A DNA stretch of 64,000 bases from positions 186,001 through 250,000 of the forward strand of contig DASXVO010000035.1 of NCBI GenBank assembly GCA_036504215.1. Direction: 5' to 3'. Shown here piece after piece: positions 1-64,000 of this stretch. The notes under the pieces were generated by a model that saw only the letters and a program-made list of their open reading frames with translations, searched no databases and had not been told where the DNA came from. Numbering within the stretch: the first letter of the stretch is position 1; every line of letters begins with the position of its first letter. Both the position numbers and the translations under genes were made by a program. This DNA comes from Vicinamibacterales bacterium (GTDB lineage Bacteria; Acidobacteriota; Vicinamibacteria; Vicinamibacterales; Fen-181).

Positions 1-1
1 C

Positions 2-103
2 GTGCAACGCGTGCCCGTCAGGATACTGCTGGACAAGGGGCAGGATCGGGAGCGCCTGCTCCGTCCGGGGATGTCGGTCGTGCCAACCGTCTTCACGCGG
101 TAG
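2..103 (+). CDS. HlyD/EmrA-type membrane fusion protein, C-terminal fragment
   Basis: Only the last 33 codons lie in the window; the reading frame enters from the left edge and ends in TAG three bases before the next ATG. The visible residues include the L-R-P-G-M-S-V segment that closes the last beta-barrel domain of periplasmic adaptor (HlyD/EmrA) proteins. The adaptor would join the inner-membrane transporter encoded directly downstream to an outer-membrane channel in a drug or toxicant exporter. The tight spacing to the MFS gene implies one operon. The family call rests on this short motif and on the neighbour. Confidence 0.7.
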   Translation: MQRVPVRILLDKGQDRERLLRPGMSVVPTVFTR

Positions 104-106
104 CCC

Positions 107-1666
107 ATGCCCGACCCGAAGCCGCCGGTCAGTCCCTGGCTCATCGCCGTCTCGGTGATGTTCGGCACGTTCATGGTCGTGCTCGACACGACGGTCGTGA
201 ACGTGTCGTTGCCTCACATCGCGGGGAACCTGTCGTCGACCATCGAGGAGTCGACGTGGGCGCTCACCTCCTATCTCGCGGCGAACGCGATCATCCTGCC
301 CATCACCGGCTGGCTCGCGAACTACTTCGGCCGCCGGCGCCTGCTGTTGATTTCCGTGGCCGGGTTCACCACGGCGTCGTTGCTGTGCGGACTCGCGACT
401 TCTCTGCCCATCTTGATCCTGTGGCGCGTCGTCCAGGGGATGACGGGCGGCGTGATGCAGCCGCTGTCGCAGGCAATCATGCTCGAGGCCTTCGAGCCGA
501 GGGATCGCGGGAAGGCGATGGCCTTCTTCGGCGTCGGGATTGTCGTGGCGCCCGTGCTCGGTCCCGTCCTCGGCGGCTGGCTGACCGACAACTGGTCGTG
601 GCGGTGGGTGTTCTACGTCAACCTGCCGATCGGCATCTTGTCGTTCCTGATGCTGCGGGCGTACGTGTTCGACCCGCCGTACATCCGGCGGGGGACAGCC
701 GGGATCGACTATTGGGGCATCGGCCTGCTGGCCGTCGGCATCGCGGCGCTGCAGATTGCGTTGGACCAGGGCCAGCAGAAGGACTGGCTGTCGTCGGACC
801 TCATCGTCGTGCTGCTCGTGATGGCGGCCGGCGGCCTTGGGATCTTCATCCTGCACGCGTTCCACTCGCGGCACCCGGTGGTCGATCTGCGGTTGTTCCG
901 CGAACCCACCTACGCGACCGGCGTCGTGCTGATCACGGCGATGAGTTTCGGGCTGTACAGCAGCCTCGTGCTGATGCCCGTGCTGCTGCAGACGCTGCTC
1001 GGCTACCCGTCACTCGAAGCTGGCTATGCAATGGCGCCGCGGGGGCTCGGGTCACTGCTCGCGATGCCACTGGTCGGCCTCCTGATGAACCGGACCGATC
1101 CCCGTCGGCTGATCGTCATCGGATTCCTCGTCAACGCCGTCTCGCTCTATTGGATGTCGTGGTTGAACCTGGAGGCGGGTTTCTGGGACATCTTCTGGCC
1201 GCAGTTCGTGCAGGGCGTCGGGATGGGGTTGCTCTTCGTGCCGCTCACCACCGTGACGATGGATCGGATCTCGCCCCGGGAGATGGGGCCGGCCACGAGC
1301 GTGTTCAACCTGCTCCGAAACATCGGTGGGAGCATCGGGATCGCGGTCATCCAGACCGTGCTCGCGCGCGACCGGCAGGAGCACTTCAACACGATCGGCG
1401 CGCACGTCAGCCAGTACTCGATGCAGACGCAGATGATGCTGAAGAACCTGACCGCGGCCTTCGTTGCGAAGGGCGCGGATCCGGTGACCGCCGCGAATCG
1501 CGCGTACGCCGGCGTGTTCGGCATGGTCCAGAAGCAGGCGGCGATGATCGCGTTCCTCGACGGGTTCAAGCTCCTGGCCGTGGTGTTCCTATTGCTGATA
1601 CCGCTCGTGCTCCTGATGCGGAAGCCCCGGCACCACGAGAGCCCGGGCATGATTGCGGGGGACTGA
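107..1666 (+). CDS. DHA2-family (EmrB/QacA) MFS multidrug exporter
   Basis: A 519-residue inner-membrane protein of the length and hydrophobic pattern expected for a 14-helix drug:H+ antiporter. Visible family motifs are L-D-T-T-V-V-N-V-S-L-P in helix 1 (residues 26-36), the loop 2-3 motif G-W-L-A-N-Y-F-G-R-R-R (68-78) and the antiporter motif G-P-V-L-G-G in helix 5 (152-157). It begins three bases after the adaptor stop, so the two genes form an EmrAB-like pair that would export hydrophobic compounds across both membranes. The substrate cannot be read from the sequence. Confidence 0.92.
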   Translation: MPDPKPPVSPWLIAVSVMFGTFMVVLDTTVVNVSLPHIAGNLSSTIEESTWALTSYLAANAIILPITGWLANYFGRRRLLLISVAGFTTASLLCGLATSLPILILWRVVQGMTGGVMQPLSQAIMLEAFEPRDRGKAMAFFGVGIVVAPVLGPVLGGWLTDNWSWRWVFYVNLPIGILSFLMLRAYVFDPPYIRRGTAGIDYWGIGLLAVGIAALQIALDQGQQKDWLSSDLIVVLLVMAAGGLGIFILHAFHSRHPVVDLRLFREPTYATGVVLITAMSFGLYSSLVLMPVLLQTLLGYPSLEAGYAMAPRGLGSLLAMPLVGLLMNRTDPRRLIVIGFLVNAVSLYWMSWLNLEAGFWDIFWPQFVQGVGMGLLFVPLTTVTMDRISPREMGPATSVFNLLRNIGGSIGIAVIQTVLARDRQEHFNTIGAHVSQYSMQTQMMLKNLTAAFVAKGADPVTAANRAYAGVFGMVQKQAAMIAFLDGFKLLAVVFLLLIPLVLLMRKPRHHESPGMIAGD

Positions 1667-1667
1667 C

Positions 1668-2570
1668 ATGGTGCACGCGATCGACCTCGAGTTCCTCGGC
1701 CGTCCGCGCGTGATTGCGTCCGGACTCATCGAACGGGCAGGCAGCCTGGCCGTCGTCGATCCCGGGCCGACCACCACCCTGAGCAGGCTCCGGACGGGAG
1801 TCGCGGCGCGGGGCCGGGCCTTCGAGGAAATCGACACGGTCCTCCTGACGCACGTTCATCTGGATCACGCCGGGGCCACCGGCGCCATCGTCCGGGCGCT
1901 GCCCCGCGTGCAGGTCTACGTGCACGAGCGCGGGGCACCGCACGTCATCGATCCGTCCAAACTGGTGCAGAGCGCGACCCGGCTGTACGGTGACGAGATG
2001 GATCGGCTCTGGGGCGAAATCGTCCCCGTCCCCGCCGCGAACGTGCACGCGATGAAGGGTGGCGAGCGGATCCGCGCGGCCGGCGGCGAGATCGACGTCG
2101 CGTACACGCCCGGCCACGCGTGGCATCACGTCAGCTACTTCGACCCCGAGAGCGGGACGGCGTTCACCGGTGATGTCGGCGGCATCCGGATCGGCGATCC
2201 GCTCTTCGTCGTTCCGCCGACACCCCCGCCCGACATCGACCTGGAGGCATGGGCGGTGAGCATCGATCGTGTTCGCGCGTGGAAGCCCCGCCAGTTGTTC
2301 CTCACGCACTTCGGTCCGCACGACGACGCGGCGGCGCACCTCGATGAGCTGGAATCACGCCTGAGCGGGTTCGGCGGCATTGCCTGGAAACTCGTTGCCG
2401 ATCCGACGCTCGACGAAGAGCAGCGGATGGCCCGCTACATCGAGGCGATGAGACGCGCGCTCCGCGATCGGATGCCCGATGAAGAAGCGATGCGCCGCTA
2501 CGACCTGGCCGTCCCGCTGGATCACTGCTGGATCGGCCTGGCGCGCTACTGGAGAAAGCGCCAGACGTAG
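1668..2570 (+). CDS. MBL-fold metallo-hydrolase
   Basis: A 300-residue metallo-beta-lactamase-fold hydrolase. The metal-binding motif H-V-H-L-D-H-A-G-A is at residues 62-70, with further conserved His in G-H-A-W-H-H and T-H-F-G. The C-terminal third is helical, as in the glyoxalase II-like/flavin-free members of the fold. The ATG at 1668 starts one base after the MFS stop and has a purine-rich GCGGGGGA ribosome site inside the end of that gene; a TTG at 1653 is less likely. Translational coupling to the exporter is likely. The substrate is unknown; thioester or lactone hydrolysis is typical of the fold but is only a guess here. Confidence 0.85.
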   Translation: MVHAIDLEFLGRPRVIASGLIERAGSLAVVDPGPTTTLSRLRTGVAARGRAFEEIDTVLLTHVHLDHAGATGAIVRALPRVQVYVHERGAPHVIDPSKLVQSATRLYGDEMDRLWGEIVPVPAANVHAMKGGERIRAAGGEIDVAYTPGHAWHHVSYFDPESGTAFTGDVGGIRIGDPLFVVPPTPPPDIDLEAWAVSIDRVRAWKPRQLFLTHFGPHDDAAAHLDELESRLSGFGGIAWKLVADPTLDEEQRMARYIEAMRRALRDRMPDEEAMRRYDLAVPLDHCWIGLARYWRKRQT

Positions 2571-2588
2571 CAGCCCGTATATGGGCTG
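2571..2588. terminator. Hairpin between convergent genes
   Basis: CAGCCC-GTATAT-GGGCTG is a perfect six-base-pair inverted repeat directly after the hydrolase stop codon, followed by a second GC-rich repeat around 2606-2625. It lies between convergent genes (MBL hydrolase and aspartate kinase) and would work in both directions, but there is no T run, so classical Rho-independent termination is uncertain. Confidence 0.4.
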
Positions 2589-2642
2589 GTAGGCCAGGGG
2601 ACGATCGGGCCCCCGGGCCCGCCCGGGCTGCCAGGCGGGGCG

Positions 2643-3826
2643 TCACATCGGCCAGATTGCGGCGTGCGCCAGCCGGGCGGCACGGTCGCGGGCCGCGTCC
2701 GGGACGACGAACGTGCAGCGGCGCTCGCCTACCTCGCAGCCGTGGACATCGATAGCCTGCTGCGCCAGCAGGGCGCTCAGGCGGGGAAGGTGTTCGCGCA
2801 GGGCTCCCGCCTCTCCAACCACCGACAACCAGCAGCAGGCACCGTCACGGCGCAGCGGATCGGTGCCCGCTTCGGCGAGGGCGTCGCGCAGATCCACCGC
2901 CTTGTCGGCCGTGGCCCCGACCAGCAGCCGTCCCGTGCGACTGTCGGTCATCGACATCACCAGGCGCCGTCTCTCCCAGGTCTCGCGCGTGGTGTCGTTC
3001 ACGCAGCCGGCCGGCAATGCGAATGTGTCCATCGGCGGGAGCAGCGCGAGGCCGACAAGCGGCTCCTCATCGGTCACGTCGGCCACCGTCGTCCCCGGCG
3101 AGTCGGAGAACGTCGACCGCACCACCACGGGCGTACGGCCCTTCCACCCGGTGAGCAGCGCACGGGGGTGGACGACTTTCGCGCCGAAGCGCGCCAGTTC
3201 GTACATCGCTCCGTAGCTGACGTGCCCGCGCATCCTCGCCGTGGGCACGATCCGCGGATCCACCGTCGCGACGCCATCCACGTCGGTGAAGATGTCCACG
3301 TGGTGCGCATGGAGCGCGACGCCGACGGCCACGCCCGACGTGTCGCTGCCACCGCGTCCGAGCGTCGTGTAGTCCAGCGTGCCGGGCGCGACGCCCTGTC
3401 CCCCGGTGATGACCGGGACCTGGCCTGCCGCCATCAGCGCGTGCAGCCGGCTCGTGTCGATCTCGACGATCTCCGACTCGACATGGTGGCCGTCGGTGTA
3501 GATGCGCGCCTGCGCGCTCGTCAATCCCACCGCCGCCACGCCGGCCTGGCGCAACGTGTGCGACATCAGCGCCACCGAAATCGCCTCGCCACACGTGAAC
3601 ATCAGGTCGTAGTCGCGCGGATCCACCGGCGCGCCGCCGGCTCGCAACAGATCGAGGAGGGTGTCGGTCGCGTACGGATCGCCGCGGCGGCCGATGGCCG
3701 AGATGACCACCGCGACCTGCTGACCGGCCGCCAGTGCGCGTCGGACGTGCCCGGTGACGAGGTCGCGGCGATCGGGCGTCGAGACGGACGTGCCCCCGAA
3801 CTTCTGGACGATGACTGTCGGCTGGC

Positions 3827-3830
<4 letters not shown>
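2643..3830 (-). CDS. lysC: Aspartate kinase
   Basis: A 395-residue aspartokinase that phosphorylates aspartate in the first step to lysine, threonine and methionine. The N-terminal K-F-G-G-T-S motif is at residues 10-15, followed by the amino-acid kinase fold with G-G-S-D-T-S in its central part and a shortened C-terminal regulatory (ACT-like) region. The ATG at 3830 overlaps the stop of the upstream asd gene in an ATGA, so the two are translationally coupled. An upstream extension of the open frame is only the shadow of asd. The regulatory part is shorter than in classical lysine-inhibited enzymes, so feedback sensitivity is unclear. Confidence 0.93.
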
Positions 3831-4858
<1,028 letters not shown>

Positions 4859-5072
4859 GGATGTCTCCTGTGTTCCGTCCAAGCCTGGGTTCCGATCATA
4901 GGTCGCACCCCGTGCCCGTTTCAATCCCGTCGGCTCACGTGGCCCTGCTCCCGTTCTTGACACCCGCGGAGATCCGCGTCAGAGTCGGGCGGCACGGCGC
5001 GCGCAAGGCGCCCCCTCGCGATGGTTCACGTCTGGTTCGTGACGTTCACTGGTGGATATCAAGGAGGCATTC

Positions 5073-6452
5073 ATGTTGAAGCGGATCGCGGTTGCGTCAA
5101 CGGCCGCGCTGGTGACGATGGCGATGGCCTGGACGGCCGGTGCGCAGGCACCGGCTCCCGCGGGCAAGGGTCTGCCGGTTACCGCCATCAAGGCCGGTCG
5201 GCTGCTCGACCCGGAGACTGGCACCGTGGCAATCAACCAGGTGATCCTCATCGAGGGAGAGAAGATCAAGGCCGTCGGACCGAACCTTGCCATCCCTGCC
5301 AATGCGAGCGTGATCGATCTGGCCAGGATGACGGTCATGCCCGGCCTGGTGGATGCGCACACGCACATGACGCTCACGTACAAGGAGCAGCCGGAGAACA
5401 ACTACTACTACCTGACCTACGTGATGGAGTCGACGCCGCTGCGCGCGATCCAGGGTGCGTCCAACGCGATGCAGTTGTTGAACTCCGGATTCACCGTCGT
5501 GCGCGATGTCGGCAACAATGCCCTCTACGCCGACGTGGCGGTCCGTCAGGCGATCGAGCAGGGGTGGCTGCCGGGACCGACGGTGATTCCGTCCGGCCCG
5601 ATGATCGGCAGCACCGGCGGACAGTACTGGCCGACCCCCGAGATGTACAAGTACCACAACATCATGTACCCGGAGTACATCGACGCGAACAGTCCGGACG
5701 AGATCCAGCGCGCGGTCCGCGAGAACATGCTGTTCGGGGCGCGGACGATCAAGCTCTGCATCGACTGCAAGCCGTGGATGTACTCGGTGGACGACATCAA
5801 GCTGGCGATTCGCGAGGCCGCGCAGGGCGGGTGCAAGGTCGAGGGCCACGTCCAGACGCCTGAGGGCGCGCAGCGGGCGATCGACGCCGGCATCTACATC
5901 ATCGCGCATGGCAACCCGCTCACACCCGAGCATCACCGGCAGATGGCGGAAAAGGGGATCTTCCTCGCCGGGACCGACACGCCGTTCACGAATTACCGGG
6001 GCACGGAGGTCGCGTTCAAGCGGGCCGTGGACAATCTCCGGGACGCGTGGGAGAAGAAGGTCCCGCTGACCTTCTCGACGGACTTCGACTATTGGAACGA
6101 CCGGATGCGGGAAGAGAAGACGGGCGAATACCTGACGCGCGGCGAGCTGACGTTGAACTTCCTGCAGACCTGGAAGGCCGCGAAGATTCCGAACGCCGAC
6201 ATCCTGAAGGCGATCACCTTCAACGGCTACCGCGCCGCGGACATCATCAAGGATCGCGGGCCGATCAAGCCGGGCTTCTACGCGGACCTGATCGCCATGC
6301 CGGGCGATCCGCTCGCCGACATCGACGCGCTGAAGGCCGTGCAGTTCGTGATGCGAAACGGGATGGTGTTCAAGAAGGACGGCGTAATGACCCCCGAGAA
6401 GTTCTTCCACCCGGGCCCCGTCCGGACGCCGAACGGGCGGTGGACCCGGTAG
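5073..6452 (+). CDS. Secreted amidohydrolase-family protein
   Basis: A 459-residue exported metal-dependent hydrolase of the amidohydrolase superfamily. A signal peptide spans roughly residues 1-24 (ending A-G-A-Q-A). The protein then shows the imidazolonepropionase/prolidase-like layout: a small beta domain, the H-T-H metal pair in V-D-A-H-T-H-M-T, conserved His in the barrel (G-H-V-Q, A-H-G-N) and a late Asp in S-T-D-F-D. The ATG at 5073 is preceded by AAGGAGG at ideal spacing. Periplasmic or extracellular dipeptide, lactone or organophosphate-type hydrolysis is typical of such proteins; the real substrate is unknown. It is divergent from asd-lysC. Confidence 0.88.
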   Translation: MLKRIAVASTAALVTMAMAWTAGAQAPAPAGKGLPVTAIKAGRLLDPETGTVAINQVILIEGEKIKAVGPNLAIPANASVIDLARMTVMPGLVDAHTHMTLTYKEQPENNYYYLTYVMESTPLRAIQGASNAMQLLNSGFTVVRDVGNNALYADVAVRQAIEQGWLPGPTVIPSGPMIGSTGGQYWPTPEMYKYHNIMYPEYIDANSPDEIQRAVRENMLFGARTIKLCIDCKPWMYSVDDIKLAIREAAQGGCKVEGHVQTPEGAQRAIDAGIYIIAHGNPLTPEHHRQMAEKGIFLAGTDTPFTNYRGTEVAFKRAVDNLRDAWEKKVPLTFSTDFDYWNDRMREEKTGEYLTRGELTLNFLQTWKAAKIPNADILKAITFNGYRAADIIKDRGPIKPGFYADLIAMPGDPLADIDALKAVQFVMRNGMVFKKDGVMTPEKFFHPGPVRTPNGRWTR

Positions 6453-6461
6453 CCGGTCACC

Positions 6462-7364
6462 CTACAACTGCCCGTGCCCTCCGTAGAGTTCCCCGGCCTC
6501 GACGCGGACGGGCAGTTGGTTCTGTTTCGGCGGCAGCGGGCAGGTGGCGAACTCGGTGAACGCGCACGGCGGGTTCTCCGCCTTGTTGAAATCGAGAGCC
6601 ACACGGCCGTTCTGCGGAAGGTCGGCGTAGAGGAATCGGCCGGCTGGGTATGTGGTATCGCCGCTCGTCCGATCCTTGAAGTTGAAGAAGAGTCGACGGC
6701 CCTGGCCAATCGGGTCGAGCCGGTAGTCCCGGCCGTCGAGGGTGAACACGACCGCGCCCGGGCTCGCCTGAGATTCGACCTGGCCGAGCACGTTCACGAT
6801 CGGCAGCATCTTCGGCGGCTGGTACGGCTCGAACCGCGCAGAAATCCGCCACGTCTCCCGGGTCGGATACCATCGTTCGTCGGTAAAGGCCAGCCGTGCG
6901 GGGCTTTGCCGGTCACGCACGCGAATCCCGAACCGATCGCCGCGCTCGATGAGCGTCAGGCTCAGGGTACCGATCGTCAGGCGGTCCGACGGCCGCTCCG
7001 TGTCCGGGCGCAGGCGGCTGGCGCCCGGCGCGGGCTGTCCGTTGATCTGCACCGGGTGACCGGGAGCCGGCTCGAACGTCACCCGCCCCGCACTCAGCGT
7101 GAAGACACCGAGGCTGGCGGGCGCGTCGGCGGGCAGCCTGACCGCCGAGCCGGGCGCGCTGCCGGCGCGGTTCGCGCCGTCGTGCAGCCATTCAAGTCCC
7201 ACCACCGTCAGCCAGCCATCGTCGGCCTTCAGATCCGCCTGGTGACGATCCCGCCACTGTTGGATCAGCTCGACGTACGAAGCCGCGGGCTGGAAACCGG
7301 CGAGCGTGGCGGCGAGTGAAGCGAGCGCCATCGCCCACGCGAGTGCAGCGCGAGGTCTCAGCAC
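6462..7364 (-). CDS. DUF1684 domain-containing exported protein
   Basis: A 300-residue protein with an N-terminal hydrophobic signal (about residues 5-30) and the features I associate with DUF1684: a G-W-L-T-V-V-G-L-E-W-L segment near the start, a central R-W-Y-P motif, and the C-terminal N-P-P-C-A-F-T-E-F-A-T-C-P-L-P-P block. Its function is unknown; it is probably periplasmic. It is the last gene of the minus-strand run that starts with the TonB receptor, and its start overlaps the end of the TetR gene by seven bases. Confidence 0.85.
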   Translation of the reverse strand: MLRPRAALAWAMALASLAATLAGFQPAASYVELIQQWRDRHQADLKADDGWLTVVGLEWLHDGANRAGSAPGSAVRLPADAPASLGVFTLSAGRVTFEPAPGHPVQINGQPAPGASRLRPDTERPSDRLTIGTLSLTLIERGDRFGIRVRDRQSPARLAFTDERWYPTRETWRISARFEPYQPPKMLPIVNVLGQVESQASPGAVVFTLDGRDYRLDPIGQGRRLFFNFKDRTSGDTTYPAGRFLYADLPQNGRVALDFNKAENPPCAFTEFATCPLPPKQNQLPVRVEAGELYGGHGQL

Positions 7365-7996
7365 GATGCCTCCTTCTCGGTCGGCCGCCGCAGGATGCCG
7401 TAACGCAACATATCCGAGACCTCTGCAATCAACTGATCTGAGCTTCGTCCGAAGTGGTTCGGGACGCCGAACACGATTTCAATCGAGAAGTAGTGCAGGA
7501 ACATCCGGCTGACCAGCATCACCGCTGCGACCGGGGAGACGCCGGGGCGGAGTTTCTCGTCGAGGCGGAGGTGATCGCGATGATGCACGAGAAACGACTC
7601 GTAGCGGTGCGCCATGTCCTTGTAGAACTTGCGGATGTGCTTGCCGTCGAACTCGACAACGTCCACGTAGATCAACGCGACGTGCTGGCGCCACTGCTGG
7701 ACGCTTTCGCGGGAAGCGTTTCCGACTTCCTCGAGGTTGTCGGGAAACGCACCCGAGGCGAGCGCCCGGTTGACCGGGAACTCCGGACTGGCAATCGCCT
7801 CCCAGTACTGGTCCAGGAGTTGATGGAAGATCGTCTCCTTTTCCTTGAAGTGGTGATAGACGTTCCCGGTCGAGACGCCAGCCGCCTCGGCGATGTCGCG
7901 GACGGTTGTCGCCCGATATCCCTGGTGCGAAAAGAGCCTCAGCGCGGCCTCCAGAATCTGGGCCCGGCTCTTCTGCGTGCGTTCTTCCTGGTTCAT
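7358..7996 (-). CDS. TetR/AcrR-family transcriptional regulator
   Basis: A 212-residue one-component repressor. The N-terminal helix-turn-helix is clear (residues about 22-60: I-L-E-A-A-L-R-L-F, then T-V-R-D-I-A-E-A-A-G-V-S-T-G-N-V-Y-H-H-F). The C-terminal part is an all-helical ligand domain. It lies within the acyl-metabolism run, overlapping the upstream hydrolase by four bases (ATGA) and the downstream DUF1684 gene by seven, so it is cotranscribed and probably autoregulates. Acyl-CoA-type ligands are common in such settings; that is an inference. Confidence 0.92.
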   Translation of the reverse strand: MNQEERTQKSRAQILEAALRLFSHQGYRATTVRDIAEAAGVSTGNVYHHFKEKETIFHQLLDQYWEAIASPEFPVNRALASGAFPDNLEEVGNASRESVQQWRQHVALIYVDVVEFDGKHIRKFYKDMAHRYESFLVHHRDHLRLDEKLRPGVSPVAAVMLVSRMFLHYFSIEIVFGVPNHFGRSSDQLIAEVSDMLRYGILRRPTEKEASC

Positions 7997-8886
7997 GCTT
8001 CGCCTTCAGTGCCGACAATCTCGAACTCGAGCGTGTGCGCGCGGGCAAAGGCCGCAAGCTGCCCGAAGAAGACGTCGGACCGTTCGAGATGGACGCAATG
8101 TCCACACCGGTCGACGATCTCGAACCGGGTGTGCGGGAGGATTCTACCGATCTTCTGCTGGACCTGCACGGGAATCGCACGGTCCTCGGCGCCCGCCATG
8201 ATCAGAGTCGGCGTCCGGATCGCGGCGTACTCGGGCAGCCGCAGGTCGAGGTCGGCAAACAGCGGAATCTGGGCCTCCGTCAGCCGGATCAGACTGTGTC
8301 TCGCGTCCTTGTAGCGATCGTAGAAGCGCTGCCGCATCGGTTCGAGCGCGGCGTACGACTCGGTGGCGAACGACTCGCCGAAGATCTTCTCGTACAGGTA
8401 GTGCGTGTAGACCTCGAACAACTCCAGGCTGCCGCGATAGAAGCGAAGCGAGAGATCCTGGTACATCTGGAACAGGGTCTCGTGGCTCAGCAGGGTGCCC
8501 GAGATCGTCAGCGTGTGGAGGCGGTGCTGATTTCGACGCGCGAACTCCAGCGCGACGAAGCCCCCGTACGAGATGCCCATCAGGTGCAGACGGTCGATGC
8601 CCAGGTGGTCGAGAATCATCGCCAGGTAGTCGCCCAGGCGCGGGATCGCGCACGGCGCATCTTCGGCTGACGACTGGCCCTGGCCGGGGTAGTCGAAGAG
8701 CACGATGTCGAACTCGGGCATCAGACGCGGCAGGAAGGAACTCCAGGCCCGCGTGTGCATGGCGAGACCGTTCAGCAGGCAGACCGTCTCGCGCCGGCCG
8801 GTGCCGAAGCGTTCCCAGTGGATTCGGCACCCGTCCACGTCGAGATGTCCCGATCGATCCGGCGCTGGTGTGGTAGTGGTTGGCAT
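7993..8886 (-). CDS. Alpha/beta hydrolase
   Basis: A 297-residue alpha/beta-hydrolase fold enzyme. The nucleophile elbow is G-I-S-Y-G-G, the oxyanion region lies in the L-N-G-L-A-M segment, and the catalytic His is in D-R-C-G-H-C-V-H-L. It has no signal peptide, so it is cytoplasmic. It sits between the thiolase gene (170 bases upstream) and the TetR gene (four-base overlap). A thioesterase, lactonase or C-C hydrolase role within the acyl pathway is plausible but not provable from the sequence. Confidence 0.88.
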   Translation of the reverse strand: MPTTTTPAPDRSGHLDVDGCRIHWERFGTGRRETVCLLNGLAMHTRAWSSFLPRLMPEFDIVLFDYPGQGQSSAEDAPCAIPRLGDYLAMILDHLGIDRLHLMGISYGGFVALEFARRNQHRLHTLTISGTLLSHETLFQMYQDLSLRFYRGSLELFEVYTHYLYEKIFGESFATESYAALEPMRQRFYDRYKDARHSLIRLTEAQIPLFADLDLRLPEYAAIRTPTLIMAGAEDRAIPVQVQQKIGRILPHTRFEIVDRCGHCVHLERSDVFFGQLAAFARAHTLEFEIVGTEGEA

Positions 8887-9055
8887 GGCTGTTCAATCGA
8901 GCGCCAGTCCTCGGAGTCGCTGAAGGGGGGGCGGCACACCGTGGACGGAGGACGGAGGATGGAGAACGGAACACGCAGAGCAGGAGGCGAGGGGGGCGCG
9001 GCGTCCCGGATCCCCGTCCACGTGTTCCGCTCACCACGGGTGCATCAGCATCCGG

Positions 9056-10264
9056 CTAGTCGGCGCGAGTCAGGACGGTGCACACCGAGGCGCAGATTGG
9101 GCCGCCAATGTTGAACGTCGCCGCCGCGTGCGGGTTCGCCACCTGCAGCTCCTTCGCCACCTTGCCCAGGAGCTGCTGCGCCGACCATCCGACCATGGCG
9201 ATGCCGGTGGCGCCGATGGGATGGCCCTTGGCGATCAGCCCGCCCGACGTGTTGATCCCGCACTCGCCGGACGGGGCCGCCTTGCCGTCCACCCAGTACC
9301 GCGCGCCCTGGCCCGGCTCCGCCTTGCCGATGACCTCGGTGCCGATCGCCGCCATGACCGTGAAGCAGTCGTGGACCTCGGCGACGTTGACGTCGGCCGG
9401 TTTCACGCCCGCCATCGTGTACGCCTTCTGCATCGCGCGACGCGCGCCGGCAGGATGCAGTACGTCCCGCCCCGCCTTCTTGAGCGGGTCGGTTGCCTGC
9501 GCGTAGCCCGCCAGTCGCACCGTGTCCGCCCTCTTCACGCCGAGGCGCGCAAGTCCTTCGTCCGTGGCGAGGATGAGCGCGGCGTAGCCGTCGGTGATCT
9601 GCGAGCAATCGTAGGTCTTCAGCGGCAGCCCTTCGACGACATAGCGATTGATCCCCTCGATCTTCATCGCCTGCTCGAGCGTGATCTGGACCTTCTGCAT
9701 CTGCGCGCACGGGTTGTACTTTGCGTTGGCGTACTCCGCCACCGCAATCTGCGCGAGGTCCGCCTCCGGCACCCCCCAGTGCTTCATGTAGGCGTCCATC
9801 ACCTCGGCGAAGAGATGCGGAAAGACGAATACCTTCCCCTCGCGTTCCTCGGGGTGCGAGAAGTAGCCGAGCGCTTCGCCAATCAGCTTGCCGTCCATCT
9901 TGCCCGCGGCGTCGCGCATCTTCTCGTACCCGATGGCCACTCCGACCTCGCCGTCGCCGGCCAGCAGTTTGTAGATCACCGACAGGATGGCCTGTCCGCC
10001 CGAGGCGCAGGCGTTCTCGACCGACTCGATCGGCTTGCCTTCCAGGCCGGGCACCATCGCGACCAGGCCGGCCAGCAGGCCCTGCCGGTTCAGCGACATG
10101 TTGCACGTCGCGCCGACCGAGCCGACGTCGATCGAGGCTGCCTCGACGCCGATCTCGCGGCACGCGCCCGTCACCGCCTGAGTGATGATCTCCGGCACGG
10201 TCATGCCGAGCAGCTTTCCGAACTTCGACTGGTGGTACGCAGCGATATAGACTGGCTTTGGCAT
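9056..10264 (-). CDS. SCP-x-like thiolase (acetyl-CoA acetyltransferase family)
   Basis: A 402-residue thiolase-fold enzyme of the SCP-x/thiolase-like class. The nucleophilic cysteine is Cys86 in E-N-A-C-A-S-G-G. The E-V-H-D-C-F block and G-H-P-I-G-A-T-G follow, with the last glycine-rich block near the C-terminus (N-I-G-G-P). The start at 10264 follows from M-P-K-P-V directly before the first strand; the longer open frame upstream has no family resemblance. It lies 68 bases downstream of the acyl-CoA ligase, so the two probably act in sequence: activation to CoA, then thiolytic cleavage or condensation. Confidence 0.9.
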   Translation of the reverse strand: MPKPVYIAAYHQSKFGKLLGMTVPEIITQAVTGACREIGVEAASIDVGSVGATCNMSLNRQGLLAGLVAMVPGLEGKPIESVENACASGGQAILSVIYKLLAGDGEVGVAIGYEKMRDAAGKMDGKLIGEALGYFSHPEEREGKVFVFPHLFAEVMDAYMKHWGVPEADLAQIAVAEYANAKYNPCAQMQKVQITLEQAMKIEGINRYVVEGLPLKTYDCSQITDGYAALILATDEGLARLGVKRADTVRLAGYAQATDPLKKAGRDVLHPAGARRAMQKAYTMAGVKPADVNVAEVHDCFTVMAAIGTEVIGKAEPGQGARYWVDGKAAPSGECGINTSGGLIAKGHPIGATGIAMVGWSAQQLLGKVAKELQVANPHAAATFNIGGPICASVCTVLTRAD

Positions 10265-10332
10265 GGCACTCTCCAGGTTTCGAGTACAGCGAACCGCGGG
10301 CCAGCGGGGCGTCGGCCCGGCGGACGAACGGA

Positions 10333-11877
10333 TCACCGGAGCCGTCGGTGAGCGGTCAGGTACTGGTCGCGAAGTTCTCCCTTGATCACCTTACCGTACG
10401 CCGTTCGAGGAAGCGACTCGACCGCGACAAAGGCCTTCGGGATCTTGTACCGGGCCAGACGACCCTCGAGGAACGACGTCAGTTCGCCGTCACTCGGCGC
10501 CGGCGAGGTCCGGCTCACCACGAACGCAATGCCAGCCTCTCCCCACACGTCGTGCGGGACGCCCACCACAGCCGCGTCGGCGACGGCCGGGTGGAGCAGG
10601 AGAGCGGCCTCGATCTCGGCAGGGTAGACGTTGACGCCACCCGAGATGAGCATGTCCTTCTTGCGCCCGGCGATGGTGAAGAATCCCTCGTCGTCGCGCT
10701 TGGCGAGGTCGCCCGTGTGGAACCAGCGGTCTCCGTCGAGCGCTGCCGCCGTCGCGTCCGGGTTGTTCCAGTAGCCGTTGCAGACGTGCGGACCGCGCAG
10801 CAGCAACTCGCCGACCTCGCCGACGCCGACCTCGGCCCCGTCGCCATCGACCAGTCGCGCCTCGGTGAACATCATCGGCTTGCCCACCGAACCGGCTTTC
10901 CGAACGGAGTCCGCGACCGTCATCGCGAAGCAGTTCACTCCCACCTCGGTCAGCCCGTAGCCTTGCTTGAAGACGACGCCGCGCGCCTGATACGCCTCGA
11001 TGATGTGCAGCGGAAGCGGCGCCCCGCCGCTGATGAGATAGCGAACCCGTTCGAGGTTGACGGTCCGGAACTGCGGCGCCTCCATCAGGATCCTGAAGAT
11101 GGTCGGGACCCCCAGCACGACGGTGCATCCTTCGCGTTCGATCGTGTCCCACACCTCGGCCGGGTCGAATCCCTCGTGCAGGACGACGGTGCCGCCGATC
11201 GCCAGCACGGGCAGCAGGAACGCACCGAGGCCGCCGGCGTGGTAGAGCGGCGTGAACACCGGCGTCACGTCGTCATCGCGCAGTTGCCAGGACACCGCGG
11301 TGTTGTATCCGTTCCAGGCGACCATTCGGTGCGGGATGATGACGCCCTTCGGGTATCCCGTGGTTCCGCTCGTGTAGAGCAGGCAGCAGGTGTCCTCGGG
11401 CCGGCAGGGCGGGAGCCCCGCAGCCGGCTCGCGAACGCCGTCGGCCAGGTCGGCGTACTGCGCGGATCCGGATCCGGTCCCCGGGTCGAGCGCGATCCAG
11501 AGTTCGGTCTGGACGAGCGCGGCGAGCTCGGTGACCACCGGTGCATGCGGCATGTCGTAGAACACGGCTCGCGGCTGACAGTCCCGGAGGATGAAGGCGA
11601 GTTCGCGCGCGGTCAGGCGCGTGCCGAGCGGAACGATCACGATGCCGGATTTGACGGCTCCGAAGAACAGGTCCAGGAACTCGAGGCGGTTGCCGGAGAG
11701 CAGCGCGACGCGATCGCCGCGGCGAAGGCCGAGCACGTGCCGGAGGACCTCGGCGCACCGAGCCGCGCGCTGGTTGAGTGCTTCGTATGACCATCGTCCC
11801 CCGGTCCGGAGATCGACGAGCGCGAGCTTGTCCGGCGTGAGCCGCGCCCGCTCTCCGACGAGGTCAGCGTGCAGCAT
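10333..11877 (-). CDS. AMP-dependent acyl-CoA ligase
   Basis: A 514-residue member of the ANL adenylation superfamily. The P-loop-like motif L-L-Y-T-S-G-T-T-G-Y-P-K-G lies near residues 165-178, Y-G-L-T-E is the A5 motif, and the D-R-W-F-H-T-G-D-L-A hinge and C-terminal catalytic Lys (T-A-Y-G-K-V) are present. It activates a carboxylic acid to its CoA thioester through an acyl-AMP. Fatty, cinnamic or similar acids are typical for this length; the substrate is not determinable. Its start overlaps the preceding hydrolase gene by 14 bases, which argues for cotranslation. Confidence 0.92.
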   Translation of the reverse strand: MLHADLVGERARLTPDKLALVDLRTGGRWSYEALNQRAARCAEVLRHVLGLRRGDRVALLSGNRLEFLDLFFGAVKSGIVIVPLGTRLTARELAFILRDCQPRAVFYDMPHAPVVTELAALVQTELWIALDPGTGSGSAQYADLADGVREPAAGLPPCRPEDTCCLLYTSGTTGYPKGVIIPHRMVAWNGYNTAVSWQLRDDDVTPVFTPLYHAGGLGAFLLPVLAIGGTVVLHEGFDPAEVWDTIEREGCTVVLGVPTIFRILMEAPQFRTVNLERVRYLISGGAPLPLHIIEAYQARGVVFKQGYGLTEVGVNCFAMTVADSVRKAGSVGKPMMFTEARLVDGDGAEVGVGEVGELLLRGPHVCNGYWNNPDATAAALDGDRWFHTGDLAKRDDEGFFTIAGRKKDMLISGGVNVYPAEIEAALLLHPAVADAAVVGVPHDVWGEAGIAFVVSRTSPAPSDGELTSFLEGRLARYKIPKAFVAVESLPRTAYGKVIKGELRDQYLTAHRRLR

Positions 11878-12790
11878 CGAGAACCTCTGGGGCGGGACGG
11901 CGCAGGAGTTCGGCGAGCGCCTCGTTGAACCGGTCCGGCGCGTCGCGGTGGGGGGTGTGGCCGCAGCCGGCGAGCACAGTCATCCGCGCCGCGGGCAGCT
12001 CGGCGATCATCCGCGCGGCGTAGCCGAGCGGGAAGACCTGGTCCTGATCGCCCCACAGCAGGTCCACCGGCACCCGCACCTCGTGCAACCGGCCTTCGAG
12101 GACGAATGCATCCATCTGGTCGGCAGTCGCGCTCAGGCGTCCGAGCGGGCCGTGCCGGCACACGCGAATGAGATCGTCGATGACGAAGTTCGGCGCCCTC
12201 GCTGCGCGGGCCCCCATCAGCGCGCCGATGGTCTTGCGTGCTTCCTCGCGGGTCTGTGGCGTGAACGTGATGTCGGTCCGCTCGCCGCGCAGCGCTCCAC
12301 CGTTGACGAGCACCACCCGAGAGACCATCTCTGGGTGGCGGAGCGCCAGCAGCAGCGCAACCCAGGCGCCGAGCGAGTTGCCGACGAGTACCGCGCGGTC
12401 CGCGCCGAGGAGTATTCGGAGTGCCGCCTCCACGCCGTCGACGATGACGCCCACGGAGAGCGGCCCGCTCCGGGGATCGCTGTCGCCGTGCCCTGGGAGG
12501 TCCAGTGCGATGACACGATGGGTGGGGAGAAACGGGGCCACCGTCCGCGACCACGTGCCGGCCTGGTCGCCGGCGCCGTGCAGCAGCACCAGCGCGGGGC
12601 CGGACCCGCCGCGCCAGGCGGTCTCGGCGCCAATTCGCGTGATGACGGTCTCTCGCCGCAGCCCTGCCCGGGTCAGCGCGCGGCGGGACGACCATCCGTA
12701 GAGTGCGAGGGGGCGCCGGCGGATCGCGGCCATCGCCGCGGCCGCCAGCGCGCCCAGGCCGACCAGGACCGCGATGAGAAGCGCAGACAT
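11864..12790 (-). CDS. Alpha/beta hydrolase with N-terminal membrane anchor
   Basis: A 308-residue hydrolase. The first 20-25 residues form a hydrophobic segment rich in Ala/Leu/Val that looks like an uncleaved anchor. The alpha/beta fold follows with L-L-H-G-A-G (oxyanion), nucleophile elbow G-N-S-L-G-A, and catalytic His in G-C-G-H-T-P-H. It sits between the SDR gene (31-base gap) and the acyl-CoA ligase (14-base overlap). Having a second, anchored hydrolase in the same operon suggests substrate handling at the membrane; the reaction is unknown. Confidence 0.87.
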   Translation of the reverse strand: MSALLIAVLVGLGALAAAAMAAIRRRPLALYGWSSRRALTRAGLRRETVITRIGAETAWRGGSGPALVLLHGAGDQAGTWSRTVAPFLPTHRVIALDLPGHGDSDPRSGPLSVGVIVDGVEAALRILLGADRAVLVGNSLGAWVALLLALRHPEMVSRVVLVNGGALRGERTDITFTPQTREEARKTIGALMGARAARAPNFVIDDLIRVCRHGPLGRLSATADQMDAFVLEGRLHEVRVPVDLLWGDQDQVFPLGYAARMIAELPAARMTVLAGCGHTPHRDAPDRFNEALAELLRRPAPEVLDAAR

Positions 12791-12821
12791 GACGGGTCAG
12801 AATCCGTTTGCGATCAGTCTG

Positions 12822-13607
12822 TTAGGTTCCAGCCACGAAGCCGCCGTCCACCGAGATCACCGCGCCGTGCACGTAGCTGGCGGCGTCGGATGCCAACCAG
12901 ACGTACGCGTCGGCGATCTCCTCGGGATTGCCGATCCGCCCGACCGGCACCTTGCTGACCATCGCGGCGAGCACCTTCTCGGGCATCTGCTTGACCATCT
13001 CGGTCGCGATGAAGCCGGGCGCCACCGCATTGACGCGAATCCTGTGGCGGCCCAACTCGCGCGCCCACGTCCGCGTCATCCCGATGACGCCGGCCTTCGT
13101 CGCCACGTAGTTGGTCTGTCCGAAATTGCCGTAGATCCCGACGACCGACGAGGCGTTCAGGACCACGCCGCCGCCCGCCGTGATCATGTGCGGCACCACC
13201 GCGCGCGTGCAGATGAACGGGCCCTTGAGGTTCACGTCGATGACGGACTGGAACTGGTCGTCACTCATCTGGCCGGTGAGCGCCCCGTCCTTCCATTTCA
13301 CGAGCATGCCGTCCCGGAGGATGCCCGCGTTGTTCACGAGAACGTCCACGCGGCCCCAGGCGGCGACCGTTTCCTCCACCGCCCGCTGAACGTCCGCCGA
13401 ATCGGTCACGTCGACCTTGCGGAACACCGCCTCACCGCCCGCGGACGTGAGTTCGCTCACGACCGCGGCCGCCTGGCCGTCCGCGACGTCCCACGCCGCG
13501 ATCCTGGCGCCTTCCTGTGCGAAACGGCGCGCCGTGGCGCGGCCGATGCCCGCCGCCGCACCCGTCACGATCACGACCTTGCCCTTCAACCCGGTTTCGA
13601 TGCTCAC
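12822..13607 (-). CDS. Short-chain dehydrogenase, 3-oxoacyl reductase type
   Basis: A 261-residue classical SDR resembling FabG/PhaB. It has the cofactor motif T-G-A-A-A-G-I-G (residues 15-22), N-N-A-G (92-95), catalytic Ser in the N-A-S-S segment (153-154), and Y-V-A-T-K with Tyr167 and Lys171. It would interconvert 3-oxoacyl and 3-hydroxyacyl thioesters with NAD(P)H. GTG at 13607 is chosen because AAGGAG lies eight bases upstream and the protein then begins just before the first strand. It follows the FabH-like gene by 16 bases. Confidence 0.92.
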   Translation of the reverse strand: MSIETGLKGKVVIVTGAAAGIGRATARRFAQEGARIAAWDVADGQAAAVVSELTSAGGEAVFRKVDVTDSADVQRAVEETVAAWGRVDVLVNNAGILRDGMLVKWKDGALTGQMSDDQFQSVIDVNLKGPFICTRAVVPHMITAGGGVVLNASSVVGIYGNFGQTNYVATKAGVIGMTRTWARELGRHRIRVNAVAPGFIATEMVKQMPEKVLAAMVSKVPVGRIGNPEEIADAYVWLASDAASYVHGAVISVDGGFVAGT

Positions 13608-13623
13608 AGTCGTCTCCTTGGCT

Positions 13624-14622
13624 TCACCAACGGAATGCGCAGGCGGCCTGGTTGTAGCCGACGCCGGACCCGACGAAGACCACGAGATCACCTCGCTTGA
13701 TCTTCCCAAGCTCGAGTACGTCGTCCAGGGCCATGGGGATGCACGCCGAGCCAGTGTAGCCCCACTTGTCCATGATCGTGTGCGTCCGTTCGAGCGGGAT
13801 GCCCAGGTCCCGCATCACCAGCTCGATCGACGCCTTGCGCACCTGCGTGAACAACAGGAAGTCGATGTCCCGGAGTTCGAATCCGCCCTCGCAGGCGACC
13901 TTCCGAACCAGACGCGGCCAGCCCTCGTGGTTGATTTCCGGGGGATACCGCTCGACAAAGAGCACCCTGGTGCGCCCGGCGCGCACGCTTTCCTCAGTGG
14001 CGGGTTCTGCGGTGCCACCCGAGAAGATCGCCCAGTGCTTGGCGTACGCACCATCGGCGATGAATGCGGCGTTCAGGAATCCCGGTTCCGGACTCGCCTG
14101 GAGCACCGCGGCGCCGGCTCCGTCGCCGTAGAAGAAGCCCATCGGGTCCGCCGGGCTCGACAGCTTGTGCATCAGATACACGCCGACCACGAGCACGGTC
14201 TTGATCGCCGGGTTGGTGGCGACGAGCCCCGCGGCCGTCGCGAGCCCGGTCGGGAAGGACGCGCACGCGCAGCCGATGTCGAACGTTCCGGCGTTCTTGG
14301 CGCCCAGCTTGTGCTGGAGCACCACCGAGGTGGCGGGAGTGATGTAGTCGGGGGAATCCGTCCCCACGATGACCATGTCGACATCCATCGGATCCAGATC
14401 GGCGCGTTCGAGCGCCTGCCTGGCCGCCGGGAGGGCGACGTCGGACGTCGCCCAGTCCTCCGGCGCGTGCCAGCGCGTGAGGATGCCGCTGCTGGCTTCC
14501 ATCTTGTCCACGAACTCCGGCAGGTGCGCGAAGCGCCGTCGCAGTTCGTCGTTGGTCACCTCGATCTCCGGCAGGTACCGGCCCGTGGCGACCAAGCGCG
14601 CGTAGCGTGGCTGGAGAGCCAT
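13624..14622 (-). CDS. FabH-like (KAS III superfamily) protein with altered catalytic residues
   Basis: A 332-residue thiolase-superfamily protein aligning end to end with 3-oxoacyl-ACP synthase III. The nucleophile is kept as Cys120 in G-C-A-C-A-S-F. However, the FabH H-Q-A-N-L-R motif reads T-Q-V-R-K-A here (Thr259 in place of His), and the G-N-T-S motif reads G-Y-T-G (Tyr289 in place of Asn). Both residues that activate malonyl decarboxylation are therefore missing, so an ordinary decarboxylating condensation is unlikely; acyl transfer is an alternative. Its ATG shares one base with the TonB receptor stop (TGATG), so they are coupled. Confidence 0.87.
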   Translation of the reverse strand: MALQPRYARLVATGRYLPEIEVTNDELRRRFAHLPEFVDKMEASSGILTRWHAPEDWATSDVALPAARQALERADLDPMDVDMVIVGTDSPDYITPATSVVLQHKLGAKNAGTFDIGCACASFPTGLATAAGLVATNPAIKTVLVVGVYLMHKLSSPADPMGFFYGDGAGAAVLQASPEPGFLNAAFIADGAYAKHWAIFSGGTAEPATEESVRAGRTRVLFVERYPPEINHEGWPRLVRKVACEGGFELRDIDFLLFTQVRKASIELVMRDLGIPLERTHTIMDKWGYTGSACIPMALDDVLELGKIKRGDLVVFVGSGVGYNQAACAFRW

Positions 14623-17426
14623 CAGAACGACCACCTCACCCCGAGCTGGATCTCGCGGCTCGGCAGCGTCGCCGAGTACTTGCCATGGTTCGGGTTCGTC
14701 ACGTACGCCGTCGCGGGATTCGTCAGCGTCGGGCCGTTGGTGTAGAGCGCCCCGTCGATCGACGCGATGTTGTAGTTCACCGTGTTGAACAGGTTGAAGG
14801 CTTCCGCGATGAACTCGACGCTGTTCCGTCCCGGGAGCTTGAATCCCTTCGTGAAGCGCAGGCTCACCTGGCTGAACGAATCGCCGACCATCGTGAACCG
14901 GCCGACGCCCGTCGGCCGATCGGAGTTCTTCCCGTCCCCGTTGTAGTCGTAGCCCAGGCGTTTGGTCCACGGCTGGCCGGAGCCGTACTCGATGATCGGC
15001 GCGAGGCTCATCCCGTAGGGCAGGCGGACAACGCTCGTGATGACCAGGCGGTGGCGCTCGTCGCTGCGGCTGCGGCCGTACTCCCCCTCGAGGTTGAACG
15101 GATCGTTCGGGTATCCGGTCGGGAACTCGGGCGAGAAGTCGTCGCTGATGTTCTTCTTGCTCGCCAGCGTGTAGGAGGCCGTGATGAGGTGTCCACCCTT
15201 GATCGTTCCGCTGACGCTCGCCACCCAGGCGAGATACGTCGAGTGGCCGTCGTTGGTGTAGACGTTCATCTGGTTGTAATTCGTATTGAGCCGCACGCCT
15301 CTGTAGTTCGTGTTGCCCGGCCAGTTCTTGTCGGTCAGCGCGATCTCGTCGTATCCGTGGACGTAGACGAACTCGGTGTCGAGGAACAAGCCGGTCTTCC
15401 CGAGACGGCTCGTCCAGCCCGCCGTCATCTGCGCCGACTGAGGCGCGACGTAGTCCTGGCTCAGCAGCGCGATGTCGAATTTCTGCGGCCAGCCCGTGTG
15501 CGCCGGATCCGATGGGCTGAGCCAGAGGGAGGCCGGCAGGCCGAAGAGCGCGCCGTTGTACCGAGACTGCGTGATGCGGCCCGTCAGGCCGTTCTGCTGG
15601 ATCTCGGTGTGCGTCGGCACCAGCAGGAAGCGGCCGGTGAACAGGCCGCCGCCGCCACGGATGACGTTCTGTCCCGTGCCACCGATGTCCCAGGTGAACG
15701 ATCCGCGCGGCTGCAGGTTGTTGACGTCACGCTTGCGCGCCGAGGTCAAGCCGGCCGTCGGCTGCGTGAAGCCAGGGTTGTTGCCATTGGTGTCGAGGTC
15801 GTACCTGAGACCGAGGTTCACCTTCACGTTCGAACGCACAGCCCAGTCGTCCTGGATGAACCCGGCCAGACGATGCGTGGTGATGTTCGAATCGGCCGAC
15901 CCGGTGCCGCCGACGTACGCGAGCGGCAGCGCGCGCGTATCCGTCAGGTACAGCATCAGGCCGAACGGATAGGAGTTGAACAGGAAGCGATCCTTCACGA
16001 CCTGCCACCCGCCGCCAACCTTGATGTCGTGCGCGCCGGTCTTGGTGTCCTTGTGCATCGTGAAGGTGTCGCGGAACTCCGCGTAGGTGCCCTCGCCTGT
16101 CAGACCCTCGTAGATGCTGCCGCCGGTCTGCAGCGTGTTGCCGCTCGAGAACCACTCGGCCATCTTGCCGGGGCTGTTCGCGGGCTCGACGTACTTGCGG
16201 CTCGCGACCTGAACATAGAACTGATTCAGGCGGTTGTTACCACCCACCCACGTGTGTTCGGCGTTCAGGTTGTAGTTGTCCCGATTGAGCTGCAAGCCCT
16301 GCGACTGGTCGGCCACGCCGCCCACGCGGAAATTGTCCTGCCGATAACGTTCGTACACGAACTTGGTCGCGAGGCGCTGGCTGTTCGAGATCTGGTGGTC
16401 GACGCGCAGGAAGGCGAGCGACTGCCTGGTGGGCAGACCGAGATCCGCGGCAAGACTCTTGTAGCTGCCCTGCGGGCGGAACAGCGTGACGTTGTCCTCG
16501 TTGATTTGCTCGAAGGCCCCGAAGTAGTGCGTGCGGTCCTTGACGAGCGGCCCGCCGATGGCGCCGCCGACCTGCTGGCGGGAGAATGCCGGCTTGGCCT
16601 GCTCGAGCTCGCCCTTCGAGCGGAGGGACTTGTCCCGGAAGAAGCCGAAGAGCTTGCCGGAGATCTGGTTGGTCCCAGAGCGCGTGACGATCGACAGGGC
16701 GCCGCCAGCCGATCCGCCGATCTCCGAATCGAACCGGTTGGCAATCACGCGGAACTCGCGAATCGCGTCCTGGCTGAACCTGGTGGTGGCGAGGCCGAGT
16801 GCCGGGTCGGTGAAATCGACGCCGTCCACGAGGATCGTCGCGTTGCTGGCATTGCCGCCCGCACCGATGACCGGGCCGCCGGTGACGAAGCGGAACGCGC
16901 CCCGCTCACGCTGCACCGTGGGCGCGATGAACGAGAGGCGCTGGAAGTCGCGGTCGGCCACCGGCAAGGTGTCGATCTGTTCGGGGACGATGTTGGTGGA
17001 GGAGTCGAGCTTGTGTACGTCCACGACGGGAGCCGTGGCGGTGACGGTGACCGTCTCGGTCAGCCTGGCCTGCATCGTCGCGTTGAGGACGACGGTCTGT
17101 CCGACGCGAACGACGACGCCCTTCTGGACGAGCGAATTGAAGCCCTGGAGTTCGAAGGTGACATCGTACTTGCCGGGGGGCAGGGCGGGCACGCGCACGA
17201 GCCCGTTGGTGCCGGTCACGGTCGTGGTTTCAAAGCCGGTGTCGGGGTTGTTCACGCGCACCGTGACGCCGGGAAGCGGCAGGTTGGTGTTGTCGAGGAC
17301 GACGGCTTCGATAACCGCGCTGTTCACTTGGGCGTCCGCCGGAATGGGAACGAGCGCGAAGAGCAGCACGAGCCCCAGCAACAGGCGGAGGCACGGCGAG
17401 AAGTGGAACAGCGGTCGCTTCGGCAT
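14622..17426 (-). CDS. TonB-dependent receptor with carboxypeptidase-regulatory-like N-terminus (Oar-like)
   Basis: A 934-residue outer-membrane protein. A signal peptide (about residues 1-33, ending P-A-D-A-Q) is followed by a carboxypeptidase-regulatory-like beta domain (about 37-115), a plug domain containing I-L-V-D-G-V-D and S-Q-D-A-I-R-E-F, and a long beta-barrel ending in aromatic Phe. This architecture is expanded in Acidobacteriota and Bacteroidota for uptake of large or hydrophobic ligands. ATG 17426 is preceded by GGGAGGAAG. As the first gene of the acyl run and coupled to the FabH-like gene, it may import that pathway's substrate. Confidence 0.92.
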   Translation of the reverse strand: MPKRPLFHFSPCLRLLLGLVLLFALVPIPADAQVNSAVIEAVVLDNTNLPLPGVTVRVNNPDTGFETTTVTGTNGLVRVPALPPGKYDVTFELQGFNSLVQKGVVVRVGQTVVLNATMQARLTETVTVTATAPVVDVHKLDSSTNIVPEQIDTLPVADRDFQRLSFIAPTVQRERGAFRFVTGGPVIGAGGNASNATILVDGVDFTDPALGLATTRFSQDAIREFRVIANRFDSEIGGSAGGALSIVTRSGTNQISGKLFGFFRDKSLRSKGELEQAKPAFSRQQVGGAIGGPLVKDRTHYFGAFEQINEDNVTLFRPQGSYKSLAADLGLPTRQSLAFLRVDHQISNSQRLATKFVYERYRQDNFRVGGVADQSQGLQLNRDNYNLNAEHTWVGGNNRLNQFYVQVASRKYVEPANSPGKMAEWFSSGNTLQTGGSIYEGLTGEGTYAEFRDTFTMHKDTKTGAHDIKVGGGWQVVKDRFLFNSYPFGLMLYLTDTRALPLAYVGGTGSADSNITTHRLAGFIQDDWAVRSNVKVNLGLRYDLDTNGNNPGFTQPTAGLTSARKRDVNNLQPRGSFTWDIGGTGQNVIRGGGGLFTGRFLLVPTHTEIQQNGLTGRITQSRYNGALFGLPASLWLSPSDPAHTGWPQKFDIALLSQDYVAPQSAQMTAGWTSRLGKTGLFLDTEFVYVHGYDEIALTDKNWPGNTNYRGVRLNTNYNQMNVYTNDGHSTYLAWVASVSGTIKGGHLITASYTLASKKNISDDFSPEFPTGYPNDPFNLEGEYGRSRSDERHRLVITSVVRLPYGMSLAPIIEYGSGQPWTKRLGYDYNGDGKNSDRPTGVGRFTMVGDSFSQVSLRFTKGFKLPGRNSVEFIAEAFNLFNTVNYNIASIDGALYTNGPTLTNPATAYVTNPNHGKYSATLPSREIQLGVRWSF

Positions 17427-17601
17427 GACTTCCTCCCGGGCACAGGGTGCCCGCAGTGTAACGATCCGGCAGGACGCGCGGAACCTGACGTGAGGATAAA
17501 ACAATACCGAACGCTCGATATGTTTTCGCCACCGACAAGATACCCGGGACGCTGCGGTGCGTCAAGAGGGAAACGAGTCGACAACGACGGGGACGAGGAC
17601 G

Positions 17602-17826
17602 TTACACGACCAGCAACTCTTCGAACTCGGGAATCTCTTCCTTGATGGCCATCTCGACGCCCATGAACAGCGTCATCTGGGCACTTGGGCAGCCCACGCA
17701 GTTGCCGGTGAGACGGACCTTGGCCTTGTTGTCCACGACGTCCACCAACTCGATATCACCACCGTCGCCCTGGATGAGGGGACGGATCCGTTCGATGACG
17801 GCCTGCACGCGTTCGCGTGAAATCAT
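17602..17826 (-). CDS. NifU-like C-terminal domain protein (Fe-S scaffold)
   Basis: A 74-residue protein consisting of the NifU C-terminal domain alone. It has the family motif C-V-G-C-P-S-A (CXXC) preceded by G-D-G-G-D-I-E-L and V-R-L-T-G. Such domains bind a labile [4Fe-4S] cluster and hand it to target proteins. The start M-I-S-R-E-R at 17826 is preferred over an upstream frame extension because GGAG lies just before it. It is divergent from the sigma-54 activator gene. Confidence 0.9.
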   Translation of the reverse strand: MISRERVQAVIERIRPLIQGDGGDIELVDVVDNKAKVRLTGNCVGCPSAQMTLFMGVEMAIKEEIPEFEELLVV

Positions 17827-17949
17827 GCCAGCTCCACTGATACGGGAAAGGGAAGACCCAGTACCACCAGTATAACCCCGTCGCACCCGCCGGTCGGCTT
17901 GCGGCGTGCCGAGCGTACATCTGGTAAGATGACACCAGATCCAGACTAC

Positions 17950-18954
<1,005 letters not shown>

Positions 18955-18974
18955 CGGACGCGGCCGGCCCGCGA

Positions 18975-19580
18975 TCAGGCCGGCTCGTCCCGTAGAAGCA
19001 GCCCCCGAAGTCCTTCCATGAACAGCCGGTCGCCGTCCGCGTGGGGCGCGTAGAGCTCGAGCAGCGGCACGGCCACGCGCCGCATGACGTGTCCGGCCAG
19101 CATCGGGTCGCCAGACCGCAGGATGCCCGCACGTTCCGCCCGCTCGAACACGCGGAACACACCCTTCAGAAAGCTCGTGTGCAAGGCGCCGAGATCGCCG
19201 AGCGGGATGTCCTGCGCCTTGTCCGCAATCCGGAGGGCGTCAGGGAAGGTGTGCCAGAGCTCGAGGTAGAGCTCGAGCAGACGATCGATGCTCTCCCTTG
19301 CGTCCAGACGGCCGAGCGCCGCCGTCTTCCGGACCGCCGTCTTCAGCACCGGTTCGATGATGGCGTGGAGCAGCGCGTCCTTCGTGCGAAAGTGACTGTA
19401 GAGCGTGCCGCGAGCGACGTCCGCCGCCTCGGCGATCTCGTCGAGGCGCACAGCGTCCGGTCCGGCTTCCGCGAAACACCGGCCTGCGCACGCCATGATG
19501 CGCTGTCGCGCCTCGGCCCGGCGCCTCTGAACGCGCGGGCGAGCGGAGGGGCGTGGATCTTGACTTTTTGAATGCATCAT
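18975..19580 (-). CDS. TetR/AcrR-family transcriptional regulator
   Basis: A 201-residue TetR-type repressor. After a basic N-terminal tail (about 25 residues), the helix-turn-helix reads I-M-A-C-A-G-R-C-F ... V-R-L-D-E-I-A-E-A-A-D-V-A-R-G-T-L-Y-S-H-F. The C-terminal ligand domain is helical. It is divergent from the HlyD/ABC exporter operon, and a perfect 18-base palindrome lies between the two starts, so it most likely represses both itself and the exporter. Confidence 0.92.
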   Translation of the reverse strand: MMHSKSQDPRPSARPRVQRRRAEARQRIMACAGRCFAEAGPDAVRLDEIAEAADVARGTLYSHFRTKDALLHAIIEPVLKTAVRKTAALGRLDARESIDRLLELYLELWHTFPDALRIADKAQDIPLGDLGALHTSFLKGVFRVFERAERAGILRSGDPMLAGHVMRRVAVPLLELYAPHADGDRLFMEGLRGLLLRDEPA

Positions 19581-19587
19581 GTCAACA

Positions 19588-19605
19588 ATGAACTCACGAG
19601 TTCAT
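19588..19605. promoter_or_regulatory. Probable TetR operator palindrome
   Basis: ATGAACTC-AC-GAGTTCAT is a perfect eight-base inverted repeat with a two-base centre. It lies between the divergent TetR gene (start 19580) and the HlyD-type exporter gene (start 19651). A further half-site, TTGAACTC, follows at 19608-19615. Size, symmetry and location are typical of TetR-family operators; binding is inferred. Confidence 0.7.
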
Positions 19606-19650
19606 GTTTGAACTCTCGACAGCAGTGTACCACAACGGGCGGAGGAATCC

Positions 19651-20862
19651 GTGAGCAAGACCGCTCGGCGTTGGCTGGCAGGCGGGATCCCCATCCTGGT
19701 GGCCTGTACCGCGGCCGGGCTGTGGCTGACACGGCCCGCCACAATCCTCGTCGTCCCCGTGAAGCGCCAGGCGCTCACGCAGACCCTGGTCGTCAGCGGA
19801 CGGGTCATGCCGCCGGTCCGCGTGAACATCGGGTCAGTGGTGGCGGGCAGGGTGGCCCAGCGCCTCGTCGAGGAGGGGCGGCGCGTGCGGTCGGGGGAGG
19901 TCCTGCTCCGCCTCGACGAGGCGGAAGCGCACGCCACGTTCGACCAGGGACGGGCAGCGTCTCGCCAGGCGGCCGCTCGGATCGAGCAGCTCCGGAGTGT
20001 GTTGCTGCCGGTGGCATCCGAGGCGCTCCTCCAGGCGAAGATCACGCTCGACGGGGCCGAGCGCGAACTGAAGCGACTTCGAGCGCTCGACGAATCGGGC
20101 ATCGTGACCGCCGTGCAGCTCGAGGATGCGAAGAAAGCCGTCGAGATCGCGAGGAGCCAGGTCCAGACAACGAGTGTCCAACAGGCCGGGAGTGGCCCGA
20201 GCGGGGCGGAGGATCGCGCCGCGCGGGCCGCGCTCGACCAGGCTCGCGCCGCCGAAGCGCTCGCCGAGACCAGGCTGTCGCAGTTCCTCATCCGGGCGCC
20301 CGCCGATGGCGTCATCATCGCGCGCAGCGTCGAGGCCGGCGATGTCGTCCAGGCGGGGCAAACCCTGCTGGTGCTGGCCGTGGACGGCCCGACATGGCTC
20401 ACCATCGACCCTGACGAGAAGAACCTCGCCGCGATTTCGATGGGGCAGCAGGCGCTCGCGTCGGCCGATGCCTATCCAGGTCAGACGTTTCCTGCGACGG
20501 TCAGCTTCATGGGCGCCGCCGTGGATCCGCAGCGCGGGACGCTGGAGGTCAGGCTGACCGTGCCGTCGCCGCCGGCGACGCTTCGTCCCGACATGACCGT
20601 GTCGGTCGAACTGCAGGCCGGGCGGCGTGATGAGGCGCTGGTGGTGCCCTCCGACTGCGTACGCGACGTCACGGGCCGTGCCCCGTGGGTGCTGGCGCTC
20701 GCGGGCGGCCGCGTGGAGCGGCGTGCCGTCCGGATCGGACTGCGCGGCGACACCCTGATCGAAATCCTCAGCGGCGTCGGTGACGGCGAACTGGTCATCC
20801 CGGCATCCGCGGGTGTGCCGGAGCCGGGAACGCGTCTATCCGGTGTGCGGTCGGGGAGGTGA
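19651..20862 (+). CDS. HlyD-family periplasmic adaptor subunit
   Basis: A 403-residue membrane fusion protein. An N-terminal anchor or signal (about residues 8-28) is followed by the barrel-sandwich half-motif (S-V-V-A-G-R-V), a long alpha hairpin rich in Ala, Glu and Arg (about 80-205), the second half-motif (I-R-A-P-A-D-G-V-I) and the beta-barrel domain (L-R-P-D-M-T-V-S-V). The GTG start is preceded by GGAGGA. It would link the ABC permease/ATPase encoded next to an outer-membrane channel, as in MacAB or DevBCA exporters. Confidence 0.92.
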   Translation: MSKTARRWLAGGIPILVACTAAGLWLTRPATILVVPVKRQALTQTLVVSGRVMPPVRVNIGSVVAGRVAQRLVEEGRRVRSGEVLLRLDEAEAHATFDQGRAASRQAAARIEQLRSVLLPVASEALLQAKITLDGAERELKRLRALDESGIVTAVQLEDAKKAVEIARSQVQTTSVQQAGSGPSGAEDRAARAALDQARAAEALAETRLSQFLIRAPADGVIIARSVEAGDVVQAGQTLLVLAVDGPTWLTIDPDEKNLAAISMGQQALASADAYPGQTFPATVSFMGAAVDPQRGTLEVRLTVPSPPATLRPDMTVSVELQAGRRDEALVVPSDCVRDVTGRAPWVLALAGGRVERRAVRIGLRGDTLIEILSGVGDGELVIPASAGVPEPGTRLSGVRSGR

Positions 20863-20864
20863 GT

Positions 20865-22085
20865 ATGCCGTTCGAATGGATGGTCGCTATCCGCTACCTT
20901 CGCGAGGGTCGGACGCAGTCGCTGCTGATCCTGGCCGGCGTCGCGGTCGGGGTCGGCGTGATCGTCTTCCTGTCCGCGCTCATCAGCGGACTCCAGGTGA
21001 GCCTGATCGAACGCACGCTCGGAACTCAAGCCCACATCGTGCTGCGCCGCGCCGACGAAATGCCTCGCGCGCTGCTCGCTCGCGACGGGACGACAGGCGT
21101 CACCGCCTACACGGAGCGCCCCGCGCAGCGACTGCGATCGATCCTCCAGTGGCAGCAGATGTTGGAGACGATTGGCGCGGTGCCCGGCGTTTCAGCGCGT
21201 ACTCCCACCGTGACGGGCTCCGCGTTCGCGCGGCAAGGGACCGCCAACCGAGCGATTCTCGTCCGCGGGATCGATCCCGGTGGCTTTCAGCGGATCATCG
21301 ATGTCCGTTCCAGGCTCACGACCGGGCGATTCGATGTGTCCGGAACGGACGCGGTCATTGGCACGGAGCTGGCGAACGCCCTGGGCCTGACCGTGGGCGA
21401 CAAGCTGCGCCTCAGTGCGGCCGATGATCGGACCGAGGTGTACACCGTCCGCGGCATCTTCGACATTGGCAACAAGGACGCCAACGAGCGCTGGGTGTTC
21501 GTGTCGCTGCGATCCGCGCAGACGCTGCTCGATCTGGTCGGCGGTGTCTCGACGATCGAGGTCAAGGTGGCTGAGATCTTCACGGCGGAGGACATTGCCG
21601 GGCAGTTGACCGCGCGGACCGGCCTCGAGGCCGACAGCTGGATGAAGACGAACACGCAACTGCTCGTCGGTCTCCGATCGCAGAGCAGCTCGAGCTACAT
21701 GATCCAGACGTTCGTCATCATCGCCGTCGCGCTCGGCATCGCGAGCGTCCTCGTCGTGTCGGTTGTGCAGAAGTCGCGCGAGATCGGCATCCTGAAAGCG
21801 ATGGGGACGCCTACCCGCCGCATCATCCGCGTCTTCCTCATCGAAGGCGCGGTCGTGGGCCTGGCCGGGTCGATCCTGGGCGTCGCCCTTGGGGCCGGGC
21901 TCGCGATCTTCTTCGCCGGCCTGGTCACAAATCCCGACGGATCGCCGACGTTTCCCGTCGATCTCACGCTCGCCCTGTTCCTGCGCGCGTCGGCCGTCGC
22001 GACGGTGACCGGGATCGTGGCGGCCGCGGCGCCTGCGCACCGGGCGGCGCGTCTCGACCCCGTCCAGGTGATCCGCTATGGATAG
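20865..22085 (+). CDS. ABC transporter permease (FtsX/MacB-type)
   Basis: A 406-residue permease with one N-terminal transmembrane helix (about residues 20-42), a large periplasmic MacB-core-like domain, and three C-terminal helices (about 280-300, 325-355, 375-395) in the FtsX arrangement. The ATG at 20865 has GGGGAGG directly upstream; a GTG six bases earlier is possible. It starts just after the adaptor stop and overlaps the ATPase start by eight bases, so all three exporter parts are made together. The substrate is unknown. Confidence 0.9.
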
Positions 22086-22794
22086 TCCTCTGCTCCGGCT
22101 CGAAGGCGTGGTCAAGGAGTACGGCGAACGCGTCGTCACCCGGGTGCTCCACGGCATTTCGTTCTCGCTCGCCGCGGGCGATTTCACGGCGCTGATAGGC
22201 CCCTCGGGGTCCGGCAAGAGCACGCTGCTCCATCTCCTGGGCCTGCTGGATCGGCCGACCGCCGGCAGGATCTTCCTCCGCGAATGTGATACGGGACAGC
22301 TGGGATCGCGCGCGCTCGGGCGGTTCCGTGGTCACACGATCGGGTTCGTGTTCCAGTTCCATCACCTGCTGCCGGCGTTCACGGCGGCCGAGAACGTGAT
22401 GATGCCGCTGCTCGCCGACCGAGGCCGGCCCGACGACGAGATGCGGCAGCGAGCCCGGCACCTGCTCGAACGTGTGGGCCTTGGCGACCGGCTGGAGGAT
22501 CGCGTCACGGACCTCTCGGGCGGGCAGCAGCAGCGCGTCGCAGTCGCGCGATCGCTGGCGATGAACCCCGCGCTCGTCCTCGCCGACGAGCCGACCGGTA
22601 ATCTCGATACCCAGAGCGGGAACCAGGTTTTCGAGCTGCTCCGTCAGTTCAACCGGGAACAGGGGACGGCGTTCCTGATCGTCACCCACGACTCCCGTCT
22701 TGCCGAGCGCTGCGACCGGGTGATCGAGCTCGTGGACGGGCGGATCAGGAGTGACCGTGAGGTGCCGCACGCGCCGGCCAGCCCTGCGTCCTGA
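22078..22794 (+). CDS. ABC transporter ATP-binding protein (LolD/MacB-type)
   Basis: A 238-residue ATPase. Walker A is G-P-S-G-S-G-K-S-T, the Q-loop lies in F-V-F-Q-F-H-H, the signature is L-S-G-G-Q-Q-Q-R, Walker B is [12 protein letters not shown], and the switch His is in V-T-H-D-S. The [10 protein letters not shown] form is typical of the LolD/MacB/FtsE group, which pairs with FtsX-like permeases such as the one encoded just upstream. This completes a tripartite exporter operon under the divergent TetR. Confidence 0.94.
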
Positions 22795-22834
22795 CAAGCT
22801 CAGCGGTGACGAGAGATCGGCGAGCTGTGCCGGA

Positions 22835-22866
22835 TATGCCGGATTTCCGCGAGCTCATCCGGCATA
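22835..22866. repeat. Inverted repeat downstream of ABC exporter operon
   Basis: TATGCCGGAT and ATCCGGCATA form a perfect ten-base inverted repeat around a 12-base spacer. A further direct copy, GCCGGAT, lies just to the left. It sits in the gap between the ATPase gene and the GNAT-like gene. It could be a hairpin ending the exporter transcript or an operator for the next gene; no T run follows. Confidence 0.55.
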
Positions 22867-22989
22867 ATCCTCAGAAACGCCAACAAAAACGCCTGATGCT
22901 CTTCGGGTGATCTGGCACCCGGGTTGCTCCCTCACTCGTTTGTGCCAACGCTGACAGAAGTGGCCCCACCGTCTCAAACGCTGCCCGCC

Positions 22990-23400
22990 ATGCAGGTGCG
23001 GGTGGTCGGTCCAGATGCCGCGTGCCTGACGCCGACCGACCTTCGGCGGCTGTTCCGCGGTCGCCGCCTCACGCCGGCCCGCCGGCAACGCCTCGCGGAT
23101 TCCGGCCGCGTGGTGGCCACCTATGGGTCCCGCGTCGTCGGTGTGGCGGCCTACGATCGCGCCGACGGCGAGCTTCGCGTGCACGAGTTCGGTGTGGACG
23201 GCTCGGCATCGTGTGCGCTCGATCAGATTGCCGCTACGCTGCTCGACGCGCTCGAAATCGCCTGCCTGGCTGGAGGCGGTCGGCGCCTCGTCCTCCTGCC
23301 TCGAGCGGCGGTCGCCGGGCCACTCCTCCGCAGCCGCGGGTACGTCACCATCGCGGAAGGCTGCGCCGGCAGCTGGTTCGAGAAGACCTTCCCCGCGTAG
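22990..23400 (+). CDS. GNAT-like acetyltransferase domain protein
   Basis: About 136 residues resembling a small GCN5-related acetyltransferase fold: a central strand pair (V-A-T-Y-G-S-R-V-V-G-V-A-A-Y ... L-R-V-H-E-F-G-V-D), a helix, a strand (R-R-L-V-L-L-P) and the terminal L-L-R-S-R-G-Y segment. The usual Q/RxxGxG/A acetyl-CoA loop is not clear, so activity is uncertain. Neither candidate start (ATG 22990 or TTG 22924) has a good ribosome site. It is convergent with the radical SAM gene that follows. Confidence 0.65.
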   Translation: MQVRVVGPDAACLTPTDLRRLFRGRRLTPARRQRLADSGRVVATYGSRVVGVAAYDRADGELRVHEFGVDGSASCALDQIAATLLDALEIACLAGGGRRLVLLPRAAVAGPLLRSRGYVTIAEGCAGSWFEKTFPA

Positions 23401-23465
23401 GTGCCCCGTTGCCCCCACCGCACATGCCCGGCGTTCGTTCGGGACCAGTCTCGCGGAACAGGTGA

Positions 23466-24272
23466 TCAGCGAGGATTGGGTTCGATGGCCGCCCCGCCGG
23501 CGCCGAACGCACGGGCGGTCAGGCCGGCCGCGCAGGCGCGGCGCGAGATTTCCTCGAGCCGTGCGGGCGGAATCGCCTGCAGGTACGGCCAGGCCGGCGC
23601 GCGGTCGATTGAGTAGATCTGCACGGCCATCGGATGGAGCGCCTGCAGCGTCCCGATCCAGAGGGCGACCGCCAGGTCGCTGGCGTTGTCGATGCGTCCG
23701 AGCCGGTCGCGCACGAACATCGCCTGGACCGTGAACGGCTTCAGGCGGCCAAGACCGGCGACGATCTGATCGAGCGGGATCTGGGCGGCGTTGATGCGGC
23801 GCAGGATGGTCGGCTCGCCGGCATCCAGCTTCATGTAGCGCTCGTCCAGCGCGTTCAATGCACCGACGACGCCAGGAAGGTCGAGCGTGCTCGAATTCGA
23901 CAGGGCGGCGAGGGGCAGGCCGGGAGCGACGGCGTCACGCGTGGCCAGCAGGTCGCGCACGACGGCAGGGAACTGAGGGTGCAGCGTGGGCTCGCCGTTG
24001 CCGGCGAGCGTCAGGCGGTCGATCGGGTCACCTGCGGCCAGCAGCCGCTTCAGCCGCAGGGTCACGGCCTTCACGACGGCCGCGGACGACGGCCAGGGTT
24101 CGGTCGATTCGCGCCCGTCCCGGACGATGGACTTCGTCCAGCCGTACTGGCAATAGGTGCAGTTGAACGTACAGAGCTTCGTATGCCGCGGCAAAATGTT
24201 GATGCCGAGGGAGTAACCGAGGCGCCGCGAACGGACTGGACCGTAGACGAGACCTTCCTGGAGCGGTAGCAT
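23466..24272 (-). CDS. Radical SAM protein (COG0731-like)
   Basis: A 268-residue radical SAM enzyme with the canonical cluster motif C-T-F-N-C-T-Y-C (Cys34, Cys38, Cys41) near the N-terminus, preceded by R-R-L-G-Y-S-L-G-I-N. The G-N-G-E-P-T motif for SAM binding is present in the middle. This layout resembles the wyosine-synthase-like COG0731 group whose bacterial members are mostly uncharacterised. No SPASM or extra cluster domain is seen. The start is the ATG at 24272 with GAGAG upstream. It stands alone between convergent and divergent neighbours. Confidence 0.88.
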   Translation of the reverse strand: MLPLQEGLVYGPVRSRRLGYSLGINILPRHTKLCTFNCTYCQYGWTKSIVRDGRESTEPWPSSAAVVKAVTLRLKRLLAAGDPIDRLTLAGNGEPTLHPQFPAVVRDLLATRDAVAPGLPLAALSNSSTLDLPGVVGALNALDERYMKLDAGEPTILRRINAAQIPLDQIVAGLGRLKPFTVQAMFVRDRLGRIDNASDLAVALWIGTLQALHPMAVQIYSIDRAPAWPYLQAIPPARLEEISRRACAAGLTARAFGAGGAAIEPNPR

Positions 24273-24323
24273 GACTCTCTGTCATCTTCGCAAGTTCGGG
24301 GCCGGTTGGGAAGGTTGATCTTT

Positions 24324-27300
24324 GTGCCACGTCCATTCCTGTCAGGTCTCCGGGGGCGTCTGCTCCTTCTTGTGTCTTTGGCGGTGGTGCCGGCGTTTGC
24401 CCTGACGATCTACACGGGCGTCCGCGATCATCAGCGACAACTCGCCGAGGTGGCCGAGGACTCGGTCCGCCTGGCGCGGATCGTCGCGAACGACCAGGAA
24501 CGGATCATCGATGGCACCCGCCAAATCCTGTCCGACCTGGCGGGCGTGGCCGAGGTGCGCACGGGAGACCCGTCGAAGAGCCGGACGTTCTTCGCGCTGC
24601 TGATGAAACAGTACCGCGGGTACGCCAGCTTCTCGGTCATGGCGCCGGACGGGCGCGTGCTCGTCAGTCTCCCTGCGGCGGACGAGCCGATGAACTTCTC
24701 GGATCGCCCGTGGTTCCAGCGGGCGCTCTCCACGCGCGACTTCTCGGTCGGCGAATACCAGGTCGGGCAACTCACGGGAAAGCGCGTGCTGGTGGCAGCC
24801 TGGCCGGCTGCGGACGACTCCGGGCGCGTCGTGTCGATCATCACCGCCGCTCTCGACATCACCTGGCTCAACCAGATTGCCGCGACCGCCCAGCTGCCTC
24901 CGGGCGCCGTCCTCGTCCTCGTCGACCGACAGGGTGTGGTCGTCGCCCGACACCCCGACCTGCCCGGGACGCTCGGCCGGGGCCTGCCGGACTCCGCGCT
25001 GATGGCGCGGCTCGCGGCGCAGGACGAAGGCACCATCGACCTGACCGGCGCGGACGGCATGCCGCGCACCTACGCGTTCACACCGATTCGCGGGCGGGTC
25101 GATACCGGGCTTCGCCTGGCCATCGGCATCCCGCACGACATCGCGTACGGCGCGATCGACCGGCTCCAGCGCCGCCATTTGATGGGGCTGGTGATGGTCA
25201 TGGTGCTCACGCTGGTCGCGTCATGGTTCGGCGCCGAGCGGTTCGTGCTGCGCCGCGTGTCGGTGCTGCTCGACGCGACACGCAAGCTCGCAGCCGGGGA
25301 TCGCGCCGCCCGCACGGCGCAGCCATACTCCCACAGCGAACTGGGCGATCTCGCGCGGGCCTTCGACGACATGGCGGGCGCTCTCGAGGCACGCCAGGCC
25401 GAGCGCGACCGCGCCGAGAACTCGTTGCGCGAGAGCGAGGCGCGGTTCCGCGGGTTCATGGACAACAGCCCGGTCATCGCATTCGTGAGAGACGACGCCG
25501 GCGGCATCGTCTATGCGAACGCGACGCTCGAACGGTACTTCGGTCTGCAGCCGGGCGAGTGGCGGGGCTGGGTTGCGGATCGTTTCTGGTCCCCCGAGTC
25601 GGCTGCGCGGTTCCACGCGGAGGCCCTGCGGGTCGTCTCCACCGGCGAGATGCAGCAGTCAGTGGACGACGTCGTGCTCTCCGACGGCCGGCGCCGCTAC
25701 TGGCTGGCGGTGACATTTCCGCTTGTCGATGGCCAGGGGCGCGGCCTGCTCGGGACGATGTCGCTCGACCTGACCGAGTGGCGCGAGATCCAGGAGGCGT
25801 TGGGACGCTCCGAGCGGCGCTACACCCAGTTGGTGGAACAGGCCACCGACGCGATCGTCATGACGGACGAGCGATACCGCTTCGTCGCGGTGAACTCGGC
25901 GACCTGCCGGCTGACCGGCTACTCGCGCGAGGAACTGCTGCAGCGGTCCATCATCGACATGCTGGACCCGGCGGAGCTTGCATCCACGCCGCTGCGACTG
26001 GACGAGTTGCGGCAGGGGCAGGATGTGGTGTCGGAGCGGCGCCTGCGTGGCAAGGACGGTCGGGTGCTCTACACGGAGGTCAGCGTCCGGAAGCTCGAGG
26101 GCGGAGGGATTCAGGCCGTCGTGCGCGACGTTGGCGGTCGCCGTGCCGCGGAGTTGGCCCTGCGTGAGAGCGAGGAGCGGTTCCGCCTGCTCTACCAGTA
26201 CCTGCCGCTTGCGTATCAGTCGCTCGGCGAAGACGGGACCCTCGTGCTCGTCAACGATGCGTGGACGGCGCTGACCGGGTTCCGACGGGAGGACGCGTGC
26301 GGCCGTCAGTTCGTGGACATGCTGGTCTCGGAGAGCCGCGGGGTGTTCCGGGACCAGTTCCTCCGTGACATCCAGTCGGGCGAGGCCCACAACCTCGAAG
26401 TCACGCTTGCCTGTCCGGGCGATCGCCAGGTCACGGTCTCGGTCGACGCGCGCCTCGGACGCGATGCGCAGGGACGCCTCCGGACGCATTGCATCCTCCA
26501 CGACGTGACCGCCGCACACGAGGCCGAAGCGCGCATTCGCGAGAGCGAAGAGCGCTATCGGACGCTCTTCGACGACAGTCCCGTGTCGCTGTGGGAGGAG
26601 GACTTCTCGGGGATCAAGCGTCATATCGAGCGATTGGGCGCGCTCGGCGTGGCCGACCTCGACGAGCACCTCAGGACGCACCCGGAGGAACTGGCGGATT
26701 GTGTCGAGTCGGTGCGGGTGGTCGACGTGAACCGTGCGACGCTGGCGCTCTACGGGGCCGAGAACAAGTCACAGGTGCTCGCCGGGCTGGACCGCATCGT
26801 CGGGCAGGACGGGCACGACGTCTTCCGCCGATCGATCGTCGCGCTGGCCAATGGCGAGCGGTCGTGGGCGAGCCAGGGTGTGAACTACACGCTCGACGGC
26901 GACCCCATTTCGGTGGCGCTGGAGTGGTCGCTTGCGCCGGGTGCCGAGACGACGTGGTCGCGAGTCCTGGTGTCGGCCACCGACGTGACCGAACGCACGC
27001 GGGCTGAGGCCGCCTTGCGCGAATCGGAAGCGCGCTTCGAGCGCGTGTTCCGATCGGCGCCGGAAATCATGGGGATCAGCACGCGCTCGGACGGTCGCTG
27101 CTTCGACGTCAACGACGCCTTCGTCCGTGAGTTGGGCTACTCGCGTGAGGAGGCGGTGGGCCGAACGTTCGAGGAGCTCAACCTGTGGGTCGCCCCGGTC
27201 ACCCGAGACGGCATGCTGCGGCTGCTCGACGAACACGGCGTGCTGCACAACCTGGAGGTCCGCCTGCGCCGGCGGTCTGGCGCATACCTGGATGCCATGC

Positions 27301-28946
27301 TCTCGATCGTCCCCCTGTCGATGGGCGGAGAAGACTGCCTGCTGGTGCATGGGGTGGACGTCACCGCCTGGCGGCGTGCGGAACAGGAACTCCGCGAGAG
27401 CCAGCGTGTGCTGGCGACACTGATGAGCAACCTGCCCGGCATGGCGTACCAGTGCTGCCTGGATCCCGAATGGACGATGCTGTTGGTCAGCGAAGGGTGT
27501 CGCGAACTGACCGGGTACGAGCCGAGCGACCTCGTCGGGAATCACACCGTTTCGTACGGCAGCCTGATCCACGAAGACGACCGCGAGATGGTGGAGACGG
27601 GGGTCAGGCAGGCGGTCGCCGAGGGTCGGCCCTTTCGTCTCACCTATCGCCTGATCACGGCCGGCGGCAAGACGCGCTGGGTGTGGGAGCAGGGACGGGC
27701 GGCGCAGTCGTCTGACAGCGAGGCCATCACGCTGGAAGGCTTCATCGCCGATGTGACCGACCGCAAGCGGGCCGAAGACGAACTTCATGAGAGCGCCGAG
27801 CAACTGCGCCAGGCCCAGAAGATGGAGGCGGTCGGCCGCCTGGCGGGCGGCATCGCACACGATTTCAACAACCTCCTGACCGCCATCCTCGGCTACTCGG
27901 ATCTGATCCTCAACCGGCTCGCGCCGGACGATCCGATGGCCGCGCGCGTCGAGGAAATCAGGCGCGCGGGCGAGCGGGCGGCGAGCCTGACACGCAAGCT
28001 GCTGGCGTTCGGTCGCAAGCAGGTGCTCGCGCCGAAGGTGCTCGCGCTCGACGCCGTGCTGGAGGAATTGGCGCCGATGCTCCGTCGCCTGATTGGCGAG
28101 GATCTCGAGTTGCGCGTGGTCACCGGCGGCGCGGGCAACGTCAAGGTCGATCCGACGCAGATGGAACAGGTGGTGATGAACCTGATCGTCAACGCCCGCG
28201 ACGCGATGCCGCGCGGCGGGACGGTGACCATCGAGACGGCGTCGGCCGATCTCAGCGCCCAGGACGTGCAGGATCGTCCGGGAGTCGAGCCGGGCCCGTT
28301 TGCCACCTTCAGCATGACCGACACCGGCATCGGGATGGACGCGACGACGGCGGCGCGGCTGTTCGAGCCGTTCTTCACGACCAAGGGCCAGGGGAAGGGC
28401 ACGGGCCTTGGGCTCTCAACGGTATACGGCATCGTTCAGCAGAGTGGCGGATTCGTCACGGTGCACACCGCCCTTGGGAGCGGAACGACCTTCCGTATCT
28501 GGCTGCCGCGCGTGGACGACGCGGCCAGCGAGGCGCCGGCCGCCCGCACGCTCGTCGAGACAGTGTCCGGCACCGAGACGATTCTGGTCGTCGAGGACGA
28601 GGAGGCCGTGCGTCGCCTGATCCGTGCAACCCTCGAACGTCTCGGCTACAGCGTGGTCGAGGCGACGGATGGGGAGGCGGCGCTGCAGGTCTGGGAGGAG
28701 CAGGGGGCGCGGGTCCACCTCGTGATCACCGATGTCGTCATGCCCCACATGGACGGGCCAGCGTTCGTCGAGCGCATCCGGCAGTCTCGTCCGGATATTC
28801 CCGTGCTCTATCTCTCGGGATACGCGGACGACGCACTGCTGAGGCGAGGTGGAATGGCGCCAGGCACGCCCTTCCTGCAGAAGCCCTTCAGTTCGGCGGC
28901 GCTGGCGCGCCTCGTGCGGAAGGTGCTCGACCGTGCCCGGGCCTAG
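24324..28946 (+). CDS. Multi-PAS hybrid sensor histidine kinase
   Basis: A membrane sensor kinase of about 1540 residues. Order: helix 1 (about 8-28), a Cache-like periplasmic domain (about 30-280), helix 2 (about 288-308), HAMP (about 310-365), then about six PAS modules (about 375-1150), each ending in an R-E-S-E-like linker. HisKA follows, with the phosphorylated His in G-G-I-A-H-D-F-N-N, then HATPase_c with N-box N-A-R-D-A-M and G-T-G-L-G-L-S-T, and a receiver domain (about 1410-1535, V-I-T-D-V-V-M-P). GTG 24324 is chosen because GGGAAGG lies upstream; TTG 24306 also opens the frame. No DNA-binding partner is adjacent. Confidence 0.9.
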
Positions 28947-29061
28947 CCCGCATCACTCATGGATGGCGCCCAGGATGCGATAGACTTGTCAGCGACCTGG
29001 AACATGGCGCGGGCAGCACCGTCGACCCGCCTGAAACCGTGTACAGAGGGGCGGAAGGACC

Positions 29062-30351
29062 ATGGCTCTCAACGCGTGCGAGCTCGAGATTGACCTGTTC
29101 TGTCGGGGGATCCGGATTCCGGGCGACATACCGCTGGACGGCGCGCGGGGCATCTCCCGCACGCGGGCCGGACTGGGGTCCGGCTTGGAGATCGTCATCC
29201 CCGGCGGGAGTTGGATGAAGGACCGCATCTGGGTCAACGTGCCGGTCCAGGAGTCGTTCGCGCAACAGTCGCCGTACGTGCTCGAAGGGTCTCCGCGTGA
29301 CGGGTATCGGGTGCGCGACGAGCGCAGCCAGACACGATACGACATCGAGATTCCGCCCGAACCGGTGTGGTATGCACGCACGACGACGCGCGGGATCCCG
29401 ATGAACCGCGTCGGCGTGCTGCAGGGGACGTACCTCGGGATCTACATCAACAACGTCTGCGCCTTCTGGAACTACTCACCGTCGCTGAACTGCCGGTTCT
29501 GCACGACAGGAACCAACGTCGGCGAGCATGAGGTCGTGGACAAGGCGGTCGAGGACGTCGTCGAGGTCGCGCGCGCCGCGCGCGAAGAATCGGGCGTCAC
29601 GTTCGTGCACCTGAACGCCGGCTTCCAGGGAAGCCGCGGCGTGCAGTTCGCCGAGCCGTACATCACGGCGCTGAAGGAGCGGGTGGGCACGCTCGTCGGG
29701 GCGCAACTTGCGCCTCAGAAGGACCGGTCGCAATACGATCGCCTCATCGGTCTCGGCGTCGACCACCTGTCGTTCTGCCTCGAGTTCATCGATCCCGCGT
29801 GGTTCGCGAAGCTCTGCCCGGGGAAGGAGCGGGTGCTCGGTCAGCAGGTCTTCTTCGACGCGATCGAGTACTGCGCCAGACAGATGCCGAAGGGCGCGGT
29901 ATCTGGCGAGATCATCGCCGGCGTGGAGCCGATCGAGCAGACACTGAAGGGCATCGACTGGATCGCCGACCACGGCGCGTTTCCCACCGTGTGCATTTTT
30001 CGGCCGACGGTCGGGTCGGACATGGAGACGTGGGCCTCGCCTGGTTACGAGGACATGCGGCGCGTGATGGAGCACATGTACCAGGCGTGCCGCCGCAACT
30101 GGATACCCATCGGCGCCGCGCCGAACATCGAGGTCAGCATCGTCGTGAACCCTGACGACGCGGCCATGCTGGCGCCGAGGACGGCGGGCTTCTTCGCCTT
30201 CGAGGCGTTTCGACGCGCGATTCGCGTTGCCGCCCGTCCGGCGTTTGCCCGGCGGATGCGTCCCGGGCCTCGACGAGATCCCGGCGGGGACGGCGAGATC
30301 CCGCAAGGATCGAGCAAGCCACAGCCGTCTGGGGATGCAGCACACGAGTGA
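29062..30351 (+). CDS. Radical SAM-like protein with unusual cysteine spacing
   Basis: A 429-residue protein that looks like a radical SAM barrel, but the CX3CX2C motif is absent. The only suitable cysteines are Cys133, Cys144 and Cys147, i.e. CX10CX2C, in N-V-C-A-F-W-N-Y-S-P-S-L-N-C-R-F-C. The following region (T-F-V-H-L-N-A-G-F-Q, L-S-F-C-L-E, E-I-I-A-G-V-E) matches strands of a radical SAM TIM barrel. It resembles what I recall of the MSMEG_0568-type group, unconfirmed. AAGGA precedes the ATG. The last 60 residues are basic and Pro-rich, probably disordered. Confidence 0.75.
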   Translation: MALNACELEIDLFCRGIRIPGDIPLDGARGISRTRAGLGSGLEIVIPGGSWMKDRIWVNVPVQESFAQQSPYVLEGSPRDGYRVRDERSQTRYDIEIPPEPVWYARTTTRGIPMNRVGVLQGTYLGIYINNVCAFWNYSPSLNCRFCTTGTNVGEHEVVDKAVEDVVEVARAAREESGVTFVHLNAGFQGSRGVQFAEPYITALKERVGTLVGAQLAPQKDRSQYDRLIGLGVDHLSFCLEFIDPAWFAKLCPGKERVLGQQVFFDAIEYCARQMPKGAVSGEIIAGVEPIEQTLKGIDWIADHGAFPTVCIFRPTVGSDMETWASPGYEDMRRVMEHMYQACRRNWIPIGAAPNIEVSIVVNPDDAAMLAPRTAGFFAFEAFRRAIRVAARPAFARRMRPGPRRDPGGDGEIPQGSSKPQPSGDAAHE

Positions 30352-30523
30352 TTTACGTGTATTTCCACCGATGACCCGCGTGGCATCCGCCTTGCGATCT
30401 TGAATTGCGTTCGTCGGTGTTGCCGATCGGGTTCAGGCGTATGCGGATGGGGGCCCGCATGCATCTGGCTCGGACGGCAGCACCGGCTTCTCCCCGCCAG
30501 TTGTCCCCGGTTTCCGCCGACCT

Positions 30524-30772
30524 ATGATCGATCGAGAAAAGGTCCTCGCTGTCCTCCACAAACGGTTCCCAGGTTCGACCACGGACCAGGTGGCCGCCGC
30601 GGCCAATGCCATCGTCGGCCTCGACGACGAGTGGGAGGATGTGACTGGCCACGAGCCGGAGTTGGGCTATCACTTTTCGGTGCAGTGCAGCGAGATCTGT
30701 TATCTGGCCGAGGAGGCCCGGCGGGGCGCCCAGTTTCTCGTCTTCCGCCGACGAACGTTGGACGTCGAATAG
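30524..30772 (+). CDS. Small hypothetical protein
   Basis: An 82-residue acidic protein I do not recognise. It begins M-I-D-R-E-K-V-L-A-V-L and contains I-V-G-L-D-D-E-W-E-D-V and Q-C-S-E-I-C (CX3C). The composition is typical of a folded soluble protein and codon use matches nearby genes, which supports its being real. No clear ribosome site precedes the ATG. The CX3C could bind metal, but this is speculation. It lies between the odd radical SAM gene and a long gene-free stretch. Confidence 0.6.
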   Translation: MIDREKVLAVLHKRFPGSTTDQVAAAANAIVGLDDEWEDVTGHEPELGYHFSVQCSEICYLAEEARRGAQFLVFRRRTLDVE

Positions 30773-30833
30773 GTCCGCCGCCGACCCTGCCCACGGACTT
30801 TCTTTTTGCGGCTCCCTGGCCTATACTCTGGGG

Positions 30834-31060
30834 CATCATCTCTCAGCCTGGACTTCCGATGGGTAGTCGGCTGCTATGCCGGCTTCCCGGCATCCCAGAC
30901 GTAGAAGTGCCGCCCCCCCGCAAATCCATCGGTCGGACGTGCGGTTTCTCCTGAGTTTCGACCAGCTCCAGGCTGGCACTTGGTTTGCGTTCAGAGGACT
31001 TTGAGACGAGCACCTAGTGGTCCTCGTCAGAGCTTGCTCGCGGAAGCGAGAATCTGTGCC
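30834..31060 (+). ncRNA. Candidate structured RNA with nested stems
   Basis: A gene-free stretch with several perfect complementary arms. CAGCCTGGA (30844-30852) pairs with TCCAGGCTG (30967-30975). Inside it CCGATGG (30856-30862) pairs with CCATCGG (30926-30932), and inside that ATGCCGG-CTTC-CCGGCAT forms a hairpin (30876-30893). Two more hairpins follow: GACGAG/CTCGTC (31005-31028) and CTCGC-GGAA-GCGAG with a GNRA loop (31037-31050). A TATACT box at 30822-30827 could start a transcript near 30834. It fits none of tmRNA, RNase P, SRP RNA or a riboswitch class I recognise; a 6S-like RNA cannot be excluded. Confidence 0.45.
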
Positions 31061-31290
31061 CGGTGAGGTCGCGCGTTTGTATCCACTATAGACCTGCCGC
31101 GGCCGGTCAGCCCATGAAACGGCCGGTCGTGTCGAGCTGCATTACTTCATCCTTCCAGACCCTTTTTCCACAGGGCGGCCGCACCGGGCAACAGGTTGGG
31201 CAGGACAAGGGGGCCGCCGCACGGCCCCGTCTGATTCGTGCAGGTCCGAGGGTCGAAGGCTCCATTTTCAGCACGCTGAGCGATCGCCGA

Positions 31291-31319
31291 TTGCGTCTTG
31301 GCGGCAGCGCCGTTTACAA
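31291..31319 (+). promoter_or_regulatory. Possible promoter for the cytochrome operon
   Basis: TTGCGT and TACAAT are separated by about 18 bases, some 80 bases upstream of the first cytochrome gene. The boxes resemble sigma-70 -35 and -10 elements. The rest of 31061-31290 shows no gene or clear signal. Confidence 0.35.
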
Positions 31320-31398
31320 TGCGGGCTCTCACACTGCATTTGGACCCGGGGCCTCCGGCTGGCCCGTATGAGGCGTAACTGCCGCGACGATTGAACTC

Positions 31399-32640
31399 AT
31401 GACACTGACGCGTTCCCTCCCGGCATTCGTGCTGACGGCTTGGTGTCTGGCCGCCTGGCCTGCGCTGGCGCAGAAACCCACGACAGCGGTTGCGCCAAAG
31501 GCTCCGACCAACGACGACTGTCTGGCGTGTCATGGCGACGCGTCTGCGACCGGCGCGAATGGCCGGTCGGTCGCGGTGGCTCCCGAGAAATACAGCGCGT
31601 CGATCCACGGACAGGGTGGACAGGCGTGCGTGGACTGCCACCGGGACCTCGCCACCGCCACGGAGTTTCCGCATGCCGAGAAACTGGCGCCCGTCGACTG
31701 CGCGACGTGCCACGGGGACTCGGCCGCGAAGTACGACACGAGCGTCCACGCCGGGGCGCGGCGGGCGTCAGCCCAGAGCGTGGCCGCGGCGTGCAAGGAC
31801 TGCCACGGGACGCACGAGATCCGCGCGTCGAAGGACCCTGATTCGTCCACGTATCACCTGAATCTCCCCGCGACGTGCGGACGCTGCCACGGCAACGCCG
31901 ACGTCATCAAGCGCGGCAAGATTGCGATCGGCAACGTGATGGTGCAGTTCCAGGACAGCATCCACGGCCGGGCGTTGAGCAGGAGCGGCCTGATGGTCGC
32001 GCCCGACTGCAAGGACTGCCACAGCGCCCACGACATCAAGCGCAAGAGCGATCCGAGCAGTTCGGTGTACCGGACGACCGTGCCGGCCACGTGCGGCAAG
32101 TGCCACGAGGGCGTGCAGCGCCTCTACCAGGCTGGCGTCCACGCCGCGGCCGTCGCGAAGGGCAATCCGATCGCCCCGGTCTGCGTGACCTGCCACACGG
32201 CGCACAACATCCAGCGGGCCGAAGGCGCGTCGTGGAAGCAGCAGGCGTTGCTCGAGTGCGGATCGTGCCACGCCGAGTCGGTACGGACCTACCGCGACAC
32301 GTTCCACGGTCAGCAGACGCAACTCGGGTACATGCGCGTCGCGGCCTGCGCCGACTGTCATGGTGCGCACGACATTTTCCCCAAGGCCGATGCCCGCTCC
32401 ACCGTTTCTGCGGCCCGCATCGTCGGCACGTGCAGGAGGTGCCACGCGCAGGTGAGCGCCAGCTTCGCGAAGTACGATCCGCACGCCGACCGTCACAACC
32501 GCATGCGAAATCCGCTGTTGTTCTGGGCTGCGCGATTCATGGAGGCGCTGCTGATCGGCGTCTTCGGCTTCTTCGGAATCCACACCGCGCTCTGGGCCTC
32601 GCGCTCGGTCCGCAGCCATCACGCCCGCACGCAGGAGTAG
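31399..32640 (+). CDS. Eleven-heme c-type cytochrome with C-terminal membrane anchor
   Basis: A 413-residue exported cytochrome. After a signal peptide (about residues 1-25, ending P-A-L-A-Q) there are eleven CXXCH heme-binding motifs spread over residues about 40-350, many in a C-x-D-C-H or C-x-x-C-H-G form typical of the c3/NrfB-like group. A single hydrophobic helix near 375-400 anchors the C-terminus in the inner membrane. It starts a cotranscribed set with a cytochrome b gene four bases downstream, so the pair may take electrons from quinol to periplasmic carriers. Heme ligation cannot be assigned from sequence. Confidence 0.9.
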   Translation: MTLTRSLPAFVLTAWCLAAWPALAQKPTTAVAPKAPTNDDCLACHGDASATGANGRSVAVAPEKYSASIHGQGGQACVDCHRDLATATEFPHAEKLAPVDCATCHGDSAAKYDTSVHAGARRASAQSVAAACKDCHGTHEIRASKDPDSSTYHLNLPATCGRCHGNADVIKRGKIAIGNVMVQFQDSIHGRALSRSGLMVAPDCKDCHSAHDIKRKSDPSSSVYRTTVPATCGKCHEGVQRLYQAGVHAAAVAKGNPIAPVCVTCHTAHNIQRAEGASWKQQALLECGSCHAESVRTYRDTFHGQQTQLGYMRVAACADCHGAHDIFPKADARSTVSAARIVGTCRRCHAQVSASFAKYDPHADRHNRMRNPLLFWAARFMEALLIGVFGFFGIHTALWASRSVRSHHARTQE

Positions 32641-32644
32641 CCCG

Positions 32645-33493
32645 ATGGAACAGACGCAGCCCACACCGGGCGAACGGACGGCATACCTGCGCTTCGACAC
32701 GTACAACCGGCTGCTTCACGGCCTGCTGATGTTCAGCTTCCTCGGCCTGGCCTTCACCGGGATGCCGCTGCTGTTCAGCGATGCTCCGTGGGCCGTGCGC
32801 CTGGCAGGGTTGCTGGGGGGCGGGCGGTCGGCCGGGATCCTCCACCGGCTCTTCGCATCTCTGATGATCTCGTGTTTCACGCTGCACGTGTGGCGGCTGA
32901 TGCACCGGTTGTTCGTGAAGAAGGAACTCGAGATTCTGTGGGGGCCGGCGTCAATGACGCCGCAGCCGCGCGACGTGGCGGAGATGATCGCCCATTTGCG
33001 GTGGTTCCTGCGGCTCGGACCCCGGCCGAGCTTCGACCACTTCACCTATTGGGAGAAGTTCGACTACTGGGCGGTGTTCTGGGGCATGGGCGTCATCGGC
33101 GGCTCCGGCCTGGTGCTGTGGTTCCCCGAGTTCTTCTCGCGGGTGCTTCCCGGCTCGTGGTTCAACATCGCGCTGCTCGTTCACGGCGAGGAGGGGTTGC
33201 TGGCCGTCGGGTTCATCTTCACGATCCACTTCTTCAACAGCCACCTGAGGCCGGAGAAGTTCCCGATGGATCCGGTGATCTTCACCGGCCGGATCAGCGA
33301 GCGCGAACTGCGAGAGGAACGCTCGGACGAGTACGAGCGGCTGTGCCGCGAGCGCCGACTGGACGAACACGAGGTCGGGCCGGGAGCTTCGTGGGTGCCC
33401 ACGCTTGCCAAGGCGGTCGCGATTGTCGCCGTGACCCTGGGCCTGATCATGGTCGCCCTGATTCTGTACGCCGTGCTGTTCGCGCGGCTCTAG
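32645..33493 (+). CDS. Membrane cytochrome b subunit
   Basis: A 282-residue integral membrane protein of the cytochrome b561/formate-dehydrogenase-gamma type. There are about four to five transmembrane segments, with histidines suitable for heme b in the helices (for example [17 protein letters not shown] and I-H-F-F-N-S-H). It follows the eleven-heme cytochrome by four bases. Together they resemble Cbc-type quinol:cytochrome modules of metal reducers, in which the b subunit oxidises menaquinol. Confidence 0.88.
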
Positions 33494-33630
33494 AAGAAGG
33501 CGGCCAGGCGGTCAGGCGGGCTTGCCACGCCGTGGCGGCGCCCGGTGGGAGAGCCGCGATGCGGGCCCGGCGCCGAAGCGGCGCACGGTGGGACTGCCGC
33601 GGAGGCGGAGAATCGACATCGGAGGGAACC

Positions 33631-35001
33631 ATGGCGGTGCAGTCCCGGTTTCGGCATGCGCGAAATCCGCTGACGTTGTTCGGCGTCTGGCTGACCAGCG
33701 TGAGCGCGATCCTGTTCCTCGTGGTCTTTTTCGCGGACCTGTTCGGCCTGCACACGAACCCGTACATCGGGATCATCTTCTTTCTCGTGCTGCCGGGTTT
33801 CTTCGTCCTGGGGCTCGTGCTGATTCCGCTGGGCATCCTGGTGTCGAGACGGCGCGAACGACTCGGCAAGCCGATGCAGTTGGTGAATTGGCCGATTGTC
33901 GACCTCAACCAGCCGCACCAGCGGCACATGGCGTCGTTCCTCCTCGTGGCCACGCTCATCAACGTCATCGTGATCTCGCTGGCGGCGTATCGGGGCATCG
34001 AGTACATGGACTCGCCGACCTTCTGCGGCCAGGTGTGTCATACGGTGATGAGGCCGGAGTTCACGGCCTACCAGAACGGTCCGCACGCACGCGTCGCGTG
34101 CGTCGCGTGCCACATTGGTCCCGGTGCGCCGTGGTTCGTGAAATCGAAGCTGTCTGGCACGCGCCAGCTGTTCGCCGTGGCGCTGAAGACCTACCCCACG
34201 CCGATCCCGTCGCCGGTCATGAACCTGCGGCCGGCGCGCGATACGTGCGAAGAGTGCCACTGGCCCGAAAAGTTCACGGGCGACCGCGTGCGAGCGGTGC
34301 GCGAGTTCGCGGATGACGAGGCGAACACCGAGGCAACCAGCACACTGCAACTGCACGTCGGGAGCGGGAGCGCGACGCTCGGCGCCAACGGGATCCACTG
34401 GCACATGTCGCCGTCCACCCGGGTGGCCTACGTCACGACGGACGCGAAGCGCCAGACGATCATCTACGTGAAGGTCGAAGACAGAAACGGCGTGCGCGAG
34501 TTCAGGGGCGATGGCGTGACGGACCAGCAGATCAAGAACGGCGAGCTGCGCCAGATGGACTGCATGGACTGCCACAACCGTCCCAGCCACCGGTTCGACG
34601 CAACGCCGGAGCGTGCCGTCAACGAGGCGCTGGCCAACGGGCTGATCCCAAGGACGCTGCCGTTCGTGCGCCGGGAATCGGTGGCCGCTCTGAAGCAGGC
34701 GTATCGGTCGCAGGAGGCGGCCGCACCGGCGATCGCCAAGCGCCTGACCGAGTTCTACCGGACCCAGCTGGGATCGGAGTACCCGGGCAGGACGGCCGAC
34801 GTGAACCGCGCCGTCTCGGTCACACAGGCCATCTATGGCCGCAACGTCTTTCCGGCGATGAACGTGAGCTGGGGCACCTACCCGAACAACCTGGGGCACG
34901 TGGACTTCCCAGGCTGCTTCCGCTGCCACGACGATGCCCACAAGTCGTCGGACGGGCGACCAATCAAGCAGGATTGTGACCTTTGTCACAAGACGGAATA
35001 G
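33631..35001 (+). CDS. NapC/NirT-like multiheme cytochrome with two N-terminal helices
   Basis: A 456-residue membrane-anchored cytochrome. Two hydrophobic helices (about residues 18-40 and 45-70) and another near 105-125 precede the heme domain. Five canonical CXXCH motifs are seen (C-V-A-C-H, C-E-E-C-H, C-M-D-C-H, C-F-R-C-H, C-D-L-C-H). The first heme site reads C-G-Q-V-C-H, with three residues between the cysteines, as I recall for related Geobacter proteins. Quinol oxidation in the inner membrane is the expected role. ATG 33631 has GGAGGGAACC upstream; an open frame running back into the cytochrome b gene is spurious. Confidence 0.88.
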   Translation: MAVQSRFRHARNPLTLFGVWLTSVSAILFLVVFFADLFGLHTNPYIGIIFFLVLPGFFVLGLVLIPLGILVSRRRERLGKPMQLVNWPIVDLNQPHQRHMASFLLVATLINVIVISLAAYRGIEYMDSPTFCGQVCHTVMRPEFTAYQNGPHARVACVACHIGPGAPWFVKSKLSGTRQLFAVALKTYPTPIPSPVMNLRPARDTCEECHWPEKFTGDRVRAVREFADDEANTEATSTLQLHVGSGSATLGANGIHWHMSPSTRVAYVTTDAKRQTIIYVKVEDRNGVREFRGDGVTDQQIKNGELRQMDCMDCHNRPSHRFDATPERAVNEALANGLIPRTLPFVRRESVAALKQAYRSQEAAAPAIAKRLTEFYRTQLGSEYPGRTADVNRAVSVTQAIYGRNVFPAMNVSWGTYPNNLGHVDFPGCFRCHDDAHKSSDGRPIKQDCDLCHKTE

Positions 35002-35220
35002 GGCCCTGGGACGGGATATTCAAACTCTTTGTGTCTACGTTCACAAGCGCCGCCTGGCATTGTGCCGAACGTCACAAGATCCGGATTTCAGGATCCACAG
35101 ATCCGTATTGTTGAATTTTCTCCCCTCTAGTTCTGACGGGAATCCGCAAGCCGGCCGCAGTGCGTGCCGAGGTCCCGTTAGTGCTGTCAAGAACTTCACC
35201 GGTGTTTATGGAGTCGCCTT

Positions 35221-35254
35221 GTCGAAGTACTCGACAAATGCCGTATTTGTCGTC
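35221..35254. promoter_or_regulatory. Overlapping inverted repeats upstream of the DmsE-like cytochrome gene
   Basis: TTGTCGA-AGTAC-TCGACAA (35221-35239) is a perfect seven-base inverted repeat. Its right arm also belongs to a second perfect repeat, CGACAAAT-GCCGT-ATTTGTCG (35234-35254). The two hairpins cannot form together, as in an attenuator; alternatively the three CGACAA half-sites are an operator. They lie in a 415-base gap (35002-35416) that otherwise holds no gene or recognisable signal. Confidence 0.5.
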
Positions 35255-35416
35255 ACGCCCCCCAACTTAGCCGCACGGCACCTCCATTGCACAGTGCGGC
35301 GTGGGCAATTGATCGTCAGTCGTCGGGCGGTGCTGCGGCGGACGGTTGCCGGCACTCTCGGGCATTCTCGACCCAACCCCTTGAGAGTTCGTTGTTACAC
35401 ACCGAAGGAGCAAGCC

Positions 35417-36415
35417 ATGGATTCATCTAGGAACACCCTGGTCCGTGGGGGCCTGCTCGCCGCGTTGGCGATCGGGTGGCTCGCCGTGGCCGGGACGGCC
35501 GCGGCCTCCACGCCGGGCCAGGCGGCGGTGAAGGCACCACCGGTCCAGGCTCCTCACGGCGCTTACGCGGGCACGGCGACGTGCCTGAGCTGCCATGAGG
35601 ATCGCGGCGCTGCGCTCAAGCAGGGCCCGCATTCGCACGCATTCCGGGCGGGCACGCCGATGGCGCCGTTCGGGTGCCAGGCCTGCCATGGAGAGACGAA
35701 AGCCGCGATGGGCTGCGAGGGTTGCCACGGCCCGGGCAAGGCGCACGCGGATGCCGGCGGCGACAAGACCAAGATCCGCCTCTTCGCGTCACTCTCGCCG
35801 AAGGACGCCAGCGACACGTGTGTGAGCTGCCACTTCCGGACCAAGCACGCGCTCTGGGGCGGCAGCCAGCACGATCAGCGGAACGTGGGCTGCACCACGT
35901 GCCACAGCATCCACGCCGCGAAGGGCGAGAAGCAGTTGAAGACGGCGAGCGAGACCGAACTGTGCGCGCCGTGCCACCGGGCGATTGTCAACAAGCAGCT
36001 CAAGTTCAACCACATGCCGGTGCGCGAGGGCAAGCTCGGGTGCTCGTCCTGCCACAACGTGCACGGCGCCTCGAACGTGAAGCTGCTCAAGGCGGGGACC
36101 ACCGTCAGCGAGTCGTGCGTCACCTGCCACGCCGAGAAGCGCGGCCCGGTACTCTGGGAGCATGCGCCGGTGACCGAGAACTGCGCGACCTGCCACGATC
36201 CGCACGGTTCGAACAACGACCGCATGCTGGTAGCCAAGCAGCCGTTCCTCTGCCAGCGCTGCCATGTGACCTCGCGTCATCCTCCAACGGTGTACGAGGG
36301 CTACCTGCTGAACAACTCGACCAACGGCAACAAGATCTACGGGCGGTCGTGTATGGTCTGCCATCAGCAGGTTCATGGGTCGAACGCCCCGTCGGGCAAG
36401 GCTTTCCTGCGCTAG
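35417..36415 (+). CDS. DmsE/MtrA-like periplasmic multiheme cytochrome c
   Basis: A 332-residue exported cytochrome with a signal peptide (about residues 8-31, ending G-T-A-A-A). It contains eleven CXXCH motifs, one more than the ten usual for MtrA/DmsE proteins; the extra one appears to be within the closely spaced C-Q-A-C-H and C-E-G-C-H pair near residues 88-107. The gene directly precedes an MtrB/PioB-type barrel, the standard partner for carrying electrons across the outer membrane. ATG 35417 is preceded by GAAGGAG. The role in extracellular electron transfer or outer-membrane reduction is inferred from this pairing. Confidence 0.92.
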   Translation: MDSSRNTLVRGGLLAALAIGWLAVAGTAAASTPGQAAVKAPPVQAPHGAYAGTATCLSCHEDRGAALKQGPHSHAFRAGTPMAPFGCQACHGETKAAMGCEGCHGPGKAHADAGGDKTKIRLFASLSPKDASDTCVSCHFRTKHALWGGSQHDQRNVGCTTCHSIHAAKGEKQLKTASETELCAPCHRAIVNKQLKFNHMPVREGKLGCSSCHNVHGASNVKLLKAGTTVSESCVTCHAEKRGPVLWEHAPVTENCATCHDPHGSNNDRMLVAKQPFLCQRCHVTSRHPPTVYEGYLLNNSTNGNKIYGRSCMVCHQQVHGSNAPSGKAFLR

Positions 36416-36430
36416 GTGAGGAGGATTGCG

Positions 36431-38722
36431 ATGCGCAACAGATTGATGATTTGCACTGCGGCGCTCTTGCTTGCCTCCGCAACATTCGCGTGGGCGCAGG
36501 ACAAGCCGCAGGGGAACACAACGGCCTCGACCAGCGGGGCCATCGACATCGGTGGGCGGTTCACCTCCACGAGTGGTGACCAGGCCCGGTTCGAACGGTA
36601 CCGTGACCTGCGCAACGGCGCCAACGTCAACGTGCTGTTCAACAAGGAGACGTCGAACTGGACGTTCGACGTGAGGGCGACCAATCTCGGGTACCGCGAC
36701 GGCCGGTACGCCGCGAACTTCAAGAGCCGGCGGGTGCAGTTCTCGGTGTTGTTCGATTCGACGCCGCTCAACTACAGCTACGACACGAGGACACCGTACA
36801 CCTGCACGGCGGGCAACTGCTCGCTCGATGCCGGGCTGCGGGCCCAGGTCCAGGCGAAGACGGCGGTCGGGGTGCCGTCGTCCATCGCGACCCTGACCAG
36901 CGGTTCGATTTACAACTCGATCTCCAAGCAGTTCGACCTGCAGTCGCGGCGGGACACGTTCGCCGCGGACGCGCGGTTCTCGGCGACCGACAACCTCGAC
37001 TTCACGTTCGGCGTCAACACCTACAAGCGTTCGGGCAACATGCCGTTCGGTGCCGCATTCGCGTTCAGCGTGGCCGCCGAACTGCCGATCGTGGTGGACA
37101 ACCGGGAGACCGAGATGACGGTCGGCATGGAGTGGGCGAGCCACCAGGGCATGTTCCGCGTGGCCTACGAGCACTCGAAGTTCGACCAGTCGGTGCCGTC
37201 CTTCACGTTCGACAACCCGAACTTCGCGACCGACTACAACAAGGCGCCGGGCACGGGCTACGACCCGAGCGGCTATTCGAACGGCAACGGGCCGGCGACG
37301 GGCCGCATGGCGCAGCCGCCGACGAACACGCTCGATACGTTCAGCTGGTTGGGCATGGTCAAGCTGCCCGGCCACACGACGGCGAACGCCACGTTCGCCA
37401 TGGGGGCGAACCGGCAGGATGCGGCGCTCATCCCCTGGACCACCAACGCCGTGATTGCCAACGCGAAGGTGTACGCGACGTTCCCGGGCCTCGCGGCGCT
37501 GCCGCGCAACACGGCCGACATGACCGTGAACTACGCGTCCGGGACGATGAATCTGAACTCGCGGCCCAGCAAGTACGTCACGCTGACGGCACGGTATCGC
37601 TTCAACAGCCGCAACGACTTCACGCGGCGGTTCGAGGGGATCGAGTACGTGCGATTCGACGCGGTGCCCGAGGAGACGGGCGGGGAGTCCGAGCCGTTCA
37701 ACATCAACCGCAACACGTTCGACGTCAACGCGTCGTTCACGCCGATTCCGTACAGCGCCGTCCGCGTCGGGTACGGGTTCGACAAGTGGGAGCACACCAC
37801 GCGAGCGACCGATGGTTGGAAGGACAATACCGCCAGGGTGTCGTTCGACACGGTGGGCAACCAGTACGTGACACTGCGCGCGCTCTTCGAGCACACCAAG
37901 CGTGAGTCGATCGGCCTGAACGTCGACGACATCGTCGGGTCCGGCGGGCAGCCGGCGCTGCGTTTCTACGACGAGGCGTCACGGACGCGCAACCGGGGAA
38001 CGTTCATCGTCGAGTTCACCCCGGTGTCGACGGTTGGCCTCAACTTCTCGCTGGCCTCCGGCAAGGACGACTACCAGGGGGCGGACGCGAGCCAGACGTT
38101 CGGCTTGCTGAACAACAAGAACACGTCGTACGGCGTGGGCGTCAACTTCGCGCCGAGCGCAAAGGTGAACCTGGGCGCTGATTACGCCCGCGAGACCTTC
38201 AACTCGGTCCAGCAGTCGCGCAACGCCAACCCGGCTCCGGACGCGTCGTGGACCGACCCGAATCGGAACTGGACCCTGACGAACGACGAGAAGGTGAATA
38301 CCTTCTCGCTGTATCTCAACCTGGTCAAGGCGCTGGCGAAGACCGACATCCGGGTCGGCTACGACTACAGCGATTCGGATCAGGGATTCCTGCACGGCGG
38401 GCCGCGCATCGCCGCCCTGTCGACGCTCGGCACGTTCATCGCGTTGCCGAACGTGACCAACAAGTGGAACCACCTCACGTTCGACCTCAAGTACCTCCTG
38501 TCGCCGAAGGTCGGCATCGGCTTCTCGTACTGGTACGAGAAGTTCGCGGTGGCCGACTTCGCGACGATCAACACCGCGGGACCGGCGACGCTGCCGGTGG
38601 CCAGCCTCGGGTCGCAGACCGACACGCTGCGGAACAACTGGCTCGGCTCCATCACGACCGGGTACGGCAACCGGCCGTACACGGGGCAGACCGGCTTCGT
38701 GCGCGTGTTCTACCTGTTCTAG
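36431..38722 (+). CDS. MtrB/PioB-family outer-membrane beta-barrel
   Basis: A 763-residue outer-membrane protein with a signal peptide (ending T-F-A-W-A-Q, about residue 22) and a long run of amphipathic strands ending in aromatic F-Y-L-F, as in the decaheme-associated barrel family. It encloses the MtrA-like cytochrome to form an electron conduit. The ATG is preceded by GTGAGGAGG, 15 bases after the cytochrome gene. The N-terminal CXXC seen in Shewanella MtrB is not present at the same place; two cysteines occur at T-C-T-A-G-N-C. No extracellular MtrC/OmcA-type cytochrome gene lies in the window. Confidence 0.9.
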   Translation: MRNRLMICTAALLLASATFAWAQDKPQGNTTASTSGAIDIGGRFTSTSGDQARFERYRDLRNGANVNVLFNKETSNWTFDVRATNLGYRDGRYAANFKSRRVQFSVLFDSTPLNYSYDTRTPYTCTAGNCSLDAGLRAQVQAKTAVGVPSSIATLTSGSIYNSISKQFDLQSRRDTFAADARFSATDNLDFTFGVNTYKRSGNMPFGAAFAFSVAAELPIVVDNRETEMTVGMEWASHQGMFRVAYEHSKFDQSVPSFTFDNPNFATDYNKAPGTGYDPSGYSNGNGPATGRMAQPPTNTLDTFSWLGMVKLPGHTTANATFAMGANRQDAALIPWTTNAVIANAKVYATFPGLAALPRNTADMTVNYASGTMNLNSRPSKYVTLTARYRFNSRNDFTRRFEGIEYVRFDAVPEETGGESEPFNINRNTFDVNASFTPIPYSAVRVGYGFDKWEHTTRATDGWKDNTARVSFDTVGNQYVTLRALFEHTKRESIGLNVDDIVGSGGQPALRFYDEASRTRNRGTFIVEFTPVSTVGLNFSLASGKDDYQGADASQTFGLLNNKNTSYGVGVNFAPSAKVNLGADYARETFNSVQQSRNANPAPDASWTDPNRNWTLTNDEKVNTFSLYLNLVKALAKTDIRVGYDYSDSDQGFLHGGPRIAALSTLGTFIALPNVTNKWNHLTFDLKYLLSPKVGIGFSYWYEKFAVADFATINTAGPATLPVASLGSQTDTLRNNWLGSITTGYGNRPYTGQTGFVRVFYLF

Positions 38723-38738
38723 CGTTCGCCTCAGAATG

Positions 38739-38765
38739 GGCCGGGCGGCTTCGTGCCGCCCGGCC
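38739..38765 (+). terminator. Strong hairpin terminator after the cytochrome-barrel genes
   Basis: GGCCGGGCGGC and GCCGCCCGGCC form a perfect eleven-base-pair stem around TTCGT, 17 bases after the MtrB-like stop codon. The tail GTTGTCCC is only weakly T-rich. Stem strength and position indicate the end of the conduit operon. Confidence 0.65.
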
Positions 38766-38856
38766 GTTGTCCCTCCTTGATTCCCCAGGATCTTCCGTCT
38801 TCTGAGGCTGTGAGTGGATCGCGGCGGCGGCGATTTCGCTCGCCCGGCAGTCCGAC

Positions 38857-38884
38857 TTGCGATAACATTGAGAATGATTCGCAA
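38857..38884 (+). promoter_or_regulatory. Fur-like box in a palindrome upstream of feoB
   Basis: The core TGAGAAT-G-ATTCGCA matches the 7-1-7 Fur consensus (TGATAAT-n-ATTATCA) at 11 of 14 positions. The segment is flanked by TTGCGA (38857-38862) and TCGCAA (38879-38884), which form a six-base inverted repeat. It is 40-70 bases before the feoB start. Iron-dependent repression by Fur is the expected meaning. Confidence 0.6.
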
Positions 38885-38926
38885 ATTCGTTTCGGTGTCA
38901 TTCCTGATTCCTGGTCTTGAACCGCC

Positions 38927-40717
38927 ATGTCCTGTCACGTTGCGGCCGATCGCGCGGCACTGCGGCCCTCGTTGTTGCAGCTCCGATCCCGGCCGCTGAA
39001 GCTCGTTCTCGTCGGTAACCCCAACGTTGGCAAGAGCGTCATCTTCGGTCGCCTCACGGGCCGGTACGCCACCGTCTCCAACTACCCGGGCACGACCGTC
39101 GGCATCACGTCGGGGCGCGCGCTCGTCGGCGCGCAGGTCTGCGACGTCGTGGACAGTCCGGGCGTCAACGCGCTCGACGGCGTGCTCAGTGAGGACGAGC
39201 ACGTCACGCGCCGGCTGCTCGCGAACCGCGAAGCCGACCTCGTCGTCCAGGTAGCCGACGCGCGGAACCTGCGGCGCGCGCTGATGCTGACCGCACAGAT
39301 CGCGACGTTCCAGTTGCCGATGCTGCTCGTCCTCAACATGGTGGACGAGGCCCGGCGGCGCGGTGTCGAGGTCGATGCGCGCCGGCTCTCGATCGAACTG
39401 GGCATCCCGGTCATCGAGACGGTGGCCGTCGAAGGTCGGGGCCTCGACGAGGTCAAGCAGGCGCTGCCGGATGCGGCCGTCGCGAGGATCCCGTTTGAAG
39501 CCTCGCGCGATCACGCCGCCTGGGCGCACGAGACCGCGACGCGGTTCCGGCGCCTCCGGCCGGCCTCCATCGGTCGATTCCAGGAATACCTCGGGCAGGC
39601 CGTCCGCCGCCCGTTGACGGGGTTGCCCATCCTGGCGCTCGTTCTCTACGTCGTCTACCTGTTCGTCGGGGTGTTCGGCGCGCAGACGCTCGTCAACCTG
39701 ATCGAGCACGGCGTCTTCGAGGGCTATGTGAACCCCGCGGCCACCGCTCTGGTCACCCGGTTCGTTCCCTTCGCCTTCGCGCGGGACTTCCTGGTCGGGC
39801 AGTACGGCGTGATCACGATGGGGATCACCTACGCGATCGCCATCGTGCTGCCGGTGGTCGCCACCTTCTTCCTGGTCTTCGGATGGCTCGAGGACAGCGG
39901 CTACATCCCGCGTCTGGCCATCTTCGCCGATCGGATCTTCCGCGTGATGGGGTTGAACGGCAAGGCCGTGCTGCCGATGGTGCTGGGGCTGGGCTGCGAC
40001 ACCATGGCGACGATGACCACGCGAATCCTCGGCACACCGAAGGAGCGGCTCATCGCGGTGCTGCTGTTGGCCCTGGGTATTCCCTGCTCGGCGCAGCTCG
40101 CGACGATCCTGGGCATTCTCGGCGGCATTTCGTTCGCGGCCCTGCTGACGCTGTTCGGCGTCGTAATCCTGCAGATGTTCTTCGTGGGCTTCCTCGCGGC
40201 ACGCGTGCTGCCCGGCGAGCGGTCCGACTTCATCCTCGAGCTGCCGCCGATGCGGTTGCCGGGGATGCGGAACCTGATGTCGAAGACCCTGTTGCGGATC
40301 CGCTGGTACCTGGCCGAAGCCGTCCCGCTGTTCCTGATCGGAACGGCGCTACTGTTCGTTTTGGATCGGACTGGGCTGCTGCGTGTGGTGATCGCGGCGG
40401 GCAAGCCGGTGGTGACCGGGCTGCTGGGCCTTCCCGAAGAGAGCGCACAGGTCTTCGTCATGGGGTTCCTGCGGCGCGACTACGGCGCGGCCGGGTTGTT
40501 CCAACTGGCGCACGCAGGACGGCTGAGCGGCGTCCAGGCGGTGGTTGCGCTGACGGTGATGACGTTGTTCGTCCCGTGCGTCGCCAACTTCCTGATGATC
40601 GTTCGAGAGCAGGGCGCCAAGGCGGGAATCGCGATCCTGTCCTTCGTCACTGTTGTGGCGCTATCGACGGGAACGGCTCTACACTATGTCTTCCGGATCT
40701 TCGGTGTCGGATTTTGA
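38927..40717 (+). CDS. feoB: Ferrous iron transporter FeoB
   Basis: A 596-residue ferrous iron permease. The N-terminal GTPase domain has G1 G-N-P-N-V-G-K-S (residues 30-37), G3 D-S-P-G and G4 N-M-V-D. The membrane part carries the Gate motifs, including the conserved G-C-D-T and P-C-S-A-Q segments. The protein is shorter than the 700-770 residues usual for FeoB, mostly by a compact linker after the G domain. It precedes feoA with an overlap, the reverse of the enterobacterial order. A Fur-like box lies upstream. Confidence 0.94.
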   Translation: MSCHVAADRAALRPSLLQLRSRPLKLVLVGNPNVGKSVIFGRLTGRYATVSNYPGTTVGITSGRALVGAQVCDVVDSPGVNALDGVLSEDEHVTRRLLANREADLVVQVADARNLRRALMLTAQIATFQLPMLLVLNMVDEARRRGVEVDARRLSIELGIPVIETVAVEGRGLDEVKQALPDAAVARIPFEASRDHAAWAHETATRFRRLRPASIGRFQEYLGQAVRRPLTGLPILALVLYVVYLFVGVFGAQTLVNLIEHGVFEGYVNPAATALVTRFVPFAFARDFLVGQYGVITMGITYAIAIVLPVVATFFLVFGWLEDSGYIPRLAIFADRIFRVMGLNGKAVLPMVLGLGCDTMATMTTRILGTPKERLIAVLLLALGIPCSAQLATILGILGGISFAALLTLFGVVILQMFFVGFLAARVLPGERSDFILELPPMRLPGMRNLMSKTLLRIRWYLAEAVPLFLIGTALLFVLDRTGLLRVVIAAGKPVVTGLLGLPEESAQVFVMGFLRRDYGAAGLFQLAHAGRLSGVQAVVALTVMTLFVPCVANFLMIVREQGAKAGIAILSFVTVVALSTGTALHYVFRIFGVGF

Positions 40718-40946
40718 GCGCGGGCGACGCCTGGCGTCGCTCCGGGTGGGTGAGCGGGGAGTCGTGGCGCGCGTGCTGCGCGACGACCCCGCGCGGGCCG
40801 AGCGGCTGAAGGCCCTCGGCGTCACGCCGGGCGCGCGCGTCAGGCTGCTCCAGCGGTTTCCGGGGTTCGTATTCGAGTGCGATCAGACGGAACTGGCCGT
40901 GGAGCCCGCTGTGGCTCGTTCGATCCTGGTTGAGGGCGACGACTGA
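40686..40946 (+). CDS. feoA: FeoA-domain protein
   Basis: An 86-residue SH3-like cytoplasmic protein: G-E-R-G-V-V-A-R-V, R-L-K-A-L-G-V-T-P-G-A-R-V and the terminal A-V-E-P-A-V-A-R-S-I-L-V are characteristic FeoA blocks. It assists FeoB. The ATG at 40686 lies 32 bases inside the end of feoB, so translation is coupled. Confidence 0.9.
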   Translation: MSSGSSVSDFERGRRLASLRVGERGVVARVLRDDPARAERLKALGVTPGARVRLLQRFPGFVFECDQTELAVEPAVARSILVEGDD

Positions 40947-41043
40947 TACCCGGGAGCGGAGCTTCTTCACTCCCGGAGCGGTGTTCTCGAGGCGGGTGTT
41001 CGATTCGTGGCCAACTCGGTCTGGTCTTCAACCGGAGGGTCAT

Positions 41044-41481
41044 ATGAGAACGCTGGTCGCGCTCGGTGTCGGCCTCTTCCTGCTCGTTGCCTGCGCGTCG
41101 GTGCAGCCCGTGGCGATCAGGGTGGGTGACGTCTGCGATGGGTGCCGCCGCCCAATCACGAACGCGAAGATCGCCGCGGAACTCGTGCCGCCAAGCGGTC
41201 TGCCGTTGAAGTTCCGCACGGTGACCTGCATGGCGAGGTACATCAAGGAACACCAGGTGTCGGCGAGCGAGGTGTTCGTGACCGACTACGGCTCGGGCCG
41301 TCTGATTCACGTGCGATCGGCCGTCTTCGTGAAGAGCGAGATCGACGACCGGACCAAGGAACTGGACTACTACGCGTTCGGTGATGTCGCCTCCGCGGTG
41401 GCCTTCGGCAAGAAGAGCGGTGGCAGCGCGACCGACTGGCCGGGGATCCTGCAGCGGATCGCGGCCGGCGGCGCCGACTGA
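41044..41481 (+). CDS. NosL-like lipoprotein
   Basis: A 145-residue exported lipoprotein with a lipobox L-V-A-C ending a short signal peptide (about residue 17). The next block, V-G-D-V-C-D-G-C-R-R-P-I, has the CXXC of the NosL metal-chaperone family; F-R-T-V-T-C-M-A and V-T-D-Y-G-S-G-R-L-I also match. NosL delivers copper, but the gene lies between feoAB and a heme-synthesis-like gene and near multiheme cytochromes, so copper or iron delivery in the envelope are both open. GGAGGGTCAT precedes the ATG. Confidence 0.8.
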   Translation: MRTLVALGVGLFLLVACASVQPVAIRVGDVCDGCRRPITNAKIAAELVPPSGLPLKFRTVTCMARYIKEHQVSASEVFVTDYGSGRLIHVRSAVFVKSEIDDRTKELDYYAFGDVASAVAFGKKSGGSATDWPGILQRIAAGGAD

Positions 41482-41574
41482 CGAGCTCATCCCCGGACCC
41501 GGTATTGGTATCCGCCGCGACTGGAGACGAGGCGTTCCGCCTCCGACTGCAGCGTGAGGAGAGGACTGTTCACG

Positions 41575-42747
41575 ATGTCGCTTCCGACCGGTGTGCCCCC
41601 GCTTCGACTCATGTTCTGGGAGACCACGAAGGCCTGCAACCTGCGGTGTCAGCATTGCAGGGCCGTACCGGAGGCCGAGCGGTCGCTCGTCGAACTGAAC
41701 ACCCGCGAGTCGTTCGAGCTGATTGATCAGATCGCCGAGGTGGCCAAACCGGTATTGATCCTCTCGGGCGGCGAGCCCTTGTACCGCGACGACATCTTCG
41801 ACATCGGTGCCTATGGCGCCAGCAAGGGCTTCCGGATGGCACTCGCCACCAACGGGACGATGATTGACCGGGCGATGGCCGAGCGAATCCAGCGGACCGG
41901 GTTCTCGCGGGTCGCGATCAGCCTCGACGGTGCGGTTGCGGCGACGCACGACGCGTTCCGCGGCATTCCCGGATCGCACGTGAAGGCCATCGACGGCCTG
42001 CGGTTCCTGCGCGAAGCCGGCATGTCGATCCAGATCAACTCGACGATCGCGAAGCACAACGTGGCCGAGTTGCCGGCCATGCTGAACCTGGCGCTCTCGC
42101 TCGGCGCCGATGCGCTGCACATCTTCATGCTGGTGCCCGTCGGATGCGGCGTCAGCATCGCCGACCGGGAGATGCTGCCCGCCGACGAGTACGAACGTGT
42201 TCTGAACTGGTTCTACGATCAGTCCAAGCAGGTGGCGATCGACCTGAAGGCAACCTGCGCGCCCCACTATTTCCGCATCCGGGCGCAGCGGATCGTCGAT
42301 GAGCGCAGGCACGGCGACCGGAGCACACCATTCGTCGCCCTCGGGACGCAAATGAAAGCGGCACCAGATCCGGCCGGCGGCCGGCCGCTCTCCGCGATGA
42401 CGCGCGGATGCCTGGCCGGCACGGCCGTGTGCTTCGTGTCGAACGCCGGCGACATCTATCCGTGCGGCTATCTGCCCGTCAGTGCGGGGAACGTTCGGCG
42501 AGAGCGATTCGGTGACATCTGGGCGCAGTCGACGGTCTTTCAGCAGTTGCGGAATCCGAAGGCGCTCACCGGGAAATGCGGGATCTGCCGCTACGAGGGA
42601 ATCTGCGGCGGCTGCCGCGCGAGGGCGTATTCCGACCACGGCGACTACCTGGCCGAGGAACCGTTCTGCACCTACGAGCCCGTGCTCGACAACGCGGTGG
42701 CGCTCCACACGGGCGGAGCGGTCGGTGGGGACGGTCAGGGGGCGTAG
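41575..42747 (+). CDS. Radical SAM/SPASM protein, AhbD-like (heme b synthase type)
   Basis: A 390-residue radical SAM enzyme. Cluster motif C-N-L-R-C-Q-H-C (Cys21, Cys25, Cys28) is preceded by L-R-L-M-F-W-E-T-T-K-A, as I recall for AhbD, which decarboxylates Fe-coproporphyrin to heme in the siroheme-dependent route. A C-terminal SPASM region has the cysteines needed for extra clusters (C-G-I-C-R-Y-E-G-I-C-G-G-C). The position beside iron uptake and cytochrome genes fits heme supply. The start has AGGAGAGG upstream. Related SPASM maturases cannot be ruled out. Confidence 0.82.
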   Translation: MSLPTGVPPLRLMFWETTKACNLRCQHCRAVPEAERSLVELNTRESFELIDQIAEVAKPVLILSGGEPLYRDDIFDIGAYGASKGFRMALATNGTMIDRAMAERIQRTGFSRVAISLDGAVAATHDAFRGIPGSHVKAIDGLRFLREAGMSIQINSTIAKHNVAELPAMLNLALSLGADALHIFMLVPVGCGVSIADREMLPADEYERVLNWFYDQSKQVAIDLKATCAPHYFRIRAQRIVDERRHGDRSTPFVALGTQMKAAPDPAGGRPLSAMTRGCLAGTAVCFVSNAGDIYPCGYLPVSAGNVRRERFGDIWAQSTVFQQLRNPKALTGKCGICRYEGICGGCRARAYSDHGDYLAEEPFCTYEPVLDNAVALHTGGAVGGDGQGA

Positions 42748-42771
42748 GGCGGGTTACGACCTCGACCCTAC
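42744..42771. terminator. Hairpin spanning two convergent stop codons
   Basis: GTAGGG (42744-42749) and CCCTAC (42766-42771) are complementary. The left arm contains the stop of the AhbD-like gene and the right arm that of the DUF5916 gene, so one hairpin could end both transcripts. The stem is short and there is no T run. Confidence 0.35.
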
Positions 42772-44972
42772 AGGCGCACCGTGTATTGCAGCTTGGCCGT
42801 GCCGCGGTCGAAGCTCCGGTGGTAGAGGCCGCGAAAATCGCGGGACCAGCCTCGGTTCAGCACCAGGAAGATGTCGTTGCCCGGCTTGAGAATCCACCGG
42901 AACCGGCTCTGCACCCCCAGTTCCCGCGATTCGCTGTCGTACTGGACCAGGTTGGACCACGAGACGTTCGGCGAGAAGTTGAAGTCTGCCTTGCCGCTGT
43001 AGACCGACGTCACGAAATCGCCGCCAGGAAGCGAGATGACGTTGCGCTCGCCGTTGAACCCCAGCCTGAAGTGCGTGCTGGGCTTCACGATGAGGCCGAT
43101 GCCGACCTGCCGGCGCGTGCCGTCGTAGAACCCACCCCACCCGGTCTCGACCTCCACCACCCACCACCGTTTGTCGGCCGTGCTGGCTCCCACGCTGTAT
43201 CGATTCCATCGGTACGATCCCGCCAGGACGGCGATGCCGTCGGCAATCTCGAATGCCTCGGGCAACCGCTCGAACTGCGGCTCGAAGCCGAACTCGACGT
43301 GTTCACCGGACTCGGTCACGAAGTTGATCGGTGTGGTTTCGATGGCCCAGTTCTCGACGACGTTGTCGAGGTTGGTGATGACCTCCGGACCGAACTCGAA
43401 GCGGAACTGACGGATGCCCCACCGTCCGGGACGCGGTTGGAACGAGGCGCGGCCGGACGTCTTGCGAATGCCTCGCCGCGGCACGAAGCCTAGTGCGGGT
43501 TCGAAGCCGTTGCCGATCTGCTTCCAGCGGAAGGAGACGTCCCAGAGGTCGTTCGGATAGTCGATGCTCGCGCCTGCCGCGAAGTCCGCCCGGTGCAGCG
43601 TCTCATCGTCGGTGCGAAGGACGAACAGGCTGAGACTGAGGTTCTTGTCCCCACGGAACTTCGACGTGGCGAACCGTGCGTCGGCGCCGACAAGGGTGTT
43701 GCTCCCGGTTCCCGCTGGATTGCCCCTCGTGAAGATGGCCCCGATCCATGACTGCGTGAACAGGTTCCGGCTGACTCGCGCCGCAAGCAGGTTCTGCCCG
43801 TCGAGTGATGCGTCCTCCAGACGCCGGGTCTGGACATCGAGAATGCCGATGTTGTAGTCGGCCTGTCGGCCGATCACCTTGGCGCCGGCGAGGATTGGCA
43901 CCTGCTCACCCGCGTTGAGCCCGAGGCGGCGGCTGAAGAACGGCAGCAGATCGACGTGGAATCCGCCGAGCCCGGCGACGTCGAACACTCCCGCGCCTTC
44001 CAGGAAGAACGCCCGCTTCTCGGGGTAGAAGAGCGGGAAACGTGTCAGATTAATCTGTCGGTCGTCGGCCTCGGTCTCCGCGAAATCGGTGTTGACGGTG
44101 ACCGATGCGTTCAGGTTCGGCGTCAGGTTCTTGAAGATGTCGATACCCGGCTGAAAGGTGCCGTCGCCGTTCTCCGCGCCGCCCGAGACGTACGGGCGAA
44201 TGTCGAGGCCCCTCCCCTGGCGGATCCCGGAAATCCCCTCGAGGCGGCCGGCTTCCGACAGATTCGAGATCCAGACGTCCTGCCTCGATCCGGCCCAGCG
44301 GTCGGTTTCGTTCAGGCGCTTGATCCGCCGCTCGACGTTGAGCCCCCACGTGGTCTGACCGGGTTTGAAGCGGAGGGTCTTGAACGGGATCTCGATTTCC
44401 GCGACCCATCCGTCGGCGGTGATCCGGGCGGCGGCGTTCCAGATGCCGTCCCAGTCGCGGCTCGCGTGCTCGGCGTTGTTCGACACCTGCCCGTCGGCCC
44501 GCGCACCGGCCGGATTCACCTGGAAGAAGAACCCGTTTCGATTGTCGAGGAAGGGGTCGAGGATGACGAGGATGCTGTCGTCAACCTCGAGATCCGCGTC
44601 CCGTGTGAGTTGGGTCGAGACGATACCGCCTGGCGTCCTGTCGCGACAGAGGATCCCGACGTAGAGCGCGTCGGCCGTATAGACCACCCGCACGTCCGTC
44701 TCTTCGGTCGCCGGCCGGCCCTGGTTGGGCTCGCGTTGCACGAGCGGGCCGATCGGACGGGCCAACTGCCAGATCGGTTCGTCGAACGAACCATCCACGC
44801 GGATCGGCCCGGTCGCGGGCGTGGCGCTTGCCGAGGGCCTGTCGATCTCCACACTGCTCGGCCGCCCGGAGGCAGAAGCGATGTGTGCGCCCGCCGCGTG
44901 CTGATGAAACGCCGCCACCGAGACGACGGTGACGAGGCAGAAGACCGCGATCCGAAGCCAACCCATCCGCAT
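42768..44972 (-). CDS. DUF5916 protein with CBM9-like N-terminal domain
   Basis: A 734-residue exported protein. A signal peptide (about residues 1-28) is followed by a carbohydrate-binding-module-9-like beta domain (I-R-V-D-G-S-F-D-E-P-I-W ... about 55-240) and the long DUF5916 region, which has beta-barrel-like strands and the Y-P-E-K-R-A-F-F-L-E-G block. It ends in alternating aromatic strands (T-V-R-L). Proteins of this kind are common in Acidobacteriota and Bacteroidota; the role is unknown, and a surface or outer-membrane place is likely. GATGGAGC precedes the ATG. Confidence 0.85.
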   Translation of the reverse strand: MRMGWLRIAVFCLVTVVSVAAFHQHAAGAHIASASGRPSSVEIDRPSASATPATGPIRVDGSFDEPIWQLARPIGPLVQREPNQGRPATEETDVRVVYTADALYVGILCRDRTPGGIVSTQLTRDADLEVDDSILVILDPFLDNRNGFFFQVNPAGARADGQVSNNAEHASRDWDGIWNAAARITADGWVAEIEIPFKTLRFKPGQTTWGLNVERRIKRLNETDRWAGSRQDVWISNLSEAGRLEGISGIRQGRGLDIRPYVSGGAENGDGTFQPGIDIFKNLTPNLNASVTVNTDFAETEADDRQINLTRFPLFYPEKRAFFLEGAGVFDVAGLGGFHVDLLPFFSRRLGLNAGEQVPILAGAKVIGRQADYNIGILDVQTRRLEDASLDGQNLLAARVSRNLFTQSWIGAIFTRGNPAGTGSNTLVGADARFATSKFRGDKNLSLSLFVLRTDDETLHRADFAAGASIDYPNDLWDVSFRWKQIGNGFEPALGFVPRRGIRKTSGRASFQPRPGRWGIRQFRFEFGPEVITNLDNVVENWAIETTPINFVTESGEHVEFGFEPQFERLPEAFEIADGIAVLAGSYRWNRYSVGASTADKRWWVVEVETGWGGFYDGTRRQVGIGLIVKPSTHFRLGFNGERNVISLPGGDFVTSVYSGKADFNFSPNVSWSNLVQYDSESRELGVQSRFRWILKPGNDIFLVLNRGWSRDFRGLYHRSFDRGTAKLQYTVRL

Positions 44973-45138
44973 GCTCCATCATTACGGCTGGGACAGCCCC
45001 AGCGTTTACCCGGACCTGGCGTTCACGCCGTTGAATCGTTCTGAAGCGACAGGGGTTGCAGGAACAAGGGTGACACCCCCCGGGGGAGAAGTCCGGTGCC
45101 CGGGGGATTGGCATGGCGAGCGCCGCCGTTCTTGGCGG

Positions 45139-45291
45139 TCAACGTTTCGGTGCTGGCGGGGTTCTCTGACGTCGAGACTCGACGTCGCACTGAGGGCTGG
45201 TTCAGGTCGGCACACCCAGGCGCGGCAGGATCACCGTCTGGAGGAGCAACCAGACCGCCAGGAACGCGATTGGCCAGAGGTAGTCCATCAT
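45139..45291 (-). CDS. Candidate selenoprotein: tiny one-helix membrane protein with in-frame TGA
   Basis: Read as usual, this is a 29-residue peptide: M-M-D-Y-L, one transmembrane helix, then L-P-R-L-G-V-P-T and TGA (45202-45204). Read through, the frame gives Sec30-T-S-P-Q-C-D-V-E and ends at TGA 45139-45141, for 50 residues. Sec and the next Cys would be spaced UX4C. I recall small one-helix proteins ending L-P-x-L-G-V-P-T followed by CX4C in other bacteria, which would make this a Sec-for-Cys homologue; that memory is unverified. A hairpin after the TGA fits a SECIS. Its ATGs overlap the stop of the DUF302 gene. Confidence 0.6.
45168..45186 (-). promoter_or_regulatory. SECIS-like hairpin after the in-frame TGA
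   Basis: GACGTCGAG-T-CTCGACGTC is a perfect inverted repeat starting 16 bases after the TGA at 45202-45204. Folded with an eight-base stem and GUC loop (or seven-base stem and AGUCU loop), the loop G and U are 24-25 bases past the TGA. Bacterial SECIS elements have GU in a small apical loop 16-37 bases from the UGA; E. coli fdhF has loop AGGUCU. No T run follows, which argues against a plain terminator. Confidence 0.55.
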
Positions 45292-45692
45292 CGGGCCTCG
45301 AGCGCCTGGAGTGCCCGGCGCAGCTTCGCATCGGCCTGTTGGGCAACCGGCATCAATCCCTCGTTTCCCACGACGCCCAGCGCGCCGAGCGGCGCCATGG
45401 CTGCTACCACCGAATTCCCGTTGTCGGCCTCGTAGACGATCACGTTGCACGGCAGGAGCAAGCCAATCTCGAGTTCGGTCGTCAGGGCCTGGTGCGCGAG
45501 CGGCGGGTTGCACGCGCCAATAATGAGGTACTTGCGAAAGTCCTTGTCGAGCTTCTGCTTGATCGTCTGTTTGACGTCGATCGTCGTCAGTACCCCGAAA
45601 CCCTCGCTCTTGAGGGCTGCCGTCGTCTGCTCAACTGCCTCGTCGTACCCGACCGGCAACTCTACCCGCAGTCCGTAACGCGTTTCCTGCAT
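45288..45692 (-). CDS. DUF302 family protein
   Basis: A 134-residue cytoplasmic protein with the DUF302 fold: an N-terminal strand-helix (Y-D-E-A-V-E-Q-T-T-A-A-L-K-S-E-G-F-G-V-L-T), then I-I-G-A-C-N-P-P-L-A and L-L-P-C-N-V-I-V-Y. Two conserved cysteines occur in these blocks. The function is unknown; such proteins often neighbour sulfur, selenium or metal genes. ATG 45692 is chosen because GGGGAGG precedes it. The stop overlaps the start of the candidate selenoprotein, so the two are coupled. It is divergent from the ECF sigma gene. Confidence 0.9.
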   Translation of the reverse strand: MQETRYGLRVELPVGYDEAVEQTTAALKSEGFGVLTTIDVKQTIKQKLDKDFRKYLIIGACNPPLAHQALTTELEIGLLLPCNVIVYEADNGNSVVAAMAPLGALGVVGNEGLMPVAQQADAKLRRALQALEAR

Positions 45693-45739
45693 GTTCAGGT
45701 CCTCCCCACGTAGATTATGATTCACCAGAGGCGACAAAG

Positions 45740-46384
45740 GTGACGGCCGCGGTTGTGACGAAAGCAGGCGACGTGAATCTGGATCCACAAGAGGCCCGCG
45801 AGGCGCAGGGCGAGGCGAGCTACGCCGACCTGGTCCGGGCGGTGCAAGAGGGCAAGGCCGACGCGATGGAGACGCTCCTGATGCGTGCGCAGGAAGTTGC
45901 GTATCGGTTCAGCCTGCTCGTGTGTGGCCGGCCTGATGACGCCGACGATGCGATGCAGGAGGCGCTGCTCAAGACGTATCGGTACGCCGCGCGGATTCGC
46001 GAGCCCGAGGCGTTCCGGGCGTGGCTCTATCGGACGGTTCGGAATGCGTGCCTCATCAACCGCCGGAAGCGGGTGGGCGAGCCGTCACACGTGCTGTCGC
46101 TCGATGAACCGGTCGGGACCGACGATGGTCACGACCGGCTGCTGGACGCGGTCGATCCCGCACGTGATCCGGAGCACCAGGCGGTCAACGCCGGCCTTCG
46201 GGCTCGGCTGACGCGGGCCCTCTCGGTCATTCCCCGTCCGTTCCGCGTGGTTGTCGTGCTGAGGGAAATCGAAGGGCTGTCGACGCGTGAGGTCGCGCAC
46301 GTGCTCGGAATCTCAGAGGCGAACGTCAAGACCCGGTTGCACCGCGCACGCCTGCTGCTGCGCGAGTCCCTGGAAGCGCAATGA
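45740..46384 (+). CDS. ECF sigma factor (sigma-70 family)
   Basis: A 214-residue sigma factor with region 2 (F-S-L-L-V-C-G-R-P-D-D-A-D-D-A-M-Q-E ... F-R-A-W-L-Y-R-T-V-R-N) and region 4 (L-S-T-R-E-V-A-H-V-L-G-I-S-E-A-N-V-K-T-R-L-H-R-A-R). It lacks region 3, as usual for ECF factors. The GTG start follows GAGGCGACAAAG. The anti-sigma gene overlaps its end by four bases (ATGA), and a TATGAT box lies 20 bases upstream. The signal is unknown. Confidence 0.92.
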   Translation: MTAAVVTKAGDVNLDPQEAREAQGEASYADLVRAVQEGKADAMETLLMRAQEVAYRFSLLVCGRPDDADDAMQEALLKTYRYAARIREPEAFRAWLYRTVRNACLINRRKRVGEPSHVLSLDEPVGTDDGHDRLLDAVDPARDPEHQAVNAGLRARLTRALSVIPRPFRVVVVLREIEGLSTREVAHVLGISEANVKTRLHRARLLLRESLEAQ

Positions 46385-46662
46385 ACATCACGAACCCGGA
46401 CCACGGTCGGTGCCAGGAGTTTCTCGAACGCTTGTCGATGTACCTGGACAACGACCTGAACCCGCTGGACCGCCAGGCGATCGAGCAGCACCTCCGCGAC
46501 TGCCCCTGCTGCGAGGAGGTGCTCGGCGGCCTGAAGCAGACCGTGAACCTCTGTCACGACGAAGGCCAGCCCGAATTGCCGGCCGAGATCCGGGATCGCG
46601 CGCGGGCACGCGTCGCGTCGCTCCTGGCTCAGCCTCCTCGTCGCAGAGCGAAAAGGGGGTAG
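46381..46662 (+). CDS. Zinc-finger (zf-HC2) anti-sigma factor
   Basis: A 93-residue protein with the HX3CX2C zinc motif in H-L-R-D-C-P-C-C (about residues 37-44) and an upstream Cys in G-R-C-Q-E. The first 60 residues form the anti-sigma helical bundle; a basic C-terminal tail (R-R-R-A-K-R-G) replaces a membrane helix, so it is soluble. It would hold the ECF sigma factor encoded just upstream. Redox or zinc release is common for this class, inferred here. Confidence 0.85.
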   Translation: MNITNPDHGRCQEFLERLSMYLDNDLNPLDRQAIEQHLRDCPCCEEVLGGLKQTVNLCHDEGQPELPAEIRDRARARVASLLAQPPRRRAKRG

Positions 46663-46674
46663 GCCATTTACCCG

Positions 46675-47397
46675 GTGCTCTTCCGACTTGGATCGCTCGA
46701 GATCACCAGTTTCGGTGCGATGGTCGCGCTCGGGGCCGCACTGGGGCTGCTGCTCATGCGGCACGAACTGAAACGCGCACGGATCGACTCGGCGATGGGG
46801 ATCGACGCCGCGCTCGTGGGAGTCATCGGCGGTCTGGTTGGCGCCAAGCTTCTCTACGTTGCCGAGCATCTCGCCGAACCGTTGTCCTCCACACTGCTGA
46901 GTCGGGGAGGAATGAGCTGGTTCGGCGGGCTGACGGGAGGCATCCTGGCGGGGGGCGCGATGATTCTGTGGCGGCGGCTTCCACTGATGGGGATGCTGGC
47001 CGCGGCCGCTCCCGCGCTCACGCTCGGTCAGGCGATCGGGCGCATCGGCTGCTTCCTCGTGGGTGACGATTACGGCCGTCCGACGAGCCTGCCTTGGGGC
47101 ATCGCGTTCCCGGACGGTCTGCCGCCCACGCTCGACCGCGTGCATCCGACGCAACTCTACGAAGCCGCCCTGCTGATCCCGATGACGTGGCTGCTCGTCT
47201 CGCTGCGCCGGCGCGGCGCGAGTGATCGAGCGGTGTTCGGCGGGTACCTCGTCATCGCCGGCGGCACGCGCTTCCTCATCGAACTGGTGCGGGTGAACGT
47301 CGTCGTCTTTGCGGGGACGACGACGGCGCAGCTGTTCTCGATTGGGATCGTGCTGATGGGCGGGTGGTTGCTGATGGGGCGCCGGCCGAACTCCTGA
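46675..47397 (+). CDS. Lgt-like protein (prolipoprotein diacylglyceryl transferase family)
   Basis: A 240-residue integral membrane protein of the Lgt family. It shows G-G-M-S-W-F-G-G, G-R-I-G-C-F-L-V-G-D-D-Y-G-R, V-H-P-T-Q-L-Y-E and R-F-L-I-E-L-V-R. Against E. coli Lgt as I recall it, His103 is Phe, Asn146 is Cys and Glu151 is Asp, while Arg143, Gly154, Arg239 and Glu243 are kept. It may be a paralogue with changed activity. GTG 46675 is used here, but ATT at 46666 gives a first residue block Y-P-V-L-F-R closer to the family and sits nearer to GGGGGTAGG. Confidence 0.75.
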   Translation: MLFRLGSLEITSFGAMVALGAALGLLLMRHELKRARIDSAMGIDAALVGVIGGLVGAKLLYVAEHLAEPLSSTLLSRGGMSWFGGLTGGILAGGAMILWRRLPLMGMLAAAAPALTLGQAIGRIGCFLVGDDYGRPTSLPWGIAFPDGLPPTLDRVHPTQLYEAALLIPMTWLLVSLRRRGASDRAVFGGYLVIAGGTRFLIELVRVNVVVFAGTTTAQLFSIGIVLMGGWLLMGRRPNS

Positions 47398-47434
47398 TCG
47401 ACAGGACCTGCATCATCAGCCCGAGGCCCAGAGC

Positions 47435-48064
47435 CTATTTCGTCGATCTCGCCGGGGCGATCGGGGTCGTGCCGACTTGCTGGCGGGCCTGCTCGATGAG
47501 CTGCTCGACCTTCTGGCGATCCGGGTAGGTTGGGTTGGCGGCCAGCAGTCTCTCCCAGGACCTGATGGCGCCCGTCGGATCCTGCTTGCCATCCTTCCTG
47601 ACGACCCCCTGATTGAACAGCGTCTGCGCGTGGTCTGGATTGATCGCGAGCGACTTCTCGAACTGCGCGAGTGCCTCGTCGGGGCGACCCGAGTACCACA
47701 GTGCAGTGCCGAGGTCGGTGCTGAGGCCGACGTTCCTCGGATCGAGCGCGAACGCCTGCTGGTAGACAGGGATCGCGTCGGCGTAGCGGCCTGCGTCGTA
47801 CAGCATGTTGCCCAGTTGGGTTGGCGCCTGGGCGTTCTTCGGATCCTTGGCCATGACCGTCCGCAGTACCTGCGCCTGCTGCTCGTCGAACAGGCCAGCC
47901 TGAGGTGTATTTGCAGCGGGAGCTGCGGCCGGGGCCGCCGGCGAGACCACCGGTTCGGGTCCGCGCTGTCCGCCGAAGATGACGTATCCGGCCGCCAATC
48001 CGAGGAACAGGCAGCAGCACGCGATGATTGCCCACGTGGTCGGGGAGGTTTGCGGTTGGGCCAT
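47435..48064 (-). CDS. Membrane-anchored tetratricopeptide-repeat protein
   Basis: A 209-residue protein with one N-terminal transmembrane helix (about residues 11-31), an Ala/Pro-rich linker, and two to three TPR units (A-I-P-V-Y-Q-Q-A-F-A-L-D-P, A-L-A-Q-F-E-K-S-L-A-I-N-P-D-H, A-I-R-S-W-E-R-L-L) in the region 70-190. It resembles CcmH/CycH-type or NrfG-type cytochrome-assembly TPR proteins in length, but this is not established. A TACAAT box lies five bases before the ATG, suggesting a leaderless transcript. Confidence 0.82.
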   Translation of the reverse strand: MAQPQTSPTTWAIIACCCLFLGLAAGYVIFGGQRGPEPVVSPAAPAAAPAANTPQAGLFDEQQAQVLRTVMAKDPKNAQAPTQLGNMLYDAGRYADAIPVYQQAFALDPRNVGLSTDLGTALWYSGRPDEALAQFEKSLAINPDHAQTLFNQGVVRKDGKQDPTGAIRSWERLLAANPTYPDRQKVEQLIEQARQQVGTTPIAPARSTK

Positions 48065-48235
48065 GGAAGATTGTAACCAGGATTGGGGGGAACAGGAGGC
48101 AGGATTTGGCGATCGGGAATCAGGTGTCCAGGGATCGAGGATCGGGGATCGGGGTGGGAGATTGGACGAGCGGACGGTGGGGTCGGGAGCCGGGATTCGG
48201 ACGTGGAGCCCGAATCCCGACTCGTGAGGCCTCTG

Positions 48236-49234
48236 TTACGCGCTGACCTTCCAGCTACGCAGCACCTTCATGTAGTTGCCACGCTCGAACGCGCTCGGGT
48301 CGGGCACCTTCAGGAGGCTCATGCTGCCTCGCATCTGCTCGAGAGACTCGTAGTCGTGCTCCTCCATCCAGCGCTTGAGGCCCTGGATGATGGTGAGCAG
48401 ACGGGCAGGGCCGTCCTCGAGGAGGCGAGAGACGACCTGCACGGCGGACGCACCCGCCATGACGGCCTTCACCGCATCGACGCCCGTGTGGACGCCGCCC
48501 GAGACGGCCAGCGACGCCTTCACGCGGCCGGACAGAATCGCCAGCCAGTGAAGCCGGAGCAGCAGCTCGGACGAGTCGGACAGGTGCAGGCTCGGAACCG
48601 CCTCGAGGGCCTCGACGTCGATGTCTGGCTGATAGAAGCGGTTGAACATGACCAGGCCGTCGGCTCCAGCCGCGTCGAGCCGGTGCGCGACGTGCGCGAC
48701 CGACGAGAAGAACGGCGACAGCTTGACGGCCACCGGGATCGTCACCGCCGTCTTCACCGCCTTCAGGATGTCGATCGTCCGCTGCTCGATCACCTGCCCC
48801 GGTTCCTTGGGGTCGGTGGCGACGAAATAGACGTTCAGCTCGAGCGCATCGGCACCCGCCTGTTGGATCTTCAGCGCGTGCGAGAGCCATCCCTCGTTGG
48901 TCGTGCCGTTCAGCGATCCGATCACCGGGATCTTCACCGCCTGCTTGATCCGGCGGATCTGCTCCAGGTATTCGTGTGGGCCGAAGACGAAGTCATCGGC
49001 TTTGGGGAAGTAGGAGAGGGCCTCGGCCGACGACTCGGCGGTGACCTCCATGTGGTAGACGAGCCCGTTGGTTTCGCGGGTGATCTGCTCCTCGAACAGT
49101 GAGCGCATCACGATCGCGGCGGCACCGGCGTCCTCGAGCCGCTTGACGGTATCGAGTGAATCGGCCAGCGGGGACGCACCCGGCATGAGCGGATGCGGAA
49201 GGCGAAGGCCAAGATAGTTGGTTGACAGGTCCAT
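48236..49234 (-). CDS. Dihydroorotate dehydrogenase-like flavoprotein
   Basis: A 332-residue TIM-barrel protein of the DHOD family with FMN-binding features (A-L-E-L-N-V-Y, V-A-V-K-L-S-P-F, L-A-V-S-G-G-V, A-V-Q-V-V-S-R-L). The catalytic Cys/Ser loop of true pyrimidine-pathway enzymes is not clear. It directly follows nifJ (11-base gap). DHOD-like proteins next to pyruvate:ferredoxin oxidoreductase genes are seen in other genomes, as I recall, with unknown function. GGAGGATCC precedes the ATG. Confidence 0.85.
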   Translation of the reverse strand: MDLSTNYLGLRLPHPLMPGASPLADSLDTVKRLEDAGAAAIVMRSLFEEQITRETNGLVYHMEVTAESSAEALSYFPKADDFVFGPHEYLEQIRRIKQAVKIPVIGSLNGTTNEGWLSHALKIQQAGADALELNVYFVATDPKEPGQVIEQRTIDILKAVKTAVTIPVAVKLSPFFSSVAHVAHRLDAAGADGLVMFNRFYQPDIDVEALEAVPSLHLSDSSELLLRLHWLAILSGRVKASLAVSGGVHTGVDAVKAVMAGASAVQVVSRLLEDGPARLLTIIQGLKRWMEEHDYESLEQMRGSMSLLKVPDPSAFERGNYMKVLRSWKVSA

Positions 49235-49245
49235 CGGATCCTCCG

Positions 49246-52200
49246 TTACTCAGCCGAGCCCGTGGGCTTGCCCGTGGGCAGTCCCAGCTTCGCCAGCTGC
49301 TCGTAGATACCAAATCGCAAGGCCACTTCGTGCTGCGCACTCGTCAGCAGGGTCTTGTATCGCTCGGGGTTCTGCTGCTCGACCACGCGGAAGCGGCTCT
49401 CGTTCGCCATGAAGCGGCCGACATCCGCCTTCGGTGCCGTGGAGTCGAGCATCAGCGGGTTCTCCCCGTTCGCCAGCCGGCGCGGGTCGAACCGGTAGAG
49501 CGGCCAGTAGCCGCTGTCCACCGCGAGCTTCTGCTGCTCCAGCCCCATCTCGAGGTCGTACCCGTGCGCGATGCAGTGGCTGTAGGCGATGATCATCGAC
49601 GGGCCGTCGTACGCATCCGCCTCGAGGAATGCCTTGACCGTCTGAGCGTCCTTCGCGCCGAACGCGACGTGCGCGACATAGACGCTGCCGTAGGCCATGG
49701 CGATCATCCCGAGGTCCTTCTTCGGACGGGCGTTGCCGGCCATCGCGAATTTGGCCGCGGCGCCGATCGGAGTGGCCTTCGAGGCCTGGCCGCCGGTGTT
49801 CGAATAGACCTCCGTGTCGAGCACGAGGAGGTTGACGTTGCGATTCTGCGCGATGACGTGGTCGAGGCCGCCGTACCCGATGTCGTACGCCCAGCCGTCG
49901 CCGCCGACGATCCAGACGCTCTTTCTCACCAGGTAGTCGGCAATCTTCCCGAGCCAGTGCGCCTCGGGCGTGCCGAGGGCCGCCAGCTTCTTCCGGAGTT
50001 CGATCACGCGCAGGCGCTGCGCGGCGATGCCGGCCTCGGTGGTCTGGTCGGCGCCGATAATCGCCTCGGCCAGCCCTTCACCGATCTGCGCCGCCAGCTT
50101 CTTGACCAGTTCCTGACCCTGCTCGATGTTCTTGTCGATCGCCAGCCGGTAGCCGAACCCGAACTCGGCGTTGTCCTCGAAGAGCGAATTGTTCCACGCC
50201 GGACCGCGCCCGTCGCGGTTCTGCGCGTAGGGCGTCGTCGGCAGGTTGCCGCCGTAGATCGACGAGCAGCCGGTCGCGTTGGCCACGAGCAGGCGGTCGC
50301 CGTAGAGCTGCGTGAGCAGCTTGACGTAGGGCGTCTCGCCGCACGCCGCGCAGGCGCCGGAGTACTCGAAGAGCGGCTGGAAGAACTGCGTCCCCTTGAC
50401 GTCCAGCTTCACCTTGCTGCGGTCCACTTCGGGCAGGTTCAGGAAGAAGTCGTAGTTGCGGACCTCGGTCTCGCGCAGCGGGCGCTGCGGCGCCATGTCA
50501 ATCGACTTGTGCTTCGGATTCGACTTGTCCTTCGCCGGGCAGACCATCACGCAGATGGAGCAGCCGGTGCAATCCTCGGGCGCCACCTGGATGGTGTACT
50601 TCATGCCCTTGAACTCGCTGCCCTTGAAGTCGATCGACTGGAACGTCTCGGGCGCGCCCTTCAGGGCATCCGAATCGTAGACCTTGGCGCGAATCGCGGC
50701 GTGCGGGCACACCATCGCGCACTTGTTGCACTGGATGCAGATCTTCGGGTCCCAGACCGGAATCTCGAGCGCGATGTTGCGCTTCTCCCAGCGCGCCGTG
50801 CCAGTCGGCCACGTGCCATCGACCGGGAAGGCGCTCACCGGGAGCAGGTCACCCTGGTTGGCCAGCATCATGGCCGTCACCCGCTGCACGAAGTCCGGGG
50901 CCTGGGCGGACACGACCGGCGGCCGCTTCCGCGTGGCGGAGACGGCAGTCGGCACCTTCACCTGGTGCAGGTTGGCGAGGGTCCCGTCCACCGCCGCGAA
51001 GTTCTTCTGCACGACCTCTTCGCCACGCTTGCCGTAGGTCTTCTGAATGGCCTTCTTGATCTGGGCGATCGCTTCATCGCGCGGCAGCACGCCGGAAATC
51101 GCGAAGAAGCAGGTCTGCATGATCGTGTTGATGCGCGTGCCCATCCCGGTGGCCTTCGCCACTTCGTAGGCGTCGATCACGTAGAACTTCAGCTTCTTCT
51201 CGATGATCTGCGCCTGTACCTCCTGCGGCAGGTCGTCCCACGCCTTGTCGGCCGGGAACGGGCTGTTGAGGAGGAACACGGAGCCAGGGCCGGCGTACGA
51301 CAGGACGTCGTATTTGTCGAGGAACACGTACTGGTGGCAGGCGACGAAGTTCGCCTTCTTGACCAGGTAGGACGACCGAATCGGACGCGGCCCGAAGCGC
51401 AGGTGCGAGATGGTCACCGCCCCCGATTTCTTCGAGTCGTACACGAAATAGCCGTTGGCGTAGTTGTCCGTTTCCTCGCCGATGATCTTGATCGAGTTCT
51501 TGTTCGCACCCACCGTGCCGTCGGCGCCGAGGCCGAAGAACACGCCGCGGACCACGTCATCCGGCTCGATGTCGAAGTCGTTGTCCACCAACAACGACAG
51601 ATGGGTCACGTCGTCCACGATGCCGACCGTGAAGTGGTTGCGCGGATGCGCGTCCGACAGGTTGTCGAACACCGCCTTGGCGTGCGCCGGCGTGTATTCC
51701 TTCGAGGAGAGGCCGTATCGGCCGCCCACCACGTCGATGTAGTTCGGCAGACCCCGCTCGTCCATGTGCGCCGCGCGCAGCGCCGCGCAGACGTCGAGGT
51801 AGAGCGGCTCGCCGATGGCGCCCGGCTCCTTCGTCCGATCGAGGACCGCGATCCGCTTGACGGTGCGGGGGAGCGCCGCGAGGAAGTGCTCGACCGAGAA
51901 CGGCCGGTAGACCCGGACCTTGACGAGGCCCACCTTCTGGCCTCGGGCGACCATCCACTCGATCAGTTCGTGCGTGATCTCGGCGCCCGAGCCCATCATC
52001 ACGATGACGCGCTCGGCCTCGGGGTGGCCGACGTAGTCGAACAGATGGTAGTGACGGCCGACGATCTTCCCGAACTCGTCCATCGAGTCCTGGATGTGCC
52101 CCGGGGCCGCGGTGTAGAAGCCGTTGCACGCCTCACGGGCCTGGAAGAATGAATCGGGGTTCTGCGCTGTCCCGCGCAGGACGGGCTTGTCGGGCGTGAG

Positions 52201-52821
52201 CGCCCGGGCGCGGTGCGCCGCCACCAGGTCGTCGGTGATCATCGCCCGGAGGTCGTCGTCGCTCAACTGCTCGATCTTCGACACCTCGTGCGACGTGCGG
52301 AACCCGTCGAAGAAGTGGAGGACCGGAACGCGCATCTTGAGGGTCGCCCGCTGGCCGATCGCCGCGAAGTCGTGCGCCTCCTGCACCGACCCGGAGGCGA
52401 GCATGGCGAAGCCGGTCTGACGGCAGGCCATGACGTCGGAATGATCGCCGAAGATCGAGAGCGCGTGCGCCGCGACGGTTCGCGCCGACACGTGCATGCA
52501 GAACGAGGTCAACTCGCCTGCAATCTTGTACATGTTCGGGATCATCAGGAGCAGGCCCTGCGACGCCGTGAACGTCGTCGTCAGGGCGCCCGCCTGCAGC
52601 GCGCCGTGGACAGCGCCAGCCGCGCCGCCTTCCGACTGCATTTCCGCCACCGTCGGCACGGTGTCCCAGATGTTCTTCTTGCCCTTCGCCGCCCACTCAT
52701 CGGCCCATTCGCCCATGTTCGAAGAAGGGGTGATGGGATAGATGGCGATTACCTCGTTCGTCCGGTGGGCGACCGAGGCGGCGGCCTCATTCCCGTCGAT
52801 CGTGATTCGAGGACGTGTCAT
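49246..52821 (-). CDS. nifJ: Pyruvate:ferredoxin (flavodoxin) oxidoreductase
   Basis: A 1191-residue single-chain PFOR that converts pyruvate and CoA to acetyl-CoA and CO2 with reduced ferredoxin. Domain order is: pyrimidine-binding TPP domain from residue about 5 (I-A-I-Y-P-I-T-P-S-S), central gamma domain, two [4Fe-4S] ferredoxin motifs (C-I-Q-C-N-K-C-A-M-V-C-P and C-T-G-C-S-I-C-V-M-V-C-P), and the C-terminal TPP-pyrophosphate domain (G-G-D-G-W-A-Y-D-I-G, with cluster Cys in A-C-A-A-C-G). M-T-R-P-R at 52821 with GGAGACAG upstream sets the start. Oxygen-sensitive low-potential metabolism is implied. Confidence 0.95.
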   Translation of the reverse strand: MTRPRITIDGNEAAASVAHRTNEVIAIYPITPSSNMGEWADEWAAKGKKNIWDTVPTVAEMQSEGGAAGAVHGALQAGALTTTFTASQGLLLMIPNMYKIAGELTSFCMHVSARTVAAHALSIFGDHSDVMACRQTGFAMLASGSVQEAHDFAAIGQRATLKMRVPVLHFFDGFRTSHEVSKIEQLSDDDLRAMITDDLVAAHRARALTPDKPVLRGTAQNPDSFFQAREACNGFYTAAPGHIQDSMDEFGKIVGRHYHLFDYVGHPEAERVIVMMGSGAEITHELIEWMVARGQKVGLVKVRVYRPFSVEHFLAALPRTVKRIAVLDRTKEPGAIGEPLYLDVCAALRAAHMDERGLPNYIDVVGGRYGLSSKEYTPAHAKAVFDNLSDAHPRNHFTVGIVDDVTHLSLLVDNDFDIEPDDVVRGVFFGLGADGTVGANKNSIKIIGEETDNYANGYFVYDSKKSGAVTISHLRFGPRPIRSSYLVKKANFVACHQYVFLDKYDVLSYAGPGSVFLLNSPFPADKAWDDLPQEVQAQIIEKKLKFYVIDAYEVAKATGMGTRINTIMQTCFFAISGVLPRDEAIAQIKKAIQKTYGKRGEEVVQKNFAAVDGTLANLHQVKVPTAVSATRKRPPVVSAQAPDFVQRVTAMMLANQGDLLPVSAFPVDGTWPTGTARWEKRNIALEIPVWDPKICIQCNKCAMVCPHAAIRAKVYDSDALKGAPETFQSIDFKGSEFKGMKYTIQVAPEDCTGCSICVMVCPAKDKSNPKHKSIDMAPQRPLRETEVRNYDFFLNLPEVDRSKVKLDVKGTQFFQPLFEYSGACAACGETPYVKLLTQLYGDRLLVANATGCSSIYGGNLPTTPYAQNRDGRGPAWNNSLFEDNAEFGFGYRLAIDKNIEQGQELVKKLAAQIGEGLAEAIIGADQTTEAGIAAQRLRVIELRKKLAALGTPEAHWLGKIADYLVRKSVWIVGGDGWAYDIGYGGLDHVIAQNRNVNLLVLDTEVYSNTGGQASKATPIGAAAKFAMAGNARPKKDLGMIAMAYGSVYVAHVAFGAKDAQTVKAFLEADAYDGPSMIIAYSHCIAHGYDLEMGLEQQKLAVDSGYWPLYRFDPRRLANGENPLMLDSTAPKADVGRFMANESRFRVVEQQNPERYKTLLTSAQHEVALRFGIYEQLAKLGLPTGKPTGSAE

Positions 52822-53432
52822 ATGAATGCTGTCTCCGATTGCGACCGGTAGTGGTCTGGTGCTGAACCCACTCGAGATGCCGGAATGCCGGCAGGCCAGA
52901 CCCGGTCTTGTTATACTGCCGTACGGGCCGACTCGACGACCGAACGACGCCGCTGTCTTGTCTGGCAGAGAACGGAATGCGGTGGGCACTCGGGGGCTAC
53001 CCTGCATCCAAGACGCCGGGCACGGCTCTCTCGCCGGCCCCGCGCTGCGCAACCTCATATGTTAAGGCCTCGGGGCCGTGGATGCGAGCGGAAAAGGATG
53101 GTGACGCCGCATCGAGGCATCATCGTCCCATCGCTCCACGGTGATGTTGGTGCGGAGACCGCCGGCTCGCTGGCCGCGGTTCGAACGACTGGCTCGATGG
53201 GGCTCGGTGGGGCTCGGTTTGGCTTGGCGCTCATCGCCCGCCAGCCTATACTCAGCGCGACCGTCGGCGCACCGCGCGGGTGAACCGAGGCAGGCTGCAA
53301 CCTGGGAACGTCCGGTGTTGGTAGTCTGCCCGAATCCCATCCTCGACACCATCTGGCGTGGCTGAGATCGATGTTCCAAGTAACCAGGACCCGGGCATTG
53401 TGATCGCTGCCGGTTTGTGGCGCACGGAGTGA
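52822..53432. other. Gene-free divergent region between nifJ and pgi
   Basis: About 610 bases without a convincing gene; the short open frames on both strands lack family resemblance and ribosome sites. A TATACT box on the plus strand (52912-52917, read as TATAAC on the minus strand) could be a promoter for nifJ. The segment near 52876-52892 contains a doubled A-T-G-C-C-G-G. Nothing else is recognisable. Confidence 0.5.
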
Positions 53433-54872
53433 ATGATGGACCGAAGTGAACTCACCTACGATCCGCGCGGGGTCTTCGAGGCTCGGGGCGGCGTGCCGGT
53501 CGACATGTTCCGCGAACTCGCGCCGCGGCTCGTTGAGGCTCGAGACCGCACGCTGGCGGATTTGGCCGTGCTACGGGCAGGCGGGAGGGCAGCGGAGGCG
53601 GACGAGCCGAACGATGCCGGTTTCATCGACCTTCCCGAGTTGCTGCTGGAGGACTACCGCCAACACGGTGTCGACAGTGAGATGGGCCGGATCCGCGCCG
53701 CCGGCGACCGCCTCGCGGAACTCGTCGATCGAGTTGTCGTTGTTGGCATCGGGGGGTCGTACATGGGCACACGAGCGCTGTTCGAGAGCCTGTGCCGCCC
53801 GTACCACAACGAATGCTCGCGAGATGAACGGAACGGCCGGCCGCGCGTACACTTCGACGGGTACAACGTCGACAGCGACCCGTTCGAAGATCTCGTCCAG
53901 CTCCTGGACCACCACTCCGGCGAGGTGACGCCGGGCTGCCCTTGGGGATTGATCCCCGTCAGCAAGAGCGGCGGCACGCTCGAGCCAGCCATTGTGTTCC
54001 GGATGCTCCTGGAGAGACTCGACCGTGCCTGTCTTGGAGATCGGGATGTGCTGCGTTCTCTCGTGATTCCGGTGACCGGCCGCACCGGCCGCTTGCACGA
54101 GATCGCCGCCGCGCTGGGGTGTCCCGACATCTTCCCCATTCCGGACGATATCGGCGGCCGGTTCTCGGTTCTGTCCGCGGTGGGGCTGCTTCCCGCAGCG
54201 GTGTTGGGAATCGACATCGTCTCGCTGCTCGACGGCGCGACGGAGATGGTCCGGAAGTTCAAAGTGCTGCCCCCGGGAAGAAACCCGGTCCTCGACTACG
54301 TGGGGGTCGGCCACCTCATGGAGCGCGAGCGGGGCGCGCGCTGCCGGGTGCTCAGCGTGTGGGGCCGTCAGCTCGAGGCCGTGGGCTACTGGTACGACCA
54401 GTTACTGAGCGAGAGCCTGGGAAAGGACGGCCACGGTGCGACACCAATCACGGTGGTCAACACCAGGGATCTCCACTCGCGCGGACAACAGCACCAGCAG
54501 GGCGCCCGGGACAAGCTCATCACCAACGTGACGGTCGGCCATGTACGCTATCCGGCCAGTCCGATTGGCCGCTCCTTGACCAATCTCGATCAGCTCGACT
54601 TCCTGTCGGAGTTCCGCTTGACGGACGTGATGGACGCCGCGGTGCTCGGGACCAACCGTGCCTACAACGGAGACGGCCGGCCCACCGCTGACCTGCGGCT
54701 GTCGGCGCTCGACCCTTACTCCGTCGGGCAAGTGCTCCAGTTCTTCATGCTCGCCACCGTCGTCGAGGGTCGCCTTATCGGTGTCAACCCCTATGGGCAA
54801 CCCGGCGTCGAGGCGTACAAGCGCGAGATGAACGGCATCCTCCATCAGAAGGCCGGGTCGCCTCGGGCATGA
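53433..54872 (+). CDS. pgi: Glucose-6-phosphate isomerase
   Basis: A 479-residue phosphoglucose isomerase interconverting glucose-6-phosphate and fructose-6-phosphate. It has V-V-V-G-I-G-G-S-Y-M-G (sugar-phosphate loop), S-K-S-G-G-T-L-E in the first SIS domain, and the late G-Q-P-G-V-E-A-Y-K block. It is shorter than the E. coli enzyme and closer to the compact bacterial type. CGGAGTG precedes the ATG. It stands alone, convergent with the PilZ-like gene. Confidence 0.93.
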   Translation: MMDRSELTYDPRGVFEARGGVPVDMFRELAPRLVEARDRTLADLAVLRAGGRAAEADEPNDAGFIDLPELLLEDYRQHGVDSEMGRIRAAGDRLAELVDRVVVVGIGGSYMGTRALFESLCRPYHNECSRDERNGRPRVHFDGYNVDSDPFEDLVQLLDHHSGEVTPGCPWGLIPVSKSGGTLEPAIVFRMLLERLDRACLGDRDVLRSLVIPVTGRTGRLHEIAAALGCPDIFPIPDDIGGRFSVLSAVGLLPAAVLGIDIVSLLDGATEMVRKFKVLPPGRNPVLDYVGVGHLMERERGARCRVLSVWGRQLEAVGYWYDQLLSESLGKDGHGATPITVVNTRDLHSRGQQHQQGARDKLITNVTVGHVRYPASPIGRSLTNLDQLDFLSEFRLTDVMDAAVLGTNRAYNGDGRPTADLRLSALDPYSVGQVLQFFMLATVVEGRLIGVNPYGQPGVEAYKREMNGILHQKAGSPRA

Positions 54873-55037
54873 TGCTCGCCCCGCCAGGCCGCCGGCCTCG
54901 CGTCCCATGCTGCGGCGAATTGCTGATCGACTTCCGTCGCGCTCATCCATGGCCCACGGGTCATGGCGGGGATGATCAGTTGCCAGGTGGTCGTGGCGAG
55001 TGGCTGTCGGCGGTTCGCAGCCATCGATCCCGGGCTC

Positions 55038-55469
55038 TCAGGCAGTCGCTTCGGCAAGGACCATCTCTGCTGAGCGGGATGGCTGCGGCCCCACAGCGCG
55101 GCGGCGGGGTTCGATGAGCAGGCGGAGCGCGTAGCCTTCCGGTGCGCCGGTGGCAGGGCGCGAGGGACCGACCCGGTAGACCGCCGACATGATCTTGCCC
55201 TGACGCAGGCACACGGGCAACGTGTCTGACGTCTCGCAGCGCTCGGCCTGTAGTGCCACCAGCCTGAACAGCGGAATCGCTGAGCCGGTCACGCTTTCCA
55301 CGTAAGCGCCCGTCTCACTGATGTTGCGGATCATCACGCTGTTGAATCGAGTCGTCCCACGCGCATCTTTCCACACCATGCGCCCTGCCACTCCGAGCGC
55401 CTGGCGTTCCGCGTGGCGAAGTTCTCGCGTCCGATCAGTCTGTCTGGTCATCGTCAAGGTCGAGCTCAT
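55038..55469 (-). CDS. PilZ-like domain protein
   Basis: A 143-residue protein with an N-terminal R-E-L-R-H-A-E-R-Q segment followed by a beta-barrel domain (V-M-I-R-N-I-S-E-T-G-A-Y-V-E, I-P-L-F-R-L-V-A-L-Q). This arrangement matches PilZ c-di-GMP-binding proteins, in which R-x3-R and D/N-x-S-x2-G bind the nucleotide; here the second reads N-I-S-E-T-G, close to consensus. Start ATG 55469 is tentative; 55451 and 55487 are also possible. It may link to the c-di-GMP cyclase at 61-62 kb. Confidence 0.72.
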   Translation of the reverse strand: MSSTLTMTRQTDRTRELRHAERQALGVAGRMVWKDARGTTRFNSVMIRNISETGAYVESVTGSAIPLFRLVALQAERCETSDTLPVCLRQGKIMSAVYRVGPSRPATGAPEGYALRLLIEPRRRAVGPQPSRSAEMVLAEATA

Positions 55470-55653
55470 GCCTACGAACAGTATCAATCCATGGTCCAGT
55501 AGGCCAAATTATTGGCCGGTCCTGTCCAGATCTCAGTAAATGACTGCGGCAATGCTGTTTAGGAAGAGTGACGGACGACCGACAGTGCGGGGGGTATGGA
55601 TACTTAGGTAACAGTAACGACGTCAACTGGATACTAAGTATCGCGAGCTAAGC

Positions 55654-58593
55654 TCATCCATCTAGCTTGGCGCCGTCCAGACCGAGGCGCCGCATCTTCA
55701 GATACAGGCCGCGGCGGGTGAGGCCGAGCACGCGAGCCGTTTCGGAGATGTTTCCCGTGCTCCGCGCGAGCGCGACGCGGATCATCTCGCGCTCGAGCTG
55801 TTCGACGGCTGTGCCGAGGGGGATGTCGGTCCGCAGTGACGATCCCGGGCGCGAGTCGGTCGCCCGGGGCGCCTCATCCTGCAAGGCGGCGAATCCCGGC
55901 GACAGGTGATCGGGTCGGACCAGGCCGTCGGGCCCGCTGAGGGCGACGGCCCGCTGGATCTCGTTGCGGAGCTGACGGACGTTGCCAGGCCACCAGTGCT
56001 GGGAGAACAGATCCAGGGAATCCTCGCTCAACTGCACGTCCGGCTTGCCCAGCCGCTCGCAGGCTTCACGAAGGAACAGCGCGCAGAGGTGTGGGATCTC
56101 CTCACGGCGCTCGCGGAGCGGCGGCACGTGGATGCGGATCACCGTGAGGCGGTAGTACAGGTCCTCCCGGAACTTGCCCTCGGCCACGCGTTGCTCGAGA
56201 TCGGCGTTGGTGGCGGCGATGACGCGAACGTCCACGCGCTGGGGCCGCGTCTCGCCGACTGGCATGATCTCGCTCTGTTCTAGGAAACGCAGGAGCTTCG
56301 GCTGCACCTCGAGCGGGAGGTCCCCTATCTCATCGAGGAACAGGCTGCCGCCGGCCGCCGACCGGATCAGGCCCGCCTGGTCTTCAATCGCGCCGGTGAA
56401 CGACCCGCGCCGATGGCCGAACAACTGGCTGTCGGCCAGTTCCCGCGTCGTGGTGGTGCAGTTGTAGGGAAGAAACATGCCTCCACTGCGAGGCGAGCCG
56501 AGATGGATCGCGCGGGCCACCAGTTCCTTGCCGGTGCCGCTCTCACCCGTGATGAGCACGGTGAGGTCGTTGCCCTGCAGCCGCTCAATCTGTTCGACGA
56601 CGCGCGACATGGCGGCGCTGGCGCAGACGAAGCCTGGGAGGATGGCGTCCAAGGTCCGCATGGCGCGCTCTTCCGCCGGCCGGGCCGCACGTTCGCGGCT
56701 TCCGCAGAGGGCGAATCCCTGGCGCGCCACCGCCGCAATCATGCGGATCCGGCGGGTGATGGGCTGACCGATCGGGCGCGGCGACGCCACCGCGCCCAAC
56801 CGCTGGTCGTCGCCTTCGTGGCCCAGCGATTCGACGAGGATCTCGCCCATGCCGTACGCCTGGCCTCGGATCGCCGATCGGGCGAGCGCCGACGCCGCGT
56901 CCTGATCGCAACCCGCAGCCGACACGATACGCAGCTGGTCGCCCGCACGCAGGAACACGACCGCGGCATCACCGCCAGAGGCTTCGTGCAGGGCGGAGGC
57001 GGTCTCGAGGGCCAGCAGGGCCGGCATGACTGCCGCATCCACCAATCGGCGGACGATGATGTCATCCGCTTCGCCGGGAGCGGACAGATACTCGCCGGTT
57101 GCCAGGGCCGGCGGCTGCAGGTCGATGCTGCGCGCATCCGCCAGATCGGGGGCGGCTCCGAGGCGCTCGAAGACGGCGATCGCCTCGTGCAGGTGCTGCT
57201 CGGCCAGCGACCGGGCGCCGACGCGCGCCACGAGTCGGCCGAGCGCCAGTCGGCTCAGTGCCGATTGGTACCGCTCGCCGAGCAACTCGAACATGCTCGC
57301 GCTCTGCGCGAGGTCGTGGTACGCGTCGGTCGAACGTCCTCGGCGGACGTGGAGTTGCGCGCGGAGCCGAAGGTAATCGCCCCAGGCTCCGGGCATCGTG
57401 CGGGGATCCAGCCGGGCGCTGATCAACGCGAGGCGCTGCTCCGCATCTTCCAGCCGTTCGTCGCCGAGGACAGCCTCGGCCGCCAGCAACTCCGCCTGCA
57501 GCGCGTCGGCTGGCGGCACGCCCTGGGTCGCGGCGATGTCGGTCGCCATCCGGAGTGCATCCGGGCGCATCCCGCGCCGCAGTGCCAAGCGCGCGGTCAG
57601 CAGCCGCACCGACCATTCATACCAGTGGCTCGTCTGCTGACCGTAGGTGCCGTACGCGTCGCTGGCCCGCTGGAGGCAGCTCTCGCTCGCGTCGTACTCA
57701 CCGCGAATCAGGTGGATCTGCGCGAGGGTGTCGAACACCGCGCCCGTGGTCTCGTGCGACTGGACGGGGCTCCGGATGTCGAGCGCGCGGCGGAGCGCGC
57801 GCTCGGCCCGCGCGAGGTCGCCGAGGCGCACGCAGATCTGACCGAGCGTGGCGAGCGCGACAGCGAGCCCATGGAGTGAACCGGTTCTCTCGTGCAGGCT
57901 GACGGAGCGATCGGCGAGGGCCAGTGCCTGGTCGTGGCGGTGGCGCAGGAGCGAGACGTTCGCCTGGTTGCCGCAGACGATCGCCAGGACGTCTTCGGCC
58001 TGGGCGACGCTCGCAAGCTGCTCCGCCTGTCGCAGCGCCGCCATCGATTCGTCGAGGCGACCCGATTCGGCGTAGACGATGCCCGAGAGCGAATGACAGA
58101 GCGCGAGGTGCCGCCGGTCACCGACCGCATTGAGCGCAGAGATCGCCTTGCCGATCTCCTCGCGGACGATGGCGGCGTCTCCGACCTTCCGATAGCTGAA
58201 GGCCAACTCGAAATGCGCGAGGCCGATGGCGCGTGACTCGAGCGCGAGTTCGGCCTGGCGCAGTGCGCGACCGAGGAGCGCGATGGCGCGCGACTGATCG
58301 CCGCGGAGCGCCGCCAGCCGACCGTGCAGGCGCCACAGGGCCGACAGCCGTGCCGGCGGGATGCGTTCCCGCAGCACGTCTGGCGGCCGGCCCAGCACCG
58401 TGCTCGCCTGCTGGACGTCGTCGCGCAGCAGCCAGGCTTCCGCCATGGCGCAGCGCACGCCCAACTCGTCTTCCCGGCGAAGCCCGGGAGCGGACAGCGC
58501 CTGCGAGAGCGCCTCGATGGCGTCCACGCCGCGACCGCGCTGGAGCGCGGCCGTAGCCCGGGCCATCAACGACGGGAATGGCGGGGCGGACAC
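55654..58593 (-). CDS. TPR/GAF sigma-54-dependent transcriptional activator
   Basis: A 979-residue regulator. Residues about 1-500 are helical TPR-like repeats, about 520-640 resemble a GAF domain, and about 680-910 are the AAA+ sigma-54 module with Walker A G-E-S-G-T-G-K-E, loop G-S-F-T-G-A (Ser for Ala) and Walker B L-F-L-D-E-I-G-D. A Fis-type helix-turn-helix ends the protein. The GTG at 58593 is chosen because a TATACT box ends six bases before it, matching the opposite gene; the open frame extends further to 58674, into the kinase. It is divergent from a Ser/Thr kinase, a likely partner. Confidence 0.88.
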   Translation of the reverse strand: MSAPPFPSLMARATAALQRGRGVDAIEALSQALSAPGLRREDELGVRCAMAEAWLLRDDVQQASTVLGRPPDVLRERIPPARLSALWRLHGRLAALRGDQSRAIALLGRALRQAELALESRAIGLAHFELAFSYRKVGDAAIVREEIGKAISALNAVGDRRHLALCHSLSGIVYAESGRLDESMAALRQAEQLASVAQAEDVLAIVCGNQANVSLLRHRHDQALALADRSVSLHERTGSLHGLAVALATLGQICVRLGDLARAERALRRALDIRSPVQSHETTGAVFDTLAQIHLIRGEYDASESCLQRASDAYGTYGQQTSHWYEWSVRLLTARLALRRGMRPDALRMATDIAATQGVPPADALQAELLAAEAVLGDERLEDAEQRLALISARLDPRTMPGAWGDYLRLRAQLHVRRGRSTDAYHDLAQSASMFELLGERYQSALSRLALGRLVARVGARSLAEQHLHEAIAVFERLGAAPDLADARSIDLQPPALATGEYLSAPGEADDIIVRRLVDAAVMPALLALETASALHEASGGDAAVVFLRAGDQLRIVSAAGCDQDAASALARSAIRGQAYGMGEILVESLGHEGDDQRLGAVASPRPIGQPITRRIRMIAAVARQGFALCGSRERAARPAEERAMRTLDAILPGFVCASAAMSRVVEQIERLQGNDLTVLITGESGTGKELVARAIHLGSPRSGGMFLPYNCTTTTRELADSQLFGHRRGSFTGAIEDQAGLIRSAAGGSLFLDEIGDLPLEVQPKLLRFLEQSEIMPVGETRPQRVDVRVIAATNADLEQRVAEGKFREDLYYRLTVIRIHVPPLRERREEIPHLCALFLREACERLGKPDVQLSEDSLDLFSQHWWPGNVRQLRNEIQRAVALSGPDGLVRPDHLSPGFAALQDEAPRATDSRPGSSLRTDIPLGTAVEQLEREMIRVALARSTGNISETARVLGLTRRGLYLKMRRLGLDGAKLDG

Positions 58594-58599
58594 GGCGAG

Positions 58600-58605
58600 A
58601 GTATA
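58600..58605 (-). promoter_or_regulatory. -10 box for the TPR/sigma-54 activator gene (leaderless)
   Basis: On the minus strand TATACT is followed by CTCGCC and then the GTG start codon. The six-base gap puts the transcription start at or next to the start codon, i.e. a leaderless message. No ribosome site is present. Confidence 0.5.
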
Positions 58606-58649
58606 ACCCGGCCCGATTCGTCCGCCTCCCCATCCTTGGTACTGACGCG

Positions 58650-58655
58650 TATAAT
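58650..58655 (+). promoter_or_regulatory. -10 box for the Ser/Thr kinase gene (leaderless)
   Basis: A consensus TATAAT is followed by CAGCGC and then ATG, with exactly the same six-base gap as the opposite gene. No ribosome site is present, so a leaderless message is likely. No clear -35 box is seen. Confidence 0.6.
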
Positions 58656-58661
58656 CAGCGC

Positions 58662-60794
58662 ATGGCTGAGACACCGCTCGATCTGGTGGGGGGGCGCTAC
58701 CGGGTGCTCGGGACCCTCGGGAAGGGCGCGATGGGGCTTGTGTTCATGGCCCACGACCCCGTGCTCGATCGCAAGGTCGCGATCAAGCAGATGACCGCGG
58801 AGATCGCCGACAACGAGGAGCTCCGCCAGCGCTTCTACGTGGAAGCGCGCGCGGCGGCCCGGTTGAACCACCCGAACATCATCACCATCCACGAGCTGAG
58901 CGAGTCGGGCGGCGAGATCTACATGGTGATGGAACTGCTCGAGGGCAAGTCGCTCGCAAGTCTGATCCAGGAGCGTGCCGTGCCGTTGTCGCTCGAGGCG
59001 ACGCTCGACGTGATGGCGCAGGTGTGCGACGGCCTCGACTACGCACACCAGCGCGCGATCGTGCACCGGGACATCAAGCCTGCGAATCTGTTCGTGACGC
59101 CATCCGGGACCGCGAAGGTCCTCGACTTCGGGATCGCGCGCCTCGGGTCGCTGCACATGACGGCCGCGGGCGCGTTGATCGGGACCCCGGACTACATGTC
59201 GCCAGAACAGGTGCGTGGCGACGAGATTGACCGTCGCACGGATCTGTGGGCCGTCGGAGCGGTGTTGTATCAGCTGCTGTCGGGGGCGAAGCCCTTCGAG
59301 GGCAAGCCGCTGGCGAGGCTGCTGATGGCCATCACGCAGACGCCGCACGTGCCGCTGCAGCAGCGGGCGCCGTCGGTGCCGAGAAGCGTGTCGGATCTCG
59401 TGGATCGGCTGTTGTCGAAGCCCAGAGATGCACGGCCGGCGAGCGCCGGCCTCGTGCGCGACGAGTTGAGAGCGATTCTCGGGCGGGAGTCGAGTACGTC
59501 GACGAGAGCACGGCTCTCCGACGACGACTACGGCGAGACCGTGTTCATGCAGTCGCCTGTCGCGGCCGCCCCGGCCAGGATTCCCCAGGTACCGACCCCG
59601 CCGCCGCCGGCGCCGCCGACCCCGCCACCGGTTCGGCTGCCGGAGCCCGCGCACGAGATCGAGACCGTCGCCATGAAGGCCACTCCGGTGGAGACGCTTG
59701 CGCCGTCGGGGCGGTCGATGCCCACCTCAACCGGCGCCATTCCGGTTCTCGATCTGCCAACCAGACCTGTGTCGACACCGCCATCGCGGCCTGCGCCGCC
59801 GCCGGCGACCCCGGCGCGGCCGACCGCTGCCGCGGCCCCAGTGGCACCGCCGCCTCCTCCTGTGGCTTCGAAGCCAGCCGCAGCCGTGGCTCGTCCCGTG
59901 GTGCCGCCGGTGCCGGCACCCGCGACCGCACCGCCCGCGAAGAGCGGCAGGTCGATCGCCGCGGTCGTGGCGGTCCTCGTGGTCGGCCTTCTCGGCCTGC
60001 TGTCGGTCGCCGGCGGAGCTTGGTGGTACTTCAGACCAGCCCAGACACCGGCGACGACGTCCGCGACGGCACCTGCAGGTCCGGCGGCCGGCGCAGCCGG
60101 CACGCAGCCCGCACAGAGCGGAACAACGCCCTCGGTGGCGCAGCCTGCAGCCGCCGTCGAGCCGCCGCCCAGTACGGCGACGCAGCTTTCCGCTTCAGCC
60201 GAACCACCTCCGGCAGCGTCGGCTGCCAACACGACCGATCCCAAGCGGACGAAGTCGACGCCCCCAGCCCCGTCGGCGCCTGCCAGAACGGAGACGGATG
60301 CGCGACCCGCGCCGAGCGCCGCCGGCCCGGCGCCGGCGGCTGGGAAGCGGGGGGGGACCGCCCCCCTTGACAGTGGCGTAACGGCGAGCCAGGGCAGGCG
60401 CGAGACGCTGAGGCAGGACACAGTCGATGCGCTTGCGGGGCGTTCAGGTCAGGCGTACGACGGCAGCCAGGAACAGTCGAACGTGGCTGCGGTGAATCGC
60501 ATCAACGAGGTGCTCGGACGCTACGTGCAGGCGCTCGTCCACGGTGACGAGGCCGTATTGGGCGAGGTCCGCACGTCCCTGTCGAGCGAGGAATCAGGCT
60601 TTGTTCGGGCTCGGGCGCTCAAAGTACGCCTCGACGGCGTGCGCGTCGAAGTGAACGGTACCGAAGCCACTGCGCGGTGTCGCCGGACCGTGGAAGGCAC
60701 GTCGGCGTTCGGCACGTCGATCCACGAAGAGGGCAACGCCGTGTTCCGCCTGACCCGGAAGGTCACGGGTTGGATGATCACCGACGTGCGATGA
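58662..60794 (+). CDS. Serine/threonine protein kinase with Pro-rich linker and NTF2-like C-terminus
   Basis: A 710-residue membrane kinase. The N-terminal Hanks-type domain (about residues 8-265) has G-T-L-G-K-G-A-M-G, V-A-I-K-Q-M, catalytic H-R-D-I-K-P-A-N and D-F-G. A Pro/Ala/Thr-rich linker (about 300-440) leads to one transmembrane helix (about 453-475), a second Ala/Pro-rich stretch and a C-terminal domain (about 605-710) with an NTF2/SnoaL-like pattern, probably outside the membrane. The gene is divergent from the TPR/sigma-54 activator, which it may phosphorylate; this is inferred from position only. Confidence 0.92.
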   Translation: MAETPLDLVGGRYRVLGTLGKGAMGLVFMAHDPVLDRKVAIKQMTAEIADNEELRQRFYVEARAAARLNHPNIITIHELSESGGEIYMVMELLEGKSLASLIQERAVPLSLEATLDVMAQVCDGLDYAHQRAIVHRDIKPANLFVTPSGTAKVLDFGIARLGSLHMTAAGALIGTPDYMSPEQVRGDEIDRRTDLWAVGAVLYQLLSGAKPFEGKPLARLLMAITQTPHVPLQQRAPSVPRSVSDLVDRLLSKPRDARPASAGLVRDELRAILGRESSTSTRARLSDDDYGETVFMQSPVAAAPARIPQVPTPPPPAPPTPPPVRLPEPAHEIETVAMKATPVETLAPSGRSMPTSTGAIPVLDLPTRPVSTPPSRPAPPPATPARPTAAAAPVAPPPPPVASKPAAAVARPVVPPVPAPATAPPAKSGRSIAAVVAVLVVGLLGLLSVAGGAWWYFRPAQTPATTSATAPAGPAAGAAGTQPAQSGTTPSVAQPAAAVEPPPSTATQLSASAEPPPAASAANTTDPKRTKSTPPAPSAPARTETDARPAPSAAGPAPAAGKRGGTAPLDSGVTASQGRRETLRQDTVDALAGRSGQAYDGSQEQSNVAAVNRINEVLGRYVQALVHGDEAVLGEVRTSLSSEESGFVRARALKVRLDGVRVEVNGTEATARCRRTVEGTSAFGTSIHEEGNAVFRLTRKVTGWMITDVR

Positions 60795-60885
60795 GGCCAG
60801 CGCCGTGTGCGTCTGCGCGTCCCCGTACCGGCGGCGGAGACGGGCGCGCGACGCCAACTCGCGTGCGTTTCAGGCGGGAGCGCGC

Positions 60886-60891
60886 TACGAT
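60886..60891 (+). promoter_or_regulatory. -10-like box directly before a small gene
   Basis: TACGAT is followed by CCAGTC and ATG at 60898, repeating the six-base spacing of the leaderless pair at 58.6 kb. Confidence 0.4.
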
Positions 60892-60897
60892 CCAGTC

Positions 60898-61134
60898 ATG
60901 GCCAGAGGATGGGAGAGCAAGGGAGTCGAGACGCAGCAGGAGGAAGCCGTGCGCATGCGGACGGTGACCACCGGAGACGCTGGCGCGGACGAGCGCCGCG
61001 ACCAGACACGCCGGGCAACACTCCAACTCGCCCGGGCGCGAGCCGTCGCGGACCTCGGACGGGCCAAGAGCAAGCCGCACCGCGAGATGCTCGAGCGGGC
61101 GATCGCGGATCTCGATGAACAGTTGCAGGGGTGA
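60898..61134 (+). CDS. Small helical hypothetical protein
   Basis: A 78-residue hydrophilic protein rich in Arg, Ala, Glu and Gln, probably all-helical (A-R-A-R-A-V-A-D-L, M-L-E-R-A-I-A-D-L-D-E-Q-L). I do not recognise it. It has no ribosome site; a TACGAT box six bases before the ATG suggests a leaderless message, which supports its being a real gene. It is convergent with the diguanylate cyclase. Confidence 0.6.
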   Translation: MARGWESKGVETQQEEAVRMRTVTTGDAGADERRDQTRRATLQLARARAVADLGRAKSKPHREMLERAIADLDEQLQG

Positions 61135-61160
61135 GCGGAACTCCGGGCGTGGCGGGCCGC

Positions 61161-62249
61161 TCAGCTCCCGAGGATGCGGCTGAACAGGGATGACTTCCTG
61201 GCTACCACGCAGTTCTTGCCCCGGTGCTTCGCTTCGTAAAGGCTGTCGTCTGCGCGCTTGACGATCGTCTCCGGTGTGTCTCCGGCCGACATCTCGGTGG
61301 CGCCCGCGCTGATGGTGTAGATGAGTCGCTCGGTCCGGCCGCCGTGAGCAAATTCGTAGACGGTCCCGGCGACGTGCGCGATCAGGTCGCGAATGCGCGG
61401 CTCAGCCTGGCGTAGCGACGTGCCGCTCATCAGCAGCGCGAATTCCTCTCCGCCGTAGCGCGCGACGAGATCATCGGGACGCACCTGCGAGGTCAGCGCG
61501 CGGGCCAAGGCGAGGAGCACGCGGTCGCCGACGAGGTGGCCATACGTATCATTGACCCCCTTGAAATTGTCGATGTCGAGCAGTGCCAGGACGAAGGGCG
61601 TCTGGCTCTGCTGCGCGCGCGCCAGCCAGCGCCGGAGCGACTGATCGAACGTGCCCCGGTTGGCCACCTGCGTGAGCGGGTCGAGTGCGGCTGCGACCTC
61701 CGTTTCCACGAGCTTCGCCTGCAACGCGTCGATCCGCATGTTGAGCTTCGAGTAGTACGCGTCCTCGCGTTCCTGCTTCTCGGCCACGAACCGGTTCAGC
61801 GCTGACACTTCCTGCGAGATCCGTCGTTTCAGGTCGCGGATGTCCTCGACTTCCGCCAGCGTGTGGAACCGGTCCGAGTGTCCTGTCAGTTGCTTGTTGA
61901 CCGACACCGCTTCCCCGGCGAGTTTGTCGATCGCCGACGTGAGCGTGCCGATCAAGTCCTTGATCTCGGTCTCGCGCTCGGCCGAGAAGTCGGCGGCCCG
62001 CGCGAAGAAGTCCCGGCACGTCGAACTGCACTCGTTCGCCAGACGGCCGAGCGTGCTCGGTGTCGTCTCCTTCGCCAGATCTTCACGGTACCGCTGGATC
62101 CGCTGCCGGAATGCCGTCGTATTGAGCGTCTGGCTGTCGGCCGCCTCCTGGCCGATGAGCGCCAGCAGCTGGTCGACGAGCCGCGCCAGCGGGCTCACGG
62201 TCGTGTCGATTGGGCGGGCGAGGCCGAGTTCGATGGGTCGATCGGTCAT
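61161..62249 (-). CDS. GGDEF-domain diguanylate cyclase
   Basis: A 362-residue cytoplasmic protein: residues about 1-170 are helical with a coiled-coil tail (D-L-K-R-R-I-S-Q-E), and the C-terminal GGDEF domain (about 190-345) has the active-site motif R-Y-G-G-E-E-F. A plausible inhibitory RXXD occurs shortly before it (R-P-D-D, R-P being preceded by S-Q-V). It makes c-di-GMP from GTP. No membrane helix is present. It lies just downstream of, and on the same strand as, the poly-gamma-glutamate genes, so capsule control is possible. Confidence 0.92.
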   Translation of the reverse strand: MTDRPIELGLARPIDTTVSPLARLVDQLLALIGQEAADSQTLNTTAFRQRIQRYREDLAKETTPSTLGRLANECSSTCRDFFARAADFSAERETEIKDLIGTLTSAIDKLAGEAVSVNKQLTGHSDRFHTLAEVEDIRDLKRRISQEVSALNRFVAEKQEREDAYYSKLNMRIDALQAKLVETEVAAALDPLTQVANRGTFDQSLRRWLARAQQSQTPFVLALLDIDNFKGVNDTYGHLVGDRVLLALARALTSQVRPDDLVARYGGEEFALLMSGTSLRQAEPRIRDLIAHVAGTVYEFAHGGRTERLIYTISAGATEMSAGDTPETIVKRADDSLYEAKHRGKNCVVARKSSLFSRILGS

Positions 62250-62329
62250 GTTCGGACACTGGCGAGGCGGCTGGTCTCAGGTTGGTAATCGGGCTTCGAC
62301 GTGGGATCTTGAACGACGCCGGTCGGCAC

Positions 62330-63355
62330 TCACTGCCGGCCGGTCAGCGGCACGCCCCAACCTAGCGCCAGATCCCTGATGTTCAGCAGCATCAGGACCC
62401 TGACACCCTGTTCCGCCATCCGCGCCGTGACGCCGCGATCCACCGAGCGGTCGAACGGGCCGGGCGGGATGAAGCCGCTTCTCAAGCGCAGGATTTCCGA
62501 GGATCGGCCCAGGCTCGCCGATGCGCCGCCCACGTTCACGTAGAGCTTGACCGGGCGGCCGTTCGCGATGCGACGATAGGCGTCCATCCGCTGCCGGACG
62601 GCGTCGGCGAAATCGCGTGGACGGAGCGTCGGGACGCCGAGGTGCCGGGCACTGTGCTCGAGCGTCTGCCACGCCATCGCCCGTCCGTCGGGCTCGAGGT
62701 CGAGAGCCATGTCGGCCTCACCGCCTGCGGTCACCGCGATCGACGCACGGGAGATGACGCCCGCGTCGACGAGTCGCGCCTCCATCTCCGGCCACGTGAA
62801 GCCGGGTTGCGTGGCGCCCCACGTGGAGGCCGTGACCGACGACACGGCCGCCAGATCGGCGCCGAGCGCCTTGCAGGCACATGCGACCGCGAGGTCGAGA
62901 CCAGGAAACGATCCTGAGAAGCTGGCTGTCACGAGGTCGCCGCGGCCGACGCCGACGGCCGACAGCCGCTCGGTGAGCACGCGAGCCCAGGCGGGGTTGG
63001 TGGAGATCCGCTTGGCCTCGAGACTGCCGAGCGTGGTCATCAGCGGCGTCACCTCGCTGCCGATCAGCCCCGAGCGATCGATGCCCGCTTCGGCCTCGCT
63101 CTCGATGCGATCCCGCTGCTTGGCGGTCCGGATCACGTCCTCCGCCCGGCGCATCGTCTCTTCGGCGAACGCTGCCCGCCGAGCGAGATCGGCCGGAATG
63201 GTCGTGCGCCCGGTCGCGTCAGCGGCCGGTCCGGCGGGAATCGTCGCCGACCGGCCGGCCAGAAGCACCGAGAGTGCGAGGCCACACCCGATCCCGGCGA
63301 GGAGACGCGGAGGCACTCTGAATCGTCCGAGCGGCGGTTCGAATCGATCACACAT
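62330..63355 (-). CDS. Poly-gamma-glutamate system protein PgsW-like
   Basis: A 341-residue protein with an N-terminal membrane helix (about residues 18-36) and a large soluble domain containing V-T-A-S-F-S-G-S-F-P-G and L-N-I-R-D-L-A-L-G-W-G-V-P, matching what I recall of the PgsW family. The function is unknown, but PgsW genes co-occur with pgsB and pgsC, as here. Its start overlaps the end of pgsC by eight bases. Confidence 0.8.
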   Translation of the reverse strand: MCDRFEPPLGRFRVPPRLLAGIGCGLALSVLLAGRSATIPAGPAADATGRTTIPADLARRAAFAEETMRRAEDVIRTAKQRDRIESEAEAGIDRSGLIGSEVTPLMTTLGSLEAKRISTNPAWARVLTERLSAVGVGRGDLVTASFSGSFPGLDLAVACACKALGADLAAVSSVTASTWGATQPGFTWPEMEARLVDAGVISRASIAVTAGGEADMALDLEPDGRAMAWQTLEHSARHLGVPTLRPRDFADAVRQRMDAYRRIANGRPVKLYVNVGGASASLGRSSEILRLRSGFIPPGPFDRSVDRGVTARMAEQGVRVLMLLNIRDLALGWGVPLTGRQ

Positions 63356-63785
63356 GCGCCAGCACCACCAGAATCACGCGTACGAGCGCGGCGACCAGCA
63401 GCGTGGATCCGAGTGTGACCCAGATTCCCTGCGTGAGCGCGGTGTTCGCGATCAGGCCGGGAACGATGTAGCCGATCGCGCGGAGGCCGCCGGCTTCGGC
63501 GGGAAACGTCAGTTGAAGCTGCGCGAACGCGGCGTTCAACAGGAAGCCGGTGAGGATCGTCACGCCGAATCGGCGCCGGCCGTACAGCACGACGAGCCGC
63601 GAGATTCCGAAACGGACGGCGAGCCACGTGACCAGCGCGACCAGGAGCGTCGCAGCGAGCCGGCCGGGCTGATCGAGGTAGAGCGCCAGGTAGCCGGGGA
63701 CGACGAGACCTGCCGAAGCAACACCGAACAACTCGGACATCAACAGGCTCAGCGTGAGGCCGATGCCGATTGCCAGTTCAACCAC
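63348..63785 (-). CDS. pgsC: PgsC/CapC-like poly-gamma-glutamate membrane protein
   Basis: A 145-residue integral membrane protein of about five helices, beginning V-V-E-L-A-I-G-I-G and containing V-V-P-G-Y-L-A-L-Y and L-R-A-I-G-Y-I-V-P-G-L-I-A. This fits PgsC/CapC, which complexes with PgsB to make and pass poly-gamma-glutamate. The GTG at 63785 follows GGAGG and overlaps the pgsB end by eight bases. The longer frame upstream is pgsB read out of phase. Confidence 0.85.
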   Translation of the reverse strand: MVELAIGIGLTLSLLMSELFGVASAGLVVPGYLALYLDQPGRLAATLLVALVTWLAVRFGISRLVVLYGRRRFGVTILTGFLLNAAFAQLQLTFPAEAGGLRAIGYIVPGLIANTALTQGIWVTLGSTLLVAALVRVILVVLAHV

Positions 63786-63999
63786 GTGAGGAGGCCTCCT
63801 CGAGGACGCGTGGCACATCGAGGCCGCGCGTATTGCCGCAGAAGACGAGTGAACATCCCGACGCTCTGGCGTGCAGCCAGTGGGCGAGTTGCCGCGGCGG
63901 GACGAAGTCCGGGGCACGACCTCCGCGGGCTGCGCTCAAGCGGCGCCACACGGTCCGCGGCGGTCGAGATCCCGTGATGATCAACAGGTCGGCATCGCG
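63778..63999 (-). CDS. pgsB: PgsB/CapB-like poly-gamma-glutamate synthase, C-terminal fragment
   Basis: The last 73 codons of a gene that continues beyond the right edge. The visible part contains L-L-I-I-T-G-S-R and V-F-C-G-N-T-R-G, like the C-terminus of the ATP-dependent PgsB/CapB ligase. The identity depends on the overlap with pgsC and the PgsW-like gene that follows. The N-terminal ATP-binding region is not in the window. Confidence 0.65.
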   Translation of the reverse strand, partial: RDADLLIITGSRPPRTVWRRLSAARGGRAPDFVPPRQLAHWLHARASGCSLVFCGNTRGLDVPRVLEEASSRG

Positions 64000-64000
64000 A

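Follow-up and report, generated by a model that had tools for sequence, protein, structure and literature searches.

The window, the 64,000-nucleotide stretch of DNA analysed here, carries on its minus strand a short frame that runs from 45291 to 45139 and reads, when translated through an internal TGA, MMDYLWPIAFLAVWLLLQTVILPRLGVPT-U-TSPQC-DVESRRQRTPPAPKR-stop. Before the TGA, located at 45204-45202, there is an open reading frame of 28 codons counted from 45288 that encodes one helix, and after it 20 codons stay open, TSPQCDVESRRQRTPPAPKR, up to the gene's own stop at 45141-45139, which is again a TGA. The Cys codon at 45189-45187 forms with the internal TGA a UX4C pair. Translation bears out the original prediction of a TGA followed by an open frame reading TSPQC, with UX4C just after a helix. 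The prediction had also described a 29-codon frame ending in T-TGA, which was correct in the frame and in the TGA, the start being probably one codon further on. Since relatives mostly use as start the second Met, at 45288, the in-frame ATG at 45291-45289 is regarded as an alternative start and the likely product has 49 residues, encoded by 49 codons at 45288-45142, minus strand, in a frame through the TGA that relatives keep. Upstream on the same strand lies a DUF302 gene (45692-45288; PF03625, E=4.4e-25), whose stop overlaps the start of the short gene in an ATGA junction, as had been noted. Elsewhere in the window an open reading frame at 46675-47397 resembles, as judged by eye, prolipoprotein diacylglyceryl transferase (Lgt).

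The helix that had been expected just before the TGA is predicted by two methods, together with the start of the LPRLGVPT segment, at 45282-45221 of the minus strand. Hydropathy gives a best 17-residue value of 2.07, and AlphaFold, run on 17 sequences, places a helix at residues 4-23 with a pLDDT of about 88 over the first 20 residues and about 60 in the unstructured tail. Both models agree on one helix followed by a flexible tail. In 97 of 99 relatives the tail, on the C-terminal side of the helix, carries more positive charge than the N-terminal flank; hence, by the positive-inside rule, the predicted topology is N-out and C-in and the Sec should face the cytoplasm.

Relatives and the codon at the Sec position

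A search with the 49-residue query returned relatives from the host's own genus, family and order, and every good match contained one internal TGA. One genome of each species and the host's class were then scanned, which gave 99 distinct genes; the scan pattern, W[LVI]LPR[LM]GV[PQ], does not select for TGA but biases the sampled motif. The codon at the Sec position is TGA in 98 of these genes and TGC in one, and the true stops downstream are mixed (48 TGA, 29 TAA and 21 TAG). The relatives, most of them from MAGs, span eight named phyla or groups: Acidobacteriota, Planctomycetota, Deltaproteobacteria/Desulfuromonadales, Myxococcota, Rokubacteria, Armatimonadetes, Zixibacteria and Spirochaetes. 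A read-through frame arising by chance is excluded because the conservation extends across phyla, with 98 of the 99 relatives keeping the TGA and continuing beyond it.

Within the motif, as biased by the scan pattern, L, P, G and V at positions -8, -7, -4 and -3 are invariant among the 99 genes and T at -1 is nearly so. A conserved Cys at +5 (UX4C) is present in 74 of the 99, and UX5C in two more. In the remaining 23 no Cys occurs within eight residues after Sec, and the tail reads typically UAVPxPRRSAR; examples are L030, L031, L095 and L147-L159, whose own hairpin lies about one codon closer to the TGA. This Sec-only subgroup, which the original prediction had not anticipated, may differ in function.

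A second search used a profile in which the Sec residue is replaced by X. It detected the family in 165 of the 395 genomes sampled (about 40%) from the phylum of Desulfuromusa kysingii, a cultured species that itself carries the gene (L118), and each of the matches listed there has the TGA inside; in the phylum of the planctomycete L100 it detected the family in 39 of 392 genomes. In the scan of the class, all confident matches contain the TGA, and profile matches devoid of an internal stop were weak (E 0.001-0.007) and were taken as chance.

The planctomycete members allow the exchange of Sec and Cys to be followed. From the 39 genomes, 29 carry the TGA and 10 have no stop, and all 10 stop-free members encode Cys where the others have Sec, in most cases within a CX4C. 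The selB gene is present in none of the 10 Cys genomes versus 26 of the 29 TGA genomes (Fisher p=4.5e-7, a value that overstates independence as the members are related); it was not found in the other three TGA genomes. One Cys genome, G193, was checked for tRNA-Sec and is also devoid of it. The sequences around this Cys vary (GVPTCMGGSC, GIRTCMSGAC, GMKTCLSGFC, GIPTCMSGGC and GVKTCLFQCC), which suggests more than one Sec/Cys change in Planctomycetota. In G193 the member, L100, has TGC and retains a perfect SECIS-like hairpin in a genome with neither selB nor tRNA-Sec, as if its change from Sec to Cys were recent. The Planctomycetota contrast was used because in the host's class selB is too widespread, being present in 141 of 193 genomes, for family presence or absence against selB to be more than a weak test there. 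In that class selB occurs in 31 of the 35 family genomes, and tRNA-Sec in three of the four that remain. The fourth, G133, has a TGA member (L131/L155), but its assembly, 97% complete, yielded no selB and no tRNA-Sec; the contig may be misbinned or the gene dead.

The homologue search proposed with the original prediction returned, then, relatives that do not end at the TGA; 74 of the 99 carry the Cys at +5, and the 10 planctomycete genomes have a Cys in place of Sec. The assignment of TGA as Sec at the first-Cys position is supported by the 98 TGA relatives and by the Cys forms in selB-less genomes. The small CX4C proteins that the prediction had mentioned do exist, although as a minority form, Sec being the usual state.

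The hairpin and the decoding machinery

The candidate bacterial SECIS hairpin, GACGTCGA-GTC-TCGACGTC, occupies 45186-45168 of the minus strand. It is a perfect inverted repeat of 8 bp with the loop GUC that begins at the 16th base past the TGA, as had been described, and the spacing from the TGA to the apical loop is 23 nt. The published bSECIS model (PMC13188914) has a loop of 3-9 nt with a G in the first two bases, a stem of 4-16 bp, a spacing of 16-37 nt and at most -7.5 kcal/mol. In its strict form, with unbulged stems, the model is matched by the hairpin of the host gene and, in all, by those of 69 of 98 family genes; the other 29 family hairpins miss this bulge-free form. Among the controls, ordinary TGA codons that end long open frames of these loci, it is matched in 94 of 859. 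In the passing family hairpins the loop sits at a few fixed places. The region after the TGA is more stable than its synonymous recodings, made with local codon usage, in nearly all genes (mean z -1.5). The relatives also display compensatory changes, since sliding the partner by one base reduces the pairing, clearly in groups A and B and more weakly in C and D. In a planctomycete group the Cys codon is either TGC or TGT, and in 19 of 19 genes its silent last base corresponds to the middle base of the Arg or His codon five residues on, a correspondence that is hard to explain except as a base pair. Rfam contains no family matching at the locus, where it returned sub-threshold chance matches only.

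It had been proposed to look in the genome for selA, selB, selC and selD, and all four were found in the host genome (G000; 5.9 Mb, completeness rated 100%). The tRNA-Sec (selC) has the anticodon TCA. The selB match scores 359 bits, above the cut-off, and is located on the contig that holds the window, some 36 kb beyond the window's end; selD scores 349 bits and selA 526 bits. The host SelD is itself a selenoprotein by its sequence, with an in-frame TGA at the active-site position, ...MVSCSGUASKL... (L017, G000:C47:5642-6571). On this evidence the host possesses, besides the short gene, one or more genes of a familiar selenoprotein type (selD, SGU).

Neighbouring genes and proposed role

A DUF302 gene adjoins the family gene on the same strand, on either side, in 25 of 146 distinct loci, and a thioredoxin gene in seven of them. 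Single neighbours include CoA-disulfide reductase/rhodanese, NrfD, DsrE, OsmC, ArsR, MerR, ABC, HlyD and RND components, and the neighbourhood differs between phyla. The DUF302 partners keep two cysteines, in GACNPP and LLPCN, and DUF302 genes are reported from sox gene clusters (PMC5037610, PMC11034169). Since the neighbours comprise DUF302, thioredoxin, NrfD, rhodanese, DsrE and OsmC, in a list that gives occurrences as found rather than relative to a genome-wide background, and since DUF302 is reported from sox clusters, the role is probably in thiol or sulfane-sulfur chemistry. A hemerythrin-like gene is convergent to the selenoprotein gene in L026, L028, L055 and L056 (PF01814 confirmed in L056).

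Gene identity, decoding of the TGA as Sec and the SECIS are supported by the comparison of sequences, and the probability that the gene truly encodes a selenoprotein is put at about 95%. Its family was not found in the libraries searched. The single N-terminal transmembrane helix would anchor a short cytoplasmic tail whose first residues past the conserved LPRLGVPT would be Sec-X4-Cys, and SelB would read the hairpin just downstream so that Sec is inserted at the UGA. The selenol and the nearby Cys would most likely form a selenenylsulfide, cycling with a membrane partner that may be the same-operon DUF302 protein, with its two cysteines, or thioredoxin. The likely task would be thiol or sulfane-sulfur redox chemistry, or detoxification. 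Partner and reaction are proposed tentatively, at somewhat under even odds, and a redox pair would account for only part of the family, as the no-Cys subgroup has no resolving Cys.

The same architecture, a single helix with Sec in a short flexible cytoplasmic tail, would also suit a selenol-bearing subunit for the assembly or targeting of a membrane complex, an analogue of SELENOK/SELENOS with little catalysis of its own, for which the invariant LP-x-x-GV segment could be the docking motif. It is rather unlikely that this is the case, as no single partner is conserved across phyla and even DUF302 is adjacent in those 25 loci only. The tail could instead bind metals or metalloids, Sec and Cys acting as a chelator tied to efflux rather than in thiol-redox catalysis. 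Some family genes stand beside efflux components (RND or HlyD/OEP) and regulators (ArsR or MerR), which is consistent with such a chelator, but about one quarter of the 99 members have no second Cys and, in the loci scanned, genes of thiol/sulfur redox functions are neighbours at least as often, which makes it unlikely. That the TGA is an ordinary stop, with the hairpin serving as an mRNA stability or coupling element, is very improbable: a one-helix peptide of 28-29 residues is plausible as a product on its own, and may be made in selenium shortage, but the position is practically always TGA while the true stops are mixed, the frame past it is conserved, and Cys substitutes for the TGA where selB is missing. 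Pyrrolysine was set aside, being encoded by TAG.

Comparison with known selenoproteins

No NCBIfam (June 2026) or Pfam model above cut-off matches the family, and no matching entry was seen in the 2026 catalogue of 119 prokaryotic selenoprotein families, supplementary tables apart (PMC13188914). No prior description of the motif was found in the open-licence literature, and an earlier mention elsewhere is possible; a text match to 'GvpTU' was a gas-vesicle gene name and not the motif. The gene resembles catalogued bacterial bSECIS selenoproteins such as formate dehydrogenase and SelD in its UGA with a bSECIS-fitting hairpin directly downstream, in the presence of selABCD and in the Cys variants of Sec-less organisms. 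It differs from the families described in the main text of the catalogue (PMC13188914) in its own sequence, its one-helix architecture and its LPRLGVPT-U motif. According to the same text, TsoB is a rhodanese/DsbD-like selenoprotein with UxxxxU, a two-Sec rhodanese-like fusion. The four-residue spacing of the pair and, by TsoB's name, the sulfur-redox context are shared with it, but NCBIfam and Pfam revealed no rhodanese-like domain in the family protein.

A likeness to eukaryotic selenoproteins resides in architecture alone, and a relation in sequence is not claimed. SELENOK and SELENOS are small eukaryotic proteins with one transmembrane helix and Sec in a flexible cytosolic tail. In them Sec is at the far C-terminus, whereas here it stands beside the helix, and the SECIS is here bacterial and inside the coding region.

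The family, common in several phyla, enlarges the bacterial selenoproteome with a type other than the usual thioredoxin-fold enzymes. It was probably overlooked because it is so short and its Cys versions are rare. There is about an even chance that it constitutes an undescribed, ancient and very common family of minimal membrane-bound selenol redox relays for sulfane sulfur or thiols, missed on those two accounts. It points to a class of selenoproteins that current methods would tend to miss because the frame preceding the TGA is short and Cys homologues are few; the authors of deep-Sep state that a scarcity of Cys homologues limits their method (PMC12013277). In genomes of Acidobacteriota, Planctomycetota and Desulfuromonadales the gene may have escaped annotation or have been truncated at the TGA. 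Moreover, the family gives a handle on DUF302, a function-unassigned family that recurs in sulfur-oxidation gene clusters. In one locus (L078) two family members lie about 2 kb apart, with a DUF302 gene beside the first.
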